Below, in pieces: positions 1-64,000 of a DNA stretch of 64,000 nucleotides. The notes beneath the pieces are model-generated. The model saw only the letters and a list, made by a program, of their open reading frames with translations, searched no databases and had not been told where the DNA came from. A program made the translations under genes and the position numbers. Source of the stretch: Planctomycetota bacterium (GTDB lineage Bacteria; Planctomycetota; JACOTG01); contig JACOTG010000253.1 in assembly GCA_016178505.1 (NCBI GenBank), positions 1-64,000 of the forward strand. The letters are read 5' to 3'. Each line of letters opens with the position of its first letter. Within the stretch, counting starts at the first letter, position 1.

Positions 1-3000
1 CACGCTCGAGTCGCAGTTGTCGGTTGCGGTGACGGTGTAGGTGCCCGTCGCGCCGCTCGGGCTCGTGCACTCCAGCGTCGTGTTGCGTGGGCAACGAATA
101 GTGGGCGGCGTCGTGTCGACCACCGTCACGTCGAAGCAGCACGGCGCCGAATTGCCGGCGTCGTCCGTCGCCGTGCAGCAGACTCGCGTCGCGCCGAACG
201 GGAAGGCGGAGCCGGACGGGTGGTCGCAGACGACCGTGACGCTCGAGTCGCACGTGTCCGTGGCGGTGACGCTGTAGGTGACCGTCGCGCCGCTCGGGCT
301 CGTGCACTCGGCCGTGATGCTGTTCGGGCAGTTGATGTGGGGCGCGGTCGAATCGACGATCGTCATGTCGAAGCAGCACTGCGCGGAATTCGTGTGGTCG
401 TCCGTCGCCGTGCAGCAGACGCGCGTCGTGCCGATCGGGAAGGTCGAGCCGGACGGGTGATCGCAGACGATCGTCGGATCCGGATCGCACAGGTCCGAGG
501 CGGTGACGCTGAATGAGATCGCTTTGCCGTTTGCGCCCGTGCACTCCTGACGAATCGTTTCCGGGCAGCGGATCGACGGCGCGACGGTGTCGAGGACGGT
601 CACGTTGAAGCAGCACCGCGCGGTGCCGCCTTCGGCGTCCGTTGCGATGCAGCAGACCTGCGTCGTTCCGAACGGGAAGGTCGCGCCGGACTCGTGATCG
701 CACGCGACCGTTGGTGCCGCGGCGCACTGCGCCGAGGCCGTCACCGTGAACGTCACGCTGGCGCCATTCGCGCTCGTGCACTCGGCGGTGATGTCGGTCG
801 GGCAGTGGATCGTCGGACCGTTGTAGTCGACGACCGTGACGTTGAAGCAGCACTGCGATGAGTTCTTCGAGTCGTCTGTCGCGGTGCAGCAGACCTGCGT
901 CAGGCCGTACGGGAAGAGCGAGCCCGATGGCGGCACGCACGAGATCGTCGGATTCGAGTCGCACAGGTCTGGCGCCGTCACGGTGTACGTGACCGTTGCG
1001 CCGGTCGGACCCGAGCACTCCACCGTAGTGGCGCTCGGGCACGCGATCGCGGGCGGCGTGGTGTCGACGACGATCACGTTGAAGCAGCATTGCGCCGAGT
1101 TCTTCGCGTGGTCGGTCGCCGTGCAGCAGACTTGCGTGGTGCCGAAGTCGAAGACCGTGCCCGAGGCCGGGCTGCAGACGATCGTCGGGTTCGGATCACA
1201 GGTGTCGGTGGCGGTCACGGTGAAGGAGACGGTCGCGCCGTTCGGGTCCGTGCACTCGGCCGTGATGTCCGTGGGGCACGTGATCGTGGGCGGCTGCGTG
1301 TCGACGATCGTGATCGTGAAGCAGCAGCGCGAGCTGTTCTGCGACGGATCGGTCGCGGTGCAGCAAACCTCCGTCTGCCCGATCGGGAACGTCGCGCCCG
1401 AGGCGTGATCGCACGCGATCGTCGGGTTCGGATCGCACGCGTCGGTCGCGGTGACGGTGAACGTCACCGGCTTGCCGTCGGCGGTCTGGCACTGGCGAGA
1501 GATGTTTTCCGGGCACGTGATCGCGGGCGGCGTCGTGTCGACGACGGTCACGTTGAAGCAGCACTGCGCCGAGTTCTTCGCGTGGTCGGTCGCGGTGCAG
1601 CAGACTTGCGTGGTGCCGAATCCGAACACGGTGCCCGAGGCCGGGCTGCAGACGAGCGTCGGATTCGGATCACAGGTGTCGGTCGCGGTCACGGTGTACG
1701 GGACGGTCGCGCCGCTCGGCGACGTGCACTCGGCCGTGATGTCCGGCGGGCACGTGATCGAGGGCGGCCGCGTGTCGACGATCGTGATCGTGAAGCAGCA
1801 GCGCGAGCTGTTCTGCGAAGGATCGGTGGCGGTGCAGCAGACCTGTGTTTCGCCGATCGGGAAAGTCGCGCCGGAGGCGTGGTCGCACGCGATCGTCGGA
1901 TTCGGATCGCACGCGTCGGTCGCGGTGACCGTAAACGTCACCGGTTTGCCGTCCGCGCTCTGGCACTGGCGGTAGATGTTTTCCGGGCACTGGATCGCGG
2001 GCGGCGTCGTATCGACGACGGTCACGTTGAAGCAGCACCGTGCCGAGTTCTTGGAGGCGTCGGTCGCCGTGCAGCAGACTTCCGTGATGCCGAAGCCGAA
2101 GACCGAGCCTGACGCCGGGCTGCACGCGATCGTCGGGCTCGGATCGCAGGTGTCGGTCGCGGTCACGCTGTAGGAGACGGCCGCGCCGCTCGCCGACGTG
2201 CACTCCGCGGTGATGGCGGTCGAGCAGTGGATCGAGGGCGCAATCGTATCGACGATCGTCACGCTGAAGCAGCACTGTGAGGCGTTGTTCGAGTCGTCGG
2301 TCGCGGTGCAGCAAACCTGCGTCGTGCCGAAGGCGAAGTTCGAGCCCGACGCCGGCGTGCAGACGATCGTGGGCGTCGCGTCGCACGTGTCCGTGGCGGT
2401 CGTCGTGAACGTGACGGCCGCGCCGCTCGCCGACGTGCACTCGGCGGTGATGTCAGCCGGGCAGTGGACCTGTGGCGCGACGCGGTCGACGACGGTCACG
2501 TGGAAGCAGCATCGCGACGAGTTCTGGCGGCCATCGGTCGCGGTGCAGCAGACCTCGGTCGTGCCGAACGGGAAGCTCGAGCCCGAGGCCGGGCTGCAAA
2601 CGATCGCCGGCTCCAGATCGCATTTGTCGCGCGCCGTCACCGTGTACGAAACCGCAGCGCCGCTGGCCGAGGTGCACTCGGCGGTGATGTCCGTCGGGCA
2701 CGTGATCGCCGGCGGCGCGCTGTCGATGACGGTCACGTCGAAGCAGCATCGCGACGAGTTCTGGCGGCTGTCGGTCGCGGTGCAGCAGACGGGCGTCGTC
2801 CCGAATCCAAAGGTCGCGCCGGAAGCTGGCGAGCAAACGACGATCACGTTCGGGTCGCAGGCGTCGGTCGCGGTCGCCTCGAAGACGACGGTCGCGCCGC
2901 TCGGCCCCGAGCACTCGGCGGTGATGTTGCCCGGGCACGTGATCGCCGGCGCGACGGTGTCCGTCACGGTCACGTTGAAGCAGCACTCCGCCGAGTTCCC

Positions 3001-4191
3001 GGAGTCGTCCGTCGCGGTGCAGCAGACCCGTGTGGTTCCGAAGGGAAACGTCGAGCCCGAGGCGTGATCGCACACGGCCGGGACGCTCAGGTCGCAAACG
3101 TCGGACGCGGTGACCGAGAAGGAAACCGCGGCACCGCTCGAGCTCGTGCACGCCGCGGAAATGTCGCTCGGGCAGTGGATCGAGGGGGCCGTGTGGTCGA
3201 CGACCGTCACGCGGAAGCAGCACGGCGACGAATTCAGGTCGTCATCGGTCGCGGTGCAGCAAACCTGCGTCGCTCCAAACGAGAACGTCGAGCCCGACGA
3301 CGGAACGCAGGAAACCGTGAGGCTGGCGTCACAGTTGTCGGTCGCCGACGCGCTGAAGGTGACGGCGGCGCCGTTCGGGCTGGTGCACTCCGCGGTGATG
3401 TCGCCGGGACAGGAGATGTTCGGCGCCTGGCAGTCGGCGACTGTGACCGTGAATTGACACCCGACGACGGTCCCGGCGGCGTCCGACCCCGTGCAATTGA
3501 CCAAGGTGGGTCCTTTGACGAATGTGGAACCGGAAGGCGGATTGCATACGACGACCGACGGGGGACAAACGGTGGTCGCGCTGACCTCGAAGCGAACGAC
3601 GCCGTCGCAGCGATTGGGATCGGTACAGGCCGTGACTCCCGTCGGGCATTGCAGGGTGATCGTGCTCGGCGCACTGCAGTTCGTGTCGTCCGTCGGATTG
3701 CTGCAACCGGCGCCGAACGTTGCGGCGTTCAAGTGAGAGGCCTTCTCCGCGCCGTCCGCACGTCGTGCGATGAACGACTCGTCCGTGCTTTCGCTGCAGC
3801 CCTCGACGCCGTACTGGATCGGATACGTGAGGCAGGCGTTTGGCGGCATCGTCACGGCAAACGTGTAGACGCCCGTGCTCTGCTTCGTCGCGGTGAGGCA
3901 CTGGTTTCCGTTGGAACTGCTCTTCACGAGCACCTTGATCGTCGAATCGGTGCCCCCGTGTGCGCGGTCCGTGAGGTTGCTGAGCGTGACGCGATAGGTC
4001 TTGCCCTGCTGCACGTCCCACCTCTCGACGGCGGTGGTCGGAACCGAGTCCTGGTAGACGCATCCGCCATCGAGGGGCGTGACACTCGTCACCCTTGCGG
4101 CTCCGAGTGACGCGGCGAAGGCCTCGGTCGCGATCGCGAGACTACAGAGGAACGAAATGCCAACGAAACGACAGGACCCCTTCGACTGCAT
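1..4191 (-). CDS. Large secreted protein with tandem Cys-rich HYR (hyalin) repeats; 3' end lies outside the window
   Basis: Manual translation of the minus strand from ATG at 4191: MQSKGSCRFVGISFLCSLAIATEAFAAS (signal peptide), then at least 14 repeats of the type ITCPxDITAECTSxSGAAVxYTVTATDxCDPxPTIVCxPASGxxFGFGTTxVCCTATDxxxNSxxCCFxVTVVD. Open to the left edge, so absent from the ORF track. Confidence 0.9.
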   Translation of the reverse strand, partial: MQSKGSCRFVGISFLCSLAIATEAFAASLGAARVTSVTPLDGGCVYQDSVPTTAVERWDVQQGKTYRVTLSNLTDRAHGGTDSTIKVLVKSSSNGNQCLTATKQSTGVYTFAVTMPPNACLTYPIQYGVEGCSESTDESFIARRADGAEKASHLNAATFGAGCSNPTDDTNCSAPSTITLQCPTGVTACTDPNRCDGVVRFEVSATTVCPPSVVVCNPPSGSTFVKGPTLVNCTGSDAAGTVVGCQFTVTVADCQAPNISCPGDITAECTSPNGAAVTFSASATDNCDASLTVSCVPSSGSTFSFGATQVCCTATDDDLNSSPCCFRVTVVDHTAPSIHCPSDISAACTSSSGAAVSFSVTASDVCDLSVPAVCDHASGSTFPFGTTRVCCTATDDSGNSAECCFNVTVTDTVAPAITCPGNITAECSGPSGATVVFEATATDACDPNVIVVCSPASGATFGFGTTPVCCTATDSRQNSSRCCFDVTVIDSAPPAITCPTDITAECTSASGAAVSYTVTARDKCDLEPAIVCSPASGSSFPFGTTEVCCTATDGRQNSSRCCFHVTVVDRVAPQVHCPADITAECTSASGAAVTFTTTATDTCDATPTIVCTPASGSNFAFGTTQVCCTATDDSNNASQCCFSVTIVDTIAPSIHCSTAITAECTSASGAAVSYSVTATDTCDPSPTIACSPASGSVFGFGITEVCCTATDASKNSARCCFNVTVVDTTPPAIQCPENIYRQCQSADGKPVTFTVTATDACDPNPTIACDHASGATFPIGETQVCCTATDPSQNSSRCCFTITIVDTRPPSITCPPDITAECTSPSGATVPYTVTATDTCDPNPTLVCSPASGTVFGFGTTQVCCTATDHAKNSAQCCFNVTVVDTTPPAITCPENISRQCQTADGKPVTFTVTATDACDPNPTIACDHASGATFPIGQTEVCCTATDPSQNSSRCCFTITIVDTQPPTITCPTDITAECTDPNGATVSFTVTATDTCDPNPTIVCSPASGTVFDFGTTQVCCTATDHAKNSAQCCFNVIVVDTTPPAIACPSATTVECSGPTGATVTYTVTAPDLCDSNPTISCVPPSGSLFPYGLTQVCCTATDDSKNSSQCCFNVTVVDYNGPTIHCPTDITAECTSANGASVTFTVTASAQCAAAPTVACDHESGATFPFGTTQVCCIATDAEGGTARCCFNVTVLDTVAPSIRCPETIRQECTGANGKAISFSVTASDLCDPDPTIVCDHPSGSTFPIGTTRVCCTATDDHTNSAQCCFDMTIVDSTAPHINCPNSITAECTSPSGATVTYSVTATDTCDSSVTVVCDHPSGSAFPFGATRVCCTATDDAGNSAPCCFDVTVVDTTPPTIRCPRNTTLECTSPSGATGTYTVTATDNCDSSV
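1078..2026 (-). repeat. Two tandem copies of a 474-bp higher-order (two-HYR) repeat unit
   Basis: The anchor gttgaagcagca recurs at 1078, 1552 and 2026 (exactly 474 bp apart), with near-identical sequence across each unit. Confidence 0.85.
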
Positions 4192-4543
4192 CTTTTTACC
4201 CCTGTTGCCGCGTCGAACGACGGCCGACCCCACGTCTGGCCTGACGTCACGAAAATCGCGCTGAGCGCGATGACCGTGAATGTGCGGCGATTTTTTTCTT
4301 GGAGGATGGAGGCGCGCGAGCGGACGCCGCGCGGCCGAATTACCCCGTTACTTCAAAACCCCTTTTCGCCTCGTGAACGCTCGAGCGAGCGCCGTCACGG
4401 AGGCGGTACGACGATGAATCGATATACCCCTTCGACGAGCAAGATGTACCCGACGATCGGCGAGCGGTCAAATCGACGAGGCGCTTTTCGCGGCAATTGG
4501 CGCGAGTGAGAACGACGGTCGTTCCGCGGCGGTTCGAATGACG

Positions 4544-4586
4544 CGCCGAGGAGCACTGGCACGAAACGTCCGAGCGCTCCTCGGCG
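4544..4586. terminator. Inverted repeat downstream of the VOC gene, possible terminator
   Basis: cgccgaggagc (4544-4554) / gctcctcggcg (4576-4586), perfect 11-bp arms; no clear U-tract. Confidence 0.4.
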
Positions 4587-4595
4587 AGTGACGTC

Positions 4596-5084
4596 TCAGT
4601 GTTTCGCGGCGACGGGCTGCTTCGCCACGAACTCTTTGTAAGCCGCGATCATCTCGTCGTGCGTGAGGTCCATCAATTGGGTGGAGATCGCCCAGATATG
4701 GCCGAACGGGTCCATCAGCCGGCTGTAGCGGCCGCCCCAGAACATGTCGGTCGGCGGCAGGATCGGCGTTGCCCCGGCATCGATCGCGCGCTTGAACGCG
4801 GCGTCCGTGTTTTCCGTGTAGATGAGGAGCCCGGACGCCGTACCCTTCAGCGTCGTCGGCGACGTGAGGCCCATCTCCGGCATCTCGTCCGCGATCATCA
4901 CGATCGAGTTCCCGATCGTGATCTCGGCGTGGCCGACCGTCCCATTGGGGGCAGTCATCCGGTAGCGCTCGGTGGCGCCGAACGCCTTCTTGTAGAACTC
5001 GATCGCTTTGGCGGCGCCTTTGACGATCAAGCTCGGTGTGATCGTGTAGAAGCCGTCTGGGATGGGTTTCGCTTTGGTTGCCAT
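4596..5084 (-). CDS. VOC/glyoxalase superfamily protein (PhnB-like)
   Basis: 162 aa: PSLIVKGAAKAIEFYKKAFGATERYRM...GGRYSRLMDPFGHIWAIST, typical PhnB-like VOC motifs. Confidence 0.85.
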   Translation of the reverse strand: MATKAKPIPDGFYTITPSLIVKGAAKAIEFYKKAFGATERYRMTAPNGTVGHAEITIGNSIVMIADEMPEMGLTSPTTLKGTASGLLIYTENTDAAFKRAIDAGATPILPPTDMFWGGRYSRLMDPFGHIWAISTQLMDLTHDEMIAAYKEFVAKQPVAAKH

Positions 5085-5205
5085 GCGTTCTCCTGTTTCG
5101 CTACGCCGTTACCTGCAGTGCCGAATGCGGCCGCCTCGATACGCGACGAACCGAATTTCGATGCGGGCTTTTTCGAGGTGATCGGCAGCATATACTACGC
5201 GGCGA

Positions 5206-5733
5206 ATGACTGCGACCCGATCCGCGAAGCTCCCGGCGCTCCAGACGCTCGTGCTCGGCTGCCTCATCACGGGAACGATCCTCGTGAGCATCGTGGCGGC
5301 CGGCAACTTCGCCATCCTCGACGCGGAGAGGCTGCCGCGTGCGGCCGAGCGACTCCACGCGGCCGGCGCCGACAACGTGCGATTCGCGCTGCGTCACGGC
5401 GCGGGCGAATTGAACCGCTTCTACTTCCTTCTGTGGAATCGCGTGCAGCTCGGGCTCGTGCTGCTCTTCCTCGTGTTCGAGTGGCTGCGATCGCGCGGCA
5501 AGCGGATGCTTCGCCTTTGGGTGGGCGTTGCGGTGCTCGTGCTCGCTGCCGCGATGCTCTTCTACTTCACGCCTTGGATCATCGAGACGGGACGCTCCAT
5601 CGACTTCGTCCCGGCCGAGCCGATCACCCCCGAGCGCGCGGCATTCCGGACCATGCACGGCATCTACATGGCGCTCGACGGCGTGAAGCTGCTCCTCGCC
5701 GCTTTCCTGGTCGCGCTCACCTTTCGCGACTGA
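5206..5733 (+). CDS. Integral membrane protein (DUF4149-like)
   Basis: 175 aa with several hydrophobic helices; AFRTMHGIYMALDGVKLLLAAFLV near the C-terminus. Confidence 0.55.
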   Translation: MTATRSAKLPALQTLVLGCLITGTILVSIVAAGNFAILDAERLPRAAERLHAAGADNVRFALRHGAGELNRFYFLLWNRVQLGLVLLFLVFEWLRSRGKRMLRLWVGVAVLVLAAAMLFYFTPWIIETGRSIDFVPAEPITPERAAFRTMHGIYMALDGVKLLLAAFLVALTFRD

Positions 5734-5805
5734 CTTCGCGGGTCGTTGAACGCGTAGTGATGCCCCCGGCGTTCATGAAGTCGCTCATCTCCAGGCCTGG
5801 CCGAG

Positions 5806-7029
5806 TCAGCGGATGACGAGGATGACTGCGTTGGTGATGCTGAGGCCCACTGCGTTCGCGGCGCCGGCGTCCTCGATCACACCTTGCGCGGTGACGACGA
5901 TCGGATGCGAGATGCCCTGGGATCGCGTCATCGTCCACGGCGCGAACTGCGGCGACGGCAGGTCGGGCGCGTGGCCGCATCCGAGGGGCTGCGCGCCCGG
6001 GCTGCGGAGGCACGCGAACGGCTGCGGTTGGAGTCGCGGCGTGAGCGGAGTCGGCAGGGCCGTCGTACCGATCACGACGCCGCGCGCGGTGAGGTCGGTG
6101 GCGTTGCGCGGGGTGCCGGACCAGAGCCACACGACGTAGTGCGAATCCATCGGGCCGGCGGGCGACGCGTCGAGCGACAGCGTGATCGGCTCCGCGCGCG
6201 AGACGACGACTTGGCGAGTCGTGCATACGGATCCGGGATCGCCGTTGATGCGAAGCACGTCGGTGATCGGTCCGGTGGCGGCGTTCACGTTGCCGGTGAG
6301 TCGAGCGGGCTCCTCGTCGACATAGAACAAGACTTCGGCGGTTGCATCCTCAGCTAGTCCGTCGAAGACCGCGCCGTTGATCGTGAACAATTCGAACTGA
6401 CCGGGCGTCGGCGCGAGTTGGCTCCAATGGTCGATTCGAATCTCGATGTCGGTCGTGTCGCGATTCTCGTCTTCATCCGGAATGGAAGTGTCGACGGGGC
6501 AGCCGGCAGTCCCGAGCTGGATGGCACCGGTCGCGCCGGGGATCGCAACCTGATTCGGATCGAGGATGCTGAAAGCGTTGTTCCGATACTGGACCCAAAG
6601 ATCCCCGGGATCGGAGAAAAACCCGTTGCCGTTCGTGTCGATGCGAACGATGTAGAACTCGTCCATCCCAACGCCGGGCTGTTCGAGGAACGGCGGCGCC
6701 ACGCAAAAAGGGTTCCTGTTCGTATCCGGGTTGCCGTCGCCGTCCGCGTCGCCGGGGACGCCGACGCCTCGCGTACCGAGTCCCGGCGGGACGTCCATGA
6801 TGTCGAGTCCGACGTAGACCGCGTCACCCTGACAGTCCCAGTAGACGTAGACGTGCGAGAGATCGAAGCCGCTCCGCTCGAGCAGACAAATCTCGTTGAT
6901 CGGGTCCGCTTGCTGTCCCTGCGCGACCGCGATGAGGTCCGATAGATCGCCGTCGAGCGTGACCTGCGCGCGCGCGACGCCGCTGATGGCGATGCCGAGC
7001 GCGAAGACGAAGAAACCGCGTGAGATCAT
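5806..7029 (-). CDS. Secreted protein of unknown function with C-terminal 'GNVN' domain
   Basis: Signal peptide MISRGFFVFALGIAISGVARAQ; AGGAGG upstream; C-terminus GNVNAATGPITDVLRINGDPGS... matches the C-terminus of the 8501-10813 protein. Confidence 0.8.
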   Translation of the reverse strand: MISRGFFVFALGIAISGVARAQVTLDGDLSDLIAVAQGQQADPINEICLLERSGFDLSHVYVYWDCQGDAVYVGLDIMDVPPGLGTRGVGVPGDADGDGNPDTNRNPFCVAPPFLEQPGVGMDEFYIVRIDTNGNGFFSDPGDLWVQYRNNAFSILDPNQVAIPGATGAIQLGTAGCPVDTSIPDEDENRDTTDIEIRIDHWSQLAPTPGQFELFTINGAVFDGLAEDATAEVLFYVDEEPARLTGNVNAATGPITDVLRINGDPGSVCTTRQVVVSRAEPITLSLDASPAGPMDSHYVVWLWSGTPRNATDLTARGVVIGTTALPTPLTPRLQPQPFACLRSPGAQPLGCGHAPDLPSPQFAPWTMTRSQGISHPIVVTAQGVIEDAGAANAVGLSITNAVILVIR

Positions 7030-7068
7030 CTCGCCATCCTCCTGCGTCGAGACGCCGACCGGATCGAC

Positions 7069-7299
7069 CTACGCCTTCGCCAATTCCTTGCTGCCGACGA
7101 CGGTGAGGTTCATGCCGATCTGCGCGGTGACGGGCTTGCCGCCGACGTCGACGGTGACTTTGCCGTTCAGGTACCAGCCGAACGAACCGGTCGAGAACTC
7201 CTTCGGCTCCGCCATGAGCTGGATGCCGTTGATCGTCACGGTCACGGGTTGCGCCTTGTCGTTGAACTCGGCGCGAGTCACGGGACACTTGATGGCCAT
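7069..7299 (-). CDS. Small conserved-looking hypothetical protein (76 aa)
   Basis: MAIKCPVTRAEFNDKAQPVTVTINGIQLMAEPKEFSTGSFGWYLNGKVTVDVGGK; compact ORF between co-oriented genes. Confidence 0.6.
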   Translation of the reverse strand: MAIKCPVTRAEFNDKAQPVTVTINGIQLMAEPKEFSTGSFGWYLNGKVTVDVGGKPVTAQIGMNLTVVGSKELAKA

Positions 7300-7365
7300 T
7301 TCGTTGCCTCCCTCTTAGATGAGGTGGGGAACCATACCCGATTCGCCCGGACGTGAGAAGACCCG

Positions 7366-8319
7366 TCACGCCACGCGTCGTCGTCGGCGCACGGCGTCGA
7401 GCGCGACGGCGAGCACGAGCACCGCGCCGATCACGAAGATGTGCCAGAGGCTCTCGACGTTGAGGAGGATGAGCCCGTTGTTGAGGACCGCGATCACTCC
7501 GGCGCCGAGCAGCACGCCGAGGATCGATCCCTCGCCGCCTGCGAGCGAGCACCCTCCGATCACCGCGGCGGCGACCGCGAAGAGCTCGTACGACGCGCCG
7601 AGCTTCGGATCGCCCTGTCGTTGGCGCGCGGTGTAGAGGAGCGCGGCGATGCCCGCGAGGCCCGCCGACGCGACGTACGCCAGCGTGACGACGCGAGCGA
7701 CCGGAACGCCGGAGAGCCGCGCGGCGGTCGCATTTCCTCCGACGGCGTAGAGGCGCGTGCCGTACGTCGTGCGCGTCGTGACGACGATCGCCGCCGCGGC
7801 GATCACGAGAAGGAACCAGAACGGCCCATGCAGTCCGAGGAACTTCCCGTCATGGATGAGGAAGAACGTGTCGTGCCCCGAGATCGTGACCGGCGCGCCG
7901 CCATTGATTCCTTGCGCGACCCCGCGAGCCATGCACAGGGTTCCGAGCGTGACGACGAACGACGGAACGCGCACGATCGTCACGAGGAATCCGTGGAAGA
8001 CCCCGACGCCGATCGATGCGAGAAGGACGATCACGGCGCACACCCACGTGGGAATGGTGTTGCCCGAATCGGCGCCGACGCGCATGAGGACGGCGGCGAG
8101 CATCGAGCCGAGCGCGAGCAGCGAGCCGAGCGAGAGATCGACGCCACCCGTCAAGATCACGAACGCCTCACCGACCGCGATCACGGCGAGGAGCGCCCAC
8201 TGCCGCACGAGGATCGACAGGTTCTCTTCGCTGACGAACCGCGGATTCGCCACGCCGATGACGACGCACAGGACCACCAGCGCAACGAGGATGCCGGCTT
8301 CTTTGTGGGTTCGGAACAT
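7366..8319 (-). CDS. Sugar ABC transporter permease (RbsC-like, BPD_transp_2)
   Basis: 317 aa: VGEAFVILTGGVDLSLGSLLALGSMLAAVLM ... AVGGNATAARLSGVPVARV ... GGCSLAGGEGSILGVLLGAGVIAVLNNGLILL. Confidence 0.9.
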   Translation of the reverse strand: MFRTHKEAGILVALVVLCVVIGVANPRFVSEENLSILVRQWALLAVIAVGEAFVILTGGVDLSLGSLLALGSMLAAVLMRVGADSGNTIPTWVCAVIVLLASIGVGVFHGFLVTIVRVPSFVVTLGTLCMARGVAQGINGGAPVTISGHDTFFLIHDGKFLGLHGPFWFLLVIAAAAIVVTTRTTYGTRLYAVGGNATAARLSGVPVARVVTLAYVASAGLAGIAALLYTARQRQGDPKLGASYELFAVAAAVIGGCSLAGGEGSILGVLLGAGVIAVLNNGLILLNVESLWHIFVIGAVLVLAVALDAVRRRRRVA

Positions 8320-8421
8320 CGCGGCGGGAGTCTACCCGGCACCGAAGCAGATTCATAAGCTCTCCTAGCTTCGGCGGGGTGACGGATGGCTCCTGAAACC
8401 GCGCTCGATAGAGAAAAAGAA

Positions 8422-8452
8422 GCGGGGGTCGAAGCATTGCCTCGACCCCCGC
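8422..8452 (-). terminator. Intrinsic terminator of the IPT/TIG protein gene
   Basis: gcgggggtcga (8422-8432) / tcgacccccgc (8442-8452); on the minus strand the stem is followed by TTCTTTTTCTCT. Confidence 0.8.
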
Positions 8453-8497
8453 ATGACGTCGCGGTTGAACGAACGACCGGTCGCCTGATGCAGTTGC

Positions 8498-10813
8498 CTA
8501 CTGGATGTGCAGCTCCACGAGGTTCGTGATGCTGAACCCGTTCGGGTTGGCGGCCGCGTCGTCGCGGATGAACGCAAAGAGACTGCCGGTGATCGGGTGC
8601 GTCGCTCCGCCGTTGAGCCGGAAGATCGTTCCCGGCGCGGGCGGCGCGTCGGGGAGATTCGACGTGCCGAGCAGAGGCTCGTGCCGCAGTTGGTTCAGGA
8701 TCTTCAGCGGTTGCGGACTCCCTCCGGTGAACGGAGTCGGGAGGCACCCCGTGCCGAGCGAGATGCCGTTGTGCGATTGCTCCGTGACGGTCGAGCGCGT
8801 CGCAACGCCGTGGTACGCATAGAAGCAATACTTCGACGTCGAGCGCGAAGGCGGAAGACCCATCGAGATCGTGACCGGCTGACGAACGCCGACAGTCACG
8901 ATGCGGTCGGGCTCGTTGCCGAACGAGCCGTTGACGAAGAGCGTCGGCGTGATCGGCCCCGCGCCCGCGTTCACGTTGCCCGGCCTGCAGAGGATCTCCG
9001 GACCGAGGAACCGGTACGCGCCGGCGAGAGTGCCCATGCCGTTCTGATTCGAGACCACGACGTCCACCGTCGATTCCGCCGACGCCGGCGTCGTGCACGT
9101 GATCTGGTTGTCGTTGACGACGACGATGTTGGTGGCCGTGACGCCGCCGAACGTCACCGAGATCGAATGGATGCGATCGACGAATCCGAACCCGGAGATC
9201 GTGACGTTCGTGCCGACGTTTTCGGGCCCGTACTGCGGTGCAATCGTCAGAGGAGTCGGGCGATCATCGTAGTTGTAGGCGTTCCGAAGCACGTTCGAGC
9301 CGTTCGCGTTCGAGATCGTGACGTCGACGAGGTCGACGCCGGCGGGCGTGCGGCACGTGATCGTCTGGTCGTCGATGACCTGGACGTTCGTGGCCAAGTT
9401 CGCGCCGAAGCGGATGGTCGGCGCGCCGCCATTCGCGAACTGCCAACCGGTGAGCACGACGAACGTGTTGCCGGCTTCCGGACCATGGTGCGGTGAAACG
9501 CGCGCGAGTCGCGGCGCGACCGTCGACAGGAACGACGACACGCTCGGGTTCTCGTCGTCGCCGTCGAGACCGGCCGGAGTGCTTTGGACGGCCGGCGCGG
9601 TCCACAACCGCGTGTCCGGATCGTACGACGCATAGAAGATGTCGCTCGGCGGAAACGCTCCGCCCTGCGACCACCACGTGGCGAGAACGCCGCTCTTGAT
9701 CGGACAAAGCGCGATGCGGGTGTCGACGCCTCCCGTCCCGCCGAGGATGTCCTCGGTCGTGAACGACGTGCCGAGGTTGGAGTTCCACTCGAGGAATCCG
9801 TCGAGCGAATACCCGACGACGAACCCGCCGACGCCGTCCGTCGAAATCGCGGGCGAATGCGCGCGATCGAGCGCGAGCTTGTCGCCGCCGGCCGAAGTGG
9901 AGACGCCGGTCCAGCTCGCGCCGTCGAAGCTCGCGCCGGCGATGCCGGGCGAGGCGATGAGCGCGGACGTCGCCTCGCCGCCCCACGTGGCGATCGTGTT
10001 GCCCGCGGGCCCCGCGGCGAGGCCGAGTCGCGAGAACGGATCCGATGCGACCTCGAACGCGCGACCACCCGAAACGGGGATGGGCTGATTGGGCGTCCAG
10101 GTCACGCCGTTCCACGCGGAGAAGAAGACGCGCGATTGACTCACGCCGAAGCTGAGGTCGCTCCAGATCGCGACGGCCCGGTGCACGGTCGTGCCTCCGA
10201 CGATCGAGGCTTGCGAAGTGAACGCGAGCTCGGGGATCGCGGCTTGGCCAGGCCATGTCCCGGGAACCGGATTGATCGGTGCGGCGAGAGTCCACATCGA
10301 TCCGTCCCACCGGCTCGTGTAGATGACCTTGCGAACGGCATCGTCGTGCACCCAGATCGCGAAGGCCGTTCCGTCGGTGTCGAACGCAATCGCGGGATCG
10401 GAGTCGTCGCCGGCGAGCGTTGCGATCGGAAGGGCTCCGGACCACGTCGATCCATCGAAGACCGAGTACCAGATGTCGGTCGTGATCGCTGCATTCTCGG
10501 TGTCGTGCTCCCAAACGGCGAGCGCGCCGCCGGTGGGCGCGAACGCAACGGCCGGATTCACGTCATCGCCGGGAAGCGAGGAAACCGGGTCGACGAGGTC
10601 GCTACCGTTCGCGTGCCACTCGAGCCCCGCAAACGAGTTGACCTCCAGCACGGAGTAAAAGACGTCCCATCCGCCGGTCGAGGCGTCGCGGTGTTGCCAG
10701 ACGGCGACGGCGTCGTCGGATGCCGCGCGGGCGGCGGCCGCACCGGTGATGGCGACGGCGGCGAGCAGCGCGCCTCGAACGATCGACAATCTGAGCTTCG
10801 ACGATGAACGCAT
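8498..10813 (-). CDS. Secreted protein with N-terminal repeat (propeller-like) region, two IPT/TIG domains and C-terminal 'GNVN' domain
   Basis: Start at 10813 is preferred over the track start 10894 because GAGGAGGTCAATCGT precedes it and MRSSSKLRLSIVRGALLAAVAITGAAAARAA is a signal peptide; IPT motifs VSPHHGPEAGNTFVVLTGWQF and IAPQYGPENVGTNVTISGFGF. Confidence 0.85.
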   Translation of the reverse strand: MRSSSKLRLSIVRGALLAAVAITGAAAARAASDDAVAVWQHRDASTGGWDVFYSVLEVNSFAGLEWHANGSDLVDPVSSLPGDDVNPAVAFAPTGGALAVWEHDTENAAITTDIWYSVFDGSTWSGALPIATLAGDDSDPAIAFDTDGTAFAIWVHDDAVRKVIYTSRWDGSMWTLAAPINPVPGTWPGQAAIPELAFTSQASIVGGTTVHRAVAIWSDLSFGVSQSRVFFSAWNGVTWTPNQPIPVSGGRAFEVASDPFSRLGLAAGPAGNTIATWGGEATSALIASPGIAGASFDGASWTGVSTSAGGDKLALDRAHSPAISTDGVGGFVVGYSLDGFLEWNSNLGTSFTTEDILGGTGGVDTRIALCPIKSGVLATWWSQGGAFPPSDIFYASYDPDTRLWTAPAVQSTPAGLDGDDENPSVSSFLSTVAPRLARVSPHHGPEAGNTFVVLTGWQFANGGAPTIRFGANLATNVQVIDDQTITCRTPAGVDLVDVTISNANGSNVLRNAYNYDDRPTPLTIAPQYGPENVGTNVTISGFGFVDRIHSISVTFGGVTATNIVVVNDNQITCTTPASAESTVDVVVSNQNGMGTLAGAYRFLGPEILCRPGNVNAGAGPITPTLFVNGSFGNEPDRIVTVGVRQPVTISMGLPPSRSTSKYCFYAYHGVATRSTVTEQSHNGISLGTGCLPTPFTGGSPQPLKILNQLRHEPLLGTSNLPDAPPAPGTIFRLNGGATHPITGSLFAFIRDDAAANPNGFSITNLVELHIQ

Positions 10814-11156
10814 ACGATTGACCTCCTCACACCAACGAATGCCGCTCGCGCCACTTCGGCGGGCGGAACCAGCCAATTGCGCCACGGAGGGCACGACGGG
10901 AGCCGCGTCTCATCATCCGTCGAGACGATTGGACCTTGCGGCAACGCTCGCTTGCGGTCGCCATGAATGCGCGGCCGCCGATACCCCCTGAGAATGCGCG
11001 AGCCAAGATACCGGTCCGCGAGGGTGGGCGCAAGGTCGTGAGGGCGCGCACCGGCGCCGGCGACTCACCCTCACGACTCACGACTCACGACTGAAGATCG
11101 GCGATCATGGGCCGGGCCGAGCGTGACGTTTCTCGGGCGACGGTCGAGTATGAGAC

Positions 11157-14100
11157 ATGAGCATGAATGATCGGTTGTCATCGTTGGGGTTGGACCGCTT
11201 GTTCGACCGATTTCGCCGCAAGGGTGACGTCGCGGCTCTCGGCGCCGTGTTCGATCGCACCGCTTCGGAGCTCCTGCGCGTGGCCTCGACTTTCGTCCGC
11301 GATCCGGCAGAGGCCGAGGATCTCGTGCAGGCGACGTTTCTCACGGCAATCGAGCGCTCCGACCGCTACGACTCGTCGCGTCGCCTGACGGCGTGGCTGC
11401 TGGGGATTCTCGTCCACCATGCGCACGAGCTTCGGCGAAAGCACGCCCGTGAGATCGACCCGGATCGGGTCAGGTCGATGGCGTCGTTGCCGTCGCAGCC
11501 CGATGCCGAGGTCGAGGCGCGCGAGCTGTCGACGGAAGTCGAACGGGCGCTCGCCTCGCTCTCACCGAAGGACCGCGCGATCCTCGATGCCTTCCTCCGC
11601 GACGGAAAGCGAGCCGTGGACATCGCGCAGGCCGAGGGCCTTGCTCCGGGGACGGTCCGCATGCAAATCCATCGCGGGCTCGACCGTCTGAGAAAGGCGC
11701 TTCCTGCAGGGCTCGTGGGCGGAGCAGTGGTCGTTGCGGGCGGCCGCGGGCTGGCGGCCCTTCGCGCCAACGTGATGCAGCGAGCCGCGACGACTGCGGC
11801 GTCCGTCTCGGCGACGGGCGCCGCCGTCGGAGGCGGCGCTCTTCTCGGAGGATGGATCGTGAGCAAGAAAGCCGTCGTCGTCGCGCTCGGCCTCGCCCTC
11901 GTCGCCGCGATTCTCTGGCTCGCGAATCCGCGCGAGGCACGCGATGCGGCGCGTCCTTCGAACGTCGTCGCGTCGTCGAGCGCGCCGGCGCCGGCGATGA
12001 CGGCACCGACCGCAACGGTGACGATTGCGCGACCGGCCGAGGCGTCCTCCGTCGCGCGCGCTCCGTCCGCGTTCGAACGCGCGCTCGCAGGGCTGACGGG
12101 CCGGCTCGTCGAGCACGACGGAACGCCCGTTCCCGAAACGCGAATCGCGCTGGTCGAAGTGCGCGCCGAGCTTCTCGCCGATCTCTTCATCGGAAGCGTC
12201 GATCCGAATCCGCGACCGCTCGACGTCGTGGTCGCCACCGGCGTCACCGACGCCGAGGGGCGCTTTCTCCTTCGCGGCGCGCGCACGCTCGGGTCGCATG
12301 CGCTCGGCATCGATCTCGGCGGAGCCCGCGGTGCGCTGAAGTTGATCGACGCGGCGCTGCACCCCGGCGAAGTCGTCGACGTCGGCGACGTGCGGCTCGC
12401 GGCCACGGGATCGCTCTCCGGTCGAGTCGTCGACGAGCTGGGCCGGCCGGTCGCGAGGGCGCGGGTTCGCGCGGCGGAAATCCCGTCCGCGTTCCTCGAG
12501 CTGGGCGCGACCGAGGTTCGAGGAGACAGCGTCCTCGCGTGGGTCTCGGGACCGAAACCTCGCGTCGAAGAGCTGCCGCCCGCGATAGGCGCGTACGAAG
12601 ACCGCCTGCCGGTGGCGACGACGCGCACCGACGGCGAGGGACGCTTCGCGCTCGAGCGCGTCCCGGTGGGCAAGCAGGCCGTCGTCGTCGATGCGCCCGG
12701 GTTCGCGACGCTCACCGACGGCCCCATCGCGCTCGCCGAGGGCATGAGCTACTCGATGGGAGACGTTGCGATCTCGCGCGGTCTCGCCGTCCACGGATGC
12801 GTCGTCGCCGCCGACGGACGTGGCGTCGCTCGCGCGGAGGTGTGCGTCGGGCCGCTCTCGATCGTGCGAGGGATGGCGCAAACCGGTTTCGCGATCCTGC
12901 AACGTTGCGGGCGCACCGACGCGAGCGGTCGATTCGAGGCGGCCGGCGTGCGCGCGGCCGACGCCCTCGTCGTCGCGGCGCGCGACTCGGCCTCGCATCC
13001 GTGGGCGACGTCGCTCGTGCGCGACGCTTCGAGCGAGGTCATCGTGACGCTCGAGGCGGCGTCGTCCGCCGTCGTGGACGTCGTTGACGACGAGGGCGCG
13101 CCCGTCGCCGGCGTCACGTTCAGCGCTCATCCGGACTCGGGCGCGCTCGCCGGGGGGCGCGTCGGGCAATTCTCGGCGGATGTGATTTCGGCGACGCCCG
13201 ACGCGGAAGTCCACGGACGCTACCGACTCGAGGATTTGTCGCGCGGCGCCTACGCGCTCGTCGCGCGGGCGACGGATCACGCGTTCGCCGTGGTCCCGCT
13301 GCACGTCGAGGGATCTGCCGAGCCGACGCGGATCGTGCTGCCGCGCTGCGGCGGCGTTGAGATCCTCGTGCGGGACGGTCGCAGCGGCGAGCCGGTCGCA
13401 GACGCAGAGGTCACCGTGCAGCGAGTCGACGTGGCGGTCACGCCGTTGGAGATCGTGCGCACCGATGCCGACGGCATCGCACGAATCGACTGTGTCGTGC
13501 GCAGCGCAGACGTCGCCCTTCGCGTGCGCGTGGCTCATCCCGCGTATGCGACGGCGAGCGTTCCGTTCGATCCGACGACGGATCGTCACGTCGTCGCGCT
13601 TTTGCCCGGCGGCGAATTGCTCGCCCGCCTTCGCGACGGCGAGCAATTCACGCGGTCGTACGTCCTCGTCCTCGACCAGAAAGGCCCGCGCGGATTCCCG
13701 GACGGCGTGCTGACGCGGACGGGGGCGTTCGATTCGAAAGGGGCGTCGCGCCTCTCGCGGCTCGAGCCGGGGCGATGGACGTGGACGGTCCAGTTGTCGT
13801 TCGGCGACGCCTCGCCGCTCGAGCTTCTCGCCCCGCAGCACCATTCTGATTACCTGAAGAGGGGCGACGTCGAGATCGAAGAGGGCGAGACGACGGAGAT
13901 CGAGATCGTGCTCGACGGCGAACCGCGGACCCTCGTCGATCGGCAAGCGAGCGCGATGCTCGCGGGAACGGTGCGCATCAACGGCGAGCCCGCCGCGGAC
14001 GTGCGCCTCGACTTGAACCCGGAGAACGACGAAGGGCCACGCGACATGGGCGTGAAAACGAATCGCCGCGGCGCTTACGACTTCGGCGCGATCACGCCCG

Positions 14101-14804
14101 GGCGGTACAAGCTCATCGTTCGTCGCACGCAGTTGACCGAGACGTCAGGTAGGTTAGGCGAGATGGGCGCACTCGAGAAGATCGACCTTGCGTCGGGAGA
14201 GCATCGTCAATTCGACGTCGATTGGACGGTGACCGACGTCGATGTGCGAGTCGTTCGCGCGCGCGGCGGCGAGCCCGTGTCCGGCGCTCTGGTGCAGCTC
14301 CGCCCATCGAGTAGCGGTAGCGGACGCCTCCTTTCCGCGGCCTCGGCAGACGGAGACGGCCACGCGCACGTGTCCGTCTTCGCGGGCGGCTCCTACGACG
14401 TGGCTGCGCATCACGACGAGCGCGGCGTCGGCAAGGCCACGATCTGGCTCGGTGACACGCAGACCCACGCCGAGTTGACCGTCGCTCTCGACGAGGGCGT
14501 CGAGTGCTCGGGGTGGATCGTTGCCGACGAAGGGCTCCCGGTCGGCGACGGACACGTGAGGCTCTCGGTCTGGGCTTCGGGGGACGGTTACGTGCTCATC
14601 TCGTACCCGCTCGTCTTCGACGGCCGCCGGGCGCCGTTTCGCGTCGTCGGGCTCGCCCCGGGGAGCTACTACGCGAGCGTGCACATGCCCGGTGGGCAAG
14701 GCGTGGCGGTGCCGTTCGAGCTTCGCGCCGGCGGCTCCCGGACGTTCGAGTGGACGTTCGTCCCGCGGAAAGACGAGAACGAACCGGGTGCCGATCATCG
14801 CTGA
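11157..14804 (+). CDS. ECF sigma-70 factor fused through a TM helix to a long CarboxypepD_reg/Ig-like ectodomain
   Basis: 1215 aa: sigma2 (LRVASTFVRDPAEAEDLVQATFLTAI), sigma4 (LSPKDRAILDAFLRDGKRAVDIAQAEGLAPGTVRMQIHRGLDRLRKAL), TM (KKAVVVALGLALVAAILWLA), then repeated GRVVDExGxPVARARV...TDGEGRFALERVPVG-type modules. Confidence 0.88.
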   Translation: MSMNDRLSSLGLDRLFDRFRRKGDVAALGAVFDRTASELLRVASTFVRDPAEAEDLVQATFLTAIERSDRYDSSRRLTAWLLGILVHHAHELRRKHAREIDPDRVRSMASLPSQPDAEVEARELSTEVERALASLSPKDRAILDAFLRDGKRAVDIAQAEGLAPGTVRMQIHRGLDRLRKALPAGLVGGAVVVAGGRGLAALRANVMQRAATTAASVSATGAAVGGGALLGGWIVSKKAVVVALGLALVAAILWLANPREARDAARPSNVVASSSAPAPAMTAPTATVTIARPAEASSVARAPSAFERALAGLTGRLVEHDGTPVPETRIALVEVRAELLADLFIGSVDPNPRPLDVVVATGVTDAEGRFLLRGARTLGSHALGIDLGGARGALKLIDAALHPGEVVDVGDVRLAATGSLSGRVVDELGRPVARARVRAAEIPSAFLELGATEVRGDSVLAWVSGPKPRVEELPPAIGAYEDRLPVATTRTDGEGRFALERVPVGKQAVVVDAPGFATLTDGPIALAEGMSYSMGDVAISRGLAVHGCVVAADGRGVARAEVCVGPLSIVRGMAQTGFAILQRCGRTDASGRFEAAGVRAADALVVAARDSASHPWATSLVRDASSEVIVTLEAASSAVVDVVDDEGAPVAGVTFSAHPDSGALAGGRVGQFSADVISATPDAEVHGRYRLEDLSRGAYALVARATDHAFAVVPLHVEGSAEPTRIVLPRCGGVEILVRDGRSGEPVADAEVTVQRVDVAVTPLEIVRTDADGIARIDCVVRSADVALRVRVAHPAYATASVPFDPTTDRHVVALLPGGELLARLRDGEQFTRSYVLVLDQKGPRGFPDGVLTRTGAFDSKGASRLSRLEPGRWTWTVQLSFGDASPLELLAPQHHSDYLKRGDVEIEEGETTEIEIVLDGEPRTLVDRQASAMLAGTVRINGEPAADVRLDLNPENDEGPRDMGVKTNRRGAYDFGAITPGRYKLIVRRTQLTETSGRLGEMGALEKIDLASGEHRQFDVDWTVTDVDVRVVRARGGEPVSGALVQLRPSSSGSGRLLSAASADGDGHAHVSVFAGGSYDVAAHHDERGVGKATIWLGDTQTHAELTVALDEGVECSGWIVADEGLPVGDGHVRLSVWASGDGYVLISYPLVFDGRRAPFRVVGLAPGSYYASVHMPGGQGVAVPFELRAGGSRTFEWTFVPRKDENEPGADHR

Positions 14805-15131
14805 GCGGCGTGGCGTCCCCACCGTTGGGGGAAGGTCGACACCGCGCGCGGAATAATCCACGCACGATCGCGGCGTCGACCCGAGGTTTGGCGTGCCGGA
14901 GCACCGATTTCTCATCGCAGCGCCACGATAGACCGCACCGTCGCACGTCCGCCCGCCGCGAGAAAGCCGGATGGGCTGGCACCACGATTGCTCCGGTATC
15001 GATCGTCGACCCGGGGCCCCGAGCGGCCGCCCGGGAGGGCGATCTTCCGATGCCTGCCTCGGAGCCCCGAGACAGCGAAACTTCTATCCCCGACGTTGCA
15101 GCGGGCTACTCTGCCCGAAGGATGACGAACC

Positions 15132-15983
15132 ATGAAGACTCCAACGCGTATCCGCGGATGGATCGTTGGCTCGATCGTCTGCGTGTCGATCGGTCTTACG
15201 CTTCTGCCGAGTGCCCATGGGCAGTTGCCGCCGTCGGTGAAGTGCGCGCGTGTCGTCTACCAGGAGAGCGGCGGGCTTCTCGGCGTGGAGAACCGGCTTT
15301 CGCTCTTCGACGACGGGCGAGTGGTCTACGCGACGGCCGACGTCCGAGGCGCGCGGACGATCGAGTGGGTCGTGCCTGCTCGCGAAGTCGATCTCCTGAA
15401 CGCGCTTTTCGTGGGAACGGAGTTCATGAAGATGCCGCCCGCCTTCAAGGCGGACGGAATCGTGATGGACGGCGTGACGTATCTGGTGACCTACAAGTCA
15501 CCGGACGGTCCGAGCCACACGGTGCAGAGCGAGACGCTCGCCGCCGAGCCGCTCGGCTTTGTAATGATCCGCGAACAGTGCGCTGCGCTCGGACGAGAGG
15601 TGCTCGACGCGGTCGTCTTCGAGATGAAAGCCCGCGGCGGGTTCGTCGGTGAGGATCATAGCCTGGTCGTGCGTGCTTCGGGCGAATGGGCCTATCGCTG
15701 CGAGACTCCGGGCCATCCGGAGCGGACGCACGACGCACGAGGCGTCTTCCCTCCGGCTCAGCTCGCACGACTGAGCGGCGCACTTCTCTCGGACGAATTC
15801 ATGTCGCTTCCCGTGTGCCTTGGCGGACACGGTGGCGCGGACGTCGTCGACTACGAGGTGAGTGCTGCGATGGACGGGGCCCATCACACGGTTCACTTCA
15901 CCGACCTCAGCCCCGCGATCCCGCACGTCTTGACGATGGTCGAGGGATCGATGAGTCGTCTGATCGCGCGTGTCGAGCCCTGA
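15132..15983 (+). CDS. Secreted hypothetical protein with two internally similar halves
   Basis: Signal peptide MKTPTRIRGWIVGSIVCVSIGLTLLPSAHG; the two halves share ...LSLFDDGRVVY...LLNALFVGTEFMKMP / LVVRASGEWAY...LSGALLSDEFMSLP. Confidence 0.7.
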   Translation: MKTPTRIRGWIVGSIVCVSIGLTLLPSAHGQLPPSVKCARVVYQESGGLLGVENRLSLFDDGRVVYATADVRGARTIEWVVPAREVDLLNALFVGTEFMKMPPAFKADGIVMDGVTYLVTYKSPDGPSHTVQSETLAAEPLGFVMIREQCAALGREVLDAVVFEMKARGGFVGEDHSLVVRASGEWAYRCETPGHPERTHDARGVFPPAQLARLSGALLSDEFMSLPVCLGGHGGADVVDYEVSAAMDGAHHTVHFTDLSPAIPHVLTMVEGSMSRLIARVEP

Positions 15984-16011
15984 ACTGGCGTCATTGCGGA
16001 TCGGCGCGCGA

Positions 16012-16048
16012 GGGCCCGAGGGACGCGAGTTCCTTGGGCCCGGCTTTT
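16012..16048 (+). terminator. Rho-independent terminator
   Basis: GGGCCCGAGGGA cgcgag TTCCTTGGGCCC: 12-bp stem with two G-T pairs, followed by GGCTTTT; lies just after the 15983 stop. Confidence 0.85.
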
Positions 16049-16106
16049 CATGTGGATTGAATCCTCCCTCGAATCGCGCGACCGAGGCTTACAATCGCCC
16101 GCCCGA

Positions 16107-18143
16107 ATGTCTCCGCGGACCTCCGCTCTCGTCGTCATGCTCGTGGCAGCGCTCGCGTATGCGAATGCGCTCGGCGGCTCTTTCGTCGGCGACGACCGTC
16201 AGCTCGTGCTCGAGAATCCGGCGGTACGATCGCTGAAGAACGTGCCGGCGATGCTCGGGCTCGAAACGGGCGTGCCCGAGGCTCGCGCGCTTCGCAATGC
16301 GAGCTACGCGCTCGATTGGTTCGTGGGGAATGGGTCGCCGGTCGCGTTTCACGTCACGAACCTTCTCCTGCACGCGCTCGCGACGGGACTCGTCTTCGCC
16401 GTGGCACGGCGGGTGATGCCGCGCGCGGCGCTCGCCTCGGCGCTGCTGTTCGCGCTCCACCCGGCGCACACGGAATCGGTCGCGTGGATCGCCGGACGCA
16501 AGGACGTGCTCGCGACCGTGTTCGTGCTGGCGGGCTTCCTGTCCTTCCTGCGATGGCGGGAGCGCGGCGGAAACCGCTGGCTCGCGTGGCTCGCCGCGGC
16601 ATTCGTCGCCGGCGTCCTCTCGAAGGAAGTGGCGTGCGTGCTTCCCGTGCTTTGCCTTGCGTACGACGCTTCCGTTGGCGGTTGGCGCGCGATCCGAACG
16701 CGCTGGCTCCTGTATGCGATCGGCGGGGCGATCGCATTGGTCGTCGTTGCTGCGGTGCTGTTCGAGTGGCGCGTTTCCGCGGTTGCGGGTGCAGGCGGAT
16801 TCCACTGGGTCGCCGGCACGCTTGCCAAATCCGCGCCGACGATCGCCCGCGTCGTGAGCCGCTACCTCGTGCTCCTCGTGCTTCCGGTGAGGCTCGTCGC
16901 GGACTACTCGTTCGACGCGTTTCCGATCTCGTCGAGTTGGAGCGATCCGTTCGCCATCGCAGGACTCGCCCTCGTGGTGTTCGCGTTCGTCGCGGGCGTC
17001 GTCGTATGGCGTCGCAACCGTTCCCTCGGCTTCGCGATGGCCTGGATCGGGCTCGCGCTCGCGCCGGTCGCGCAGATCATCCCGCATCACGAGTTGCTGT
17101 CGGAGCACGACCTCTATCTGCCGTCGGTCGGCATCTGCTGGGTCGGCGGATGGTTCTTCTCGACGCGCGCGGCTCGGCCGTTCCTCGTGACGACGTGCGT
17201 CTTGTTCGCACTGCTCGTGATTCGACGCAATGGGGAGTGGCGCGACGAGCGCTCGATCCTCGAGAGCACCGTGCGTGTGGCGCCGCGCTGCGCGCGTGCC
17301 CAGTTCAATCTTGCGAGGCTCGACGGCGAACGAGGCGACGCGGAGTCGATGCGCTTGCGTCTTCTCGCCGTCGATGCCATCGGGCCGGGTCCCGACGCAA
17401 TGGCGAGTCGCGCCTTCGTCGCGGCCGAAAACGAGATCGTCGTGCAGGCGTTGCGCGGGGGCGCGACCGGAGCCGCGGAGGCCGAATCGCGACTTCGTCG
17501 AGCGATCGCAGCGATGCCCCAGGACGCGGGCTCGCGGCTCAACCTCGCATCCGTTCTCGGCAGTCAAGGGCGCGTCGCCGACGCGGCGACCGTGCTCGAG
17601 GACGGAGTTCGTCGAGGGATCGACGACGCGACCGTCACGCGAACCCTTGCGCGCGCGCGCGGGGAACTGGGCCTGCCCGCGGCGGACGTGCTCGCGCCAC
17701 TCGCGGCGTCCCTGCGGGCGGCGCGCCGTGACGTCGATCGTGATGCCGGCGTCGCGCTCTTGCTGCTACAGTTGGATCGTTCTCACGACGACGGACTTCG
17801 ACTCCTGGCGTACCGCGCGCTCGGGCGATCGGCGGAGGCGTCGGAGTGCCGACGCCGAATCGTCGCGGACGTCCGCGGCGGCGTCGATCTCGTGCCCAAT
17901 CGCGCCGGCGCCCGCAAGCGAGCGCTCGAAGTTGCGCGTCGGGATTCGAATGGATGCGCGTTGCTCGATCTCCCGGGAGCGCTCGACTCCGTGTCGATGA
18001 AGCGAGCGCTCGGTCACCTCCGCGCCCACGTCATTCTCGCGATCGCTGCGGAGCGCGAGAGTTGGCGCGAGGCGACGGCGGCCGGGGACCCGTGGCGTCT
18101 CGTCGACACCGATTTCCGGAGGCTGTTCGGCGAACTGCGCTGA
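16107..18143 (+). CDS. TMTC-like membrane protein with C-terminal TPR-like region (possible glycosyltransferase)
   Basis: GDDRQLVLENPAVRSLKNVPAML...LRNASYALDWFVGNGSPVAFHVTNLLLHALATGLVFAVARR...ALLFALHPAHTESVAWIAGRKDVLATVF; start M at 16107. Confidence 0.8.
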   Translation: MSPRTSALVVMLVAALAYANALGGSFVGDDRQLVLENPAVRSLKNVPAMLGLETGVPEARALRNASYALDWFVGNGSPVAFHVTNLLLHALATGLVFAVARRVMPRAALASALLFALHPAHTESVAWIAGRKDVLATVFVLAGFLSFLRWRERGGNRWLAWLAAAFVAGVLSKEVACVLPVLCLAYDASVGGWRAIRTRWLLYAIGGAIALVVVAAVLFEWRVSAVAGAGGFHWVAGTLAKSAPTIARVVSRYLVLLVLPVRLVADYSFDAFPISSSWSDPFAIAGLALVVFAFVAGVVVWRRNRSLGFAMAWIGLALAPVAQIIPHHELLSEHDLYLPSVGICWVGGWFFSTRAARPFLVTTCVLFALLVIRRNGEWRDERSILESTVRVAPRCARAQFNLARLDGERGDAESMRLRLLAVDAIGPGPDAMASRAFVAAENEIVVQALRGGATGAAEAESRLRRAIAAMPQDAGSRLNLASVLGSQGRVADAATVLEDGVRRGIDDATVTRTLARARGELGLPAADVLAPLAASLRAARRDVDRDAGVALLLLQLDRSHDDGLRLLAYRALGRSAEASECRRRIVADVRGGVDLVPNRAGARKRALEVARRDSNGCALLDLPGALDSVSMKRALGHLRAHVILAIAAERESWREATAAGDPWRLVDTDFRRLFGELR

Positions 18144-18183
18144 GCGCTGGAAACGGTCGCCGATTCCTGGGAGAAGTGGCGCC

Positions 18184-19308
18184 ATGAACCCAGCATGGCT
18201 CTCGATTTCGATGGTCCTCCTGCAGGCGCCGCCGGCCGAGATGCCCGCGACGCCTCCGCCGTCTCCTGACGAACTGATCCGCGTCGCACTCCCACAGTTG
18301 ATCAAGATGCAAGAAGAGGGCGGTCAGTGGCCGTACGAGGGCGTGTATCGCGTCCACGAAGAGATTCCCGTCGGCTACCGCGTCGGCGGCACGGCGATCG
18401 TCGCCGGAACGCTGCTCGTTGCGGCGGATCCGAACGACGCTTCGGCATCGGCTGCGATCGATCGCGGGCTCGAGTTCGTGTTGTCCCGCGCCGGGCTCGG
18501 CCATGACGACATGGTTCCGAGCACGCGCGACGCGTACGACGTTCGTGTATGGGGACACGCGTACGCGCTCGAGTTCCTCTGTCGGGTTCGCGCCGCGAAA
18601 CGCGCCGGCAAACACGCCGCCGAGGTGGATTCGTGGATTCCGAAACTCGTGAAGTCGCTCGAGACCGAAGAACTCGCGAACGGCGGCTGGAATTACGCGA
18701 CCCGTCGGGAGCCCGCGAGCTTCGTCACGGCGCCGGTCGTGCAAGCGCTCCTCGTTGCGCGTGGCAGTGGCGAAAAGACGTCGGATACGATCTTGCGGCG
18801 GGCGCGCACCGTGCTCGAAGGTGAGCGTCTCGATTCGGGCGCGTTTCTCTATTCGGGCATCCTGACGCCGCAGAAGGGCGATGCGAAGCGGCCCGACGTC
18901 CGCGCACAATTACCCGGTTCGATCGCGCGATCGCCGATTTGCGAGACGACGCTGCGTCTCCTCGGCGGCGGCTCGGTGGAATCGATACAGGCGTCCATCG
19001 ACGCGTTCCATGAGCACTGGAGCGAGATCGAGAAGCGTCGCCGCAAGAGCGGAACGCACGAGGGACCGTACGGCATCGCTCCATACTACTGCTACTACGG
19101 GCATCGCTACGCCGCACAAGCGATCGAGATGCTGCCGAAGGAGAAACGGGAGAAGGAGCGAGCGCGCTTCCTCGAGGTCGTGATGAGGACTCGCGACGAT
19201 GACGGGACGTGGAACGATCGCGTCTTTCCCCGCTCGCGAAACTTCGGCACTTCCATGATCGTGCTGGCGCTGCTCGGTGAACGCATGCCCCTACCGCCAC
19301 CGTTTTGA
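18184..19308 (+). CDS. Prenyltransferase/squalene-oxidase-repeat (terpenoid cyclase fold) protein
   Basis: 374 aa: QEEGGQWPYEGVYR..., GGWNYATRR..., RTRDDDGTWNDRVFPRSRNFGTSMIVLALL repeats. Confidence 0.75.
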   Translation: MNPAWLSISMVLLQAPPAEMPATPPPSPDELIRVALPQLIKMQEEGGQWPYEGVYRVHEEIPVGYRVGGTAIVAGTLLVAADPNDASASAAIDRGLEFVLSRAGLGHDDMVPSTRDAYDVRVWGHAYALEFLCRVRAAKRAGKHAAEVDSWIPKLVKSLETEELANGGWNYATRREPASFVTAPVVQALLVARGSGEKTSDTILRRARTVLEGERLDSGAFLYSGILTPQKGDAKRPDVRAQLPGSIARSPICETTLRLLGGGSVESIQASIDAFHEHWSEIEKRRRKSGTHEGPYGIAPYYCYYGHRYAAQAIEMLPKEKREKERARFLEVVMRTRDDDGTWNDRVFPRSRNFGTSMIVLALLGERMPLPPPF

Positions 19309-19360
19309 AGTCGTGCTGGCGCTGCTCGGTGACCGCATGCCCCTGCCGCCGGGACTCTAG
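19259..19360 (+). repeat. Imperfect tandem duplication (52-bp offset) of the 3' end of the cyclase-fold gene
   Basis: tcgtgctggcgctgctcggtgaAcgcatgcccctAccgcc at 19259 and tcgtgctggcgctgctcggtgaCcgcatgcccctGccgcc at 19311. Confidence 0.9.
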
Positions 19361-21174
19361 AAGCGCACCTCGGTCTGCAGGAAGACGACGACGGCTTCGT
19401 CGCGGCGCAGGTCGAACGCTCCGCCGGGATGGAACCAGCCGACGTCGAGCTCGATCTTGAAGTTCGAGATCGCGCGCGTTCCGAGGACGAGATCGATTTC
19501 GTACCCGATGTCCGGGCTCAGGCCGTTGGTGTTCCTCCGGATTCTCGAGTGATCGCGGAATCGTTCGGCCACGGTCGATTCCTGCCGGAAGAGGTGATAG
19601 ACGAGGTCGACGGACGTCTTCTTGATCGGGTGGACGCCGACGCCGCCGGTGAAGATCTCGAGATTCGTCAGTTGGGGGTCGACGATCTCGCCGTAGTAGC
19701 GAAACGTCGTGACGCCGTTCCACCGCCCGATGTTCTGCTGGAGTCCCGTCTGTTGATAGGAGCGGTTCACGCCGTCGAACGGCGTGTCGTCACCGGTTCC
19801 CACTGCGTACGAAACCGTGATCGAGGGCTCGTAGTCGGACCGGAATACGTAAGTGACTCCGGTGTCGACGGCGTAACCGAAGTTGCGCTCTCCATCGAGG
19901 CGGCCGCGAGACATCGCCGCGTCGAGCCAATGCCGCAAGCCGCGCGTGGGCTCGGCGCGAGTGCGGATCCCGAGGTTGAAGTTCTCGAGCTCCGATTCTT
20001 GGTCGCGCCGATCGACGATGAACGCCGCAACCTCGGTCTTCGGTCCGAAATGCCACGAAGCGTTGCCGATGTAGTCGGTCACGTCGCGGTCCGAGGCGGG
20101 AGCGTCGAACAAGACTTCGCCGACGGATGCTTCGAGAAGGAGCGGGCCGAACTTGCCGAAGGCTCGAAGCGCATCGAGCTGCTTCTTGTAGAGCCACTGC
20201 CGGTCGTCCTCGAAGTCCTGGCGGCCGATCTCGACGTCGAACGGCAGATCCCATGGCTCCTTGGCAAAAACGAACAGCTCCCGCATTCCCGTTCGCTCGA
20301 TGTCATCGAGGTTTCGATCCTGATCGTAGATCACGTCGTTTCGCTGCGTGCGGAAGTCGGCGAACGCAAGAACGTGATCCGAGACTTCCGCGGTGGCCTC
20401 GAGATCCAGGATCTCTCGACTGCGGCCGGTGTCGCCGTGCCTCGTTCGATCGAGGTCGAAGTTCACTTCCAAGCGCGTGTCCCAACGCCCGCGCGCGCCG
20501 AACTTGAGCGGTCCGAGGCGCAACCGCGGCGCGCGGGGCAGGCTCGAGGTTCCCGCGCGATATCCGAGCTCCCCGTGACGGCGAACGACGCGGGGTCCGT
20601 CGGGATACACGACGGGGTCGTCGGGTGGGCGCTGCAGCCACTCGACATCGATGCCGAGGAGTTTGAGCTTGCGCGGTGATTCGTCGGAAGGACCGATCCA
20701 CTCGATCGAGCCTTCGAGCTTCTCGATGCCTTGCTGGCGACCGCCGGAAACGACCTTGATTCGGCGCGCTCGGAACCGCTTTCCGTTTCGCGGCTTGCCC
20801 TCGACGCGTACCCACTCTCCAACGCGAAGGCTGCCGATCGTGATCTTCCGTTTCTTGGCGCTCTCGACGACGAGCGGCTTCGACTCGTAGGGCACGACCG
20901 TGAATCCGAGAACGTCGAGCGACGGCTTTCCCGGATCGACCGCACGAATGAATCCCCAGAGCGTGTCCGTGGTACGGGCCTTTCGGCGGACGAGGTCCCA
21001 AGACTCGAACACGCCGTCGTCGCGGAAACGTCCCGTGAGCTTGACGCGAGATCCCACGCGAAGCTCGCGAGAGCCATCGGCATCGGGCGTCTGTGCGCGA
21101 GCGGGAGATCCCATCGCGAAAAAAACGACGCCGATGAGCGCTGCCCCGCGAAGGGCTGCGCGCATCGGCGTCAT
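19357..21174 (-). CDS. Outer-membrane beta-barrel protein, AlgE/alginate-export-like, with N-terminal OB/DUF5666-like region
   Basis: 605 aa: signal peptide; VDPGKPSLDVLGFTVV..., LFVFAKEPWDLPFDVEIGRQDFEDDRQWLYKKQLDALRAF..., C-terminal FLQTEVRF. Confidence 0.8.
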   Translation of the reverse strand: MTPMRAALRGAALIGVVFFAMGSPARAQTPDADGSRELRVGSRVKLTGRFRDDGVFESWDLVRRKARTTDTLWGFIRAVDPGKPSLDVLGFTVVPYESKPLVVESAKKRKITIGSLRVGEWVRVEGKPRNGKRFRARRIKVVSGGRQQGIEKLEGSIEWIGPSDESPRKLKLLGIDVEWLQRPPDDPVVYPDGPRVVRRHGELGYRAGTSSLPRAPRLRLGPLKFGARGRWDTRLEVNFDLDRTRHGDTGRSREILDLEATAEVSDHVLAFADFRTQRNDVIYDQDRNLDDIERTGMRELFVFAKEPWDLPFDVEIGRQDFEDDRQWLYKKQLDALRAFGKFGPLLLEASVGEVLFDAPASDRDVTDYIGNASWHFGPKTEVAAFIVDRRDQESELENFNLGIRTRAEPTRGLRHWLDAAMSRGRLDGERNFGYAVDTGVTYVFRSDYEPSITVSYAVGTGDDTPFDGVNRSYQQTGLQQNIGRWNGVTTFRYYGEIVDPQLTNLEIFTGGVGVHPIKKTSVDLVYHLFRQESTVAERFRDHSRIRRNTNGLSPDIGYEIDLVLGTRAISNFKIELDVGWFHPGGAFDLRRDEAVVVFLQTEVRF

Positions 21175-21187
21175 GGGGTCGACGATT

Positions 21188-22660
21188 TCAGTAGACTCGG
21201 AATTCGTAGAAGTCGGTGTCGAGGACGGCGCCGGTTCCCGGATCCGTGACGGTCACGAACACTCGGACCGGCACGCGAAGGAAGCGCGGACGCAGGTTGC
21301 CCGGCACGTGGGATTGAAGAGGGCCAACCGTCGTCGTCCCCGGGCCCGCCGGAAGGGATCGCGAGGTCTGCGGCACGAGCGTCCGAACGATCGAATTGTT
21401 GAACGCCTTGCCGACGACGGTGTAGTTCACCGTCCGAGCCGAACCCGTGTTGTTCCGGAGGTTGATCGAGTAGTGGATGAAACCACCGACCGTCGTGCCG
21501 ACGTCGGCTGGGACGATGTCGCACGTGACGTTCGACGTCTGGAGCGCGAAGTCCTGCGTGCGATCCCCGGTGATCGAGAGGTTCTCGAGGAAGACGTGCT
21601 TGAAGCCCGAGGGGCTCAGCACATCGACATAGAGGTCGTCCGATCCGCTGGGAACGATCGTCGAATAGACGCCGGTCGCGTCGGTGACGTCGCCTTGGAT
21701 CGGCACTCCCGCGTCGTTCGAAGAGTAAGCGTCGAGGTTGATCCGCGACACCGGCGATCCCGCCGCCGTCACCGTGCCGGTGACGTTGAATCCCGCGACG
21801 ACGTTGATCGTGCCGATGTTGGCATCCGAGACCACGTCTACTTTGAGGACGCGCGCGGGTACGAGCCGCGACCCAACCGTGGGCTGAGTGTCGATGTCGA
21901 ACGAGCCCTGCGGAAGAATGATGCTGAAGTTGCCGAGCCCGTCCGTGTTGTCTCCGACGAGGCGAATCGACGCGCCCGTGAACGTGTCCCGGGCGTCCAT
22001 GTCTGCGCCCACGACGCTCGCGTTGCCCGGTCCTGCCACCCGACCGGTGATCTGGAACCCGTTGTCGAGGTTGACGATGCCGAACGACGTGTCGCCCGAA
22101 ATCGTGATGCCCGGCAGCACTCGTCCGACGAGAAACGTGGACTGCGGCGGGTCGATCGCAATGTCGTACGTTCCCGGCGGGACGATCACGTCCACGAAGC
22201 CCGAGAGATCCGAGTTGTCGCCGGGCGTGTACCGCTTCACGCCGTCAGACGTGCGAATCGCGTCGATGTCGACGGCGTCGACGGGAAACCCGCCCGAGTC
22301 GTGAATGGTTCCCGACAGAACGAATCCGTGTTGGACGATCAGCGTGCCCATGTTGAGGTCGCCGGGGACCACGACGGCCTTGATCTCGAGTCCCGCGAGG
22401 CGATCCGCGAATTGCGGGATGACGTGCACGTCGATCGTGCCGGTCGGCACCGTGAACGCGAAGTTCCCGCTCACGTCCGTGTGGTCCAGCGTCGTCGCGA
22501 TCTGCGTTCCGGTGGCACTGTCGAACACGTTGACGTTTGCGTCGAAGACTGGATTGACTCCGTCCGTCACATGGCCGGACAGTATCGCCGCCTGTGCCGT
22601 CGTGAAGAACGACGCGGCGCCGAGGAGGGTCATTCCAAAGGTGAATAACGAAGGCTTCAT
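21188..22660 (-). CDS. Secreted CarboxypepD_reg-like repeat protein
   Basis: 490 aa: signal peptide; repeats VTDGVNPVFDANVNVFDSATGTQIATTLDHTDVSGNFAFTVPTGTIDVHVIP... Confidence 0.8.
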   Translation of the reverse strand: MKPSLFTFGMTLLGAASFFTTAQAAILSGHVTDGVNPVFDANVNVFDSATGTQIATTLDHTDVSGNFAFTVPTGTIDVHVIPQFADRLAGLEIKAVVVPGDLNMGTLIVQHGFVLSGTIHDSGGFPVDAVDIDAIRTSDGVKRYTPGDNSDLSGFVDVIVPPGTYDIAIDPPQSTFLVGRVLPGITISGDTSFGIVNLDNGFQITGRVAGPGNASVVGADMDARDTFTGASIRLVGDNTDGLGNFSIILPQGSFDIDTQPTVGSRLVPARVLKVDVVSDANIGTINVVAGFNVTGTVTAAGSPVSRINLDAYSSNDAGVPIQGDVTDATGVYSTIVPSGSDDLYVDVLSPSGFKHVFLENLSITGDRTQDFALQTSNVTCDIVPADVGTTVGGFIHYSINLRNNTGSARTVNYTVVGKAFNNSIVRTLVPQTSRSLPAGPGTTTVGPLQSHVPGNLRPRFLRVPVRVFVTVTDPGTGAVLDTDFYEFRVY

Positions 22661-22740
22661 GTTGAATCTCCTTGCTCTCTTCTTCGCTCTCTTACCGGCC
22701 CAAGCGTCGCGCCGGTTCCCACTGACGTGATTTTGCTATC

Positions 22741-24543
22741 TCAAATCGGATGACTGTGTGCACCGGAGTCGTCGAGGACCATCTCCTGTTCCTCGGGTTC
22801 GGGCTGATCGTAGAGGCGAGTGTAAACACCCGCGCGGGCGATCAACTCCTCGTGCGTGCCGGATTCCACGAGCCTTCCGTGATCGAGCACGAGGATGAGG
22901 TCCGCATCTCGCGCCGTGCGAGCGCGGTGAGTCGCCACGAGAATCGTGTGAGTTGGCCGGAGACGTGCGAGCGCATCGTGGATCGCGGCTTCGCTCTCCG
23001 GGTCCACTTCGGACATCGGCTCGTCGAGCAGCAGGATCGGCGGAACCTTGATGAGCGCTCGAGCGAGCGCGATTCGCTGGCGATGACCGCCGGCGAGCAT
23101 GCGCCCGCGTTCGCCGACTCTTGCGAGGAGGCCGTTGGGGTCCTCCTTGACGAAGTCGAGGCAATCGGCGGCATCGAGAGCCACTTCCATCTGCTCGTCT
23201 TTCGCGTCTCGCTTCCCCGTCCAGAGGTTCTTTCGAATGGAGCCTGAGAAGAGGAACGCATCTTGGGGCACGTAGCCGATTCTCTTTCGAAGCGATCGCA
23301 GCGTGACCTGGGAGACGTCCTGGCCATCGATGAGCAGTTCGCCCTGCGACGGGCGCTCGAATCCCAGCAACAGGTGGAGGAGAGTCGTCTTCCCTGCGCC
23401 GTTCGATCCGACGATCGCGACGAGCTGGCCGCGCTCCGCAGTGAACGAGACGCTTTCGATCGCGGGCTTGCCCTTTCCATACGCAGCAGTGACGTTTCTG
23501 AACTCGATCCGGCCCTCTGACACGACCAACTTCTCGGCGGCCTCTCGTTCCACCTCTGGACGAACGTGAAGCAACCGCAGGATCCGCTGGATTTGCACGC
23601 GCGACGTCTGAACGACCTCGTTCAAGTGCACGAGGCGACGGATGGATGGATAGAGCCGATGGAGCAACGTGTAGAAGGCGACGAACTCACCCTTCGTGAG
23701 TGCTCCGGCTAGTACCTCGGTCGTTCCCACGGCCAACACGAGGCCGCCCGACAGGAGCACGACCGTCGAGCCGATGCCGTCGAGCCGGCCACCGAGAAAC
23801 GCTTGCGCGAGTGAACGCTCGCGCAGTTTCTCGGTGCGCTCGGCGAACCTCTCGGCGTGGTGTTTCTCGCGGCCGAACGCCTTCACGACGTGCATTCCCG
23901 CGATTTGCTCTTGGATCTCGCCCGACAGCTTCGCGCGCTGCGTTCGGACCTGGCCGCTCAGCTTTCGCAATTGCGGATTGAATCGCCGAAAGGTCCACAA
24001 GTAGAGCGGCACGAGCGCGATGGCGACCAGCGCGAGGTGCCAGTTGATCAGCACGAGCGCGGTCATGCAGACGATCACTCGCGTGCCCTCGGCAAACAGT
24101 GCGGCGATGCCGTTCGTGACCCATCGCCGCACCGCGCTGATGTCGCTGATGAACCGCAGCATCACGGACCCGATCTGGCGCTTCCGGAAGAAATCGAGCG
24201 GCAAGATCTGGAGATGGCGGAAGAGCTTCAAGCGAAGGTCGTAGATCACGCGTTGACCTGCGGTCTCCGCGAATCGCCGCTCCGCGTACACCGCGAAGCC
24301 GCGGAGGAACGCGAAGAACGCGAGCGCTGCGATCACCCACGTGAAGAGGTCCGAGATCTTGAAATCGAGCCACAGCAGATGGACCAGTTTGTGGTGATGG
24401 ATGATGTTGTCGATGATGACCTTGAACAGCCACGAAACGGCAACGTCGGAAAGAGTCACGAACAGCGCGCACGTGGTCGCGAAGACGAGTAGCTTCCGGT
24501 AGGGCCGCAGAAGCGGCCACATGAATTGAAACGACTCTTTCAA
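22741..24543 (-). CDS. ABC exporter half-transporter (MsbA-type; fused TMD and NBD)
   Basis: 600 aa, TTG start; Walker A GSNGAGKTT, Walker B ILLLDEPMSEVD, signature LAGGHRQRIALARAL (variant of LSGGQ), H-loop VATHRA. Confidence 0.9.
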   Translation of the reverse strand: MKESFQFMWPLLRPYRKLLVFATTCALFVTLSDVAVSWLFKVIIDNIIHHHKLVHLLWLDFKISDLFTWVIAALAFFAFLRGFAVYAERRFAETAGQRVIYDLRLKLFRHLQILPLDFFRKRQIGSVMLRFISDISAVRRWVTNGIAALFAEGTRVIVCMTALVLINWHLALVAIALVPLYLWTFRRFNPQLRKLSGQVRTQRAKLSGEIQEQIAGMHVVKAFGREKHHAERFAERTEKLRERSLAQAFLGGRLDGIGSTVVLLSGGLVLAVGTTEVLAGALTKGEFVAFYTLLHRLYPSIRRLVHLNEVVQTSRVQIQRILRLLHVRPEVEREAAEKLVVSEGRIEFRNVTAAYGKGKPAIESVSFTAERGQLVAIVGSNGAGKTTLLHLLLGFERPSQGELLIDGQDVSQVTLRSLRKRIGYVPQDAFLFSGSIRKNLWTGKRDAKDEQMEVALDAADCLDFVKEDPNGLLARVGERGRMLAGGHRQRIALARALIKVPPILLLDEPMSEVDPESEAAIHDALARLRPTHTILVATHRARTARDADLILVLDHGRLVESGTHEELIARAGVYTRLYDQPEPEEQEMVLDDSGAHSHPI

Positions 24544-24564
24544 CGTTGACGTCTTTCGTTCCTG

Positions 24565-25635
24565 CTACCGCGTCGGTCGAGCCAGCACCGCGGGCTCGTC
24601 CTCCTTGACCCCGATGCCGAGCGCCGTCAGCAGGCCGCCCGTGCACAACATCTCCGAGTTCAGGCACGGCAGATTCGTCGCCGAAACGACCTCCTGCATG
24701 CCGAGTTTGCTGCACGTTACGAGTCCACCGATGGCCGCGACTCGGAATCCGAGGCTCTTCAGGATTCGCGTTCCACTTTCCGCAGCCAGCGCATCGGCGC
24801 CCGTGAACAAGACGTGGTCGACGCTCGTCTTGAATGCGGCGTCTCGAAGGAGCATTGCGGTCTCTCGCTCGAAGATGCCGTCGGCGATTTCGAACAAGAC
24901 GTAATCGGGCTCGTGCTCGAGGAGGTGCGAGTAGAGCGTTCGGTGCACGTCGAGCAACTCGTCGAGCGAAATCATGTAAGTCGACGGGTGGCCGCAGTCC
25001 GAGAAGTCGCGAATGTCGAGCGCACCGGCATCATGCATCAACCACGTGTCCTTGCTGCAGGCCGTGCCGGTGATCTTGGCTGCGCAAACGCGATAGCCGG
25101 CATTCGTCAGGCCGCGCACTGCGTTGGCGACGGTCGTCGTCTTGCCCGAGTTCATCGACGCTCCAACGACGACGATCGTCTTCGGTTTCTTCGCGGTCGT
25201 GATCGGACGGGGCTGAATGCGGTGATCGCGGATGTTCAGCCGTTTTCCTGCGGCGTCGCACACGTATCCGATCATCTGAACCTTCGTCGGCTCCTCCTGG
25301 AGCAGCTCGTTCTTCGACGCGACGTGCCCGCACACGCCACCGATGCTGACGACGTCGTAGATCTCCGGATTGGACGCCGGGACGTACGCTTCGTATTGGT
25401 CGGTTGCGTACCGATTGCCGAATACGCCGACCAAGACGTCACCGATGAATATCGACGTGCGTCGGCTCTCACGGTTCTCGACGGCAGTGTGCTTGCCAAT
25501 CGAGAGGATCTTGCCGACGACCAGCTCCCCGACCTGAGGCGTGTCGTTGGAGTTGCGAACCGAGTGCATCTCGCTCTTCGCCACACCGTGAGTGACGAAC
25601 CCGTACTTCGCGCCCTTTAGCTCGGAAACGGCCAT
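24565..25635 (-). CDS. P-loop NTPase of unknown function (DUF1611/SIMIBI-like)
   Basis: 356 aa; Walker A VVVGASMNSGKTTTVANAVRGL, KITGTACSKDTWLMHDAGALDIRDFSDCGHPSTYM; N-terminal beta-rich region; AAGGA upstream of ATG. Confidence 0.75.
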   Translation of the reverse strand: MAVSELKGAKYGFVTHGVAKSEMHSVRNSNDTPQVGELVVGKILSIGKHTAVENRESRRTSIFIGDVLVGVFGNRYATDQYEAYVPASNPEIYDVVSIGGVCGHVASKNELLQEEPTKVQMIGYVCDAAGKRLNIRDHRIQPRPITTAKKPKTIVVVGASMNSGKTTTVANAVRGLTNAGYRVCAAKITGTACSKDTWLMHDAGALDIRDFSDCGHPSTYMISLDELLDVHRTLYSHLLEHEPDYVLFEIADGIFERETAMLLRDAAFKTSVDHVLFTGADALAAESGTRILKSLGFRVAAIGGLVTCSKLGMQEVVSATNLPCLNSEMLCTGGLLTALGIGVKEDEPAVLARPTR

Positions 25636-25654
25636 GGCAATGTCCTTTCTCTTG

Positions 25655-26860
25655 TCAGCGAATCGTGAACTGAGTCACGTCGGAGTCGAGTAGTAGACTC
25701 GAGGTTGCGTCGTTGACGACGATCCGGAGATTCAATGGACGACCGATGAATCGTTGCGGCGTGCTGCCCGGGATTCTCAGGCCCAGGGGGGTCGTGACGG
25801 GACCGAAGTTCGCAACGAGCCTTCCTTGTCTCGGCCCGACCACGTTGCCTTGCACTCCGCTCACCGGTTCCTCGACGAAGATTCGCGCGGTGACGCGCTG
25901 CACGGACGGCGTGGTGTTTCGAACCCGCACGCTGTAAGCAAAGGTGGTCCCAACGCGAGCCAATCGACCGGAGCGGGAGATGCCTACCGCGACGGGCGTG
26001 GCTTGGAGTGCGATGTTCAACATCCCATCTCCGACGACGTGAACCCCGGTCGTTCTCGAGTGCGCGAGACCGAGACCGATCGGAGGCTCCGCATCGACCG
26101 AGATCGTTCCTGCCGGCACGAGGATGGAGTAGTTGCCGTTCACGTCGGTATTGTCGCCGACGGTCGCGATCAGAGCACCGTTCGTTTCGTCGTAGGCGTT
26201 GAGGTCGATCGCGGAAGCGCTGGCCCCGCCGGATCCGGTGACTCGCCCCGAGAGGAGGAACCCCTGGGCGCATGGGATCGTTCCCACGTTCGTGTCACCG
26301 GCGATGACGACGCCGACGAGCACGCGCGCGACCGCGCGAGTCGTCTTGGCGGGTAGAACGAGGATGTCCCGAGTGCCGGCCGGCGCGAGGAACGAGAAGT
26401 TGCCGTTGACGTCCGTGTGATCCGCGTGAGTCGGCACGCGATCGCCGGTGAACGAATCCTCGACGTCTTGATCGACGTCGAAGATCGGATTGCCCAGGTA
26501 ATCGACGACGTGTCCTGTGACCAAGTACCCGGTCTCGAGCGTGATGTCACCGAGGTTGGTGTTGCCGGGGACGGCCACGTTGAAGATCTTCTTGTCGGCA
26601 AGTCGCAACGCTGGCGGTGGAATGAACGCGATGTTGTAGGTGCCGTTCGGCACCGCGAAGCTGAAGACACCCTGTGCGTTCGTGTGATCGGCGATCGTCG
26701 CGATGGGAAGACCGGTCGCCGAATCGTCGAGGTCGAGGTCCACGTTCACCGCGGGCACACCGCCCGGGCCGACAACGCGCCCCGTCAGAGTCGCTGCCTG
26801 GGAGATCGCCGAAGCGGAAGCGAACAGGATCGCCGTGCACAGGAATCTCGATCGGTTCAT
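25655..26860 (-). CDS. Secreted CarboxypepD_reg-like repeat protein, paralogue of 21188-22660
   Basis: Start at 26860 (MNRSRFLCTAILFASASAISQA signal peptide); GRVVGPGGVPAVNVDLDLDDSATGLPIATIADHTNAQGVFSFAVPNGTYNIAFIPP... Confidence 0.82.
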   Translation of the reverse strand: MNRSRFLCTAILFASASAISQAATLTGRVVGPGGVPAVNVDLDLDDSATGLPIATIADHTNAQGVFSFAVPNGTYNIAFIPPPALRLADKKIFNVAVPGNTNLGDITLETGYLVTGHVVDYLGNPIFDVDQDVEDSFTGDRVPTHADHTDVNGNFSFLAPAGTRDILVLPAKTTRAVARVLVGVVIAGDTNVGTIPCAQGFLLSGRVTGSGGASASAIDLNAYDETNGALIATVGDNTDVNGNYSILVPAGTISVDAEPPIGLGLAHSRTTGVHVVGDGMLNIALQATPVAVGISRSGRLARVGTTFAYSVRVRNTTPSVQRVTARIFVEEPVSGVQGNVVGPRQGRLVANFGPVTTPLGLRIPGSTPQRFIGRPLNLRIVVNDATSSLLLDSDVTQFTIR

Positions 26861-27196
26861 CGTGGAAGAGTCCTTTCTGCGCCCCAAGTCTCCGGCGCCG
26901 CCCGCCGTACACAAGGGGCGTGCCGTCCTCCATCAATATTGCAAGCCGCTGAAAGGACTAAGCTTGACCCACATTGGCTACCTCTTGCGTCCCGGCCGAA
27001 CTTGGGACTTCTTCGAATGCCCCATGTCGATTCCAGTTCGTGGAAGGACCGATTCGGGACACACTTCCCCGGCTCGCCGCGAGGAACGATCTAGTAGTGG
27101 AGTTCAAAGCTAATGGGCGGTCCGACGAGAAGCAAGGGTGCTGGCGATTCGGCACGGTTCCGGTGTGTCCGAATCGGACGCCGATCGCGCAGGCGG

Positions 27197-28168
27197 TCAC
27201 GACGACTTGATCCCGAGCCTGTTCAGGCCGTCGATGTACTCGGCGAGTTTCTCGCGTGTGACGACGTCGACGCCGGTGTCGATGATGCGATCGGTGGGTA
27301 CTCCGGACAGCGCGGGTTCGCGCCCCTTCGTGCGAATCTCGTGAAGGAGCTTCACGCCGCGATATCCGAATTCGTACGGGCGCTGCACGACGGTTGCCTC
27401 GATGACGCCGTCTCGCAGGAGCTCGAGAGTTTGCGGCTCGGCGTCGAAGCTCACGATCTTCACTTTGCCGACGAGGCCGAGTCCGCGGACCGTGCGTCCC
27501 GCTGCCGGGCCGTCGTACGAGTAAATCGTGAAGAGCGCCGCGAGGTCGGGATGTGCCTGAAGCGCGGTCTCCACGTTTGCCTGCGCTTTGCCCGCGTCGC
27601 CGTCGTCGAGGTACGTTTCGACCAGATCGATCGGAGAGCCGGCGATCGCCGACTTGAATCCATCGAGCCGTTCGCGTGCGTTTGCGGCGGTGAGCATCCC
27701 CACGAACGCCGCGACCTTCCGTCTTCCTCCGCCCGAATCGCCGAGCACGCGAAGCATCGTCTTTGCGGCTTCCTCGCCGGCCTTGCGGTTCACGGTGCCG
27801 ATGTAAGCGAGGCGCCCGGACGCGGGCGCGTCCGAGTCCATGCAGATGACGTCGATGCCGGCCGCGAGCGCTCGTTGGATCACCGGGCGCAGCCCATTGG
27901 GATCGATCGGTGAGATGCAGATGCCGGTCACCCCTTGAGCAATCAGCGATTCGACCACCGAGATCTGCGCATCCACGTTCTGCTCCTGCGGCCCGACGCA
28001 GTCGACGTCGACGCCGCACTCGGCCCCGGCGCGGCTCATTCCGATCTTCATCGGCTCCCAGAAAGGAGAGTGGTTGTTGACGACCATGCGCACCACTTCT
28101 CCCGACTTCTTCCCGCATCCGAAAAGCACGGCGAGTGAGAGTGTCCCGACGACTCCGATTCGGCTCAT
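27197..28168 (-). CDS. Sugar ABC transporter substrate-binding lipoprotein (ribose-binding/Peripla_BP_4-like)
   Basis: Start at 28168 with CCGGAGGAACTC upstream; lipobox LAVLFGC; NVDAQISVVESLIAQGVTGICISPIDPNGLRPVIQRALAAGIDVICMDSDAP. Confidence 0.88.
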   Translation of the reverse strand: MSRIGVVGTLSLAVLFGCGKKSGEVVRMVVNNHSPFWEPMKIGMSRAGAECGVDVDCVGPQEQNVDAQISVVESLIAQGVTGICISPIDPNGLRPVIQRALAAGIDVICMDSDAPASGRLAYIGTVNRKAGEEAAKTMLRVLGDSGGGRRKVAAFVGMLTAANARERLDGFKSAIAGSPIDLVETYLDDGDAGKAQANVETALQAHPDLAALFTIYSYDGPAAGRTVRGLGLVGKVKIVSFDAEPQTLELLRDGVIEATVVQRPYEFGYRGVKLLHEIRTKGREPALSGVPTDRIIDTGVDVVTREKLAEYIDGLNRLGIKSS

Positions 28169-28612
28169 GAGTTCCTCCGGTAATCGCGCGAGTATACCCA
28201 CGCACGCCGCGAAGAGATCGGAATCAGAGAGATCGGGGGCGCGGGACGGCTCGAGCCGTTCGAACGATCGCGACGCTCGACCGGGTGATGCAGGATCTCG
28301 CGCTTGCTGCACCGCATCGCTCGGCCGGCGCGCGCCTCGAAACGAAACGGGCGACCCGCTTTCCCGAACCGGTGTCATCTCGGCTGGTGTCCGACTCCAA
28401 GGCCGCGCAACCTCTCGATGCGCCGGATCTCGACGGATTGCTCGCGCTCAGCGACGAGCCTTGAGGAGTTGTCCTGAGGCAGTTTCGCTCAACTTCCGCG
28501 GCTGGGTTCTCGATGAGTCTTGTCGCGACGCGCACCGGCGTGGGGCAGTGCGCAACGCACCAACAGGACGACTTCCGATCGACGTCCGAAGCGATTCGAG
28601 GATCGCCGAATC

Positions 28613-28760
28613 ATGAAGATTCTGATCGTCGAACTCTCGTCGCGGGCGGCATGCCACCAAAACCGGGGTTGTCGAGCTCTCCTCGCGGGCAGGCACGCCA
28701 TGAGAACCAGGGTTGTCGAACTCGCTTTGCGGGCAGGCACGCGATGAAGATCATGGTGGT
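28613..28760 (+). repeat. ~44-bp degenerate tandem array at the 5' end of the response-regulator gene
   Basis: Core (g/a)tbgtcgaa recurs at 28625, 28669, 28712 and 28756 (spacing 44/43/44), with ATGs at 28613, 28651, 28700 and 28744 and cgcgggcaggcacgc spacers. Confidence 0.85.
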
Positions 28761-29442
28761 CGAAGATGATCTGATTTGCCGAAAACTGCTCGTTCGATTC
28801 CTGGAAAAGGCCGGCTACACGGTCGTGGAGTTCGAATCGGCGACGTCGGCGCTCCAAGCTATCGGCGAGGCGACGTTCGACTTGATCATGACGGACGTGT
28901 CCATGCCGGAAATGAGCGGCATCGAGTTCATTCGGCGTTTGCGCGCAGACGCCCGAACGGCCTTGACTCCGATCATCGTCTGCACGGCGAACGCCGAGAA
29001 GGACATCGTGGTCGAGGCTGTCCAGATGGGCATCCGTGACTACGTCCTGAAGCCGATCGATCGAGCCACCCTCCTTCCGAAGATCGAAGAGGTGAAGGGC
29101 CGCATTCGACCGCCGCTCGCAGATCCGACGAAGGTCGCGTCGACGCTCGGAATGGACGGCGCGGAATACAAGGAACTCCTCACGCTTCTCGTGAAGAACG
29201 TTTCCGAGCGACTCGCGGAAGCCCGAGCGAAGATCGAATCGGGCGACGTTCAGGCGCTGATCCAATTTGCGCGAGACGTGAGTTGTTCGGCTTCCAACCT
29301 CGGCGCGGACGCGCTCCAGAACACGGCGACCCAAGCGGCAACGATGCCCACGGGCGACAGCAAGCCGCAGATCCAGTCGCGATTGGCAAGCATCGAGGGC
29401 GAGCTCAACCGCCTCCAACAGGCGATCACCGAGCTGTCCTGA
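28744..29442 (+). CDS. Response regulator: REC domain plus degenerate Hpt-like domain
   Basis: MKIMVVEDDLICRKLLVRFLEKAGYTVVEF...DLIMTDVSMPEMSG...VLKPIDRATLLPKIEE; C-terminus ERLAEARAKIESGDVQALIQFARDVSCSASNLGADAL aligns with Hpt. Confidence 0.88.
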   Translation: MKIMVVEDDLICRKLLVRFLEKAGYTVVEFESATSALQAIGEATFDLIMTDVSMPEMSGIEFIRRLRADARTALTPIIVCTANAEKDIVVEAVQMGIRDYVLKPIDRATLLPKIEEVKGRIRPPLADPTKVASTLGMDGAEYKELLTLLVKNVSERLAEARAKIESGDVQALIQFARDVSCSASNLGADALQNTATQAATMPTGDSKPQIQSRLASIEGELNRLQQAITELS

Positions 29443-29457
29443 GCCCGGCTTGATCGG

Positions 29458-30060
29458 TCACGTTGCGGGATCGGGCTCGATCCACGCGGTGTCGACGACC
29501 GTGCCCAGCTCCGCGCGAAGCAGGGTTCGTGCGCGAAACGCGCGAACGCGAGCCGTCGCTTCCGTGATCTCCGCCGCGTGGCCGATTTCGGCGTACTCCA
29601 TTCCATTGACGTAACGCAGGAGGAATGCCTCGCGCAGCGGAATCGGCAAGCGGTCGATGGCGACTTCCATTCGCTCGTTGATTTCTCGTCGCAAGATCGT
29701 CGACAGAACGCCGAGGCGGCGCCCGTGACGCGCCGGGTTCTCGTCGAGATGCTCGGGGTCGACGACGCCCGCGTGTCGGGCTCGACTTCGCAGCGTCTTT
29801 CGGCAGATGTTGAGAACGATTCCGCAAAGCCACGTCGCGAACGCAGACCGTCCCTCGAATCGAGCAATGTCGGCGAACGCCCGCGTGATCGCTTCCTGCG
29901 TTACGTCTTCGGCTTCGTCTTCGTTGCCGAGCATGAACGCCGCCGTGCGCCACAGCCACTCGCGGTAGTGGCCCGTGAGCATGGCGAAGCTCTCGCGGTC
30001 CCCCGATCGACAACGAGCGAGCAACGCCTCCTCGTCGGGAAGCCGTGGGTGCTTCGCCAT
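29458..30060 (-). CDS. ECF RNA polymerase sigma factor
   Basis: 200 aa from MAKHPRLPDEEALLARCRSGDRESF; FMLGNEDEAEDVTQEAITRAFADI; LPIPLREAFLLRYVNGMEYAEIGHAAEITEATARVRAFRARTLLRAEL. Confidence 0.9.
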   Translation of the reverse strand: MAKHPRLPDEEALLARCRSGDRESFAMLTGHYREWLWRTAAFMLGNEDEAEDVTQEAITRAFADIARFEGRSAFATWLCGIVLNICRKTLRSRARHAGVVDPEHLDENPARHGRRLGVLSTILRREINERMEVAIDRLPIPLREAFLLRYVNGMEYAEIGHAAEITEATARVRAFRARTLLRAELGTVVDTAWIEPDPAT

Positions 30061-30107
30061 CGTCGATCCGTTCCCACTCGAGGGTCGAAGGCCCGGTGCC
30101 GGACTCG

Positions 30108-32663
30108 TCAACGCGAGTGACGGTCGAGCCATTCTCTGAACGCCGGGCGTTCGCGAACGCTCGCGAACTTCGAATCGCGCAGAACTTCCTCGATCTTCGT
30201 CCCGCGCGCAACGGCTTCGTCGAGTTGCGCACACATTTGACGGTCGTCGCCAGCGGTTGCTGCCAGTAGGGCGAGATCGTAGTGGCAATCCCGCTCGATC
30301 GCCACGCGTTCGTCGTCTCCCACACCGTCGAGGCGAGCGAGTGCCGTGTCTCCAAGTCGTTCGAGGATCGCATCGCACGTGCTCCGGCACAGGTCCGAGA
30401 GGCCGAGCCGGAGCTGCCAATCGCGCGACGTGCACATCAAGCGCGTGCGCGTGGGTGCCGCGGCGAGCGTGGTCAGCGTCGTCAGCTCGCGGTGGCTCAG
30501 GGCGAGCGATGGGGGATCGGGTAACAGGTGAAACGCGGCCAGGTCGGCGGCTGCGGTATTCCATCGCGAGCCGATCTCGGTGATCGCGGCGCGCAGCAGC
30601 AGGCTCGCGGGCTCGTTCCATCGCGCGAGCCGATGATCGAGGCGCACGCGCCAATACTCGAGTGCTTCGAGGTCTGGGACGGCCATGCCTGCCTTGCCGA
30701 AGACTCCGACGACGCCGAGGTAGATCCGCCCGAGATCGGCGTCGACCGACGGGTCGAGCCGAGCAACCCGTTCGAAGTTCTCTTGCGCGACATCGTACTG
30801 GCCCTCGCGTTCTTGGAGGATCGTCCGCAGCAAGTAGGTCTCCGCCGACGTGGGAGCCTGAGACAGGAGAAGGTCGGCGTCCGCCCACGCTCCGGTCGCA
30901 TCGCCGGCGACGTGACGCGCTAGTGCGCGCAGCCAGCGGACGGCTGCGCTGCGAGGTTGCGCTCGCAGCAGGGCATCCATGTCGCGCAGCAGGGCGCCGA
31001 GCAGCGTTTTCGATTCCTCGGATGTCGAGTCGCGAACCACTTGCATCAGCTCGAAGGTTCCTCGAACCAGAAGAACGTCGTCCGGCGCTCCGCCGCTGGC
31101 TCGCGCGGCTTTTAGGTTTTCGAGGGCCCGTGCCGGCTTGCCGTCGACGTAACGTGCGACTGCGGCGACGAGCGAGCTGTCGCCTTGCGTCGCTCCGGAG
31201 GCGATCATCGAGTCCTCGATTGCACGCACGGCGTCGCCGTCGACGTGCGGAAAGATCCCGATTCCCAGGAAGGGCATTCGTGCAGGTGCGGCTGCAAGCC
31301 TGTCGAGGACGAGCCGGCACCTCGCCCCCATGTCGCTCGGATCCTTTTCGACGACTCTCGACGTTTCGAGAGCCGCAAGCCCGTAGCAACCGAGTCGACG
31401 GTGAATGTCGGCCTCGAGCGAGGTCGACCACTCATCCGCCTTCTCCGGCGCAATCGAAGCCAGCTTCTCGTAGGCCCCTTCGAGCGATCGGCTCCGCGCG
31501 CCGAAATCCTCGAGACGGTCGGCCTGCTCGATCTCCGATTGAATGAGCGCGAGCTGCGCGGCCATGGGAGCGTAGTCGTCGGCGTCGCCGGCATCGCCCG
31601 CATCCGACGGCCACACTTCCCACGCCGCGACGAGGGCGAGCACGGCTCCGAGCGCGAGCGCGGCGATCCAACGAATTCGTGGCGAGCGGATCCACGGTCT
31701 CGGCGATGGGACGTCCCGCGGCGTCGCGGCGCGCCGTTCCGCGAGGCAATCGTCGATGGCTGCGAGCATCGCTTCCGCGCTCGCGAACCGGCGCGCCGGA
31801 TCCTTCTCCATCGCGCGCAAGATCAGTGCGTCCACGCTCTCCGGAATCGTCGGGTCGATGCGCGACGGGGGCGCCGGCTCTTCTTCGTCGATCCGTCGCA
31901 AAACCGAAAGCAGCGTCGCACTCTCAAACGGCCTCCGTCCCGTCAGCATCTCGTACAGCACCGCGCCGAGCGAGTAGACGTCGGTGCGTCCATCGACTTC
32001 ACCCGTGGCGGAGAATGCTTGCTCCGGCGACATGTAGTGAGGCGTTCCCATCACCGTGCCGGCGAGCGTTGCCTCCTCCTCGTCGAGTCCGCGTGCAAGT
32101 CCGAAATCGAGGATGCGCACACGCCCGTCGCCATCGATGACGATGTTCGCCGGCTTGATGTCGCGGTGGATGACGCCGTGCTCGTGAGCAAACTGGAGCG
32201 CCTTCGCGACGGCGTGCGCAATGCGAAGCGCGTTGTCGATGCCGAGCCGTCGCGTCGAAAGGAGCTTCTCGAGAGTTCGACCCGCAATGTGTTCCATGAC
32301 GATGTAATGGAGGCTGCCTTCGCTGCCCACGTCGTGGATCTGAACGATCCCGGGGTGATGGAGCTGCGCGGCTAGGCGCGCCTCACGCTGGAAGCGGCGA
32401 AGGGTTTCCTCGCTCGCGTGCTCGCCCGCGACCAGGATCTTGATGGCAACGTCGCGTTGCAGGTCGGGTTGAAATGCGCGATAGACGCGACCCATGCTTC
32501 CGCGCCCGATCAGCTCGCGGATCTCGTACTTTCCGAGCGATCGTGGAGGGTTTGGCCCGAGGGATCGCGCTTTGGCCGCACACGCCGCACACAGGCCGCG
32601 TAAGGCGGCCTCGTCGTCGGGGACATCCATCGTCGCCTGACATTGCTTGCAAACGATCTGCAT
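30108..32663 (-). CDS. Ser/Thr protein kinase with N-terminal zinc ribbon, TM helix and C-terminal TPR-like region
   Basis: CKQCQ...CAAC; LGKYEIRELIGRGSMGRVYRAF; HRDIKPANIVIDGDGRVRILDFGLARG; GTPHYMSPEQ. Confidence 0.93.
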   Translation of the reverse strand: MQIVCKQCQATMDVPDDEAALRGLCAACAAKARSLGPNPPRSLGKYEIRELIGRGSMGRVYRAFQPDLQRDVAIKILVAGEHASEETLRRFQREARLAAQLHHPGIVQIHDVGSEGSLHYIVMEHIAGRTLEKLLSTRRLGIDNALRIAHAVAKALQFAHEHGVIHRDIKPANIVIDGDGRVRILDFGLARGLDEEEATLAGTVMGTPHYMSPEQAFSATGEVDGRTDVYSLGAVLYEMLTGRRPFESATLLSVLRRIDEEEPAPPSRIDPTIPESVDALILRAMEKDPARRFASAEAMLAAIDDCLAERRAATPRDVPSPRPWIRSPRIRWIAALALGAVLALVAAWEVWPSDAGDAGDADDYAPMAAQLALIQSEIEQADRLEDFGARSRSLEGAYEKLASIAPEKADEWSTSLEADIHRRLGCYGLAALETSRVVEKDPSDMGARCRLVLDRLAAAPARMPFLGIGIFPHVDGDAVRAIEDSMIASGATQGDSSLVAAVARYVDGKPARALENLKAARASGGAPDDVLLVRGTFELMQVVRDSTSEESKTLLGALLRDMDALLRAQPRSAAVRWLRALARHVAGDATGAWADADLLLSQAPTSAETYLLRTILQEREGQYDVAQENFERVARLDPSVDADLGRIYLGVVGVFGKAGMAVPDLEALEYWRVRLDHRLARWNEPASLLLRAAITEIGSRWNTAAADLAAFHLLPDPPSLALSHRELTTLTTLAAAPTRTRLMCTSRDWQLRLGLSDLCRSTCDAILERLGDTALARLDGVGDDERVAIERDCHYDLALLAATAGDDRQMCAQLDEAVARGTKIEEVLRDSKFASVRERPAFREWLDRHSR

Positions 32664-32748
32664 TCACGCCTCGCCCGCAGCGGGTTCGAAGGTCGCGCCG
32701 CTCGGCGACGTGGGCGTTCCCGCGAGAGGTCTCGTCTGCACGGACTCG

Positions 32749-33219
32749 CTACTCGCCGATGTCCTCGGCCCAGAGATCCGGTTTTTCCCGCTGCAATCGC
32801 TGCATGAGCGCCACGCACCGGGGATCGTCGCGAAGAACGACGTCGATGCCGTTCCGGCGCATCCACTCTTCGGCGCCCGCGAACGTGCGATTCTCCCCGA
32901 CGATCACGCGCGGAATCTTGAAGAGGATCGCCGTGCCGGAACACATCGGACAGGGACTGAGCGTCGAGACGAGGGTGAGCGATCGCCAATCGCGTCGGCG
33001 ACCGGCGTGGCGAATGCACGTGACCTCGGCATGTGCCGTAGGGTCGCCACTCTGCACCCGTTCGTTGTGTCCGCGAGCCACCACGCGCCCGCTCGAATCG
33101 ACCAGCACCGAGCCGATGGGGATGCCGCCCTCCGCCCACGATTTCTCGGCTTGCTCGATGGCCGCGTCGAGCCAACGCGACGCGTCGTCGTTCGTCCGTG
33201 GGTTCGGCATGGCGCCCAT
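32749..33219 (-). CDS. Nucleoside/cytosine deaminase (TadA/FCY1-like CDA fold)
   Basis: IEQAEKSWAEGGIPIGSVLVDSSGRVVARGHNERVQSGDPTAHAEVTCIR...TLSPCPMCSGTAILFKIPRVIVGEN. Confidence 0.9.
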   Translation of the reverse strand: MGAMPNPRTNDDASRWLDAAIEQAEKSWAEGGIPIGSVLVDSSGRVVARGHNERVQSGDPTAHAEVTCIRHAGRRRDWRSLTLVSTLSPCPMCSGTAILFKIPRVIVGENRTFAGAEEWMRRNGIDVVLRDDPRCVALMQRLQREKPDLWAEDIGE

Positions 33220-33344
33220 GATCCGCGCTCGCGGCCGGCTTGCCAAGGTGTGACGCTGCTGCCGTTTCGTCGAGTGGCCGTCGCCATCTCGAACGTCTGG
33301 TGCCTCTCTTGACGGCCGCGGACGGTCGAGTACGCTCCGCCGCG

Positions 33345-34085
33345 ATGGCGACCACCGCTCCGGTCTTCCTCGTTGCGTGGCCCGATTTCCGGCGCCGTGA
33401 CGTGAACGCTTGGCACTCTCGTGCGCTCGGCGCGACGGGCGCTCGGAAACCTCGAGTCGCCTTCGTGGGCGCAGCGAGCGGCGACGATCGGTTCGAGGAG
33501 CGATGGATCGCCGGCTATTTTCGACGGCGATTCGGGATCGTGTGCCGCCCGGTCGCGATCGAGAGCGGACGAACGTCGCGCGACGAGGCGCGACGCCTCT
33601 TGTCGCGTGCGAACCTCGTCTATCTCGGCGGCGGCGATCCACTCTTGTGCGTTCGCGCCGTGGAGCGTGCGGGAGTGGCGGATCTCTTGCGGCGCCGCCG
33701 GCGCGCCGGCACCGTCTTCTTCGGCATCTCGGCCGGCGCGATCGCTCTCGGGCCTTGCTGGCCGAAGTGGCCCGACCCGCCGAATTCGAAGCTGCCCGAG
33801 GACGGCGCGCGTCTCGTGCCGTGTCTCGGGATCCATCGAGCGGGGGTCTTCGACATGCACTCCGAGGATGACGGCTGGCCGGAATTGCACGCGTGCCGCC
33901 GGCTGACCTCGCGATCGGCCCGCTGGCGCCGGCTCGTGGCGTGCGGCGTGCCGAAGCGCGGCGCGGCGTTGGTGGAAGCGGCCGCGCGCGACGGTGATCA
34001 CATCGAGATCCTGGGCGAACGGGGACCCGTGCTCGGGCCCGCCTCGTCGATCACCCGCCCGAAGTCTTCGTCGAATCGGGCGTGA
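33345..34085 (+). CDS. Peptidase S51-like (dipeptidase E/cyanophycinase family) protein
   Basis: PRVAFVGAASGDD...NLVYLGGGDPLLCVRAVERAGV...GTVFFGISAGAIALGPCWPKWPDPP. Confidence 0.75.
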   Translation: MATTAPVFLVAWPDFRRRDVNAWHSRALGATGARKPRVAFVGAASGDDRFEERWIAGYFRRRFGIVCRPVAIESGRTSRDEARRLLSRANLVYLGGGDPLLCVRAVERAGVADLLRRRRRAGTVFFGISAGAIALGPCWPKWPDPPNSKLPEDGARLVPCLGIHRAGVFDMHSEDDGWPELHACRRLTSRSARWRRLVACGVPKRGAALVEAAARDGDHIEILGERGPVLGPASSITRPKSSSNRA

Positions 34086-37000
34086 CGCGCAGTCCGGGGA
34101 CGCACTCCTTGCCGTCGGCGTCGAGCACTTCGAAGAAGAATCCCCACTCGCCGAAGACGTTGTCGATTTTCACGAGGATCGAGTTCCGGCCTTTCTCGAG
34201 ATGGACCTTCACGACGTCCTGCCGAGCCGCTGCCGCTCGCATCGCCCTGTTCTCGTGGATGCGCTTTCCGTTCCAGAAGACGACGATGCCGTCGTCGCTG
34301 CCGAGTGCGAGCGTGACGTCGCGCGCCTCCGGTGACGTGATCGTGGTGAACGCATACCCGACCTTGCGCTCCCGCACGCCGAGCGCGCGAACGAAGTCCA
34401 GCTCGCCGTCGGGTGTCGACGTGATGATGCGCCACTTCATCGGGCCGCCCGCACCAACCCACTCCTTGCCGAGGTCGAAGGCGGCGTCGGTTTCGGGGAT
34501 GAATGGCTGATCGAGGCCGCTCCTCGCTTCGTCGCTGGGAAAGGGCGCGAGGAACGCCCAGCGTTGGAGCTTTTCTTTCGCTTTTCGGTATCGGGCGAGC
34601 GTTTCGTCGCCGTCGAAGCGCTCGGCGTTCGAGGTCGCGGGATTCGGCGTACTCGCCCACCGCACGAGGTTCACGAGAAGGCGCGCGGCGAGGGGGTCGC
34701 GGTCGAGTGCCCGTCGAAGGCGCAGCTGCGACAGGACGATTCGTCCCGCACCGCAGGGGAGCACGATGACGTCGGAACCCAGGAACTCGCTGTGTCCCCC
34801 GATCGTGCCGGCGAGCGTTTCGCCGTCGAGTCCCTCGAACGTCTCGTCGGGGATCACGTTTCGATAGGCTCGGCCCATGAAGCACGACTTCGCTAGACCG
34901 TCGAAGAGCGGATGATCGGCGGCGAAGTGAAAGAACCCGATGAAGTCGCCGACCGCGCGGGTGCGTTTGAACGGAGGGAGAAGTCCGGATGCGACGAGTG
35001 GACCGTCGGCGTCGGGAGCATCGAGGATGGCCAGTGTTGCGCCTCGGCGCGCTCGCTGGAACGCGGAGAGCATCGCGAGGAACGCCGGCTCGTCGTCCCA
35101 AAGATCGGGGCCGGAGAATGCGAGGATCACGGCTGCTTCGGGCGCGATCTTGAAACCGAGCGATTCGAGGCGAGATCGGAGGCGATCGTCCGCGCCGAGG
35201 AGCTGGACGGGAGTCGCCGGAGGTCGGCCGGGCGCGATCGCGGGAGTGGGCGCCGCCGGCAATGGGGTCCCGGAGTGAAGGTCGCGAAACGCTTCCAGCG
35301 CTGCCTTTGGCGCGCCGAAAACGTCGACGAGCCCCGCCGAGCACTCGGAGTACGCGTCCTGCCACTGCGTGAAGACGTAACCGTCGAGCTTCGGGTTCGC
35401 GAGCATCGCCGCCGCCATGTCGTGCGCGCCCTCGGCCTGGATGCGTTGGCCGTCCGCCCACATTCTCTCCATCGAAAGGAAAACTCGATCGAGGTGGTGC
35501 GCGTCGAAGTCCTTGCGCGCGCGTTCGAGGTAGTTTGCGTACAGTTGCGCGTCGTCGAGAAACGTTCGATCACCGAAGCCGCCGACCGCAAGTCTCAGAT
35601 CGGTCAGGCCGCCGAATCCGAACTCGGAGACGAACCCGAGCTTCCCCGATTCGCCGATCGTTCGAAAAAACGTCTCGTCCTCACCGGACAGCGGCGAACG
35701 GCGGTACGGATGATCGTCGAAGTATGAAACCGGTTGATCGCTGTCCGGCGCATAGTAGTGGGCACCGCTCCAGCCGCCTGAATCGTCGAAGACCAGCCGC
35801 GTTGGGTCGAGCGATCGTGCGTAGCGGCACAGGCTCTCTTTCACTCGCCAAACTTGGTCGCTCATCTCGTTCAGGATTCCCCAGATCACGACGCACGGAT
35901 CGTTGCGATCGCGCCGGATCATGCCCTCGATCTCGCGCTTCACCCGCGTTTCGATTGCGGCGATGTCCGGCCCGTGCAGCCAACCGCACGTGGGTTCCTC
36001 CATGACGAGAAGTCCTTGGCGATTGCATTCGTCGATCAGCTCGCGCGGCGCCAGTCGGACGTGCGCACGCACGAGGTTGAAGCCGGCATCCTTCATGCGC
36101 GTGACCTCGCGCTGCACCCAACCCGAGTTCGGCGGCTGCGCGAGCGTTTCCGGGTAGTACGGCTGATACAGCACTCCGCGCAGGAACACCTTCTTGCCAT
36201 TCAACTGGAAGTCGCCGTCCTTCACGACGAACTCGCGGAACCCGACGTCCGTTTCGCGCGCGTCCAGCGTTCGTTGGCCATCGGCGACTTCGACGCGCAC
36301 TCGAAAGAGATTCGGAGTTTCCGGTGTCCACGGCTTGGCCTCCGCGACCGTGAGGCGAAACGTGCGCTCGAAGGGTCCGGGCGAGGTCGCGAGGTCGATT
36401 GTCCGCGGCGATTGATCGGTGATCGACGCGCGAAGATCGAGGCGCTGCTCGGTCGCGAGATGAGACGTTCCGCGGACAGTGACGTCGGCCGAGCGCCCGG
36501 CGCGATCCGTCACCACGACGAGATCGGTGATCTCGACGGCGGGAATCGGTCGCAGCTCGACGGCGCCCGCGAGCCCACCCCAGTTCACGTACCACGTTTC
36601 CTTCGCGTTCGGAGTCGCGAAGACGTCGAGCCCGTCGATCGGCGTCTTCCCGGGATCGAGTACGCGCACGACGAGCGTGTTCGGAGAGCCGATCTTGAGC
36701 GCGGAGCCACACTCGACGTCGAACGGGAGATAGCCTCCCTCGTGCTCTCCGAGGAGCTGGCCATTGAGCCACACCGTTGCGAGGTAATTCACTTGGCCGA
36801 AGTGCAATCGCGCCGCCACGGCGTTCCAGTTGGCCGGTATGCGAAATCGAACCGAGTACCACGCGACGCCGTCGTAGCCCACTCCTTCTGGCATCGCTTC
36901 CCAAATTCCTGGGACGCGAATCGGCTTACTGGCTGGCAGCTTCCCGGGAATGTGCCATTCGAGCTCTCGACCGCGATTCTCCTTGTCGAACACGATCGTC

Positions 37001-37101
37001 CAGCCCGTGTCCAACGGGATCGATTTCGTGGCGGCGAACGCCACCGCCGGGCGGGGCACGACGATGGCGGCGCAGCAAAGGACGGCTTCGAGGACGGCCA
37101 T
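34051..37101 (-). CDS. Secreted glycoside hydrolase family 2 protein (beta-galactosidase/glucuronidase-like)
   Basis: 1016 aa: VPGIWEAMPEGVGYDGVAWYSVRFRIP; NGKKVFLRGVLYQPYYPE; WGILNEMSDQ (acid/base); FVSEFGFGG (nucleophile). Confidence 0.92.
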   Translation of the reverse strand: MAVLEAVLCCAAIVVPRPAVAFAATKSIPLDTGWTIVFDKENRGRELEWHIPGKLPASKPIRVPGIWEAMPEGVGYDGVAWYSVRFRIPANWNAVAARLHFGQVNYLATVWLNGQLLGEHEGGYLPFDVECGSALKIGSPNTLVVRVLDPGKTPIDGLDVFATPNAKETWYVNWGGLAGAVELRPIPAVEITDLVVVTDRAGRSADVTVRGTSHLATEQRLDLRASITDQSPRTIDLATSPGPFERTFRLTVAEAKPWTPETPNLFRVRVEVADGQRTLDARETDVGFREFVVKDGDFQLNGKKVFLRGVLYQPYYPETLAQPPNSGWVQREVTRMKDAGFNLVRAHVRLAPRELIDECNRQGLLVMEEPTCGWLHGPDIAAIETRVKREIEGMIRRDRNDPCVVIWGILNEMSDQVWRVKESLCRYARSLDPTRLVFDDSGGWSGAHYYAPDSDQPVSYFDDHPYRRSPLSGEDETFFRTIGESGKLGFVSEFGFGGLTDLRLAVGGFGDRTFLDDAQLYANYLERARKDFDAHHLDRVFLSMERMWADGQRIQAEGAHDMAAAMLANPKLDGYVFTQWQDAYSECSAGLVDVFGAPKAALEAFRDLHSGTPLPAAPTPAIAPGRPPATPVQLLGADDRLRSRLESLGFKIAPEAAVILAFSGPDLWDDEPAFLAMLSAFQRARRGATLAILDAPDADGPLVASGLLPPFKRTRAVGDFIGFFHFAADHPLFDGLAKSCFMGRAYRNVIPDETFEGLDGETLAGTIGGHSEFLGSDVIVLPCGAGRIVLSQLRLRRALDRDPLAARLLVNLVRWASTPNPATSNAERFDGDETLARYRKAKEKLQRWAFLAPFPSDEARSGLDQPFIPETDAAFDLGKEWVGAGGPMKWRIITSTPDGELDFVRALGVRERKVGYAFTTITSPEARDVTLALGSDDGIVVFWNGKRIHENRAMRAAAARQDVVKVHLEKGRNSILVKIDNVFGEWGFFFEVLDADGKECVPGLRVTPDSTKTSGG

Positions 37102-37212
37102 GGCGAAAAGCCTATCCGTGAGTCGCCGGGAACGCCACGGCGGATCGTCGCGACGATTGCCGGCGATCGTCCGGCGATGGAGGAGGGGCTTTCGTCTTCG
37201 CGAGCAAGACCG

Positions 37213-38877
37213 CTACGGCGTGTCGGGAGTCTGGTCGAACCACACGTCCTCGAACGGCAGGTCCGCGATGCCGAAGGGCCCCATCACGAACCCGCGAACG
37301 CGAGGCTGCAACACGTAGACCTCGCCGTAGTGGTAGAGCGGGATCACCGGAGCGTCTTCGAGGACGAGCTGCTCGATGCGGCGACAATTGTTGTAGCGGA
37401 TCCGAGAGTCTTGCATGCGCAGCGATTGCTCGCCGAGCGTCTCGACTTCTCGGTTCGCATAGCCGAAGTAGTTCTTCGAGCCGGTCGAGTGAAAGAGCGT
37501 GAAAAGGAAATCGTCGCCGTCAGTCGCCTCGCCGGCATATCCCATTTCGAAGATCGGCGCAAACTTCTCCACGAGCGCACGCTCGAGCAGGAACCGGTGC
37601 ACCGGGCGGATGCGGAGCGTGATCCCGATTTCTTTCAGCTGCCGAACGACCTCTTGTTCTGCTTCGCCGCTCCAGGCCAAGTAGAACGTGAGCGGTGGGA
37701 TCCCGGCACCATCGGGATGTCCGGCCTCCGCAAGCAATCGCCGCGCCTCGGCCGGGTCGTACTTGATCGCGCTTTCGTCGACGGAATAGCCGAAGTATCC
37801 CGGTGGGACGAGACCCGTGGCCTTCGTGAGTGCCTCGCGAGAGACCTTGACGACCGCTTCGCGATCGATCGCGTGCGCGATTGCCTTTCGAACGCGGGGG
37901 TCGTCGAACGGCGGAGTCTCGGTGTTCATTCCGAGGAAGTAGAGGCTCGGATCGCGGTGTTGGAGCAGCGGGAATCGATTCTCGGCTTTTAGGTCGGCGA
38001 GTTGAATCTGGAACACCGGGACGATGTCGAACTGGCCGCTTCGGAAGCGATCGAGTGCGACCATCGGGTCGGCGATCGAGTCCCACGAAACGAAATGAAC
38101 CTCGTCGAGGTATGCCGCGCGCCCGTAGTAGCCGTCGAATCTCGCGAGGACGAGCTCTTTGTCCGTCCACGACTGCAAGCGGAACGGTCCGGCGCCGACG
38201 GGATGCTTGCTGAACTCCTCTTCGCTCGACCGTTCGATTTCCTCGCGCGGCACGACCTTGGTGCTCGCCGACGCGAGGGCGCTGAGAAAACCATGATGAG
38301 GCTCCTCGAGGTCGATCTCGAGCGTGTACGGATCGGGTGCTCGCATGCCTCGGAGTTCTTCCGCTTTCCCGGCAATGAAGTCGCGCGCACCCTCGATGAC
38401 CCGAAGCGCGTCGCGGCCCGGCGACGGCGTGTCTTCCGGCGCTTGAAGGATCCGGCGAAACGAGTAGATGAAGTCATCGGACATTACCGTGCGTCCGTTC
38501 TGGAATCGGACGCCGCGCCGGAGGAAGAACCGATAATGGAGCCGGTCCGGTGAGATTTCCCAGTACTCGGCGATCGCCGGTCCCGGCAGCAGATTCTTGT
38601 CGAGCGTGACCAACCCGTCGAAGATCTGATTGATGACCATCGTCTCGGAGTCGTCGTCGGAGTAGGGAGGATCGAGCCGCCGCGGCAATCCCGTCAGCGT
38701 CGTGAACGTGCCGCCGGGGGTTGCCGTGACCTGGGGTACGGATTCGGCCCGCGTGCTCGGCTTCTCGCAACCGGCGAGCGTCGTGACGAAGATGGACGCG
38801 CACGCGACGACGACTCGCACGTCCAGCCGCAGGCTGGGGCCGCGGCGCGTCATGTTCGTGTTCGTGGCGAGAAGCAT
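37213..38877 (-). CDS. Peptide ABC transporter substrate-binding lipoprotein (SBP_bac_5/OppA-like)
   Basis: Lipobox FVTTLAGC; PPYSDDDSETMVINQIFDGLVTLDKNLLPGPAIAEYWEISPDRLHYRFFLRRGVRFQNG. Start 38877 or 38853; the track start 39144 is unlikely. Confidence 0.9.
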   Translation of the reverse strand: MLLATNTNMTRRGPSLRLDVRVVVACASIFVTTLAGCEKPSTRAESVPQVTATPGGTFTTLTGLPRRLDPPYSDDDSETMVINQIFDGLVTLDKNLLPGPAIAEYWEISPDRLHYRFFLRRGVRFQNGRTVMSDDFIYSFRRILQAPEDTPSPGRDALRVIEGARDFIAGKAEELRGMRAPDPYTLEIDLEEPHHGFLSALASASTKVVPREEIERSSEEEFSKHPVGAGPFRLQSWTDKELVLARFDGYYGRAAYLDEVHFVSWDSIADPMVALDRFRSGQFDIVPVFQIQLADLKAENRFPLLQHRDPSLYFLGMNTETPPFDDPRVRKAIAHAIDREAVVKVSREALTKATGLVPPGYFGYSVDESAIKYDPAEARRLLAEAGHPDGAGIPPLTFYLAWSGEAEQEVVRQLKEIGITLRIRPVHRFLLERALVEKFAPIFEMGYAGEATDGDDFLFTLFHSTGSKNYFGYANREVETLGEQSLRMQDSRIRYNNCRRIEQLVLEDAPVIPLYHYGEVYVLQPRVRGFVMGPFGIADLPFEDVWFDQTPDTP

Positions 38878-38880
38878 CAA

Positions 38881-40119
38881 ATGGCGATCCGTGTTCTGAT
38901 GAACTCGAGGCGGTCGCGGACTATGGTCCGTGAGTCGCGAATGCCAGTGATATCGACCGGAACGCGGGTTTTCCTTGATCTCATCGGGGTGCCACGCGGC
39001 TCGGATCGGCACATTCGTCGTTCTCGTCGGTTCGTGGCGACGGTCGCGTTGGTCTTTGGCTTCGCGGCGTGTCGATCCGTCGACGACCTTCGGGCGCCGC
39101 GGTTTGACGCGACGCCGTGGCCTGCCGCCGATCGCCTCTTCCATCAGGATCCGCGTTGGCTCGGCGCCGACAGCGCGTACTCGGTTGCTCTCGGCAGCCG
39201 CCGCACGCTGTGGCTTTTCGGCGACACCTTCGTCGCAACGGCACCCGGAGGCGCACGGTCGGGGTCACGGATGATTCGAAACTCCATCGGGGTTCAGATC
39301 GGCGACGACCCGTCGAAATCGGCGATGACGTTCTACTGGCGCGGTGAAGGCGGCGAGCCTCGGTCGTTCTTCGAGGCCGGCGCGAGCGACGAGTGGTTGT
39401 GGCCGGGCCACGGCGTCGAAATGGGTGGCGCGCTCGTCCTCTTCTTTTTGCGCATGCGCCCGAGCGGTCGAGAGGGGATGTGGAACTTCGAATCGGTCGG
39501 CAACACGGCATTCCTCGTCGAGAACCCCCACGAGCAACCGCCGGCGTGGCGCGTTCGGCGGCTCGCCATTCCGGACAACGCGTTCGGGGTGAGCCTCTCC
39601 GGCGGCGCTCTCGTCGACGGTCCGTACCTCCATGTCTACGGCGTGAGCGAGCCCGACCACCGCGTGTGCGTCGCGCGCTGGCCGCTCGTCGACGCCGAGC
39701 GAGGCGACCTCTCGGGTGCCGCATGGTGGTGCGGGTCGAGTCGCGGCTGGGTCTCGCAGCGCTCGATCGACGGCGCTCCGGAGCCGATCCTGCGCGGCTC
39801 GCAAACCGAGTTCACCGTGCATCGAGACCGCGAGCGCGGGTTGTTCGTCATGACGCACACGGAGGGTTTCGGCGCGGCCGTCATCGAGCAGTGCTTCGCG
39901 AACCGTCCCGAGGGTCCGTGGTCGGAGTCCGTCGTCGTCTATCGACCCGAGGAGACGGCGGTGAAGGACGTGATGATCTATGCCGCCAAGGCGCATCCGC
40001 AACTCCGCGGCGCCGACCTCGTGCTTACGTATGCGACGAACAGCTTCGACTTCGGGGCGATGGTGTCGAGCCCGACGCTCTACTACCCGCGCTTCGTGCG
40101 GCTCATGCGCGAACCGTGA
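38881..40119 (+). CDS. Lipoprotein, DUF4185/DUF5005-like five-bladed propeller (putative glycosidase-like)
   Basis: VALVFGFAAC; LFGDTFVATA...RNSIGVQIGDDP; FLVENPHEQPPAWRV; PEGPWSESVVVY...MIYAAKAHPQL. Exact start uncertain (several Met). Confidence 0.7.
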   Translation: MAIRVLMNSRRSRTMVRESRMPVISTGTRVFLDLIGVPRGSDRHIRRSRRFVATVALVFGFAACRSVDDLRAPRFDATPWPAADRLFHQDPRWLGADSAYSVALGSRRTLWLFGDTFVATAPGGARSGSRMIRNSIGVQIGDDPSKSAMTFYWRGEGGEPRSFFEAGASDEWLWPGHGVEMGGALVLFFLRMRPSGREGMWNFESVGNTAFLVENPHEQPPAWRVRRLAIPDNAFGVSLSGGALVDGPYLHVYGVSEPDHRVCVARWPLVDAERGDLSGAAWWCGSSRGWVSQRSIDGAPEPILRGSQTEFTVHRDRERGLFVMTHTEGFGAAVIEQCFANRPEGPWSESVVVYRPEETAVKDVMIYAAKAHPQLRGADLVLTYATNSFDFGAMVSSPTLYYPRFVRLMREP

Positions 40120-40153
40120 AACGAGCCGGGATGCGCGCGCTTCGCACTCGGCG

Positions 40154-41278
40154 TCAATGCACCACCACGCCGCGAAAGGGGTCGTTCACGTAGTCGAGTG
40201 CCCAGGGTCCGTCGATCTCGAGCGCGTGCTGCCATCGCGCCGCGGGGTCGAAGAAAAGCGCGCCGACCTCGCGCGACGAGAAACCGAACGAGACCGCGAA
40301 CGGAGAGATGCCGCGATCGTTGCCGAGAGGCCCGCTGTAGAGGTTCCCGTCGTAGGTGCGCGGCATCTTCGCGATCGTCAGGCGCGAGTCGTGGTAGCGG
40401 CACGGATCATCGAAGAGTCGGCCGTCGCCGACGAGAGACCCTGCGACGAGAAGCGGCCACAGCTTGGCGGTGGTCGACTCGAGGCGATAGGGGACGACGC
40501 CGGAATCGAAAGAACGGGGCTCGTCGACGCGTTCATCGTCGTGCGCCGCGCGCAGCTGCAGTCCTGATCCCTTGCTAAACGTCGCTCGTCCGATTCCGTC
40601 GATGCTCACGCGCGAGCAGCTGTCATCGGTCCCGTAGATCCCGTGTCCCTGCGACTCGACGAAGACCGCGACGTGGAATCCGCCGGGACTCGGATGTCCG
40701 TCGTCGTCGAGCGTGACGAAACTGTCTCGGACTCGCACGTCGCCGTCGCGAAAGGTCGCCCTATCGCGAGCATACGCCCGACCGCGATAGTGCGCTTGCG
40801 CGAAGAGGAGTACGGGCCGGCCGCTCGCCTTCTCGACGACCACTTGAAAGTTCTCGCCGTCGTTCTCGTGCACGTCCTGGAGTCCGAGGCGAATGGGCGC
40901 CCAATCGCGCGGGTGGAACAGGTGGAAGGTGAGAAAGCGATGCGTCTCCGTTTCGAGCGACGCGTAATACACGGTCGGGGTGAGACGAAAGCGCTCGATG
41001 TTCTCCCAGTTGTCGTTCCCGATGAGGTCGCCGTCGAAATCGACGTTGCACGGGAGGTCTTCGCGGCCGCGCTTGCGGTCGGTCGCCTGATAGACGAACG
41101 GCGAGTAGCGCCGAGCCCACTCGAGGTCGCGATCGACGACGGGAGGCGGCGAAGCGTCGCGCAATTCGTTCGCGTAGTGTGGCGCGGTTCTGCAGCCGAG
41201 CGTGAGGATTGTCGCCTGGAGCGCGAACGCGACGACGAGCGCCACCGCGCCGCCGCCCGCGATGCATTTCCGGGTCAC
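40154..41278 (-). CDS. Lipoprotein of unknown function
   Basis: GTG start at 41278 two bases after the FecR-like stop; VVAFALQATILTLGC lipobox; DLEWARRYSPFVYQATDRKRGREDLPCNVDFDGDLIGNDNWENIE. Confidence 0.75.
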   Translation of the reverse strand: MTRKCIAGGGAVALVVAFALQATILTLGCRTAPHYANELRDASPPPVVDRDLEWARRYSPFVYQATDRKRGREDLPCNVDFDGDLIGNDNWENIERFRLTPTVYYASLETETHRFLTFHLFHPRDWAPIRLGLQDVHENDGENFQVVVEKASGRPVLLFAQAHYRGRAYARDRATFRDGDVRVRDSFVTLDDDGHPSPGGFHVAVFVESQGHGIYGTDDSCSRVSIDGIGRATFSKGSGLQLRAAHDDERVDEPRSFDSGVVPYRLESTTAKLWPLLVAGSLVGDGRLFDDPCRYHDSRLTIAKMPRTYDGNLYSGPLGNDRGISPFAVSFGFSSREVGALFFDPAARWQHALEIDGPWALDYVNDPFRGVVVH

Positions 41279-41280
41279 GG

Positions 41281-42228
41281 CTACCTCAGCGCGAGCTTCC
41301 AGCACTCGAGCATCGACTTGTCGAGCCGAAGGATGCCCGCCCGCGTAACTCCATCCGGCGGCTCGCAATGGGCGACCATCTTGTCGTAGACCCGCTCGCG
41401 CTCGACTCCGTCGACGCGGGACAGAAGGTGCCACAGCGTGAGGTTGTCGATCTCGCGCGCAGCGTCCAGCACTTCGTGGAGCGCTGCGCTGCCGCCTTTC
41501 TCGAAGTCGAATCGATAGAGCGCTCGCTGCAGCGCTTCGGGTGCGTCGCGCATGAACGGCGTTCCGGGGCCGATTCCCGGCCGCGTGCGACACTCGGCGT
41601 TCTTGATCACGTACGACTCGCGTCCATCGCGCTCGAACGACACCCATCCGGAGCTGACCGAAAGCACACCCGCACCCGTACGGTCGACTTCCAACGTGTA
41701 AGCGCACCCGAGATCGACGGCAACGGCCGACGGCGTCTCGACCAGGAACAGGCGCGGCGGCGCATAGACCTTCGCGCTGATCGAGCCGTGCGCGAGATTG
41801 AGGCGGTGCTCGTCGCGACCCGTCGCAACGAGGCCGATGCGCGTGTCCGGCTCGACGTCGACGTGGCCGATGTTGGCGGCGTCGATGCGCGCGCGCGATT
41901 TGCCGTCGGTCTCGAGCCATTCGCCGATGCCGAGCTTCGCCGATCCGTCGAACGCCGTCGTCCCAACGCATGGCGCCCCATCGACGCGCGAGACGTCCCA
42001 CGCCGCGCCCGGCGCGGAATGCGGACGCGAGAGGCTCACGACGAACGCGACGACCGCGGCGGCGGCGACGAACGCCGCAACCCACAACCATCGGCGGATG
42101 CGATTGCGAGAAGCGGTGGCGACGTCGGGCGCCGGTCGATCGTAGCGAAGCGTCCCGAGAACCCGTTCCAGACGCTGGACCTCGGGGTCCGGCTCGCCGG
42201 ATCGATCCCACAGGTACGAATCGCTCAT
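41281..42228 (-). CDS. FecR-domain anti-sigma/regulatory membrane protein
   Basis: 315 aa; single TM; GIGEWLETDGKSRARIDAANIGHVDVEPDTRIGLV...LNLAHGSISAKVYAPPRLFLVETPSAVAVDLGCAYTLEVD. Confidence 0.88.
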   Translation of the reverse strand: MSDSYLWDRSGEPDPEVQRLERVLGTLRYDRPAPDVATASRNRIRRWLWVAAFVAAAAVVAFVVSLSRPHSAPGAAWDVSRVDGAPCVGTTAFDGSAKLGIGEWLETDGKSRARIDAANIGHVDVEPDTRIGLVATGRDEHRLNLAHGSISAKVYAPPRLFLVETPSAVAVDLGCAYTLEVDRTGAGVLSVSSGWVSFERDGRESYVIKNAECRTRPGIGPGTPFMRDAPEALQRALYRFDFEKGGSAALHEVLDAAREIDNLTLWHLLSRVDGVERERVYDKMVAHCEPPDGVTRAGILRLDKSMLECWKLALR

Positions 42229-42232
42229 GTGA

Positions 42233-42778
42233 TCACTCCAAACCCGGAAGTCCGAGTTTTTCGCGAAGCTGCTTCATGCCGCGGCACAAGTTGACGCGCA
42301 CGGACCCCGGCGTCAGGCCCGTCCTCTCCGCGATCTCGGGGCCGGTCATCCCTTCGACGAGGCGAAGGATCAAGGTCTCTCGATAGGCCTCTGGAAGCTC
42401 GCGAACGACGGCGAGCATCTCCTCGGCTTCGGCCCGGCTTGCGTGCGTCGGGCCCGCTCGCGCCATGTCGTCCTTCAACTCCTCCACCTTCCGCATGCGG
42501 CGCCGAAAGTCGCTCGCGCGGTTGCGGGCGATGACGGCGAGCCACGACCCGAACGTCCCGGCATCGCGCAGAGTGTGCAGCTTGCGCAGCGCCATCACGA
42601 AGACGTCCTGCACGAGGTCGTCGGCCTCGCGTCGCGGGCCGCGCGCCAGCAGGATGCCGTGCACCATGCGCGCGTAGAGGTCGTGGAGTCGGCCGAATGC
42701 GAGGCGATCGCCGGCACACGCAGAGCGCACGAGATCGGCGTCGTCGGTCGTTGCGACCGGCGCCGTTCGCGAAGGCAT
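42233..42778 (-). CDS. ECF RNA polymerase sigma factor
   Basis: LVRSACAGDRLAFGRLHDLYARMVHGILLARGPRREADDLVQDVFVMALRKL...ELPEAYRETLILRLVEGMTGPEIAERTGLTPGSVRVNLCRGMKQLREKL. Confidence 0.92.
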   Translation of the reverse strand: MPSRTAPVATTDDADLVRSACAGDRLAFGRLHDLYARMVHGILLARGPRREADDLVQDVFVMALRKLHTLRDAGTFGSWLAVIARNRASDFRRRMRKVEELKDDMARAGPTHASRAEAEEMLAVVRELPEAYRETLILRLVEGMTGPEIAERTGLTPGSVRVNLCRGMKQLREKLGLPGLE

Positions 42779-43031
42779 TTGCTCGAACACGATGATAGGG
42801 TGGCCGAGGTGAGGGCCCCGGTCAATGCTCGCCGAAGTGCCGCGCACGACCCACGAAACCGTTCATGACTGGTACTCCTCGATTCGGGGGACCGAACAGG
42901 GACGCCGAGTTGCGGGCCGGCGTTAACGCCGCGAGGGCCGCGTTCATTGGTCATTTGTCTTTCGGGGTCGTTCTGCTAGCTTTTTCGGCCGATCGCCGAT
43001 CGTTCGCCGACCCAAAGGAACTGGAGGACTC

Positions 43032-44747
43032 ATGCGCGCGCTCACGCAGATTGCCATCGTCACGGGAATCCTCGCCGGGGCGGGTTGCCAATCGACGGCA
43101 CCCTCGGCTTCGTCGCCATCGAAGGACGGCTCCATGAACACGACATGCCGGACGTTTCTCGACAAGCTCACCGAGAAGATCCGACCGGTCGAGAGGCAAT
43201 CGAACCTGGCGTGGTGGGAGGCCAACACGACCGGAGACGACGCCGCATTCGCGCGTCAAGTCGAGTTCGCCAACCAACTGGACGCGATCTACGCAGACCC
43301 GACGGCGTTTTCCGAGATCAAGAGGTTCCGCGACTCGAAGCAGGTGACCGATCCGACGCTCACGCGCGAGCTCGACGTCTTCTACTTCGCGTTCCTCGGC
43401 AAGCAAGTCGACCCGTCGCTTCTCGCGAAAATGAACGAGAGATCGACCGAGGTCGAGAAGAAGTTCAACGCGTACCGAGGCAACGTCGACGGAAAGGAGA
43501 TGTCGGACAACGAGATCCGCGAAGTCCTCAAGAGCTCGACCGACAATGACCTTCGCCGCAAGGCGTGGGAAGCATCGAAAGGCGTCGGGCCCGTGCTGCT
43601 CGCCGACCTCCGCGAGCTCGTGAAGCTACGCAACGAATCGGCGAGGAAGCTCGGCTTCGAGAACTTCTACGTGATGTCGCTCGCGCTGAACGAGCAGTCC
43701 GAGAAGCAGGTGCTCGACCTCTTCGACGATCTCGATCGCCTCACTCGCAAGCCGTTCCTCGACGCGAAGGCCGAAGTCGACCAGCGCCTCGCGAAGCGCT
43801 ACGGCGTCGACGTTGCCGACCTGCGGCCGTGGCACTACCAGGATCCGTTCTTCCAGGAGTCGCCGAAGGTCTACGACTGCGACCTCGATGCGATCGACGC
43901 GAAGGTCGACGTGCTCGCGACGTGCCGCGACTTCTACGCCGGCATCGGCCTTCCCATCGCCGACGTGATCCAGCGCAGCGACTTCTACGAGAAGCCGAAG
44001 AAGAACCCGCACGCGTTCTGCACGAACATCGATCGCGGCTCGGACGTGCGCGTCCTCGGCAACATCAAGCCGAACGACTACTGGCTCGAGACGATGCTCC
44101 ACGAGCTCGGCCATTCGGTCTACGAGAAGGGATTCGGTTCGAGTCTGCCGTTCGCGCTCCGCACGCCGTCGCACACGCTCACGACCGAAGGCATCGCGAT
44201 GATGTTCGGCCGCCTTTCGAAGAGCGCGCCGTGGATGCACGCGGCCATCGGCATGTCGGATGCGGACGCGCAGGCGATCGGGCCCGAAGCGTGGAAGATG
44301 CTGCGCTTCAACGAGCTCGTCTTCAGCCGGTGGTGCCAGGTGATGCTGCACTTCGAGCGCGAGCTCTATCGCAATCCCGACGGCGACCTCAACAAGCTCT
44401 GGTGGGATCTCGTCGAGAGCTATCAAGGCGTGAAACGTCCGGAAGGTCGGGATGCGCCCGACTTCGCCGCGAAGATCCACATCGTTTCGGCGCCGGTCTA
44501 CTACCACAACTACATGATGGGCGCTTTGTTCGCATCCCAGGTGCACCGCACGATCGCGCGCGACGTTCTGCATCAGGACGAGCGCGCGTGCGTTTACGTC
44601 GGCGACCCGCGCGTCGGCCGCTACCTCACCGATCGCGTCTTCGCACCGGGCAACCTCTACTCGTGGAACGAGCTGACGAAGTACGCGACGGGCCAGCCGC
44701 TGACTCCGGACGCGTTCGCCGCGCAATTCGTGCAGGCGAGCAACTAG
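43032..44747 (+). CDS. Zinc metallopeptidase (M2/M3-like), lipoprotein
   Basis: HELGHSVYEKGF active site; lipobox GILAGAGC; DLRPWHYQDPFFQESP; HTLTTEGIAMMFGRLS; AGGAGG-like SD. Confidence 0.88.
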   Translation: MRALTQIAIVTGILAGAGCQSTAPSASSPSKDGSMNTTCRTFLDKLTEKIRPVERQSNLAWWEANTTGDDAAFARQVEFANQLDAIYADPTAFSEIKRFRDSKQVTDPTLTRELDVFYFAFLGKQVDPSLLAKMNERSTEVEKKFNAYRGNVDGKEMSDNEIREVLKSSTDNDLRRKAWEASKGVGPVLLADLRELVKLRNESARKLGFENFYVMSLALNEQSEKQVLDLFDDLDRLTRKPFLDAKAEVDQRLAKRYGVDVADLRPWHYQDPFFQESPKVYDCDLDAIDAKVDVLATCRDFYAGIGLPIADVIQRSDFYEKPKKNPHAFCTNIDRGSDVRVLGNIKPNDYWLETMLHELGHSVYEKGFGSSLPFALRTPSHTLTTEGIAMMFGRLSKSAPWMHAAIGMSDADAQAIGPEAWKMLRFNELVFSRWCQVMLHFERELYRNPDGDLNKLWWDLVESYQGVKRPEGRDAPDFAAKIHIVSAPVYYHNYMMGALFASQVHRTIARDVLHQDERACVYVGDPRVGRYLTDRVFAPGNLYSWNELTKYATGQPLTPDAFAAQFVQASN

Positions 44748-44943
44748 AGCCGAAGGCGCTCGCGTCAGAGATCTCGGAGCCGATCGGCGAATCGGCGTCG
44801 ATCGGGTCTCGCGCCGAGTGTCGTCGACGCTTGCTCGCGACGCGTACGAAGGCCTCGCGCACGACCGCGTGCGAGAAACGCGGGCCCATGGAATCGCTCC
44901 ATGCCTGGGCATTTCCCAGAATCCGAACGACGTCGTGCGATCG

Positions 44944-46032
44944 TCAGCGCGAGTCGAACAGCGAGAGCTGGCCGCCCGTCGGACGGCGGAAGGCGGCGGT
45001 CGACAGCTCGGGCCCTCGATCCGCGAGCCCGGCCTTGCGACACGCGATCTCGAACAGCGACGCGATCTCGTCCGCGAAGACGCCTTCGCCCTTCATGCGC
45101 GATCCGAAGCGCGGGTCGTTGAGCTTGCCGCCGCGGAGCGAGCGGAGGCGGTTCAGCACCTTGGTGGCGCGCAGCGGAGAGTGCTGCGTCAGCCACTCTT
45201 CGAACAGCGGGCGGACCGCGTGCGGAAGCCGCAGCATCACGTAGCTCGCGGATTGCGCTCCCGCTCGCGCGCACGCTTCGAGGATCGCCGGGATCTCGTG
45301 GTCGGTGAGACCCGGGATCACGGGCGCGACGAGCACGGAAACGGGAACGCTCGCGCGCGACAACTCTTCGATCGCGGCGAGCCGCTGTTTCGGCCGTGAC
45401 GTGCGCGGCTCGAGCACGCCGACGAGGTCGTCGTCGAGAGTCGTCACGGAGACGTGAACGGCCGCGGCGCGATCTCGCGCGAGTGCGGCGAGGACGTCTC
45501 CGTCCCGCGTCACGAGCCGGTTCTTGGTGACGATCTCGACCGGGTTTCGAAACTCGGCGAATACCTCCAGGCAGCGTCGGGTGAGCCGGAGCCGTCGCTC
45601 GATCGGCTGGTAGGGATCGGTGACGCCCGAGAGAGCCACGGATCGCGGCGTCCATTTCGGCGACGACAGCTCCCGGCGTAGGAGGTCGGGCGCGTCCTCC
45701 TTCACGAAGATCTTCGTCTCGAAATCGAGCCCCGCGGACAGGCCGAAGTATTCGTGCGTTGGCCGCGCGTAGCAGTAGATGCAGCCGTGCTCGCAGCCGC
45801 GATACGGGTTGATGCTGACGTCGAACGGAACGTCCGGGCTGTCGTTCGTCGTCAGGACCGAGCGCGAGGCGTCGCGGAAGAACTGCGTCGTCGGAAGTAC
45901 CGGATCGTCGTCGACGAAGTCCAGGTCCGGAACGAACTCGATCTTCTCGAATCGATTCGGCGGGTTCGAGGCCGCGCCGCGGCCGTGGAAGCCGGAACCA
46001 CCCGTGCGGTCGATCCTGCCGTCCACGGCCAC
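44944..46032 (-). CDS. Radical SAM protein (PA0069/SplB-like family)
   Basis: NPYRGCEHGCIYCYARPTHEYFGLSAGLDFETKIFVKEDAPDLLRREL; CxxxCxxC cluster motif; VALSGVTDPYQPIERRLRLTRRCLEV. Confidence 0.9.
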   Translation of the reverse strand: MAVDGRIDRTGGSGFHGRGAASNPPNRFEKIEFVPDLDFVDDDPVLPTTQFFRDASRSVLTTNDSPDVPFDVSINPYRGCEHGCIYCYARPTHEYFGLSAGLDFETKIFVKEDAPDLLRRELSSPKWTPRSVALSGVTDPYQPIERRLRLTRRCLEVFAEFRNPVEIVTKNRLVTRDGDVLAALARDRAAAVHVSVTTLDDDLVGVLEPRTSRPKQRLAAIEELSRASVPVSVLVAPVIPGLTDHEIPAILEACARAGAQSASYVMLRLPHAVRPLFEEWLTQHSPLRATKVLNRLRSLRGGKLNDPRFGSRMKGEGVFADEIASLFEIACRKAGLADRGPELSTAAFRRPTGGQLSLFDSR

Positions 46033-46039
46033 ACCGGCG

Positions 46040-48088
46040 TCAGTTCTTCGAAGCTTCGGTCGCGTCGAAATCGATGGACTTCAAGAACGCGTCGAAGACC
46101 GCCGTGTCTTCCGGCGTTGCGACCCCATCGGCGGCGAAAACGTAGAGCGACTCGCCATCGATGACATACACCGCTCGGCGCTTCTTTGCTTCGTCGGCGA
46201 ATCCTTTTCCTTTGCGCCCATCGATGACGACTTCGCCGATCGACGCCGCGCCCTTCGAGGTGAATCGCTCGTCCATCATGCTCGGCTTGAATTCGGCGGG
46301 CACGTACGCAGACGTCACTTGGATCGAGCAATCGGCTCCGCTCGGCGACTTGCCTTCGATCCGGAGAAGCTCATTCGAGATCTCGGCGGCGGCCTTTCGA
46401 GGCTGGAATGTGAAACCGTCCGGCTTCGTCAGCGCGAGGCTCCAGAGCCGGTTCGTGTATCGATTCCCGTCGATCTTCACCACGTCGTCGTCCGACGGTC
46501 GCAGGGTTCGGCCCTTGCTGGTGATCTCGACGACGTCGATGTCGATGTTGCCGATCCCGGCGAGCAAGTTGCCGAACTCCTTGGCGAAGCTTCCGTCCTT
46601 GAGCGACATTTTCGAGAACGCGAGGTGCAGCGGATCGACGAAGCCGTAGCCGTTCGTCGCGTCGAGCGCATACCACTCGCCGTCGATCCACACTTCGTCC
46701 CACGCGTGACCGCCCCAGACTCCGCCGACGTACTCCAAGCCCATCACGGGTCGCGCAGGGATGCCGGCCGCGCGGCAAAGCGCGGCGAGGAACACCGAGT
46801 GCTCGGTGCAGTCACCCGAGCGGTTCTTGCACACCTCCAGCGCCGAGGCGAACGCGACGTCCATGTTCTTGTTCGTCACGTTGTCGTCGACCCATCGCTC
46901 CAGCTTCTGAGACGCCTTCCACGCGTCGGTTTCGTCGCCGACGACGTCGTTCGCGACCTTCACGATGTCCGGCGCGTCCGACTGGATCATCGGGTTCGGA
47001 GCGAGGAAGTCCGCAAGCTCGGCCGAAGGATTGCGGAGTGGTCGCGTGCCGGTCTTGCCCGGCGGCGGCACCGTACGACGATTGCGGAGCAATATCGTTC
47101 CGCCGGCTTCTTTCGATTCGACCGCCTGCCGTGCATCCTCGAGGTTGGGGAGATTCACGTCCGCCGATTTCGGCCGAATGCGCAGCAAAGCCGACTCGGT
47201 CGTGCGCGGGTTCGGGATCAGCTCCTTCGACGTGACGAGGGTCTTCGCGAAGACGTCGGGCGACAGAGTTGCCGCTTCGGCGGAACCGCTGAGGGCTCGC
47301 TCGCGGTTGACGCTGAACGTCTCGATCTTGAGTCCCATCATCGGAACCGACGTCTTCATCGGATCGCCATTCTCGGCGACCCACTCGGAGGTCTTGAACA
47401 TCGGCATCACGTCGAGCGTCGTCTCGAGCTTCGTCAGCGTTTCCTTCTTGCCGTCGAGAAGTTCCGTTTCCTCGGGCCCGATGATCGTGACGTGAGCCGT
47501 CGCCGGACCATTCACTTCGGCCGCGAACGTCTTGGCATCGTAGGTCGTGCCCGGCTTCAGCCCCTTCTCGATCGCCAGGCGCTGGATCTTGTACGGTCCG
47601 AGCGCGTCCGGCGGACAGTTGAGAGTCGATTCGTGCTTCGATCCGAACGTGTCCGTCACGACCTGTGCCTTGCCGCCGCTGAACGTCACGTCGGTGATCG
47701 TTTCCTTCGCGGATTGTTTTGAAACCGTGTGGATGCGGACGAGCTCTCCGCTCTCGCGCTCGAGGGTGGTCGACGATTGCGCGACTTCGATTGCGGCGCC
47801 GAGGCGCTTCATCGAAACCTTGGTTTCGATTGCCGTTTCGAAGAGCGGCCCGGAGGCGTCGGACTTCTTGCGGATGGTGGTGTGCACGTAACCGACGTCG
47901 CTGCCCACCATGCGCATGAGATCCCATCGCTCTTCGATGAGTTCATCTACCGGCTTCGGCGCGGACGCCGTCGAAGCGAGCATTTCCGTTCGAGGTGCGT
48001 CGCCTCCGCGGCAGCCGAGTGACAGCACCAGCGGGATGGCGAGCAAAATGCAGAGCGACGTCCAGAGACGGCGTGAGGCTCGGGTCAT
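46040..48088 (-). CDS. Secreted/lipoprotein transglutaminase-like cysteine peptidase-fold protein
   Basis: Start 48088 (GAGGAG upstream); lipobox LVLSLGC; NRSGDCTEHSVFLAALCRAAGIPARPVMGLEYVGGVWGGHAWDEVWIDGEWYALDAT (Cys-His-Asp). Confidence 0.9.
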   Translation of the reverse strand: MTRASRRLWTSLCILLAIPLVLSLGCRGGDAPRTEMLASTASAPKPVDELIEERWDLMRMVGSDVGYVHTTIRKKSDASGPLFETAIETKVSMKRLGAAIEVAQSSTTLERESGELVRIHTVSKQSAKETITDVTFSGGKAQVVTDTFGSKHESTLNCPPDALGPYKIQRLAIEKGLKPGTTYDAKTFAAEVNGPATAHVTIIGPEETELLDGKKETLTKLETTLDVMPMFKTSEWVAENGDPMKTSVPMMGLKIETFSVNRERALSGSAEAATLSPDVFAKTLVTSKELIPNPRTTESALLRIRPKSADVNLPNLEDARQAVESKEAGGTILLRNRRTVPPPGKTGTRPLRNPSAELADFLAPNPMIQSDAPDIVKVANDVVGDETDAWKASQKLERWVDDNVTNKNMDVAFASALEVCKNRSGDCTEHSVFLAALCRAAGIPARPVMGLEYVGGVWGGHAWDEVWIDGEWYALDATNGYGFVDPLHLAFSKMSLKDGSFAKEFGNLLAGIGNIDIDVVEITSKGRTLRPSDDDVVKIDGNRYTNRLWSLALTKPDGFTFQPRKAAAEISNELLRIEGKSPSGADCSIQVTSAYVPAEFKPSMMDERFTSKGAASIGEVVIDGRKGKGFADEAKKRRAVYVIDGESLYVFAADGVATPEDTAVFDAFLKSIDFDATEASKN

Positions 48089-48536
48089 GAACGGCTCCTC
48101 CAAATCGAAGGGGTCGGGTGCGAACTCGAGGCGCTTTCGTACACCGTTGCTCTCGCAGTGGGCAACGCGGGCCGGAACCATACGCGGGGCGCAGCATTCC
48201 GTTCCGGCCTCGACGGCGCGCGAAGGTACCATGACGCGCTTCCGGGCGCGATTCCCGACGGGAGGTGATATGTGATTGCAACGCATCGGTTCGGCGTTCG
48301 AAGTCGAGGCCGGTGGTGAGCCGCGCCTCGCGGTCCTCGACACCGGCTCTCCCATGGTCCTCCTTTCGAAGAGCTTTGTCACCGAACACACGCCTCCAGA
48401 CAAGCTCCGCACGATGGCACCGCCGATGCTCACGCTCGAGGGACTGAAGAACGGATGGGCCGTTGACTCGCCGACGCCGCCAGGCCTATCCTCTCGGGTG
48501 CCGGGTCCGGCGAAGACCCGGAAAGGGGAACGAACG

Positions 48537-49214
48537 ATGAGACTGGTGCGCGTTTCCGCCTTCGCTGGAATGCTACTCGGCATCGGCTTGATGGGGCTCG
48601 CGGACGACGACGAAAAGGCTCCGACGCCTTGTCCGGAGCACCGCGACCTGGTGAAGGTGCTCGACGAACATCTCGTCGACGCCGAGAAGGCGCTCGCGTC
48701 GAACAAGCTCGAGGAAGCGGCGGCTCGTCAAAAGCAGATCCTCGACGATCTCGACAAGATCATGAACCTCCATGCCGGGCAGGGCGGCTGACCCGGCGGC
48801 GGCGGCTGACCCTTCGGGGGAGGCGGCTCGGGCGGTTCGTCCGGGCAATCGACGGGCGGCGGCGGCAGCGACGACGCGAAGAAACGCGAGTCATCCGCAG
48901 AATCGAAACAACGCGAGGAGGCGGCGCGCGCGAGGCCAGATCACAAGTCGGGCGCGCCCAAGGATGGCAAGGAGTCGAACGACCCGAAGCGCGACTCCGG
49001 GAGATCTCGCCACCGTCCACCGGATGCAGCGAAGGCGGGCCGGTCCGACGCGAACTCGGCTGGTGTCTGGGGCAACCTGCCGGCGCAGGTCGTCCAACAG
49101 CTCGGCACGGTAGTGACGTCGCCATTTCTCGCGAAGTACCGCGATGCGCTCGAGTCGTACTTCAAACGCCTCGCGGATTCGGAGACGAGCACCGGGACGT
49201 CGAAACATCGCTGA
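48537..49214 (+). CDS. Small secreted protein with C-terminal extension interrupted by two in-frame TGA codons (48789-48791, 48807-48809)
   Basis: Frame from ATG 48537: MRLVRVSAFAGMLLGIGLMGLA...EEAAARQKQILDDLDKIMNLHAGQGG*PGGGG*PFGGGGSGGSSGQSTGGGGSDDAKKRESSAESKQREEAAR...SAGVWGNLPAQVVQQLGTVVTSPFLAKYRDALESYFKRLADSETSTGTSKHR*. Confidence 0.75.
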
Positions 49215-49270
49215 TCGCGACCGCCGTCTTGTAGAATCCCGAAGCGCGTTCTCCTCTCCCCAACGAAAGG

Positions 49271-49864
49271 ATGGATCTCATGGAACCGCTCGCTCGGAAC
49301 ATCATGCGATCACGGGTGATCACCGTGACGCCGGAAACACCGCTGTCGGAGCTGGCGCGGACGTTCGTCGAGGACGGGATCAGTGGCGTTCCCGTGGTGC
49401 AGGTCGACGGCAAGCTCGTCGGTGTGGTGAGCCGCACCGACCTCCTCGAACGCCTCGTATCGGGGAGCGTCACGCCGGGGATGGGGCCGTATTTCACGGA
49501 GTTGTTCGCGGCGTCGGAATCCGAAACTCCCGATGAGCCGATGTCGGAGATGGAAGCAGAGTCGGAACGCGAACAGCTCGGCACCGTCGACGACATCATG
49601 GAGAGTGACGTCGTCACCGTCGCGCCGACGACTCCCGCATCCATCATCGCTGCAAAGATGGCGCGCGGACGCGTCCATCGCGTGGTCGTCGTCGATCGGC
49701 AAAGGGTCGTCGGGATCGTTACCTCTCTCGACATGATGGGCCATTGGCAGATGCCGGCGGCGCCGGTCGTCACGAAGAAGCCGAAGGCGGCGGTGGTGAC
49801 GGCACGGGCGCGACCAAAGCCCCGTGCGAAAAAGGCGCGGAAGGCGGCGGCTGGCCGGAGGTAG
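49271..49864 (+). CDS. CBS-domain pair protein with basic (Lys/Arg/Ala/Pro) C-terminal tail
   Basis: RNIMRSRVITVTPETPLSELARTFVEDGISGVPVVQVDGKLVGVVSRTDLLE...DIMESDVVTVAPTTP...VVGIVTSLDMM; tail KKPKAAVVTARARPKPRAKKARKAAAGRR. Confidence 0.92.
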   Translation: MDLMEPLARNIMRSRVITVTPETPLSELARTFVEDGISGVPVVQVDGKLVGVVSRTDLLERLVSGSVTPGMGPYFTELFAASESETPDEPMSEMEAESEREQLGTVDDIMESDVVTVAPTTPASIIAAKMARGRVHRVVVVDRQRVVGIVTSLDMMGHWQMPAAPVVTKKPKAAVVTARARPKPRAKKARKAAAGRR

Positions 49865-49897
49865 TTTCAGGCATCGAACGGAAACGAGAACAACAGA

Positions 49898-49931
49898 AAG
49901 CGGGTCGGGACCGGAAGGCCCCGACCCGCTT
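49898..49931. terminator. Hairpin terminator between convergent genes
   Basis: aagcgggtcggg (49898-49909) / cccgacccgctt (49920-49931), perfect 12-bp stem; minus strand followed by TCTGTTGTTCTCGTTT. Confidence 0.75.
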
Positions 49932-49951
49932 CATTTACGTAGTCGGACGGA

Positions 49952-52402
49952 TCAGCGAACGGTGATGCGCGCCGTTCCGATCTGAACGCCGTTCCGGAAC
50001 AGCACGGCATTCTGGAACTGAAGGGCGGTCTGCAGGAACTCACGCGGGAACGTGAACGATGCCGCGACGAGACCCGCCGCATCCGGCGAGAAGGGCACGT
50101 CGAAGTCACCCCCAGGTCCGGTGAATCGCACGAGGTAGGCGCCCGCCGGAACGCGCAAGGCGTCGACGGTTCCCGTGATGTCTCCCTCGTTGGGCCCGAC
50201 CGTGTTCGTCGTGACGGACGTGCGGAACGTGATTCGCGCAGCGCCAATCCGACCCAGGATCAAGGCTCGACCCGTGGCGGTCAGACCGGCGTCGATGATC
50301 ACCTGCCCCACGAGGGTGGTGCCATCGAGGAGATCGAGCGTGTCCGCCCAGAAGACACGGCGGCGGAAATCGCCGCGGGGAGTGCGGAGCACCGCGGTCA
50401 CGTTGCCGAGGGCGTTCGGACGAACCGTGCCGAGCGTGATGTCGCTGAGCGGGCTCGAAAGAACGACGGTGAACCGGCCGGTCGGATTCAGCGGGACGGG
50501 GAGGCCCGTGCCGACGAACCGCACCGAGCCCGCAGTTGCCGAAAACGATCCGGTGATCGTGATGGCGCCGAGACCGGCGACACCGTCACCCGCGATCGGG
50601 AGGATCGGCTTCGAGAAGCCAAGTTGATTGTTCACGGTGACGGCCATCGTCGCCGTCGGACTCGCGTTGTTCGCGGCATCGAATGCGATGGCCGAAATCG
50701 TATGCGGGCCGTTGCTCACGGCCGACAGATTTGCCGTCGCCGCGAAACTCGGCGCGAGTCCCGTAGCGATCGTGGCGCCGCCGTCGAGCGAATAATCGAC
50801 GCGCGTAACGCCGATGTTGTCGAAGGCGTTCGCCGCGAACTTCGCCGCGGGGCCGCCGATGAGCACCTTGCCATTCGGCGCGGTGATCGTCACGTCGGGT
50901 GCGATCGTGTCCGCCGCGGCCTGGTTAACCGTGAATGCCAGCGCGCCCGTCGTCTGCGTATTGCCCGTCACGTCCGTGGCGATCGCCTCGATCGTGTGGT
51001 TCAAGCCGAGACCGACGGTGTTCACGATGAACTCGTACGGTGAGCTGATGTCGTCGACGGCCGCGCCGCCATCGAGCTTGAAGCTGACTTTCTTGACGTT
51101 CTCGTTGTCGGACGCGTTCGCGACGAACTTCACCAAGCCGTTGAGCGGGTTCGCGAGGCTCGGAGATGCAAGCGAGACCGTCGGGTTCGTCAGATCGATG
51201 AAGCTCGGCGTCGGGCTGGTGACGTTCGGGTGATCGAACGGCGAGAGCCCGTTGAGAGCGCGAATGTCCGAGATCCCGTTGCGGAGGAACTCGGCGAGGT
51301 CGGCCTTCTGTTGAGCCGACAGGCCGAGCGGACGAATGAGCGGGTCCTGCTGCACGTGGAAGTCGCCCCCGCGATCGTAGAAGTCGACGAGTTGCTCGAT
51401 GGTTTGGATCTTCCCGCCGTGGAAGAAGGGCGCAGCTGCCGACAGGTTGTTCAGAACGCCGGTCTTGAATGCTCCGCGATGGCGTACGCGGCCGGTCGTG
51501 TTGAACGTGCCCAAGTCTTCTTCGATCGGCGTCACACCGATGTTGTGCACCTGACCATCCGAGAAGTTCTCGCCGTTGAGATGGCACTTGTCGCATCGGC
51601 CGGCTCCACGGAAGACGTTCCAACCGCTGAACTGCTGCGGCGTCATCGCGGCCTGGTTGGCGGTTGCCGCCATGACGTGGAAGGGCGATTGATCCGTCAA
51701 CAGCGAGCGCTCGTATGCGGCGATCGCCTGCCCAAAGCGGTCGAACGTCACCGATGCCGGCCCGGCGATGGCGTCGCCGAACGCTGCGGCGAAGAGCTGC
51801 TGGTAGGACGTTCCCGTCGAGATCGCGCCGTTCAGAGCCTGGAACTTCGCTTCGATTTCAGCGGGAGTTCGGTTGAGGTGCCCCATCTCGACCGGGCTTC
51901 GCGGCGGTCCGACGGCTTGCGCTTCAAGGGAGCCGTTCCGCACGACCAGTTGGCCCGGGTTCGTGGTGCTGAAGAAATCCGGACCGGCTCGACGATCCCA
52001 GAACTGGTTCGCCTGGAACTGCGTGTTCATGAAGTTCGGAGCCTGGCGGCCGGTCGTCTGACCGTGGATGCCGATCGAGCCGAACACGTCGTCCGCCGTG
52101 CCGAACAGCTCGTCCTTGCCCGGGTTCTTTGCCAGAACATTCAACGACAGCGGATGCGATCCACCTGCCTCGGGCGTGTGGCAGGATCCGCACGCCACCG
52201 TGTCGTCGGAAGACGTCCGGACGTCCCAGAAAAGCTCCTTGCCGAGCTGGATCTTGGCGGGGTTCTGCGGATTGTCAGCTGGCACCGGCACCGCGTTGAA
52301 CGGCGTTCCGGTGTTGGCGATGGTCGCTTGCGCAAACATCAGCGCAGCGCCCGCAGCCGCAAGCGAGACAATCGGACGAATACGCGCACGCACGAGTTTC
52401 AT
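49952..52402 (-). CDS. Di-haem cytochrome c peroxidase (MauG/CcpA-like) with C-terminal Ig-like domains
   Basis: CGSCH and CDKCH haem motifs; LGKELFWDVRTSSDDTVACGSCHTPEAGGSHP; C-terminal VSLASPSLANPLNGLVKFVANASDNENVKKVSFKLDGG-type Ig modules. Confidence 0.9.
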   Translation of the reverse strand: MKLVRARIRPIVSLAAAGAALMFAQATIANTGTPFNAVPVPADNPQNPAKIQLGKELFWDVRTSSDDTVACGSCHTPEAGGSHPLSLNVLAKNPGKDELFGTADDVFGSIGIHGQTTGRQAPNFMNTQFQANQFWDRRAGPDFFSTTNPGQLVVRNGSLEAQAVGPPRSPVEMGHLNRTPAEIEAKFQALNGAISTGTSYQQLFAAAFGDAIAGPASVTFDRFGQAIAAYERSLLTDQSPFHVMAATANQAAMTPQQFSGWNVFRGAGRCDKCHLNGENFSDGQVHNIGVTPIEEDLGTFNTTGRVRHRGAFKTGVLNNLSAAAPFFHGGKIQTIEQLVDFYDRGGDFHVQQDPLIRPLGLSAQQKADLAEFLRNGISDIRALNGLSPFDHPNVTSPTPSFIDLTNPTVSLASPSLANPLNGLVKFVANASDNENVKKVSFKLDGGAAVDDISSPYEFIVNTVGLGLNHTIEAIATDVTGNTQTTGALAFTVNQAAADTIAPDVTITAPNGKVLIGGPAAKFAANAFDNIGVTRVDYSLDGGATIATGLAPSFAATANLSAVSNGPHTISAIAFDAANNASPTATMAVTVNNQLGFSKPILPIAGDGVAGLGAITITGSFSATAGSVRFVGTGLPVPLNPTGRFTVVLSSPLSDITLGTVRPNALGNVTAVLRTPRGDFRRRVFWADTLDLLDGTTLVGQVIIDAGLTATGRALILGRIGAARITFRTSVTTNTVGPNEGDITGTVDALRVPAGAYLVRFTGPGGDFDVPFSPDAAGLVAASFTFPREFLQTALQFQNAVLFRNGVQIGTARITVR

Positions 52403-52875
52403 AGACTACCCCTTTCGATGCTATGGCTCCCCAATGTGACCGACACCACTTCACACGACAACCCCGCGAAAAGGCAGTCCCTTTCGCGGTCTGAAACCAG
52501 TGCTGACTTGCCACGAGCTCGACGACTGGAGTGTGAGTCGCGGTTGGGACGCTAACTTTTCGCCAGATTCTCCGCGACTCGGCTCCCCGTCGAATTCAAT
52601 TCCCCAAAGACAACCGCTTCGGCGCTGATGTGCTTCCAGACGCCGGACGGCAGGCTACACGATTCGCGCGTCGAGAATCAAGACCCACGGGATTTTCCTA
52701 GTGTGCGCCATCGGGCAGGTCGGCCAGGAGCCGGGTCGCGCGTTTCAGTTCGCTTCGATGCGTTGCCGTCTTTTCATCGAGACGGCGCGTTCGTAAGATG
52801 AGCCGCTCGACTTCCGAGAGAGAGGGTCCGCGCAATGATCGAAACGCCAGAGACCGACATCGAGCGCCGTCCGCA

Positions 52876-54333
52876 ATGCCGCGCCCGGAGCCCAAGAAAC
52901 ATGCTCTTCGAGGTCATCCAGTGACCGCCGATCGCCGCGCCGCTCGTGCGATCGAGAACGAACCCGAAGCCCCAGCAGTTCCGCAGACCGCCGAAGGCCG
53001 GCTCTACAAGCGCATCAACGATTTCATCCGCATTTGGGTCGATCCGTTTCGGAAGCTCGCGCCCGAGGCGTTGCGCGTCTGGGAAGCGAAGCCGGCTGGC
53101 TACCACGGTCCATTCGATCGATCGGAGCCGGCGATGCTGCTCTTCAACGATTTCTTCGTTCACGACTATCGCGTGCCGGGTCCGGGCAATGGCGCGACCG
53201 TGCTCGAGCTGTTCCGCGCGCGGCACGGCATGCAACTTCCTCACGACGAGCGATTCCTGCTCGAGGATTGGATCGCGACGCACCTGTCGGTCTACGAAGT
53301 GCGGCGCGTCCGGACCGATCCCGCCGCCGAGGCGGGCGTCGACGTCGTCGACCTTCTGACCGGCGGTCGCCGCTTCGTACACGACGTCGCCGCATCTAAG
53401 GGAATGGTTCGGTTCGACGTCTTCCTCGGTCGGATCAAGAGCAGCGGTGGGGCTCTGACGCTCTCGGGCGCGGCGCTGTTCGTCCCTCGAGAATTGTTGC
53501 CGGAGTTTCGGCGTCGACTCGATCGCGCACTCGCCGAATTCCGCGACGAGAATCCCGACGCGTCGTGGCCGGCTTTCCTGAAGTCCGAGGCGGCAGTCGT
53601 TCGCCAGCTCCTTCGCGAAGTGATCGACGGGATTCGCTCGTCCGTTCTCGCCGGCGGCGGGAGGCTGGCTCCAAGCGAAGCGTTGTATGACGTGCTCGAC
53701 TCCGGAAAAGTCGAGACGGCGCTGGGCCAATCGGACGATTTCAAGGATGCGCCGGGGGCTCCACGAGGTGGTCGACGATTCCACTGGGTTGCGTCCGGGC
53801 AGTCCGTCGAGGGAGAGTCGTCGCCCGGGGGAAAGCGGCCCGATGCCGTCCTCCAAAGCGTGTGGGTCTCGCCCGACGGCAAGGAGAAGCGCATCGTCGA
53901 AGGCGAAGTGCGCTTCGCGCAAGGGTACCTCGCGGCATCGGCGCTTTCGTGGGACCGGCTCCGCCGCCTTCGCGAGGTGCTCGAGGCACGGCTCGGCGCG
54001 ACCATTCGGTATCGACGGTCCACCACGCGCGAGGCCGTTCCCTCTCCAGCCCCGCCGCTGGCGATGCCGCGGATTCCCGCTCGAGTCGAGGGGCAAGGGC
54101 TCTCGGTCGAGGCAGAAAAAGAAGTCGATCGCTGGCTCGACCAACCGCAGGCGGCGCTCGGCGGCAAGACGCCGCGCGCCCTATGCTCGGACCCGGACGG
54201 CAAGCGAATCGTCGAGGAAGCGCTCAAAGACGTCGAGAACCGCGAGCGACGCGCTTCGAAAACGCAGCACGACGCACCGTTTTCGGCGAGCATCCGCGCG
54301 AAGCTCGGCATCGTCGACGAGACCGGAGGGTGA
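52876..54333 (+). CDS. Hypothetical protein with C-terminal 'LGGKTPRAL' (MbcA/ParS-like antitoxin-tail) motif
   Basis: WLDQPQAALGGKTPRALCSDPDGKRIVEEALKDVENRERR at the C-terminus. Start uncertain (52876 ATG or 52921 GTG). Confidence 0.7.
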   Translation: MPRPEPKKHALRGHPVTADRRAARAIENEPEAPAVPQTAEGRLYKRINDFIRIWVDPFRKLAPEALRVWEAKPAGYHGPFDRSEPAMLLFNDFFVHDYRVPGPGNGATVLELFRARHGMQLPHDERFLLEDWIATHLSVYEVRRVRTDPAAEAGVDVVDLLTGGRRFVHDVAASKGMVRFDVFLGRIKSSGGALTLSGAALFVPRELLPEFRRRLDRALAEFRDENPDASWPAFLKSEAAVVRQLLREVIDGIRSSVLAGGGRLAPSEALYDVLDSGKVETALGQSDDFKDAPGAPRGGRRFHWVASGQSVEGESSPGGKRPDAVLQSVWVSPDGKEKRIVEGEVRFAQGYLAASALSWDRLRRLREVLEARLGATIRYRRSTTREAVPSPAPPLAMPRIPARVEGQGLSVEAEKEVDRWLDQPQAALGGKTPRALCSDPDGKRIVEEALKDVENRERRASKTQHDAPFSASIRAKLGIVDETGG

Positions 54334-54424
54334 CGATTGGCTGCCTCGACGCGGAAGCGGTCGCGCGAGATACTAACCGCGCGTCTTTTCGAGAACGGTC
54401 GTCGTCGTCGATCGACCCCTCAAG

Positions 54425-55780
54425 GTGGCTGACGTCGTGAACATCGATTCGTCGGGTGGGAACACGGGAGTCCTTTCGGAGCCGTCGTACCCCGATTCGC
54501 ATTGGGAGGCGACGAGCAGCGCACTCGCGTGGGCGCTCGAGGCGATCCCGCTCTATGCTGGCCACGCCAGGCACGGAGACCGCACGCGCATCGCGACGGC
54601 ATCGATGGACGCGGACGCCACGAAGTGCTTGCTTCGCGAGTTGCCGATCCTGTCGAAGCAGGACATCCGATTGCACTTTCCGAAGCAGCTCCTTCCCACG
54701 GGGTTCGACTGGCGCGCCGCCGTCGAGCGCAATGAAGCCGTGCTCGTCGCGACGTCGGGCACGACCGACGAGCGGCTGCAGCTCCTTTGGGAGGAGGGCT
54801 GGTGGGAGCGGCAAGAGCGAGCTGCACTGTGCCTTCATCCTGCGGTCCGGCTCGTCCTCTCGCGGGATTACCGGGAGGCCGTTCTCACGAGCCCGCTGTG
54901 TTCGGGGACGACGTGCCACTCGGGGCCGACGCCGCTTGCCGAGCGAACGATCGGAAACCTGCTCTTCCTGAACCAGCGCGGGGACCCGACGTACTGGACC
55001 GATTCGGACGTCCGCACGATGGTGAGCGAACTGAATGCGTTCGAGCCCGACGGGCTCGAGGCGGATCCGGCATATCTCGCGGAGCTGTGCCGTCGCGCGC
55101 GACGTCTCGGCCTCGATCTTCACCAGCCGAGCTACGTGACTTTGTCGTACGAGTTCGTGTCCGGGCTCCACCGGCGCGAGATCGCGAAAGCGTTGAGTGC
55201 GCCGCTCCTGAATCTCTACGGCTCGACCGAGGCGGGGGTCCTCTTCATGGAGTGCGAGCGCGGGCTCTTGCACCACAACCACGACTACTCCCACGTCGAG
55301 CTCGTGCCGTCCGGCCTTTTCGGTGCGCCGACGTCTCTCGCTCGCGTGCTCGTCACGCAGTTGTCCAATCGATTCACGCCGCTGTTGCGCTACGACATCG
55401 GCGACTTGGCCTTCGTCGAAGCTCGCGGTTGCGACTGCGGCGCCGGCGACGGCTGGGTCCTCCGGTCGATCGAAGGACGGTTGAAGGACGTCACGACGAC
55501 GACGCGATCCGAAGCGGTGACCGTCGGGGAGCTCGATCGCGAGATATCGCAGACCCGCGAGCTCGCGGCCTATCAAGTCATCCAGGAGCGAGATCGCGGA
55601 CGCTGGCTCATTCGCTGGGTTGCCGGCGACGACGCGCGGGGCACGGACGAAATCGAGCGAGAGATCACCGATCGCATGCGTGTGCTCTATGGCGCCGACG
55701 CGCACGTCGAGTGCCGGCGCGAGCGGTTCATCGCTCCCGAGCCATCCGGCAAGTACCGCCTCGCGATGCGAAAGCCGTGA
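54425..55780 (+). CDS. PaaK/CapK-like AMP-forming acyl-CoA ligase family protein
   Basis: LVATSGTTDERLQLLWEEGWW; LLNLYGSTEAGVLFMEC; TPLLRYDIGDLAFVEARGCDCG; GRLKDVTTT. Confidence 0.85.
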   Translation: MADVVNIDSSGGNTGVLSEPSYPDSHWEATSSALAWALEAIPLYAGHARHGDRTRIATASMDADATKCLLRELPILSKQDIRLHFPKQLLPTGFDWRAAVERNEAVLVATSGTTDERLQLLWEEGWWERQERAALCLHPAVRLVLSRDYREAVLTSPLCSGTTCHSGPTPLAERTIGNLLFLNQRGDPTYWTDSDVRTMVSELNAFEPDGLEADPAYLAELCRRARRLGLDLHQPSYVTLSYEFVSGLHRREIAKALSAPLLNLYGSTEAGVLFMECERGLLHHNHDYSHVELVPSGLFGAPTSLARVLVTQLSNRFTPLLRYDIGDLAFVEARGCDCGAGDGWVLRSIEGRLKDVTTTTRSEAVTVGELDREISQTRELAAYQVIQERDRGRWLIRWVAGDDARGTDEIEREITDRMRVLYGADAHVECRRERFIAPEPSGKYRLAMRKP

Positions 55781-56964
55781 CACCGCGCAACGACTTTCCG
55801 CTGCTGGAGCGCCAAGTCGACGGCCGTCGAATCACGTACCTCGACAGCGCATCGACGACGCCGAAGCCCCGCGCCGTCATCGACGCGGTTCGCCGCTACT
55901 ACGAGAACCACACCGCGAACGTCCACCGCGGCGCGCACGTGCTTTCCGAGGAGACGACCTCGCGGTACGAGGAGGCGCGCTTCTCGATTGCCGCTCTCGT
56001 CGGCGCGGCTCCCAACGAGATCGTTTTCGTTCGCAACACGACGGAGGCGATCAACCTCGTCGCCCACGGACTCGGGCTGTCTTCCGAAGACGAGATCGTG
56101 ACGACAGCGCTCGAACATCACTCGAATTATCTGCCGTGGCGGCTGCATGCTCGTGCGGTGCCGCTGCCGCTCGACGAGGATGGCGTCCCGCGATACGAAC
56201 TGCTGCGTGAGCGTTTGACGTCCCGCACGAAGCTCGCTGCGGTCGCGCACGTGTCGAACGTGACGGGCGTCGTGGCGCCGATCGAGCGCTGGATCGAAGA
56301 GAGCCACGCGCGGGGCGTGCCCGTTCTGCTCGACGCGAGCCAATCGGTCAGCCATCTCCCCGTCGACGTGAAGGCGCTCGACGTCGACTTCTTCGCGTTC
56401 TCGTCACACAAGATGCTTGGGCCATCGGGGGTGGGCGCGCTCTACGCGAAAGCCGACTGGCTCGAGCGCTTCCCGCTCTATCAGGTCGGAGGAGGAATGG
56501 TGGCGCGCCACGACGACGACCGATTCGAGCCGCGCGAGGTGCCGTTTCGCTTCGAGGCCGGGACGCCGGCGATCGAGGCGACCATCGGATTTGGTGAGGC
56601 CGCGTCATATCTGCGCGCGATCGGGATGGAGCGGGTCGCGGAGCATTCGCGCAGGATCGGCGCGGAGATGGTCGATTCGCTCCGGTCGATCCCCGGCGTG
56701 CGGCTTTTCGGCGCGTCCATTCCACCCGAGCGTCGGATCGGACTCGCCACGTTCACCTTGGACGTCGGCGATCTCGCGCAACGCGACGTCGCGCGCCTTC
56801 TCTCGGACGGGCATCAAGTGATCGTTTCCGGCGGCCTCCATTGCGCTCACCTCTTTCATCAGCGGATGACCGTCGCGGGAACCGTTCGAGCGTCGTCGCA
56901 CGTCTTCAACGATTCTTCCGACGTCGCGAGGCTCGCCGCCGCCGTACGAGAAATCGCCTCGTGA
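55777..56964 (+). CDS. SufS/CsdA-like cysteine desulfurase (PLP aminotransferase class V)
   Basis: GTG start overlapping the upstream TGA (GTGA); RITYLDSASTTPKPRAVIDAV; FFAFSSHKMLGPSGVGALYAK (PLP Lys); GGLHCAHLF (catalytic Cys region). Confidence 0.9.
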   Translation: MTPRNDFPLLERQVDGRRITYLDSASTTPKPRAVIDAVRRYYENHTANVHRGAHVLSEETTSRYEEARFSIAALVGAAPNEIVFVRNTTEAINLVAHGLGLSSEDEIVTTALEHHSNYLPWRLHARAVPLPLDEDGVPRYELLRERLTSRTKLAAVAHVSNVTGVVAPIERWIEESHARGVPVLLDASQSVSHLPVDVKALDVDFFAFSSHKMLGPSGVGALYAKADWLERFPLYQVGGGMVARHDDDRFEPREVPFRFEAGTPAIEATIGFGEAASYLRAIGMERVAEHSRRIGAEMVDSLRSIPGVRLFGASIPPERRIGLATFTLDVGDLAQRDVARLLSDGHQVIVSGGLHCAHLFHQRMTVAGTVRASSHVFNDSSDVARLAAAVREIAS

Positions 56965-57641
56965 CCGTGCCCGGCAACGTGTTCTTGATCGCGTACGGAC
57001 GGCTCAACAAGGCCGAGCGCCGCTTCCACGAGGAAGCGGTGAAGGCGACCGGCAAGGAATCGCCGCTGGTCGGGTTCATCGGCGCTGCAAGCGGTGATCA
57101 CCGCGGGTACATCGAATCCATCGAGTCCTACTTTCGCGACGCGTTTCGCGCCGAGGTCCAGCCGATCTATCTCTCGCGGGATCCGATGCCGAAGTCCGAC
57201 GCCGAAGCGATCGTTGCGCGAGCCGACATCCTTTATTTCGGTGGCGGGGACGTCTCTGTCTTGGTGAGGACGGTGCGCGCGGCTGGACTCGAGTCGGCGT
57301 TGCGAGGTCGTCATGAGGAAGGCGCCGTCGTGATCGGAGTATCCGCGGGCGCGATCGGGCTCTGCCGCTACTGGATCGAGTGGCCGGATCCGCCGACGCC
57401 GGACGCACCGTTCGAGGGCGCGATGCTGTTGCCTGCGCTAGCGATCGTTCCCAATCTGGTCTGCGACGTTCACGACGTCGAGGACGATTGGGGCGAGCTG
57501 CGGACGCTCGTCGCGCTTCTCGAGACGCGCGACGAAAAACTCACCGCATACGGCATTCCGGGCGGCGGCGCGCTCGTCGTGGACGGCAACGGCCGCGTGC
57601 GCGGAATGGGTCGACGCAAAGTCGTGATCGCGGAGCCTTAA
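56961..57641 (+). CDS. Peptidase S51-like protein, paralogue of 33345-34085
   Basis: GTG start overlapping the SufS-like TGA (GTGA); LVGFIGAASGDHRGY...ADILYFGGGDVSVLVRTVRAAGLESAL...AVVIGVSAGAIGLCRYWIEWPDPP. Confidence 0.78.
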   Translation: MTVPGNVFLIAYGRLNKAERRFHEEAVKATGKESPLVGFIGAASGDHRGYIESIESYFRDAFRAEVQPIYLSRDPMPKSDAEAIVARADILYFGGGDVSVLVRTVRAAGLESALRGRHEEGAVVIGVSAGAIGLCRYWIEWPDPPTPDAPFEGAMLLPALAIVPNLVCDVHDVEDDWGELRTLVALLETRDEKLTAYGIPGGGALVVDGNGRVRGMGRRKVVIAEP

Positions 57642-57749
57642 CAATCGCTCTATGCCGAGTTCTCGATTTCTTCACCCGCGTCGTGCATCTTGATCCGCCA
57701 GAGTCTCGGATCGAATCGTCACATTTCTGACAGCGCCGGCGAGGTAAGC

Positions 57750-58457
57750 GTGAAGTATCCGGGGAAGCTGATCATCGTCGAGGGGATCGACGGCTCGGGA
57801 AAGAGCACGCAGCTCATCCTCCTTCGTCAATGGCTCGAGTCGGAGGGATACGGCGCCTTCTTCAGCGAGTGGAACTCGTCGCCGATCGTTCGCGAAACGA
57901 CTCGTCGCGGCAAGAAGCAACGGATGCTCACCCCGACGACGTTCAGCCTCATTCACGCGACCGATTTCGCCGATCGCACGGCGCACGACATCTTGCCGCC
58001 GCTCAAGGCGGGGGCGCTCGTGTGCGCGGACCGGTACGTCTACACCGCGTTTGCGCGCGACGTTGTCCGGGGCGTCAGCAGCCGGTGGGTTCGCAGCCTC
58101 TATCGATTCGCCGTGAAGCCCGACGCCGCGTTCTACTTCCGAGTTTCGCTCGACGTCGCAATGAAGCGCATCCTCGGGGGCCGAGACGCGATCAAGTACT
58201 ACGAAGCAGGAATGGACCTTGGACTCGCACCCACGCCCGAGGAGAGCTTTCCGATCTTCCAGGCGCGGATCATCCAGGAATATGAGCGGATGGTCGGCGA
58301 GTTCGGTCTGACGGTGATCGACGCGACGGGCTCGATCGAATCTCAACAGGCACAGATGCGCGAGTACGTGAAGCAAAACGTCCTACCGGGCGTGAAAAAG
58401 ATGAAAGTGCGGCGATGGGTAAACCTGAGTTCTACGGTGAGGGGCTTCCGGGAATAG
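57750..58457 (+). CDS. Thymidylate kinase-family P-loop kinase, copy 1
   Basis: VKYPGKLIIVEGIDGSGKSTQLILLRQWLESEG; LVCADRYVYTAFARDVVRG; GTG start at 57750 with GAGG upstream. Confidence 0.88.
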   Translation: MKYPGKLIIVEGIDGSGKSTQLILLRQWLESEGYGAFFSEWNSSPIVRETTRRGKKQRMLTPTTFSLIHATDFADRTAHDILPPLKAGALVCADRYVYTAFARDVVRGVSSRWVRSLYRFAVKPDAAFYFRVSLDVAMKRILGGRDAIKYYEAGMDLGLAPTPEESFPIFQARIIQEYERMVGEFGLTVIDATGSIESQQAQMREYVKQNVLPGVKKMKVRRWVNLSSTVRGFRE

Positions 58458-59104
58458 ACCTCTCGGAGCTGCGCGGCAAGCTGATCGTCCTCGAAGGGAC
58501 GGACGGAGTCGGCCGCACGACGCAGGTGGCGCTTCTGCGGAGCTGGCTCGAATCGAACGGCCACGCGGTCCTCGACACGGGCATGACGCGCTCGGCACTC
58601 GCGGGTCGCGGTCTCCGTCAGGCAAAGGCGGGACACACGCTCGACGCGACGACACTGGCGGTCTTCTACGCAACGGACTTCGCGGATCGTCTCGAGAACG
58701 AGATGATCCCGGCGCTCCGCGCGGGCTTCGTCGTGCTCACCGATCGCTACATCTACTCGCTGATCGCCCGCGCCATCGTTCGCGGAGCGGACCCGGGTTG
58801 GATTCACGACGTCTACGGATTCGCGCTCGTGCCCGACGCGATCTTCTACCTCAGAATCAGCATCGAGGACCTCATCCCGCGCGTGCTGCACTCGACGGGC
58901 TTCGACTATTGGGAATCCGGAATGGACCTGCGACTCGGCGAGGATCGATACGACTCGTTCGTCGCGTACCAGAGCCGGATCCTCGCGCAGTTCGACGCGA
59001 TGGCCGCGGGCTACGGCTTCGAGACGCTCGACGCTTCGCAGTCGATCGAGAAGCTGTTCGAGTCCCTGCAAACCCGAGTGGAGGCGGTGCTCACCAGGAA
59101 ATGA
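58415..59104 (+). CDS. Thymidylate kinase-like protein, copy 2, with Walker A Lys->Arg
   Basis: GKLIVLEGTDGVGRTTQVALLRSWLESNGHAV; VVLTDRYIYSLIARAIVRG; overlaps copy 1 by 43 bp. Confidence 0.88.
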   Translation: MGKPEFYGEGLPGIDLSELRGKLIVLEGTDGVGRTTQVALLRSWLESNGHAVLDTGMTRSALAGRGLRQAKAGHTLDATTLAVFYATDFADRLENEMIPALRAGFVVLTDRYIYSLIARAIVRGADPGWIHDVYGFALVPDAIFYLRISIEDLIPRVLHSTGFDYWESGMDLRLGEDRYDSFVAYQSRILAQFDAMAAGYGFETLDASQSIEKLFESLQTRVEAVLTRK

Positions 59105-60636
59105 GGCTCGCGACGATCGACGTCGGATCGAACTCGATTCACCTTCTCGTGGTCGACGTCGAGAAAGACGGGAAGATCGTTCCCGTCGATCGCGAGCGCG
59201 ACATGGTGCGTCTCGGCGCTCATTCGCTCACTCGCGGGTCGATCACCGAAGCTGCCTCACAGATCGCGCTCCGTTCGTTTCGGCGTTTGGTCGAGCTCGC
59301 ACGCCACCTCGAGGCCGAGCGCGTCGTCGCGACCGGCACGAGCGCACTCCGGGAATCGCGCAACCGTGACGAGTTCGTCGAGCGCGCGCTCCGCGAAACC
59401 GGCGTGCGGATCGAGATCCTGTCAGGCCAGGAAGAAGCACGACTCGTCGCGCTCGCCGTCAATCACGCAATGCGCCTCGGCACGACGCGCACGCTCATCG
59501 TCGACGTGGGCGGCGGATCGACCGAATTCGCGATCACGAAGGGGCGCGAACCGCTGCTGCTCCGCTCGGTCAAGCTCGGCGCCGTTCGACTCACCGACGC
59601 GTGCATTCGGTCGGATCCGCCGTCGCCGCGCGACGTGGCGCGGCTCGACGAGCAGATTCGCGACGGGCTCGCGCGCACGCGCCGCGCGGTGGCGAACGTC
59701 GGATACGAACGGGCCGTGGCAACGTCGGGCACTGCACTCGCATTGGCGCGCCTCGTCGCGCGATTCTCGAAGTCGGCTTCGAGCCCGCTGACGCTCGACG
59801 CCGTCCGAATCGTTCGCGAGCGGCTCGCGCTGCTCTCGGTGAAGGAGAGCCGCCGACTTCCCGGCGTGAACCCGAGGCGCGCGGACATCCTCTTCGCCGG
59901 CGCGATGCTGGTCGAGCGAATCCTGGAACTGTTCGCCATCGAAAAGCTCGAGACGTGCGACTGGGGATTGCGCGAGGGCGTCTTGCTTCACCTCCTCCGC
60001 GACACGCTGGTCGGCGAAGCGGCGGAGCGTCGAACGCTGCGCCGGCGAAGCGTGCTCGGCCTCGCGCGACGGTACCAATACGACGCGGTGCACTCGCGCC
60101 AGGTCGCGCATCTCGCGAAGAAGCTCTTCGACGCCACCGCCGTCCTGCACGGTCTCGGGGCCGCTCACCGGGAGATCCTCGAGCACGCCGCGGTCCTGCA
60201 CGATATCGGCTACTTCGTTTCCGACGTCGACCATCACAAGCACACGCAGTATCTCGTCGCGCACTCCGAGTTGCAGGGATTCACGCGCAACGAGGTTGCC
60301 GTCATCGCCAACGTGGCGCGCTATCACCGAAAATCGCTCCCTCGCGACCGACACCCCGGCTTCACTGCGCTCGGAATGGAGGAGCGCGAGATCGTCCGCA
60401 AGCTCGCCGCGATCCTTCGGCTCGCCGACGCACTCGACCGTAGCCACGCCTGCGCGATCGCCGACGTCGAGGTGTCCATCGGCCCACAAGTAGCCGAGGT
60501 CCGCGCCAGATCCCGCGGATCGATCGAGCTCGAGCGCCTCGCCACGCGCCACAAGAGCGACCTGTTCGAGCGTGTTTTCGGACGTCGCGTTCGCTTGCGC
60601 GATCTGCGTCGTCCGGCGAGCCCTCCGGTCGCCTGA
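59101..60636 (+). CDS. Ppx/GppA phosphatase with C-terminal HD domain
   Basis: MRLATIDVGSNSIHLLVVDV; LIVDVGGGSTEFAITKG; EILEHAAVLHDIGYFVSDVDHHKHTQYLV; ATGA overlap with copy-2 kinase. Confidence 0.93.
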   Translation: MRLATIDVGSNSIHLLVVDVEKDGKIVPVDRERDMVRLGAHSLTRGSITEAASQIALRSFRRLVELARHLEAERVVATGTSALRESRNRDEFVERALRETGVRIEILSGQEEARLVALAVNHAMRLGTTRTLIVDVGGGSTEFAITKGREPLLLRSVKLGAVRLTDACIRSDPPSPRDVARLDEQIRDGLARTRRAVANVGYERAVATSGTALALARLVARFSKSASSPLTLDAVRIVRERLALLSVKESRRLPGVNPRRADILFAGAMLVERILELFAIEKLETCDWGLREGVLLHLLRDTLVGEAAERRTLRRRSVLGLARRYQYDAVHSRQVAHLAKKLFDATAVLHGLGAAHREILEHAAVLHDIGYFVSDVDHHKHTQYLVAHSELQGFTRNEVAVIANVARYHRKSLPRDRHPGFTALGMEEREIVRKLAAILRLADALDRSHACAIADVEVSIGPQVAEVRARSRGSIELERLATRHKSDLFERVFGRRVRLRDLRRPASPPVA

Positions 60637-60847
60637 TCGGGACCGCGTCGGACCGCCGAGGTTTCGTGACCGGCCGCGCGACGCCGCGACGCCGCACCCA
60701 AGGTCCGCCTCGTCGCTCATCTTTGAAAGTGCTTCGCAGCCGCGATTTGTGCGCACTTTCCGCACTTTCCGCAATCGTCGCGACTTGAGACATGGCTCGG
60801 ATTCGGGTAGAATCGCGCCCTTCTGTGGGGTGGAAACTCGGGAAAAG

Positions 60848-61333
60848 ATGCACGGAACTCGACTGTCCGAGCTGCTTCGTTCTGGGGCGATCGTGCCCAG
60901 CTTGAAGAGCACCAAGGTCGAGGCGGTCGCTTCTGAATTGGTCGATGCGCTCATCGAGGCCGAAGCGCTGCCTCACGTGCATCGCGAATCGGCGATCATC
61001 TCGATCCTGAAGCGAGAAAACGCGTCGAGCACGGGCCTAGGCTCGGGCGTGGCACTCCCGCATGCGAAGGTGCCGTTCGTTCGGGATTTCGTCGCGGCGT
61101 TGGGCCTCGCGTCCGAAGGCGTCGATTTCAATTCCTCGGACTCGGCTCCCGTGAAAGCGGTCTTCTTGCTTTTCTCGCCGAAGGACGACCCGTACGGGCA
61201 CCTGTGGTTGCTCGGCACGATCGCCGGTCTCATTCGGCAGCCGAGATTCGTGGATTCATTGCTGCGAAGCGTCGACCGTGAACAGGTTCGCGAACGGATC
61301 GCGGACGCAGAGGATCGATTGCATGGCGCGTAA
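60848..61333 (+). CDS. PTS EIIA-type-2 domain protein (PtsN/FruA-IIA-like)
   Basis: ILKRENASSTGLGSGVALPHAKVPFVRDFVAALG (His active site); FLLFSPKDDPYGHLWLLGTIAGLI. Confidence 0.9.
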   Translation: MHGTRLSELLRSGAIVPSLKSTKVEAVASELVDALIEAEALPHVHRESAIISILKRENASSTGLGSGVALPHAKVPFVRDFVAALGLASEGVDFNSSDSAPVKAVFLLFSPKDDPYGHLWLLGTIAGLIRQPRFVDSLLRSVDREQVRERIADAEDRLHGA

Positions 61334-62468
61334 GCCAACGTCGTCGTCGACCGCCGAATCGAAGCCCGAAGTCGAGAACCGCGTCGCCGTGGCACCGGCT
61401 GCGTCGATCACCCCGACCGAGGTCCGCCGGAGCGTCGTCGTGAAGGCGGCCGTCGAGTCGCTGTTCGGCGCGTTAACCGATGCGTCCCAGCTTCAGCGGT
61501 GGCTGTGCGAAGCGGCGAAGCTCGAACCGAAGGCCAACGGCAAGGTCTCTCTGACGTTCGGAGCCAACTCGACTCTCGAGGGCAAGATCACCGAGTTCGC
61601 GCCCGGCGAAAGGGTCACGATGTCGCTGACTCCGTCCGGCTCGAAATCGGCGAAGCTCGCGCTCACGGTCGACCTCCGCGTTCGCGGCGAAGGCGCGGGC
61701 GCCCGCGTGACGCTCACGGAAACCGGTCTCGCAGACGCGGACGCCGTGAAAGCGGCTGATCGCGGTTGGGCGCATCGACTCGAGAGACTGCGGTCGCTCT
61801 TCGAGGATGGCGCGCAGGCGCTCCGCGGAACAGAGGAGGTCGCGACGATACCCGTCTCCGGCGAGAGTCCATACGGCGTCGCCTGGGACGGCAAGCACCT
61901 TTGGCACACCGACGCCAGCGCTGGAAAGCTCATCAAGTTCGACCCGACCAGCGGAAAAGTCCTCGCCGAGTTCGATGTGGGCGGAGGACCGACCGGAGTC
62001 GACAGCGACGGCAAGGATCTGTGGGTTCTCGATCCCAAGCGAAAGGCCATTCTCCAAGTGGACCCGGGATCGGGTGAAGTGAAGCGCCGACTCCGCGTGT
62101 TGCGCGTGGCCGGCGACCTCACCGACGTGGCGTGGGACGGCAAGAGTCTCTGGGTCGGTATGACCGGAGAAGGGGGAAAGATCGTCCGAATCGATTCGCG
62201 CACCGGCATGGCTCAAGGCTCGCTTCCGAGCCCAGAGGTGCCGAGTGGCGTGGCCGTCGACCGCAAGGACGGGGCGCACCTGTGGGTGGCGGCCGTCCGG
62301 TCGAGGGTCGTGACGCGAATCGACTCGAGGAAAGGGACGATCGTAGATCGTTTCGGTTTGCGCGGCGAGCCCGCAGGGCTTGCGTGGGATGGGGAGTGCC
62401 TCTGGCACACCGATCTCGAAGCGCGCGCGCTCGTTCGCGTCCGTCCCCTTGTGGAGCGGACGAGCTAA
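61323..62468 (+). CDS. SRPBCC/AHSA1-domain fused to Vgb/NHL-like beta-propeller
   Basis: N-terminus VRRSVVVKAAVESLFGALTDASQLQRWLCEAAKLEPKANGKVSLTF; C-terminus repeats SPYGVAWDGKHLWHTDASAGKLIKFDPTSGKVLAEF; 11-bp overlap with the EIIA gene. Confidence 0.85.
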   Translation: MARKPTSSSTAESKPEVENRVAVAPAASITPTEVRRSVVVKAAVESLFGALTDASQLQRWLCEAAKLEPKANGKVSLTFGANSTLEGKITEFAPGERVTMSLTPSGSKSAKLALTVDLRVRGEGAGARVTLTETGLADADAVKAADRGWAHRLERLRSLFEDGAQALRGTEEVATIPVSGESPYGVAWDGKHLWHTDASAGKLIKFDPTSGKVLAEFDVGGGPTGVDSDGKDLWVLDPKRKAILQVDPGSGEVKRRLRVLRVAGDLTDVAWDGKSLWVGMTGEGGKIVRIDSRTGMAQGSLPSPEVPSGVAVDRKDGAHLWVAAVRSRVVTRIDSRKGTIVDRFGLRGEPAGLAWDGECLWHTDLEARALVRVRPLVERTS

Positions 62469-62489
62469 CCCGTAAGGAGTGGAGGCAGG

Positions 62490-62939
62490 ATGGGTCAGGA
62501 AAGAGTCATCAAGAACACCGTCTCGATCAAGAAGGCGGCCCCGGTCGTGTTCCAGGCGCTGCTGGATCAAGACGAGGTCTGCAAGTGGTTCGCCGACGAC
62601 GCCAACGTCGATCCGCGGGAGGGCGGGCGGTTCGAAGTGATGGAAGAAGGCTTCTGGAGCAAGGGGCGGGTCTTGAAGCTCGAAGCGAACAAGCGGCTGT
62701 CGTTCACGCTGGCGCTACCCGAGGAAGGCGTCATGGGTCCGACGCGCGTCGAGTACATGCTCGAAGCGAAAGGAAGCTCCACGCACGTGTCTCTCACGCA
62801 CAGCGGGTTCGGCTCGGGGCCGGAGTGGGAGAACGTCTTTCACGAGTTCGAAGCGCACTGGCCGGACAGCCTCGACTCGCTGAAGAAGTTCGTCGAGACG
62901 CGAAAGTCGTCTCGGAAGTCGAAGTCAAAGTCCGCGTAA
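62490..62939 (+). CDS. SRPBCC/AHSA1-family protein
   Basis: VIKNTVSIKKAAPVVFQALLDQDEVCKWFADDANVDPREGGRFEV...THVSLTHSGFGSGPEWENVFHEFEAHWPDSLDSLKKFVETR. Confidence 0.88.
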   Translation: MGQERVIKNTVSIKKAAPVVFQALLDQDEVCKWFADDANVDPREGGRFEVMEEGFWSKGRVLKLEANKRLSFTLALPEEGVMGPTRVEYMLEAKGSSTHVSLTHSGFGSGPEWENVFHEFEAHWPDSLDSLKKFVETRKSSRKSKSKSA

Positions 62940-62958
62940 CGCTCCGTCGAATCGACGC

Positions 62959-62996
62959 ACGGCGGGGATCGATGATCGATCGGTCCTCGCCGTTTT
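62959..62996 (+). terminator. Hairpin terminator downstream of the AHSA1 gene
   Basis: ACGGCGGGGATCGAT g ATCGATCGGTCCTCGCCGT stem-loop (with G-T pairs) followed by TTTCG. Confidence 0.7.
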
Positions 62997-63000
62997 CGTC

Positions 63001-63159
63001 TCAGCGCGGTTCGCTCGACGCCACGCAGACGTCCTCGTCGTCGCCAGTGCCGCCGGCCACGCCGTCGCGACCCCAGCTCACGATTTCGAATTCCTGGTTC
63101 GGCAGCACGACGAACTCGAACGGCCGCTTCCACGGATCGACGAAGTTGTCACGACGGTT
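63001..63159 (-). pseudogene. C-terminal remnant of a type II secretion/type IV pilin-like pseudopilin (GspG-like)
   Basis: Minus-strand frame: NRRDNFVDPWKRPFEFVVLPNQEFEIVSWGRDGVAGGTGDDEDVCVASSEPR*, resembling the GspG C-terminal DPWGxPYxY...SxGxDGxxGGxGxxxDI motif; preceded by an in-frame TGA, no start codon. Confidence 0.6.
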
Positions 63160-63164
63160 TCAGA

Positions 63165-63998
63165 TCACTCGGTCGATTCGAGCACGATGCGTTCGTCTTC
63201 ACGGTCGTCGATCTCGCGGCACCAGGCGATGAGCTCGGGGTAGCGCTCGATCGAAATGCGCTCCGGATCGAACGCCACTTCGCGTTCGACGACGATCGCG
63301 CCGTTCTCCTCACGGCAATCGAACCGATAGTTGCCGAAGAATCCGCGCGACTCGAGCGACTTCGGCAGCCGCTTCACGCGGTACTTGTTCCCGAGGTGGA
63401 TCGTGACGTGATTTCGTTGGTGCTCGAAGTCGCGATAGACGACGGGCCAAGTCCGTTTGTCGCCGCTCGAGAATCGCGCCGTCAGATGGAGCGGCGCGAT
63501 GCCGGTCTTGCAACCGATCTCGCCGCCGCTCGTGTCCACGAAGCGGCGCAACCCGGCCGTGACGTCGATTGCCATCGGCGAGTCCGGCTGCGCCAGCCCG
63601 GGGAACTCGATCGTCCGCAGCGTGCTTCCCGGGAAGTACTGCATCATCATTCGCGCCCCGAGTTGCTTTCGCTGCTGGTCCTCGAGCGTGCGAAACGTCT
63701 CCTTCAATCCGTAGCCCGCGAAGGCCGGAATGCGGGTTTGCATGCCGACCGCGAACGCGCCCCCCTCCTCGACGTCGATGTTCGCGCTGGTGTCGGACGT
63801 GAGGAATTCGTCGGACGGAAGCTTCGGCATCGTCTCGCGTCGCCCTTCGCCGCCGTCGATCACGAACACCGGCGCTTCGCTCAGATAGAAGGGGATTCTC
63901 CCGAACGGGAGGTCGCGCACTTCGAGCCAGACCCACACCGGCTCGTGATCGCGCGGCATCACGCGCACGATCGCCTGAGGATAAAGCGATTCGCGCAC
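63165..63998 (-). CDS. C-terminal part of a DUF3857/transglutaminase-type secreted protein, probably continuing beyond the right edge
   Basis: ORIGHT-edge ORF; VIDGGEGRRETMPKLPSDEFLTSDTSANIDVEEGGAFAVGM...YRFDCREENGAIVVEREVAFDPERISIERYPELIAWCREIDDREDERIVLE. Confidence 0.6.
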   Translation of the reverse strand: MRESLYPQAIVRVMPRDHEPVWVWLEVRDLPFGRIPFYLSEAPVFVIDGGEGRRETMPKLPSDEFLTSDTSANIDVEEGGAFAVGMQTRIPAFAGYGLKETFRTLEDQQRKQLGARMMMQYFPGSTLRTIEFPGLAQPDSPMAIDVTAGLRRFVDTSGGEIGCKTGIAPLHLTARFSSGDKRTWPVVYRDFEHQRNHVTIHLGNKYRVKRLPKSLESRGFFGNYRFDCREENGAIVVEREVAFDPERISIERYPELIAWCREIDDREDERIVLESTE

Positions 63999-64000
63999 CC

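Follow-up and report, generated by a model that had tools for sequence, protein, structure and literature searches.

Few proteins are known in which a sigma factor is fused to its regulator. IutY of Pseudomonas putida is an ECF243 sigma/anti-sigma fusion of 374 aa, whose anti-sigma domain, of the CSS type, lies in the periplasm and which is partnered by an outer-membrane receptor (PMC5411451, PMC8999054). It is the only ECF fusion whose proteolytic activation has been experimentally characterized (PMC8999054); its sigma domain is freed by Prc and RseP (PMC5411451). ECF52, represented by SCO4117 of Streptomyces, has a zinc-finger domain, a proline-rich stretch and a carbohydrate-binding module and was described as exclusive to Actinobacteria (PMC5826349), and ECF48, ECF52 and ECF53 are expected to work via proteolytic release (PMC8999054, PMC5826349). 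The large C-terminal extensions of ECF57 and the planctomycete ECF-WD40 proteins contain WD40 repeats, a pair of conserved cysteines connects their sigma2 with sigma4, and some Tuwongella ECF sigma factors have been found in Triton or SDS fractions (PMC8999054, PMC8567305). The SigI/RsgI systems of Clostridium thermocellum use several membrane sensors for different substrates, with sigma release via transmembrane cleavage by RseP (PMC12203970). As a kind, the C-terminally extended, membrane-anchored ECF sigma factor is already known.

Here we describe a gene for a membrane-anchored ECF sigma factor of 1215 aa at 11157..14804 (+) of a 64,000-nucleotide stretch of a Planctomycetota bacterium genome, called the window below. 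Like IutY, it joins an ECF sigma factor, a transmembrane (TM) helix and a periplasmic part in one chain without a separate anti-sigma factor. Unlike IutY, it has about 950 extracytoplasmic residues of CarboxypepD/Ig-like character, and a FecR-type domain, a feature of IutY that is present in a two-gene cousin (L190, see below), gave no match at E up to 1. With ECF52, and also ECF48 and ECF53, it shares the order of sigma factor, TM helix and long extracytoplasmic extension, which in ECF52 holds possible ligand-binding modules. The zinc finger that ECF52 has between sigma4 and the TM helix was absent from the Pfam matches at E up to 1, residues 1–258 contain no Cys, and the source is Planctomycetota, not Actinobacteria. 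ECF57 and ECF-WD40 proteins are likewise planctomycete ECFs with a large C-terminal extension, but the 1215-aa protein gave no Pfam match to WD40 repeats at E up to 1 and lacks the sigma2/sigma4 cysteine pair. SigI/RsgI differs in being two proteins, in belonging to the sigmaI family instead of the ECFs, and in coming from Firmicutes. Our literature search found no description of ECF-CarboxypepD_reg fusions. The main ECF classification papers were outside its scope, so this group may be numbered there already; the features described here set it apart from ECF57, ECF52 and IutY.

Architecture of the 1215-residue protein

The gene begins with ATG and runs as a single open frame of 1215 codons with no internal stop, and its GC content by codon position (0.75/0.52/0.83) gives a coding bias like that of neighboring genes. 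Gene calls throughout were made without a trained gene finder, TM assignments are hydropathy based, and all features in this section lie on the + strand. Sigma region 2 (residues 32–98, 11250..11450) scores 47.6 bits with Pfam Sigma70_r2 (cut-off 24), at coordinates also matched in a genome-wide Sigma70_r2 search, and sigma region 4 (residues 127–178, 11535..11690) scores 31.0 bits with Sigma70_r4_2 (cut-off 25.7). By Pfam the protein has sigma2 and sigma4 without sigma1.1 or sigma3, the makeup of an ECF (group 4) sigma factor, and the NCBIfam sigma70-ECF model TIGR02937 matches at 76.1 bits against a cut-off of 42.9. Among the best 25 NCBIfam matches, the group-specific models all fell below their own cut-offs. 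AlphaFold predicts both sigma regions as helical and confident, with pLDDT of about 80–91 in the sigma4 helices.

Sigma4 is followed by the motif LP-x-G-L...R-G-L-A-A-L-R-x-x-V (residues 182–210, 11700..11786), recognized from conserved columns, and by a variable Ala/Gly-rich linker (residues 211–238, 11787..11870; pLDDT <50) that ends in SKK right before a single predicted TM helix (residues 239–257, 11871..11927). This is the one strong hydrophobic stretch, at 2.44 on the Kyte-Doolittle scale over 19 residues; a scan of the whole chain on that scale gave no second TM-like stretch, and AlphaFold places a helix at 238–255. Beyond it come a low-complexity stalk rich in Ala, Pro, Ser and Thr, predicted to be periplasmic and mostly disordered in AlphaFold (residues 258–308, 11928..12080), and an ectodomain assigned by Pfam and AlphaFold to tandem CarboxypepD_reg, transthyretin-like and Ig-like beta-sandwiches (residues 309–1206, 12081..14774; about 900 residues). 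CarboxypepD_reg matches at 136.8 bits over 8 stretches (Pfam cut-off 32.3), the repeated modules of a CarboxypepD_reg-like protein, and DUF4198, SdrD_B and Ig_DR_A0283-like also pass their Pfam cut-offs. The AlphaFold ectodomain is almost wholly beta, at moderate confidence, and Foldseek returned for it only generic tandem or multi-domain Ig-like surface proteins, with low TM-scores. No recognizable anti-sigma domain, neither a zinc-binding ZAS nor a FecR domain, was detected in the chain by Pfam.

The layout proposed in an earlier note on this DNA, an uninterrupted 1215-codon frame encoding sigma2, sigma4, a linker, a TM helix and beta modules, is thus confirmed by the frame, by Pfam (Sigma70_r2, Sigma70_r4_2 and CarboxypepD_reg all over curated cut-offs), by hydropathy and by AlphaFold. 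That a single polypeptide would hold its sigma domain inside and its ectodomain outside is supported by the logic of the sequence.

The segment after sigma4 differs between groups of fused sigma factors. In the clade that contains the 1215-aa protein (class A, see below), P183, L199, R203 and V206 are invariant across 8 sequences, and mean column identity over 20 sequences is 0.62 in sigma2, 0.58 in sigma4, 0.48 in residues 180–210 and 0.35 in the linker beyond. Class B has another conserved segment at the equivalent place, GGDRRAW-LAL-PLA. Judged on sequence, residues 182–210 are the best candidate for built-in inhibition, or for docking, and we propose that the class-A and class-B segments may keep the sigma factor inactive. 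The AlphaFold model, in which this region has low confidence and is not docked on the sigma domain, speaks neither for nor against this proposal.

Relatives in other genomes and paralogues in the source genome

Full-length relatives occur in three other planctomycete MAGs, all titled Planctomycetota or Planctomycetaceae (L110, L111 and L115; 1194, 1191 and 1151 aa from their own ATG), with 30–33% identity over residues 2–1203. Because these align end to end and come from other assemblies, 11157..14804 is no assembly artefact, and a frameshift or a join of two genes, which the earlier note had named as grounds for refutation, is ruled out. A class-A sigma domain together with significant similarity to the 1215-aa ectodomain was found at six further loci in five other genomes (L232, L237, L239, L241, L242 and L243). 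The three orthologues compared share no conserved gene neighbors, as expected for an autonomous unit, and synteny supports no operon or regulon inference. When 343 genomes of the phylum were scanned with a class-A model, scoring seven candidates per genome so that counts are lower bounds, at least 80 matches at E <1e-40 were found in at least 31 genomes, and at least 74 of them sit in frames of at least 500 aa. A head-to-tail array of four genes for membrane-anchored class-A sigma factors, with frames of about 930–1030 aa, lies on one strand at L230:1400-13116 (G154:C1:4803500-4819000). A plasmid search gave ordinary ECFs only, among the matches listed.

The source genome (G000) is a 7.16 Mb assembly in 313 contigs, 92% complete and 3% contaminated. 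It has 94 Sigma70_r2 matches, whose neighborhoods were fetched, and 87 sigma genes were examined: 23 are fused (sigma factor, linker, TM helix, ectodomain), 61 are bare, and 3 have a long tail in which no TM helix is strongly called; two of these 3 share a clade with fused genes. A fused layout was defined as a sigma factor with one TM helix 22–59 residues past sigma4 and then a long tail. The 1215-aa sigma factor is one among at least 23 fusions in the same genome, a member of a large paralogous class and not a single oddity. Ectodomains diverge strongly among these paralogues while the sigma part is conserved. A CarboxypepD_reg ectodomain was present in 18 of the 24 other members scanned. 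The rest differ; in L112 and L063, for instance, the ectodomain has no known domain, and L106:3715-7167 (G040, another genome) encodes a membrane-anchored ECF whose C-terminal part bears ankyrin repeats.

In a tree of the sigma domains, the fused proteins form clades A (with the 1215-aa protein; SH-aLRT 98), B (93) and C (96), plus one to four outliers, and class A is one clade spread across many planctomycetes. A single origin of all fused sigma factors is not rejected (p-AU 0.81, in a tree built after dropping three rows on long branches and seven that were truncated or ambiguous), and we therefore make no claim of independent repeated fusions, which a first tree had hinted at.

Two further observations concern the source genome. 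A decayed close paralogue, L067:1487-2013 (G000:C73), has 61% identity to residues 3–132 of the 1215-aa protein and is followed 2 nt later, in another frame, by a piece matching residues 1153–1203, as if about 1000 residues had been lost. CarboxypepD_reg has at least 151 matches in the genome, in several dense clusters (e.g. C88, C15 and C31), some of them beside fused sigma genes.

Partner genes of fused and bare sigma factors

The earlier note had stated that no separate anti-sigma gene is adjacent, and this held for both neighbors: the upstream gene 8498..10894 lies on the opposite strand and encodes a TIG domain, and the downstream gene 15132..15983, 327 nt away, is without an anti-sigma domain. 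The window itself offers a control: a canonical ECF at 42233..42847 (-) has the gene for a FecR-type TM protein, 41281..42228 (-), right behind it. Across the source genome, in a census of adjacent genes only, a TM gene adjoins 31 of the 61 bare ECFs but 0 of the 23 fused sigma factors (Fisher p = 5e-6); where a downstream gene could be called, the counts are 31/51 and 0/14, respectively. The spacing from a bare ECF to its single-TM protein is mostly -14 to +30 nt, the canonical anti-sigma arrangement. Class-A relatives in other genomes have a TM ORF within 60 nt in only 3 of 36 cases, which, with the contrast inside the source genome, strengthens the reading that the fused proteins lack a partner anti-sigma gene.

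Two-gene versions of the same parts, intermediate in form, also exist in the source genome. In C70 (L190), an ECF lies 13 nt before the gene for a 781-aa protein with a TM helix, FecR and CarboxypepD modules; this pair resembles the 1215-aa protein in having an ECF, a single TM helix and a CarboxypepD ectodomain, and differs in being two adjacent genes and in having FecR between the TM helix and the CarboxypepD modules. In C283 (L072), an ECF overlaps by 4 nt a gene for a 1009-aa protein with a TM helix and eight CarboxypepD stretches. Ectodomains most like that of the 1215-aa protein occur, too, in TM-anchored proteins without a sigma domain in three other genomes. The fused, two-gene and sigma-less forms would fit a possible merger of a sigma factor with a membrane regulator or sensor. 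The simplest reading is that the sigma factor and its membrane regulator or sensor sit on one chain, apparently replacing the two-gene sigma/anti-sigma pair.

Proteins of about 1000 aa with similar ectodomains and a TM anchor (L091, L092, L093, L094 and L095) have neither a sigma domain nor a sigma gene in the fetched stretch. Elsewhere in the window, at 19357..22660 (-), an Alginate_exp-type outer membrane protein (19357..21174) adjoins a 490-aa protein with one CarboxypepD_reg (21188..22660).

Proposed mechanism, alternatives and promoters

We think that the 1215-aa protein is probably a one-chain transmembrane ECF sigma factor, whose cytoplasmic sigma domain is held by the tether and the post-sigma4 segment, whose ectodomain senses, and whose activation is by proteolytic release. 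Sigma2 and sigma4 would be cytoplasmic, followed by the post-sigma4 segment, the flexible linker and one TM helix, with the beta-sandwich ectodomain beyond the inner membrane. The tether and post-sigma4 segment would silence the sigma factor, the job that falls to a separate membrane anti-sigma factor beside bare ECFs; the ectodomain would sense an envelope or extracellular ligand; and, after an outer cut, a site-2 (M50) protease would cleave within or close to the TM helix and free the sigma domain, as in IutY. Our confidence falls along these steps, from silencing through ligand sensing to proteolytic release. With IutY as precedent, regulated intramembrane proteolysis is a plausible route of release. 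M50 proteases are found at several loci of the source genome, and because such proteases are universal and expected in any bacterium, their presence is weak evidence for cleavage.

The chief rival is that the protein acts while tethered, in the manner of ToxR or CadC: a ligand would alter the post-sigma4 segment, and the uncleaved protein would recruit RNA polymerase at the membrane. We give this a modest chance. Single-pass is the commonest topology of transmembrane transcription regulators (PMC10269533), and the linker, with about 55 mostly variable residues, is long. Against it, a sigma factor needs to bind the core RNA polymerase and normally leaves it in elongation, and the characterized fused sigma factor IutY requires RseP (PMC5411451), though the computed data suit both modes of action. 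It is rather unlikely that the ectodomain is instead a structural or adhesive surface protein whose failed folding or insertion frees the sigma factor via degradation, as a form of envelope quality control. The sigma-less TM-anchored proteins of the same ectodomain lineage, the abundance of CarboxypepD_reg proteins in the genome and the resemblance of this fold to pilins and adhesins would all suit such a role, but ectodomains that differ strongly beside a conserved sigma part are a better fit to separate inputs than to a single, general check of quality.

Control by a separate anti-sigma factor whose gene lies in another part of the genome, with the TM ectodomain as a co-receptor only, is improbable: the census looked at adjacent genes, which leaves room for a distant partner, but the anti-sigma gene of an ECF is as a rule its neighbor (PMC8103513), and a TM gene adjoins 31/61 bare ECFs against 0/23 fused ones. 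We regard as very improbable a decayed sigma domain retained as a membrane-anchored DNA- or protein-binding module; the C73 paralogue is clearly decayed, but in the 1215-aa protein both sigma regions pass Pfam cut-offs, and no other part of the class-A proteins is as well conserved as these two.

A broader picture can be put forward tentatively, in which planctomycetes at large possess autonomous transmembrane sigma-factor receptors: a short group-specific post-sigma4 peptide would replace the anti-sigma domain, the ectodomain would be freely exchanged, and a single species could have more than 20 one-protein pathways from the outside to the promoter, making up about a quarter of its ECFs. A family with at least 23 copies in one genome and a phylum-wide layout would make one-chain sigma signaling a main route and not a curiosity. 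The conserved post-sigma4 segment, being short, lends itself to deletion or transplantation, which would allow a direct test of sigma silencing without a recognizable anti-sigma domain, and similar ectodomains that occur in fused, two-gene and sigma-less form offer a natural series on the origin of such pathways.

An autoregulatory promoter upstream of 11157, as the earlier note had suggested, was not found with either an ECF-type pattern or TGAACC. The ECF-type pattern GAAC-N15-18-CGT was present upstream of 0/23 fused genes and is not enriched, and a two-block Gibbs search returned common genomic words only. Upstream of class-B fused genes in the source genome, TGAACC was found in 5 of 17 cases against 0.43 expected, slightly above the shuffled maxima, and is possibly an ECF -35-like element of those genes.
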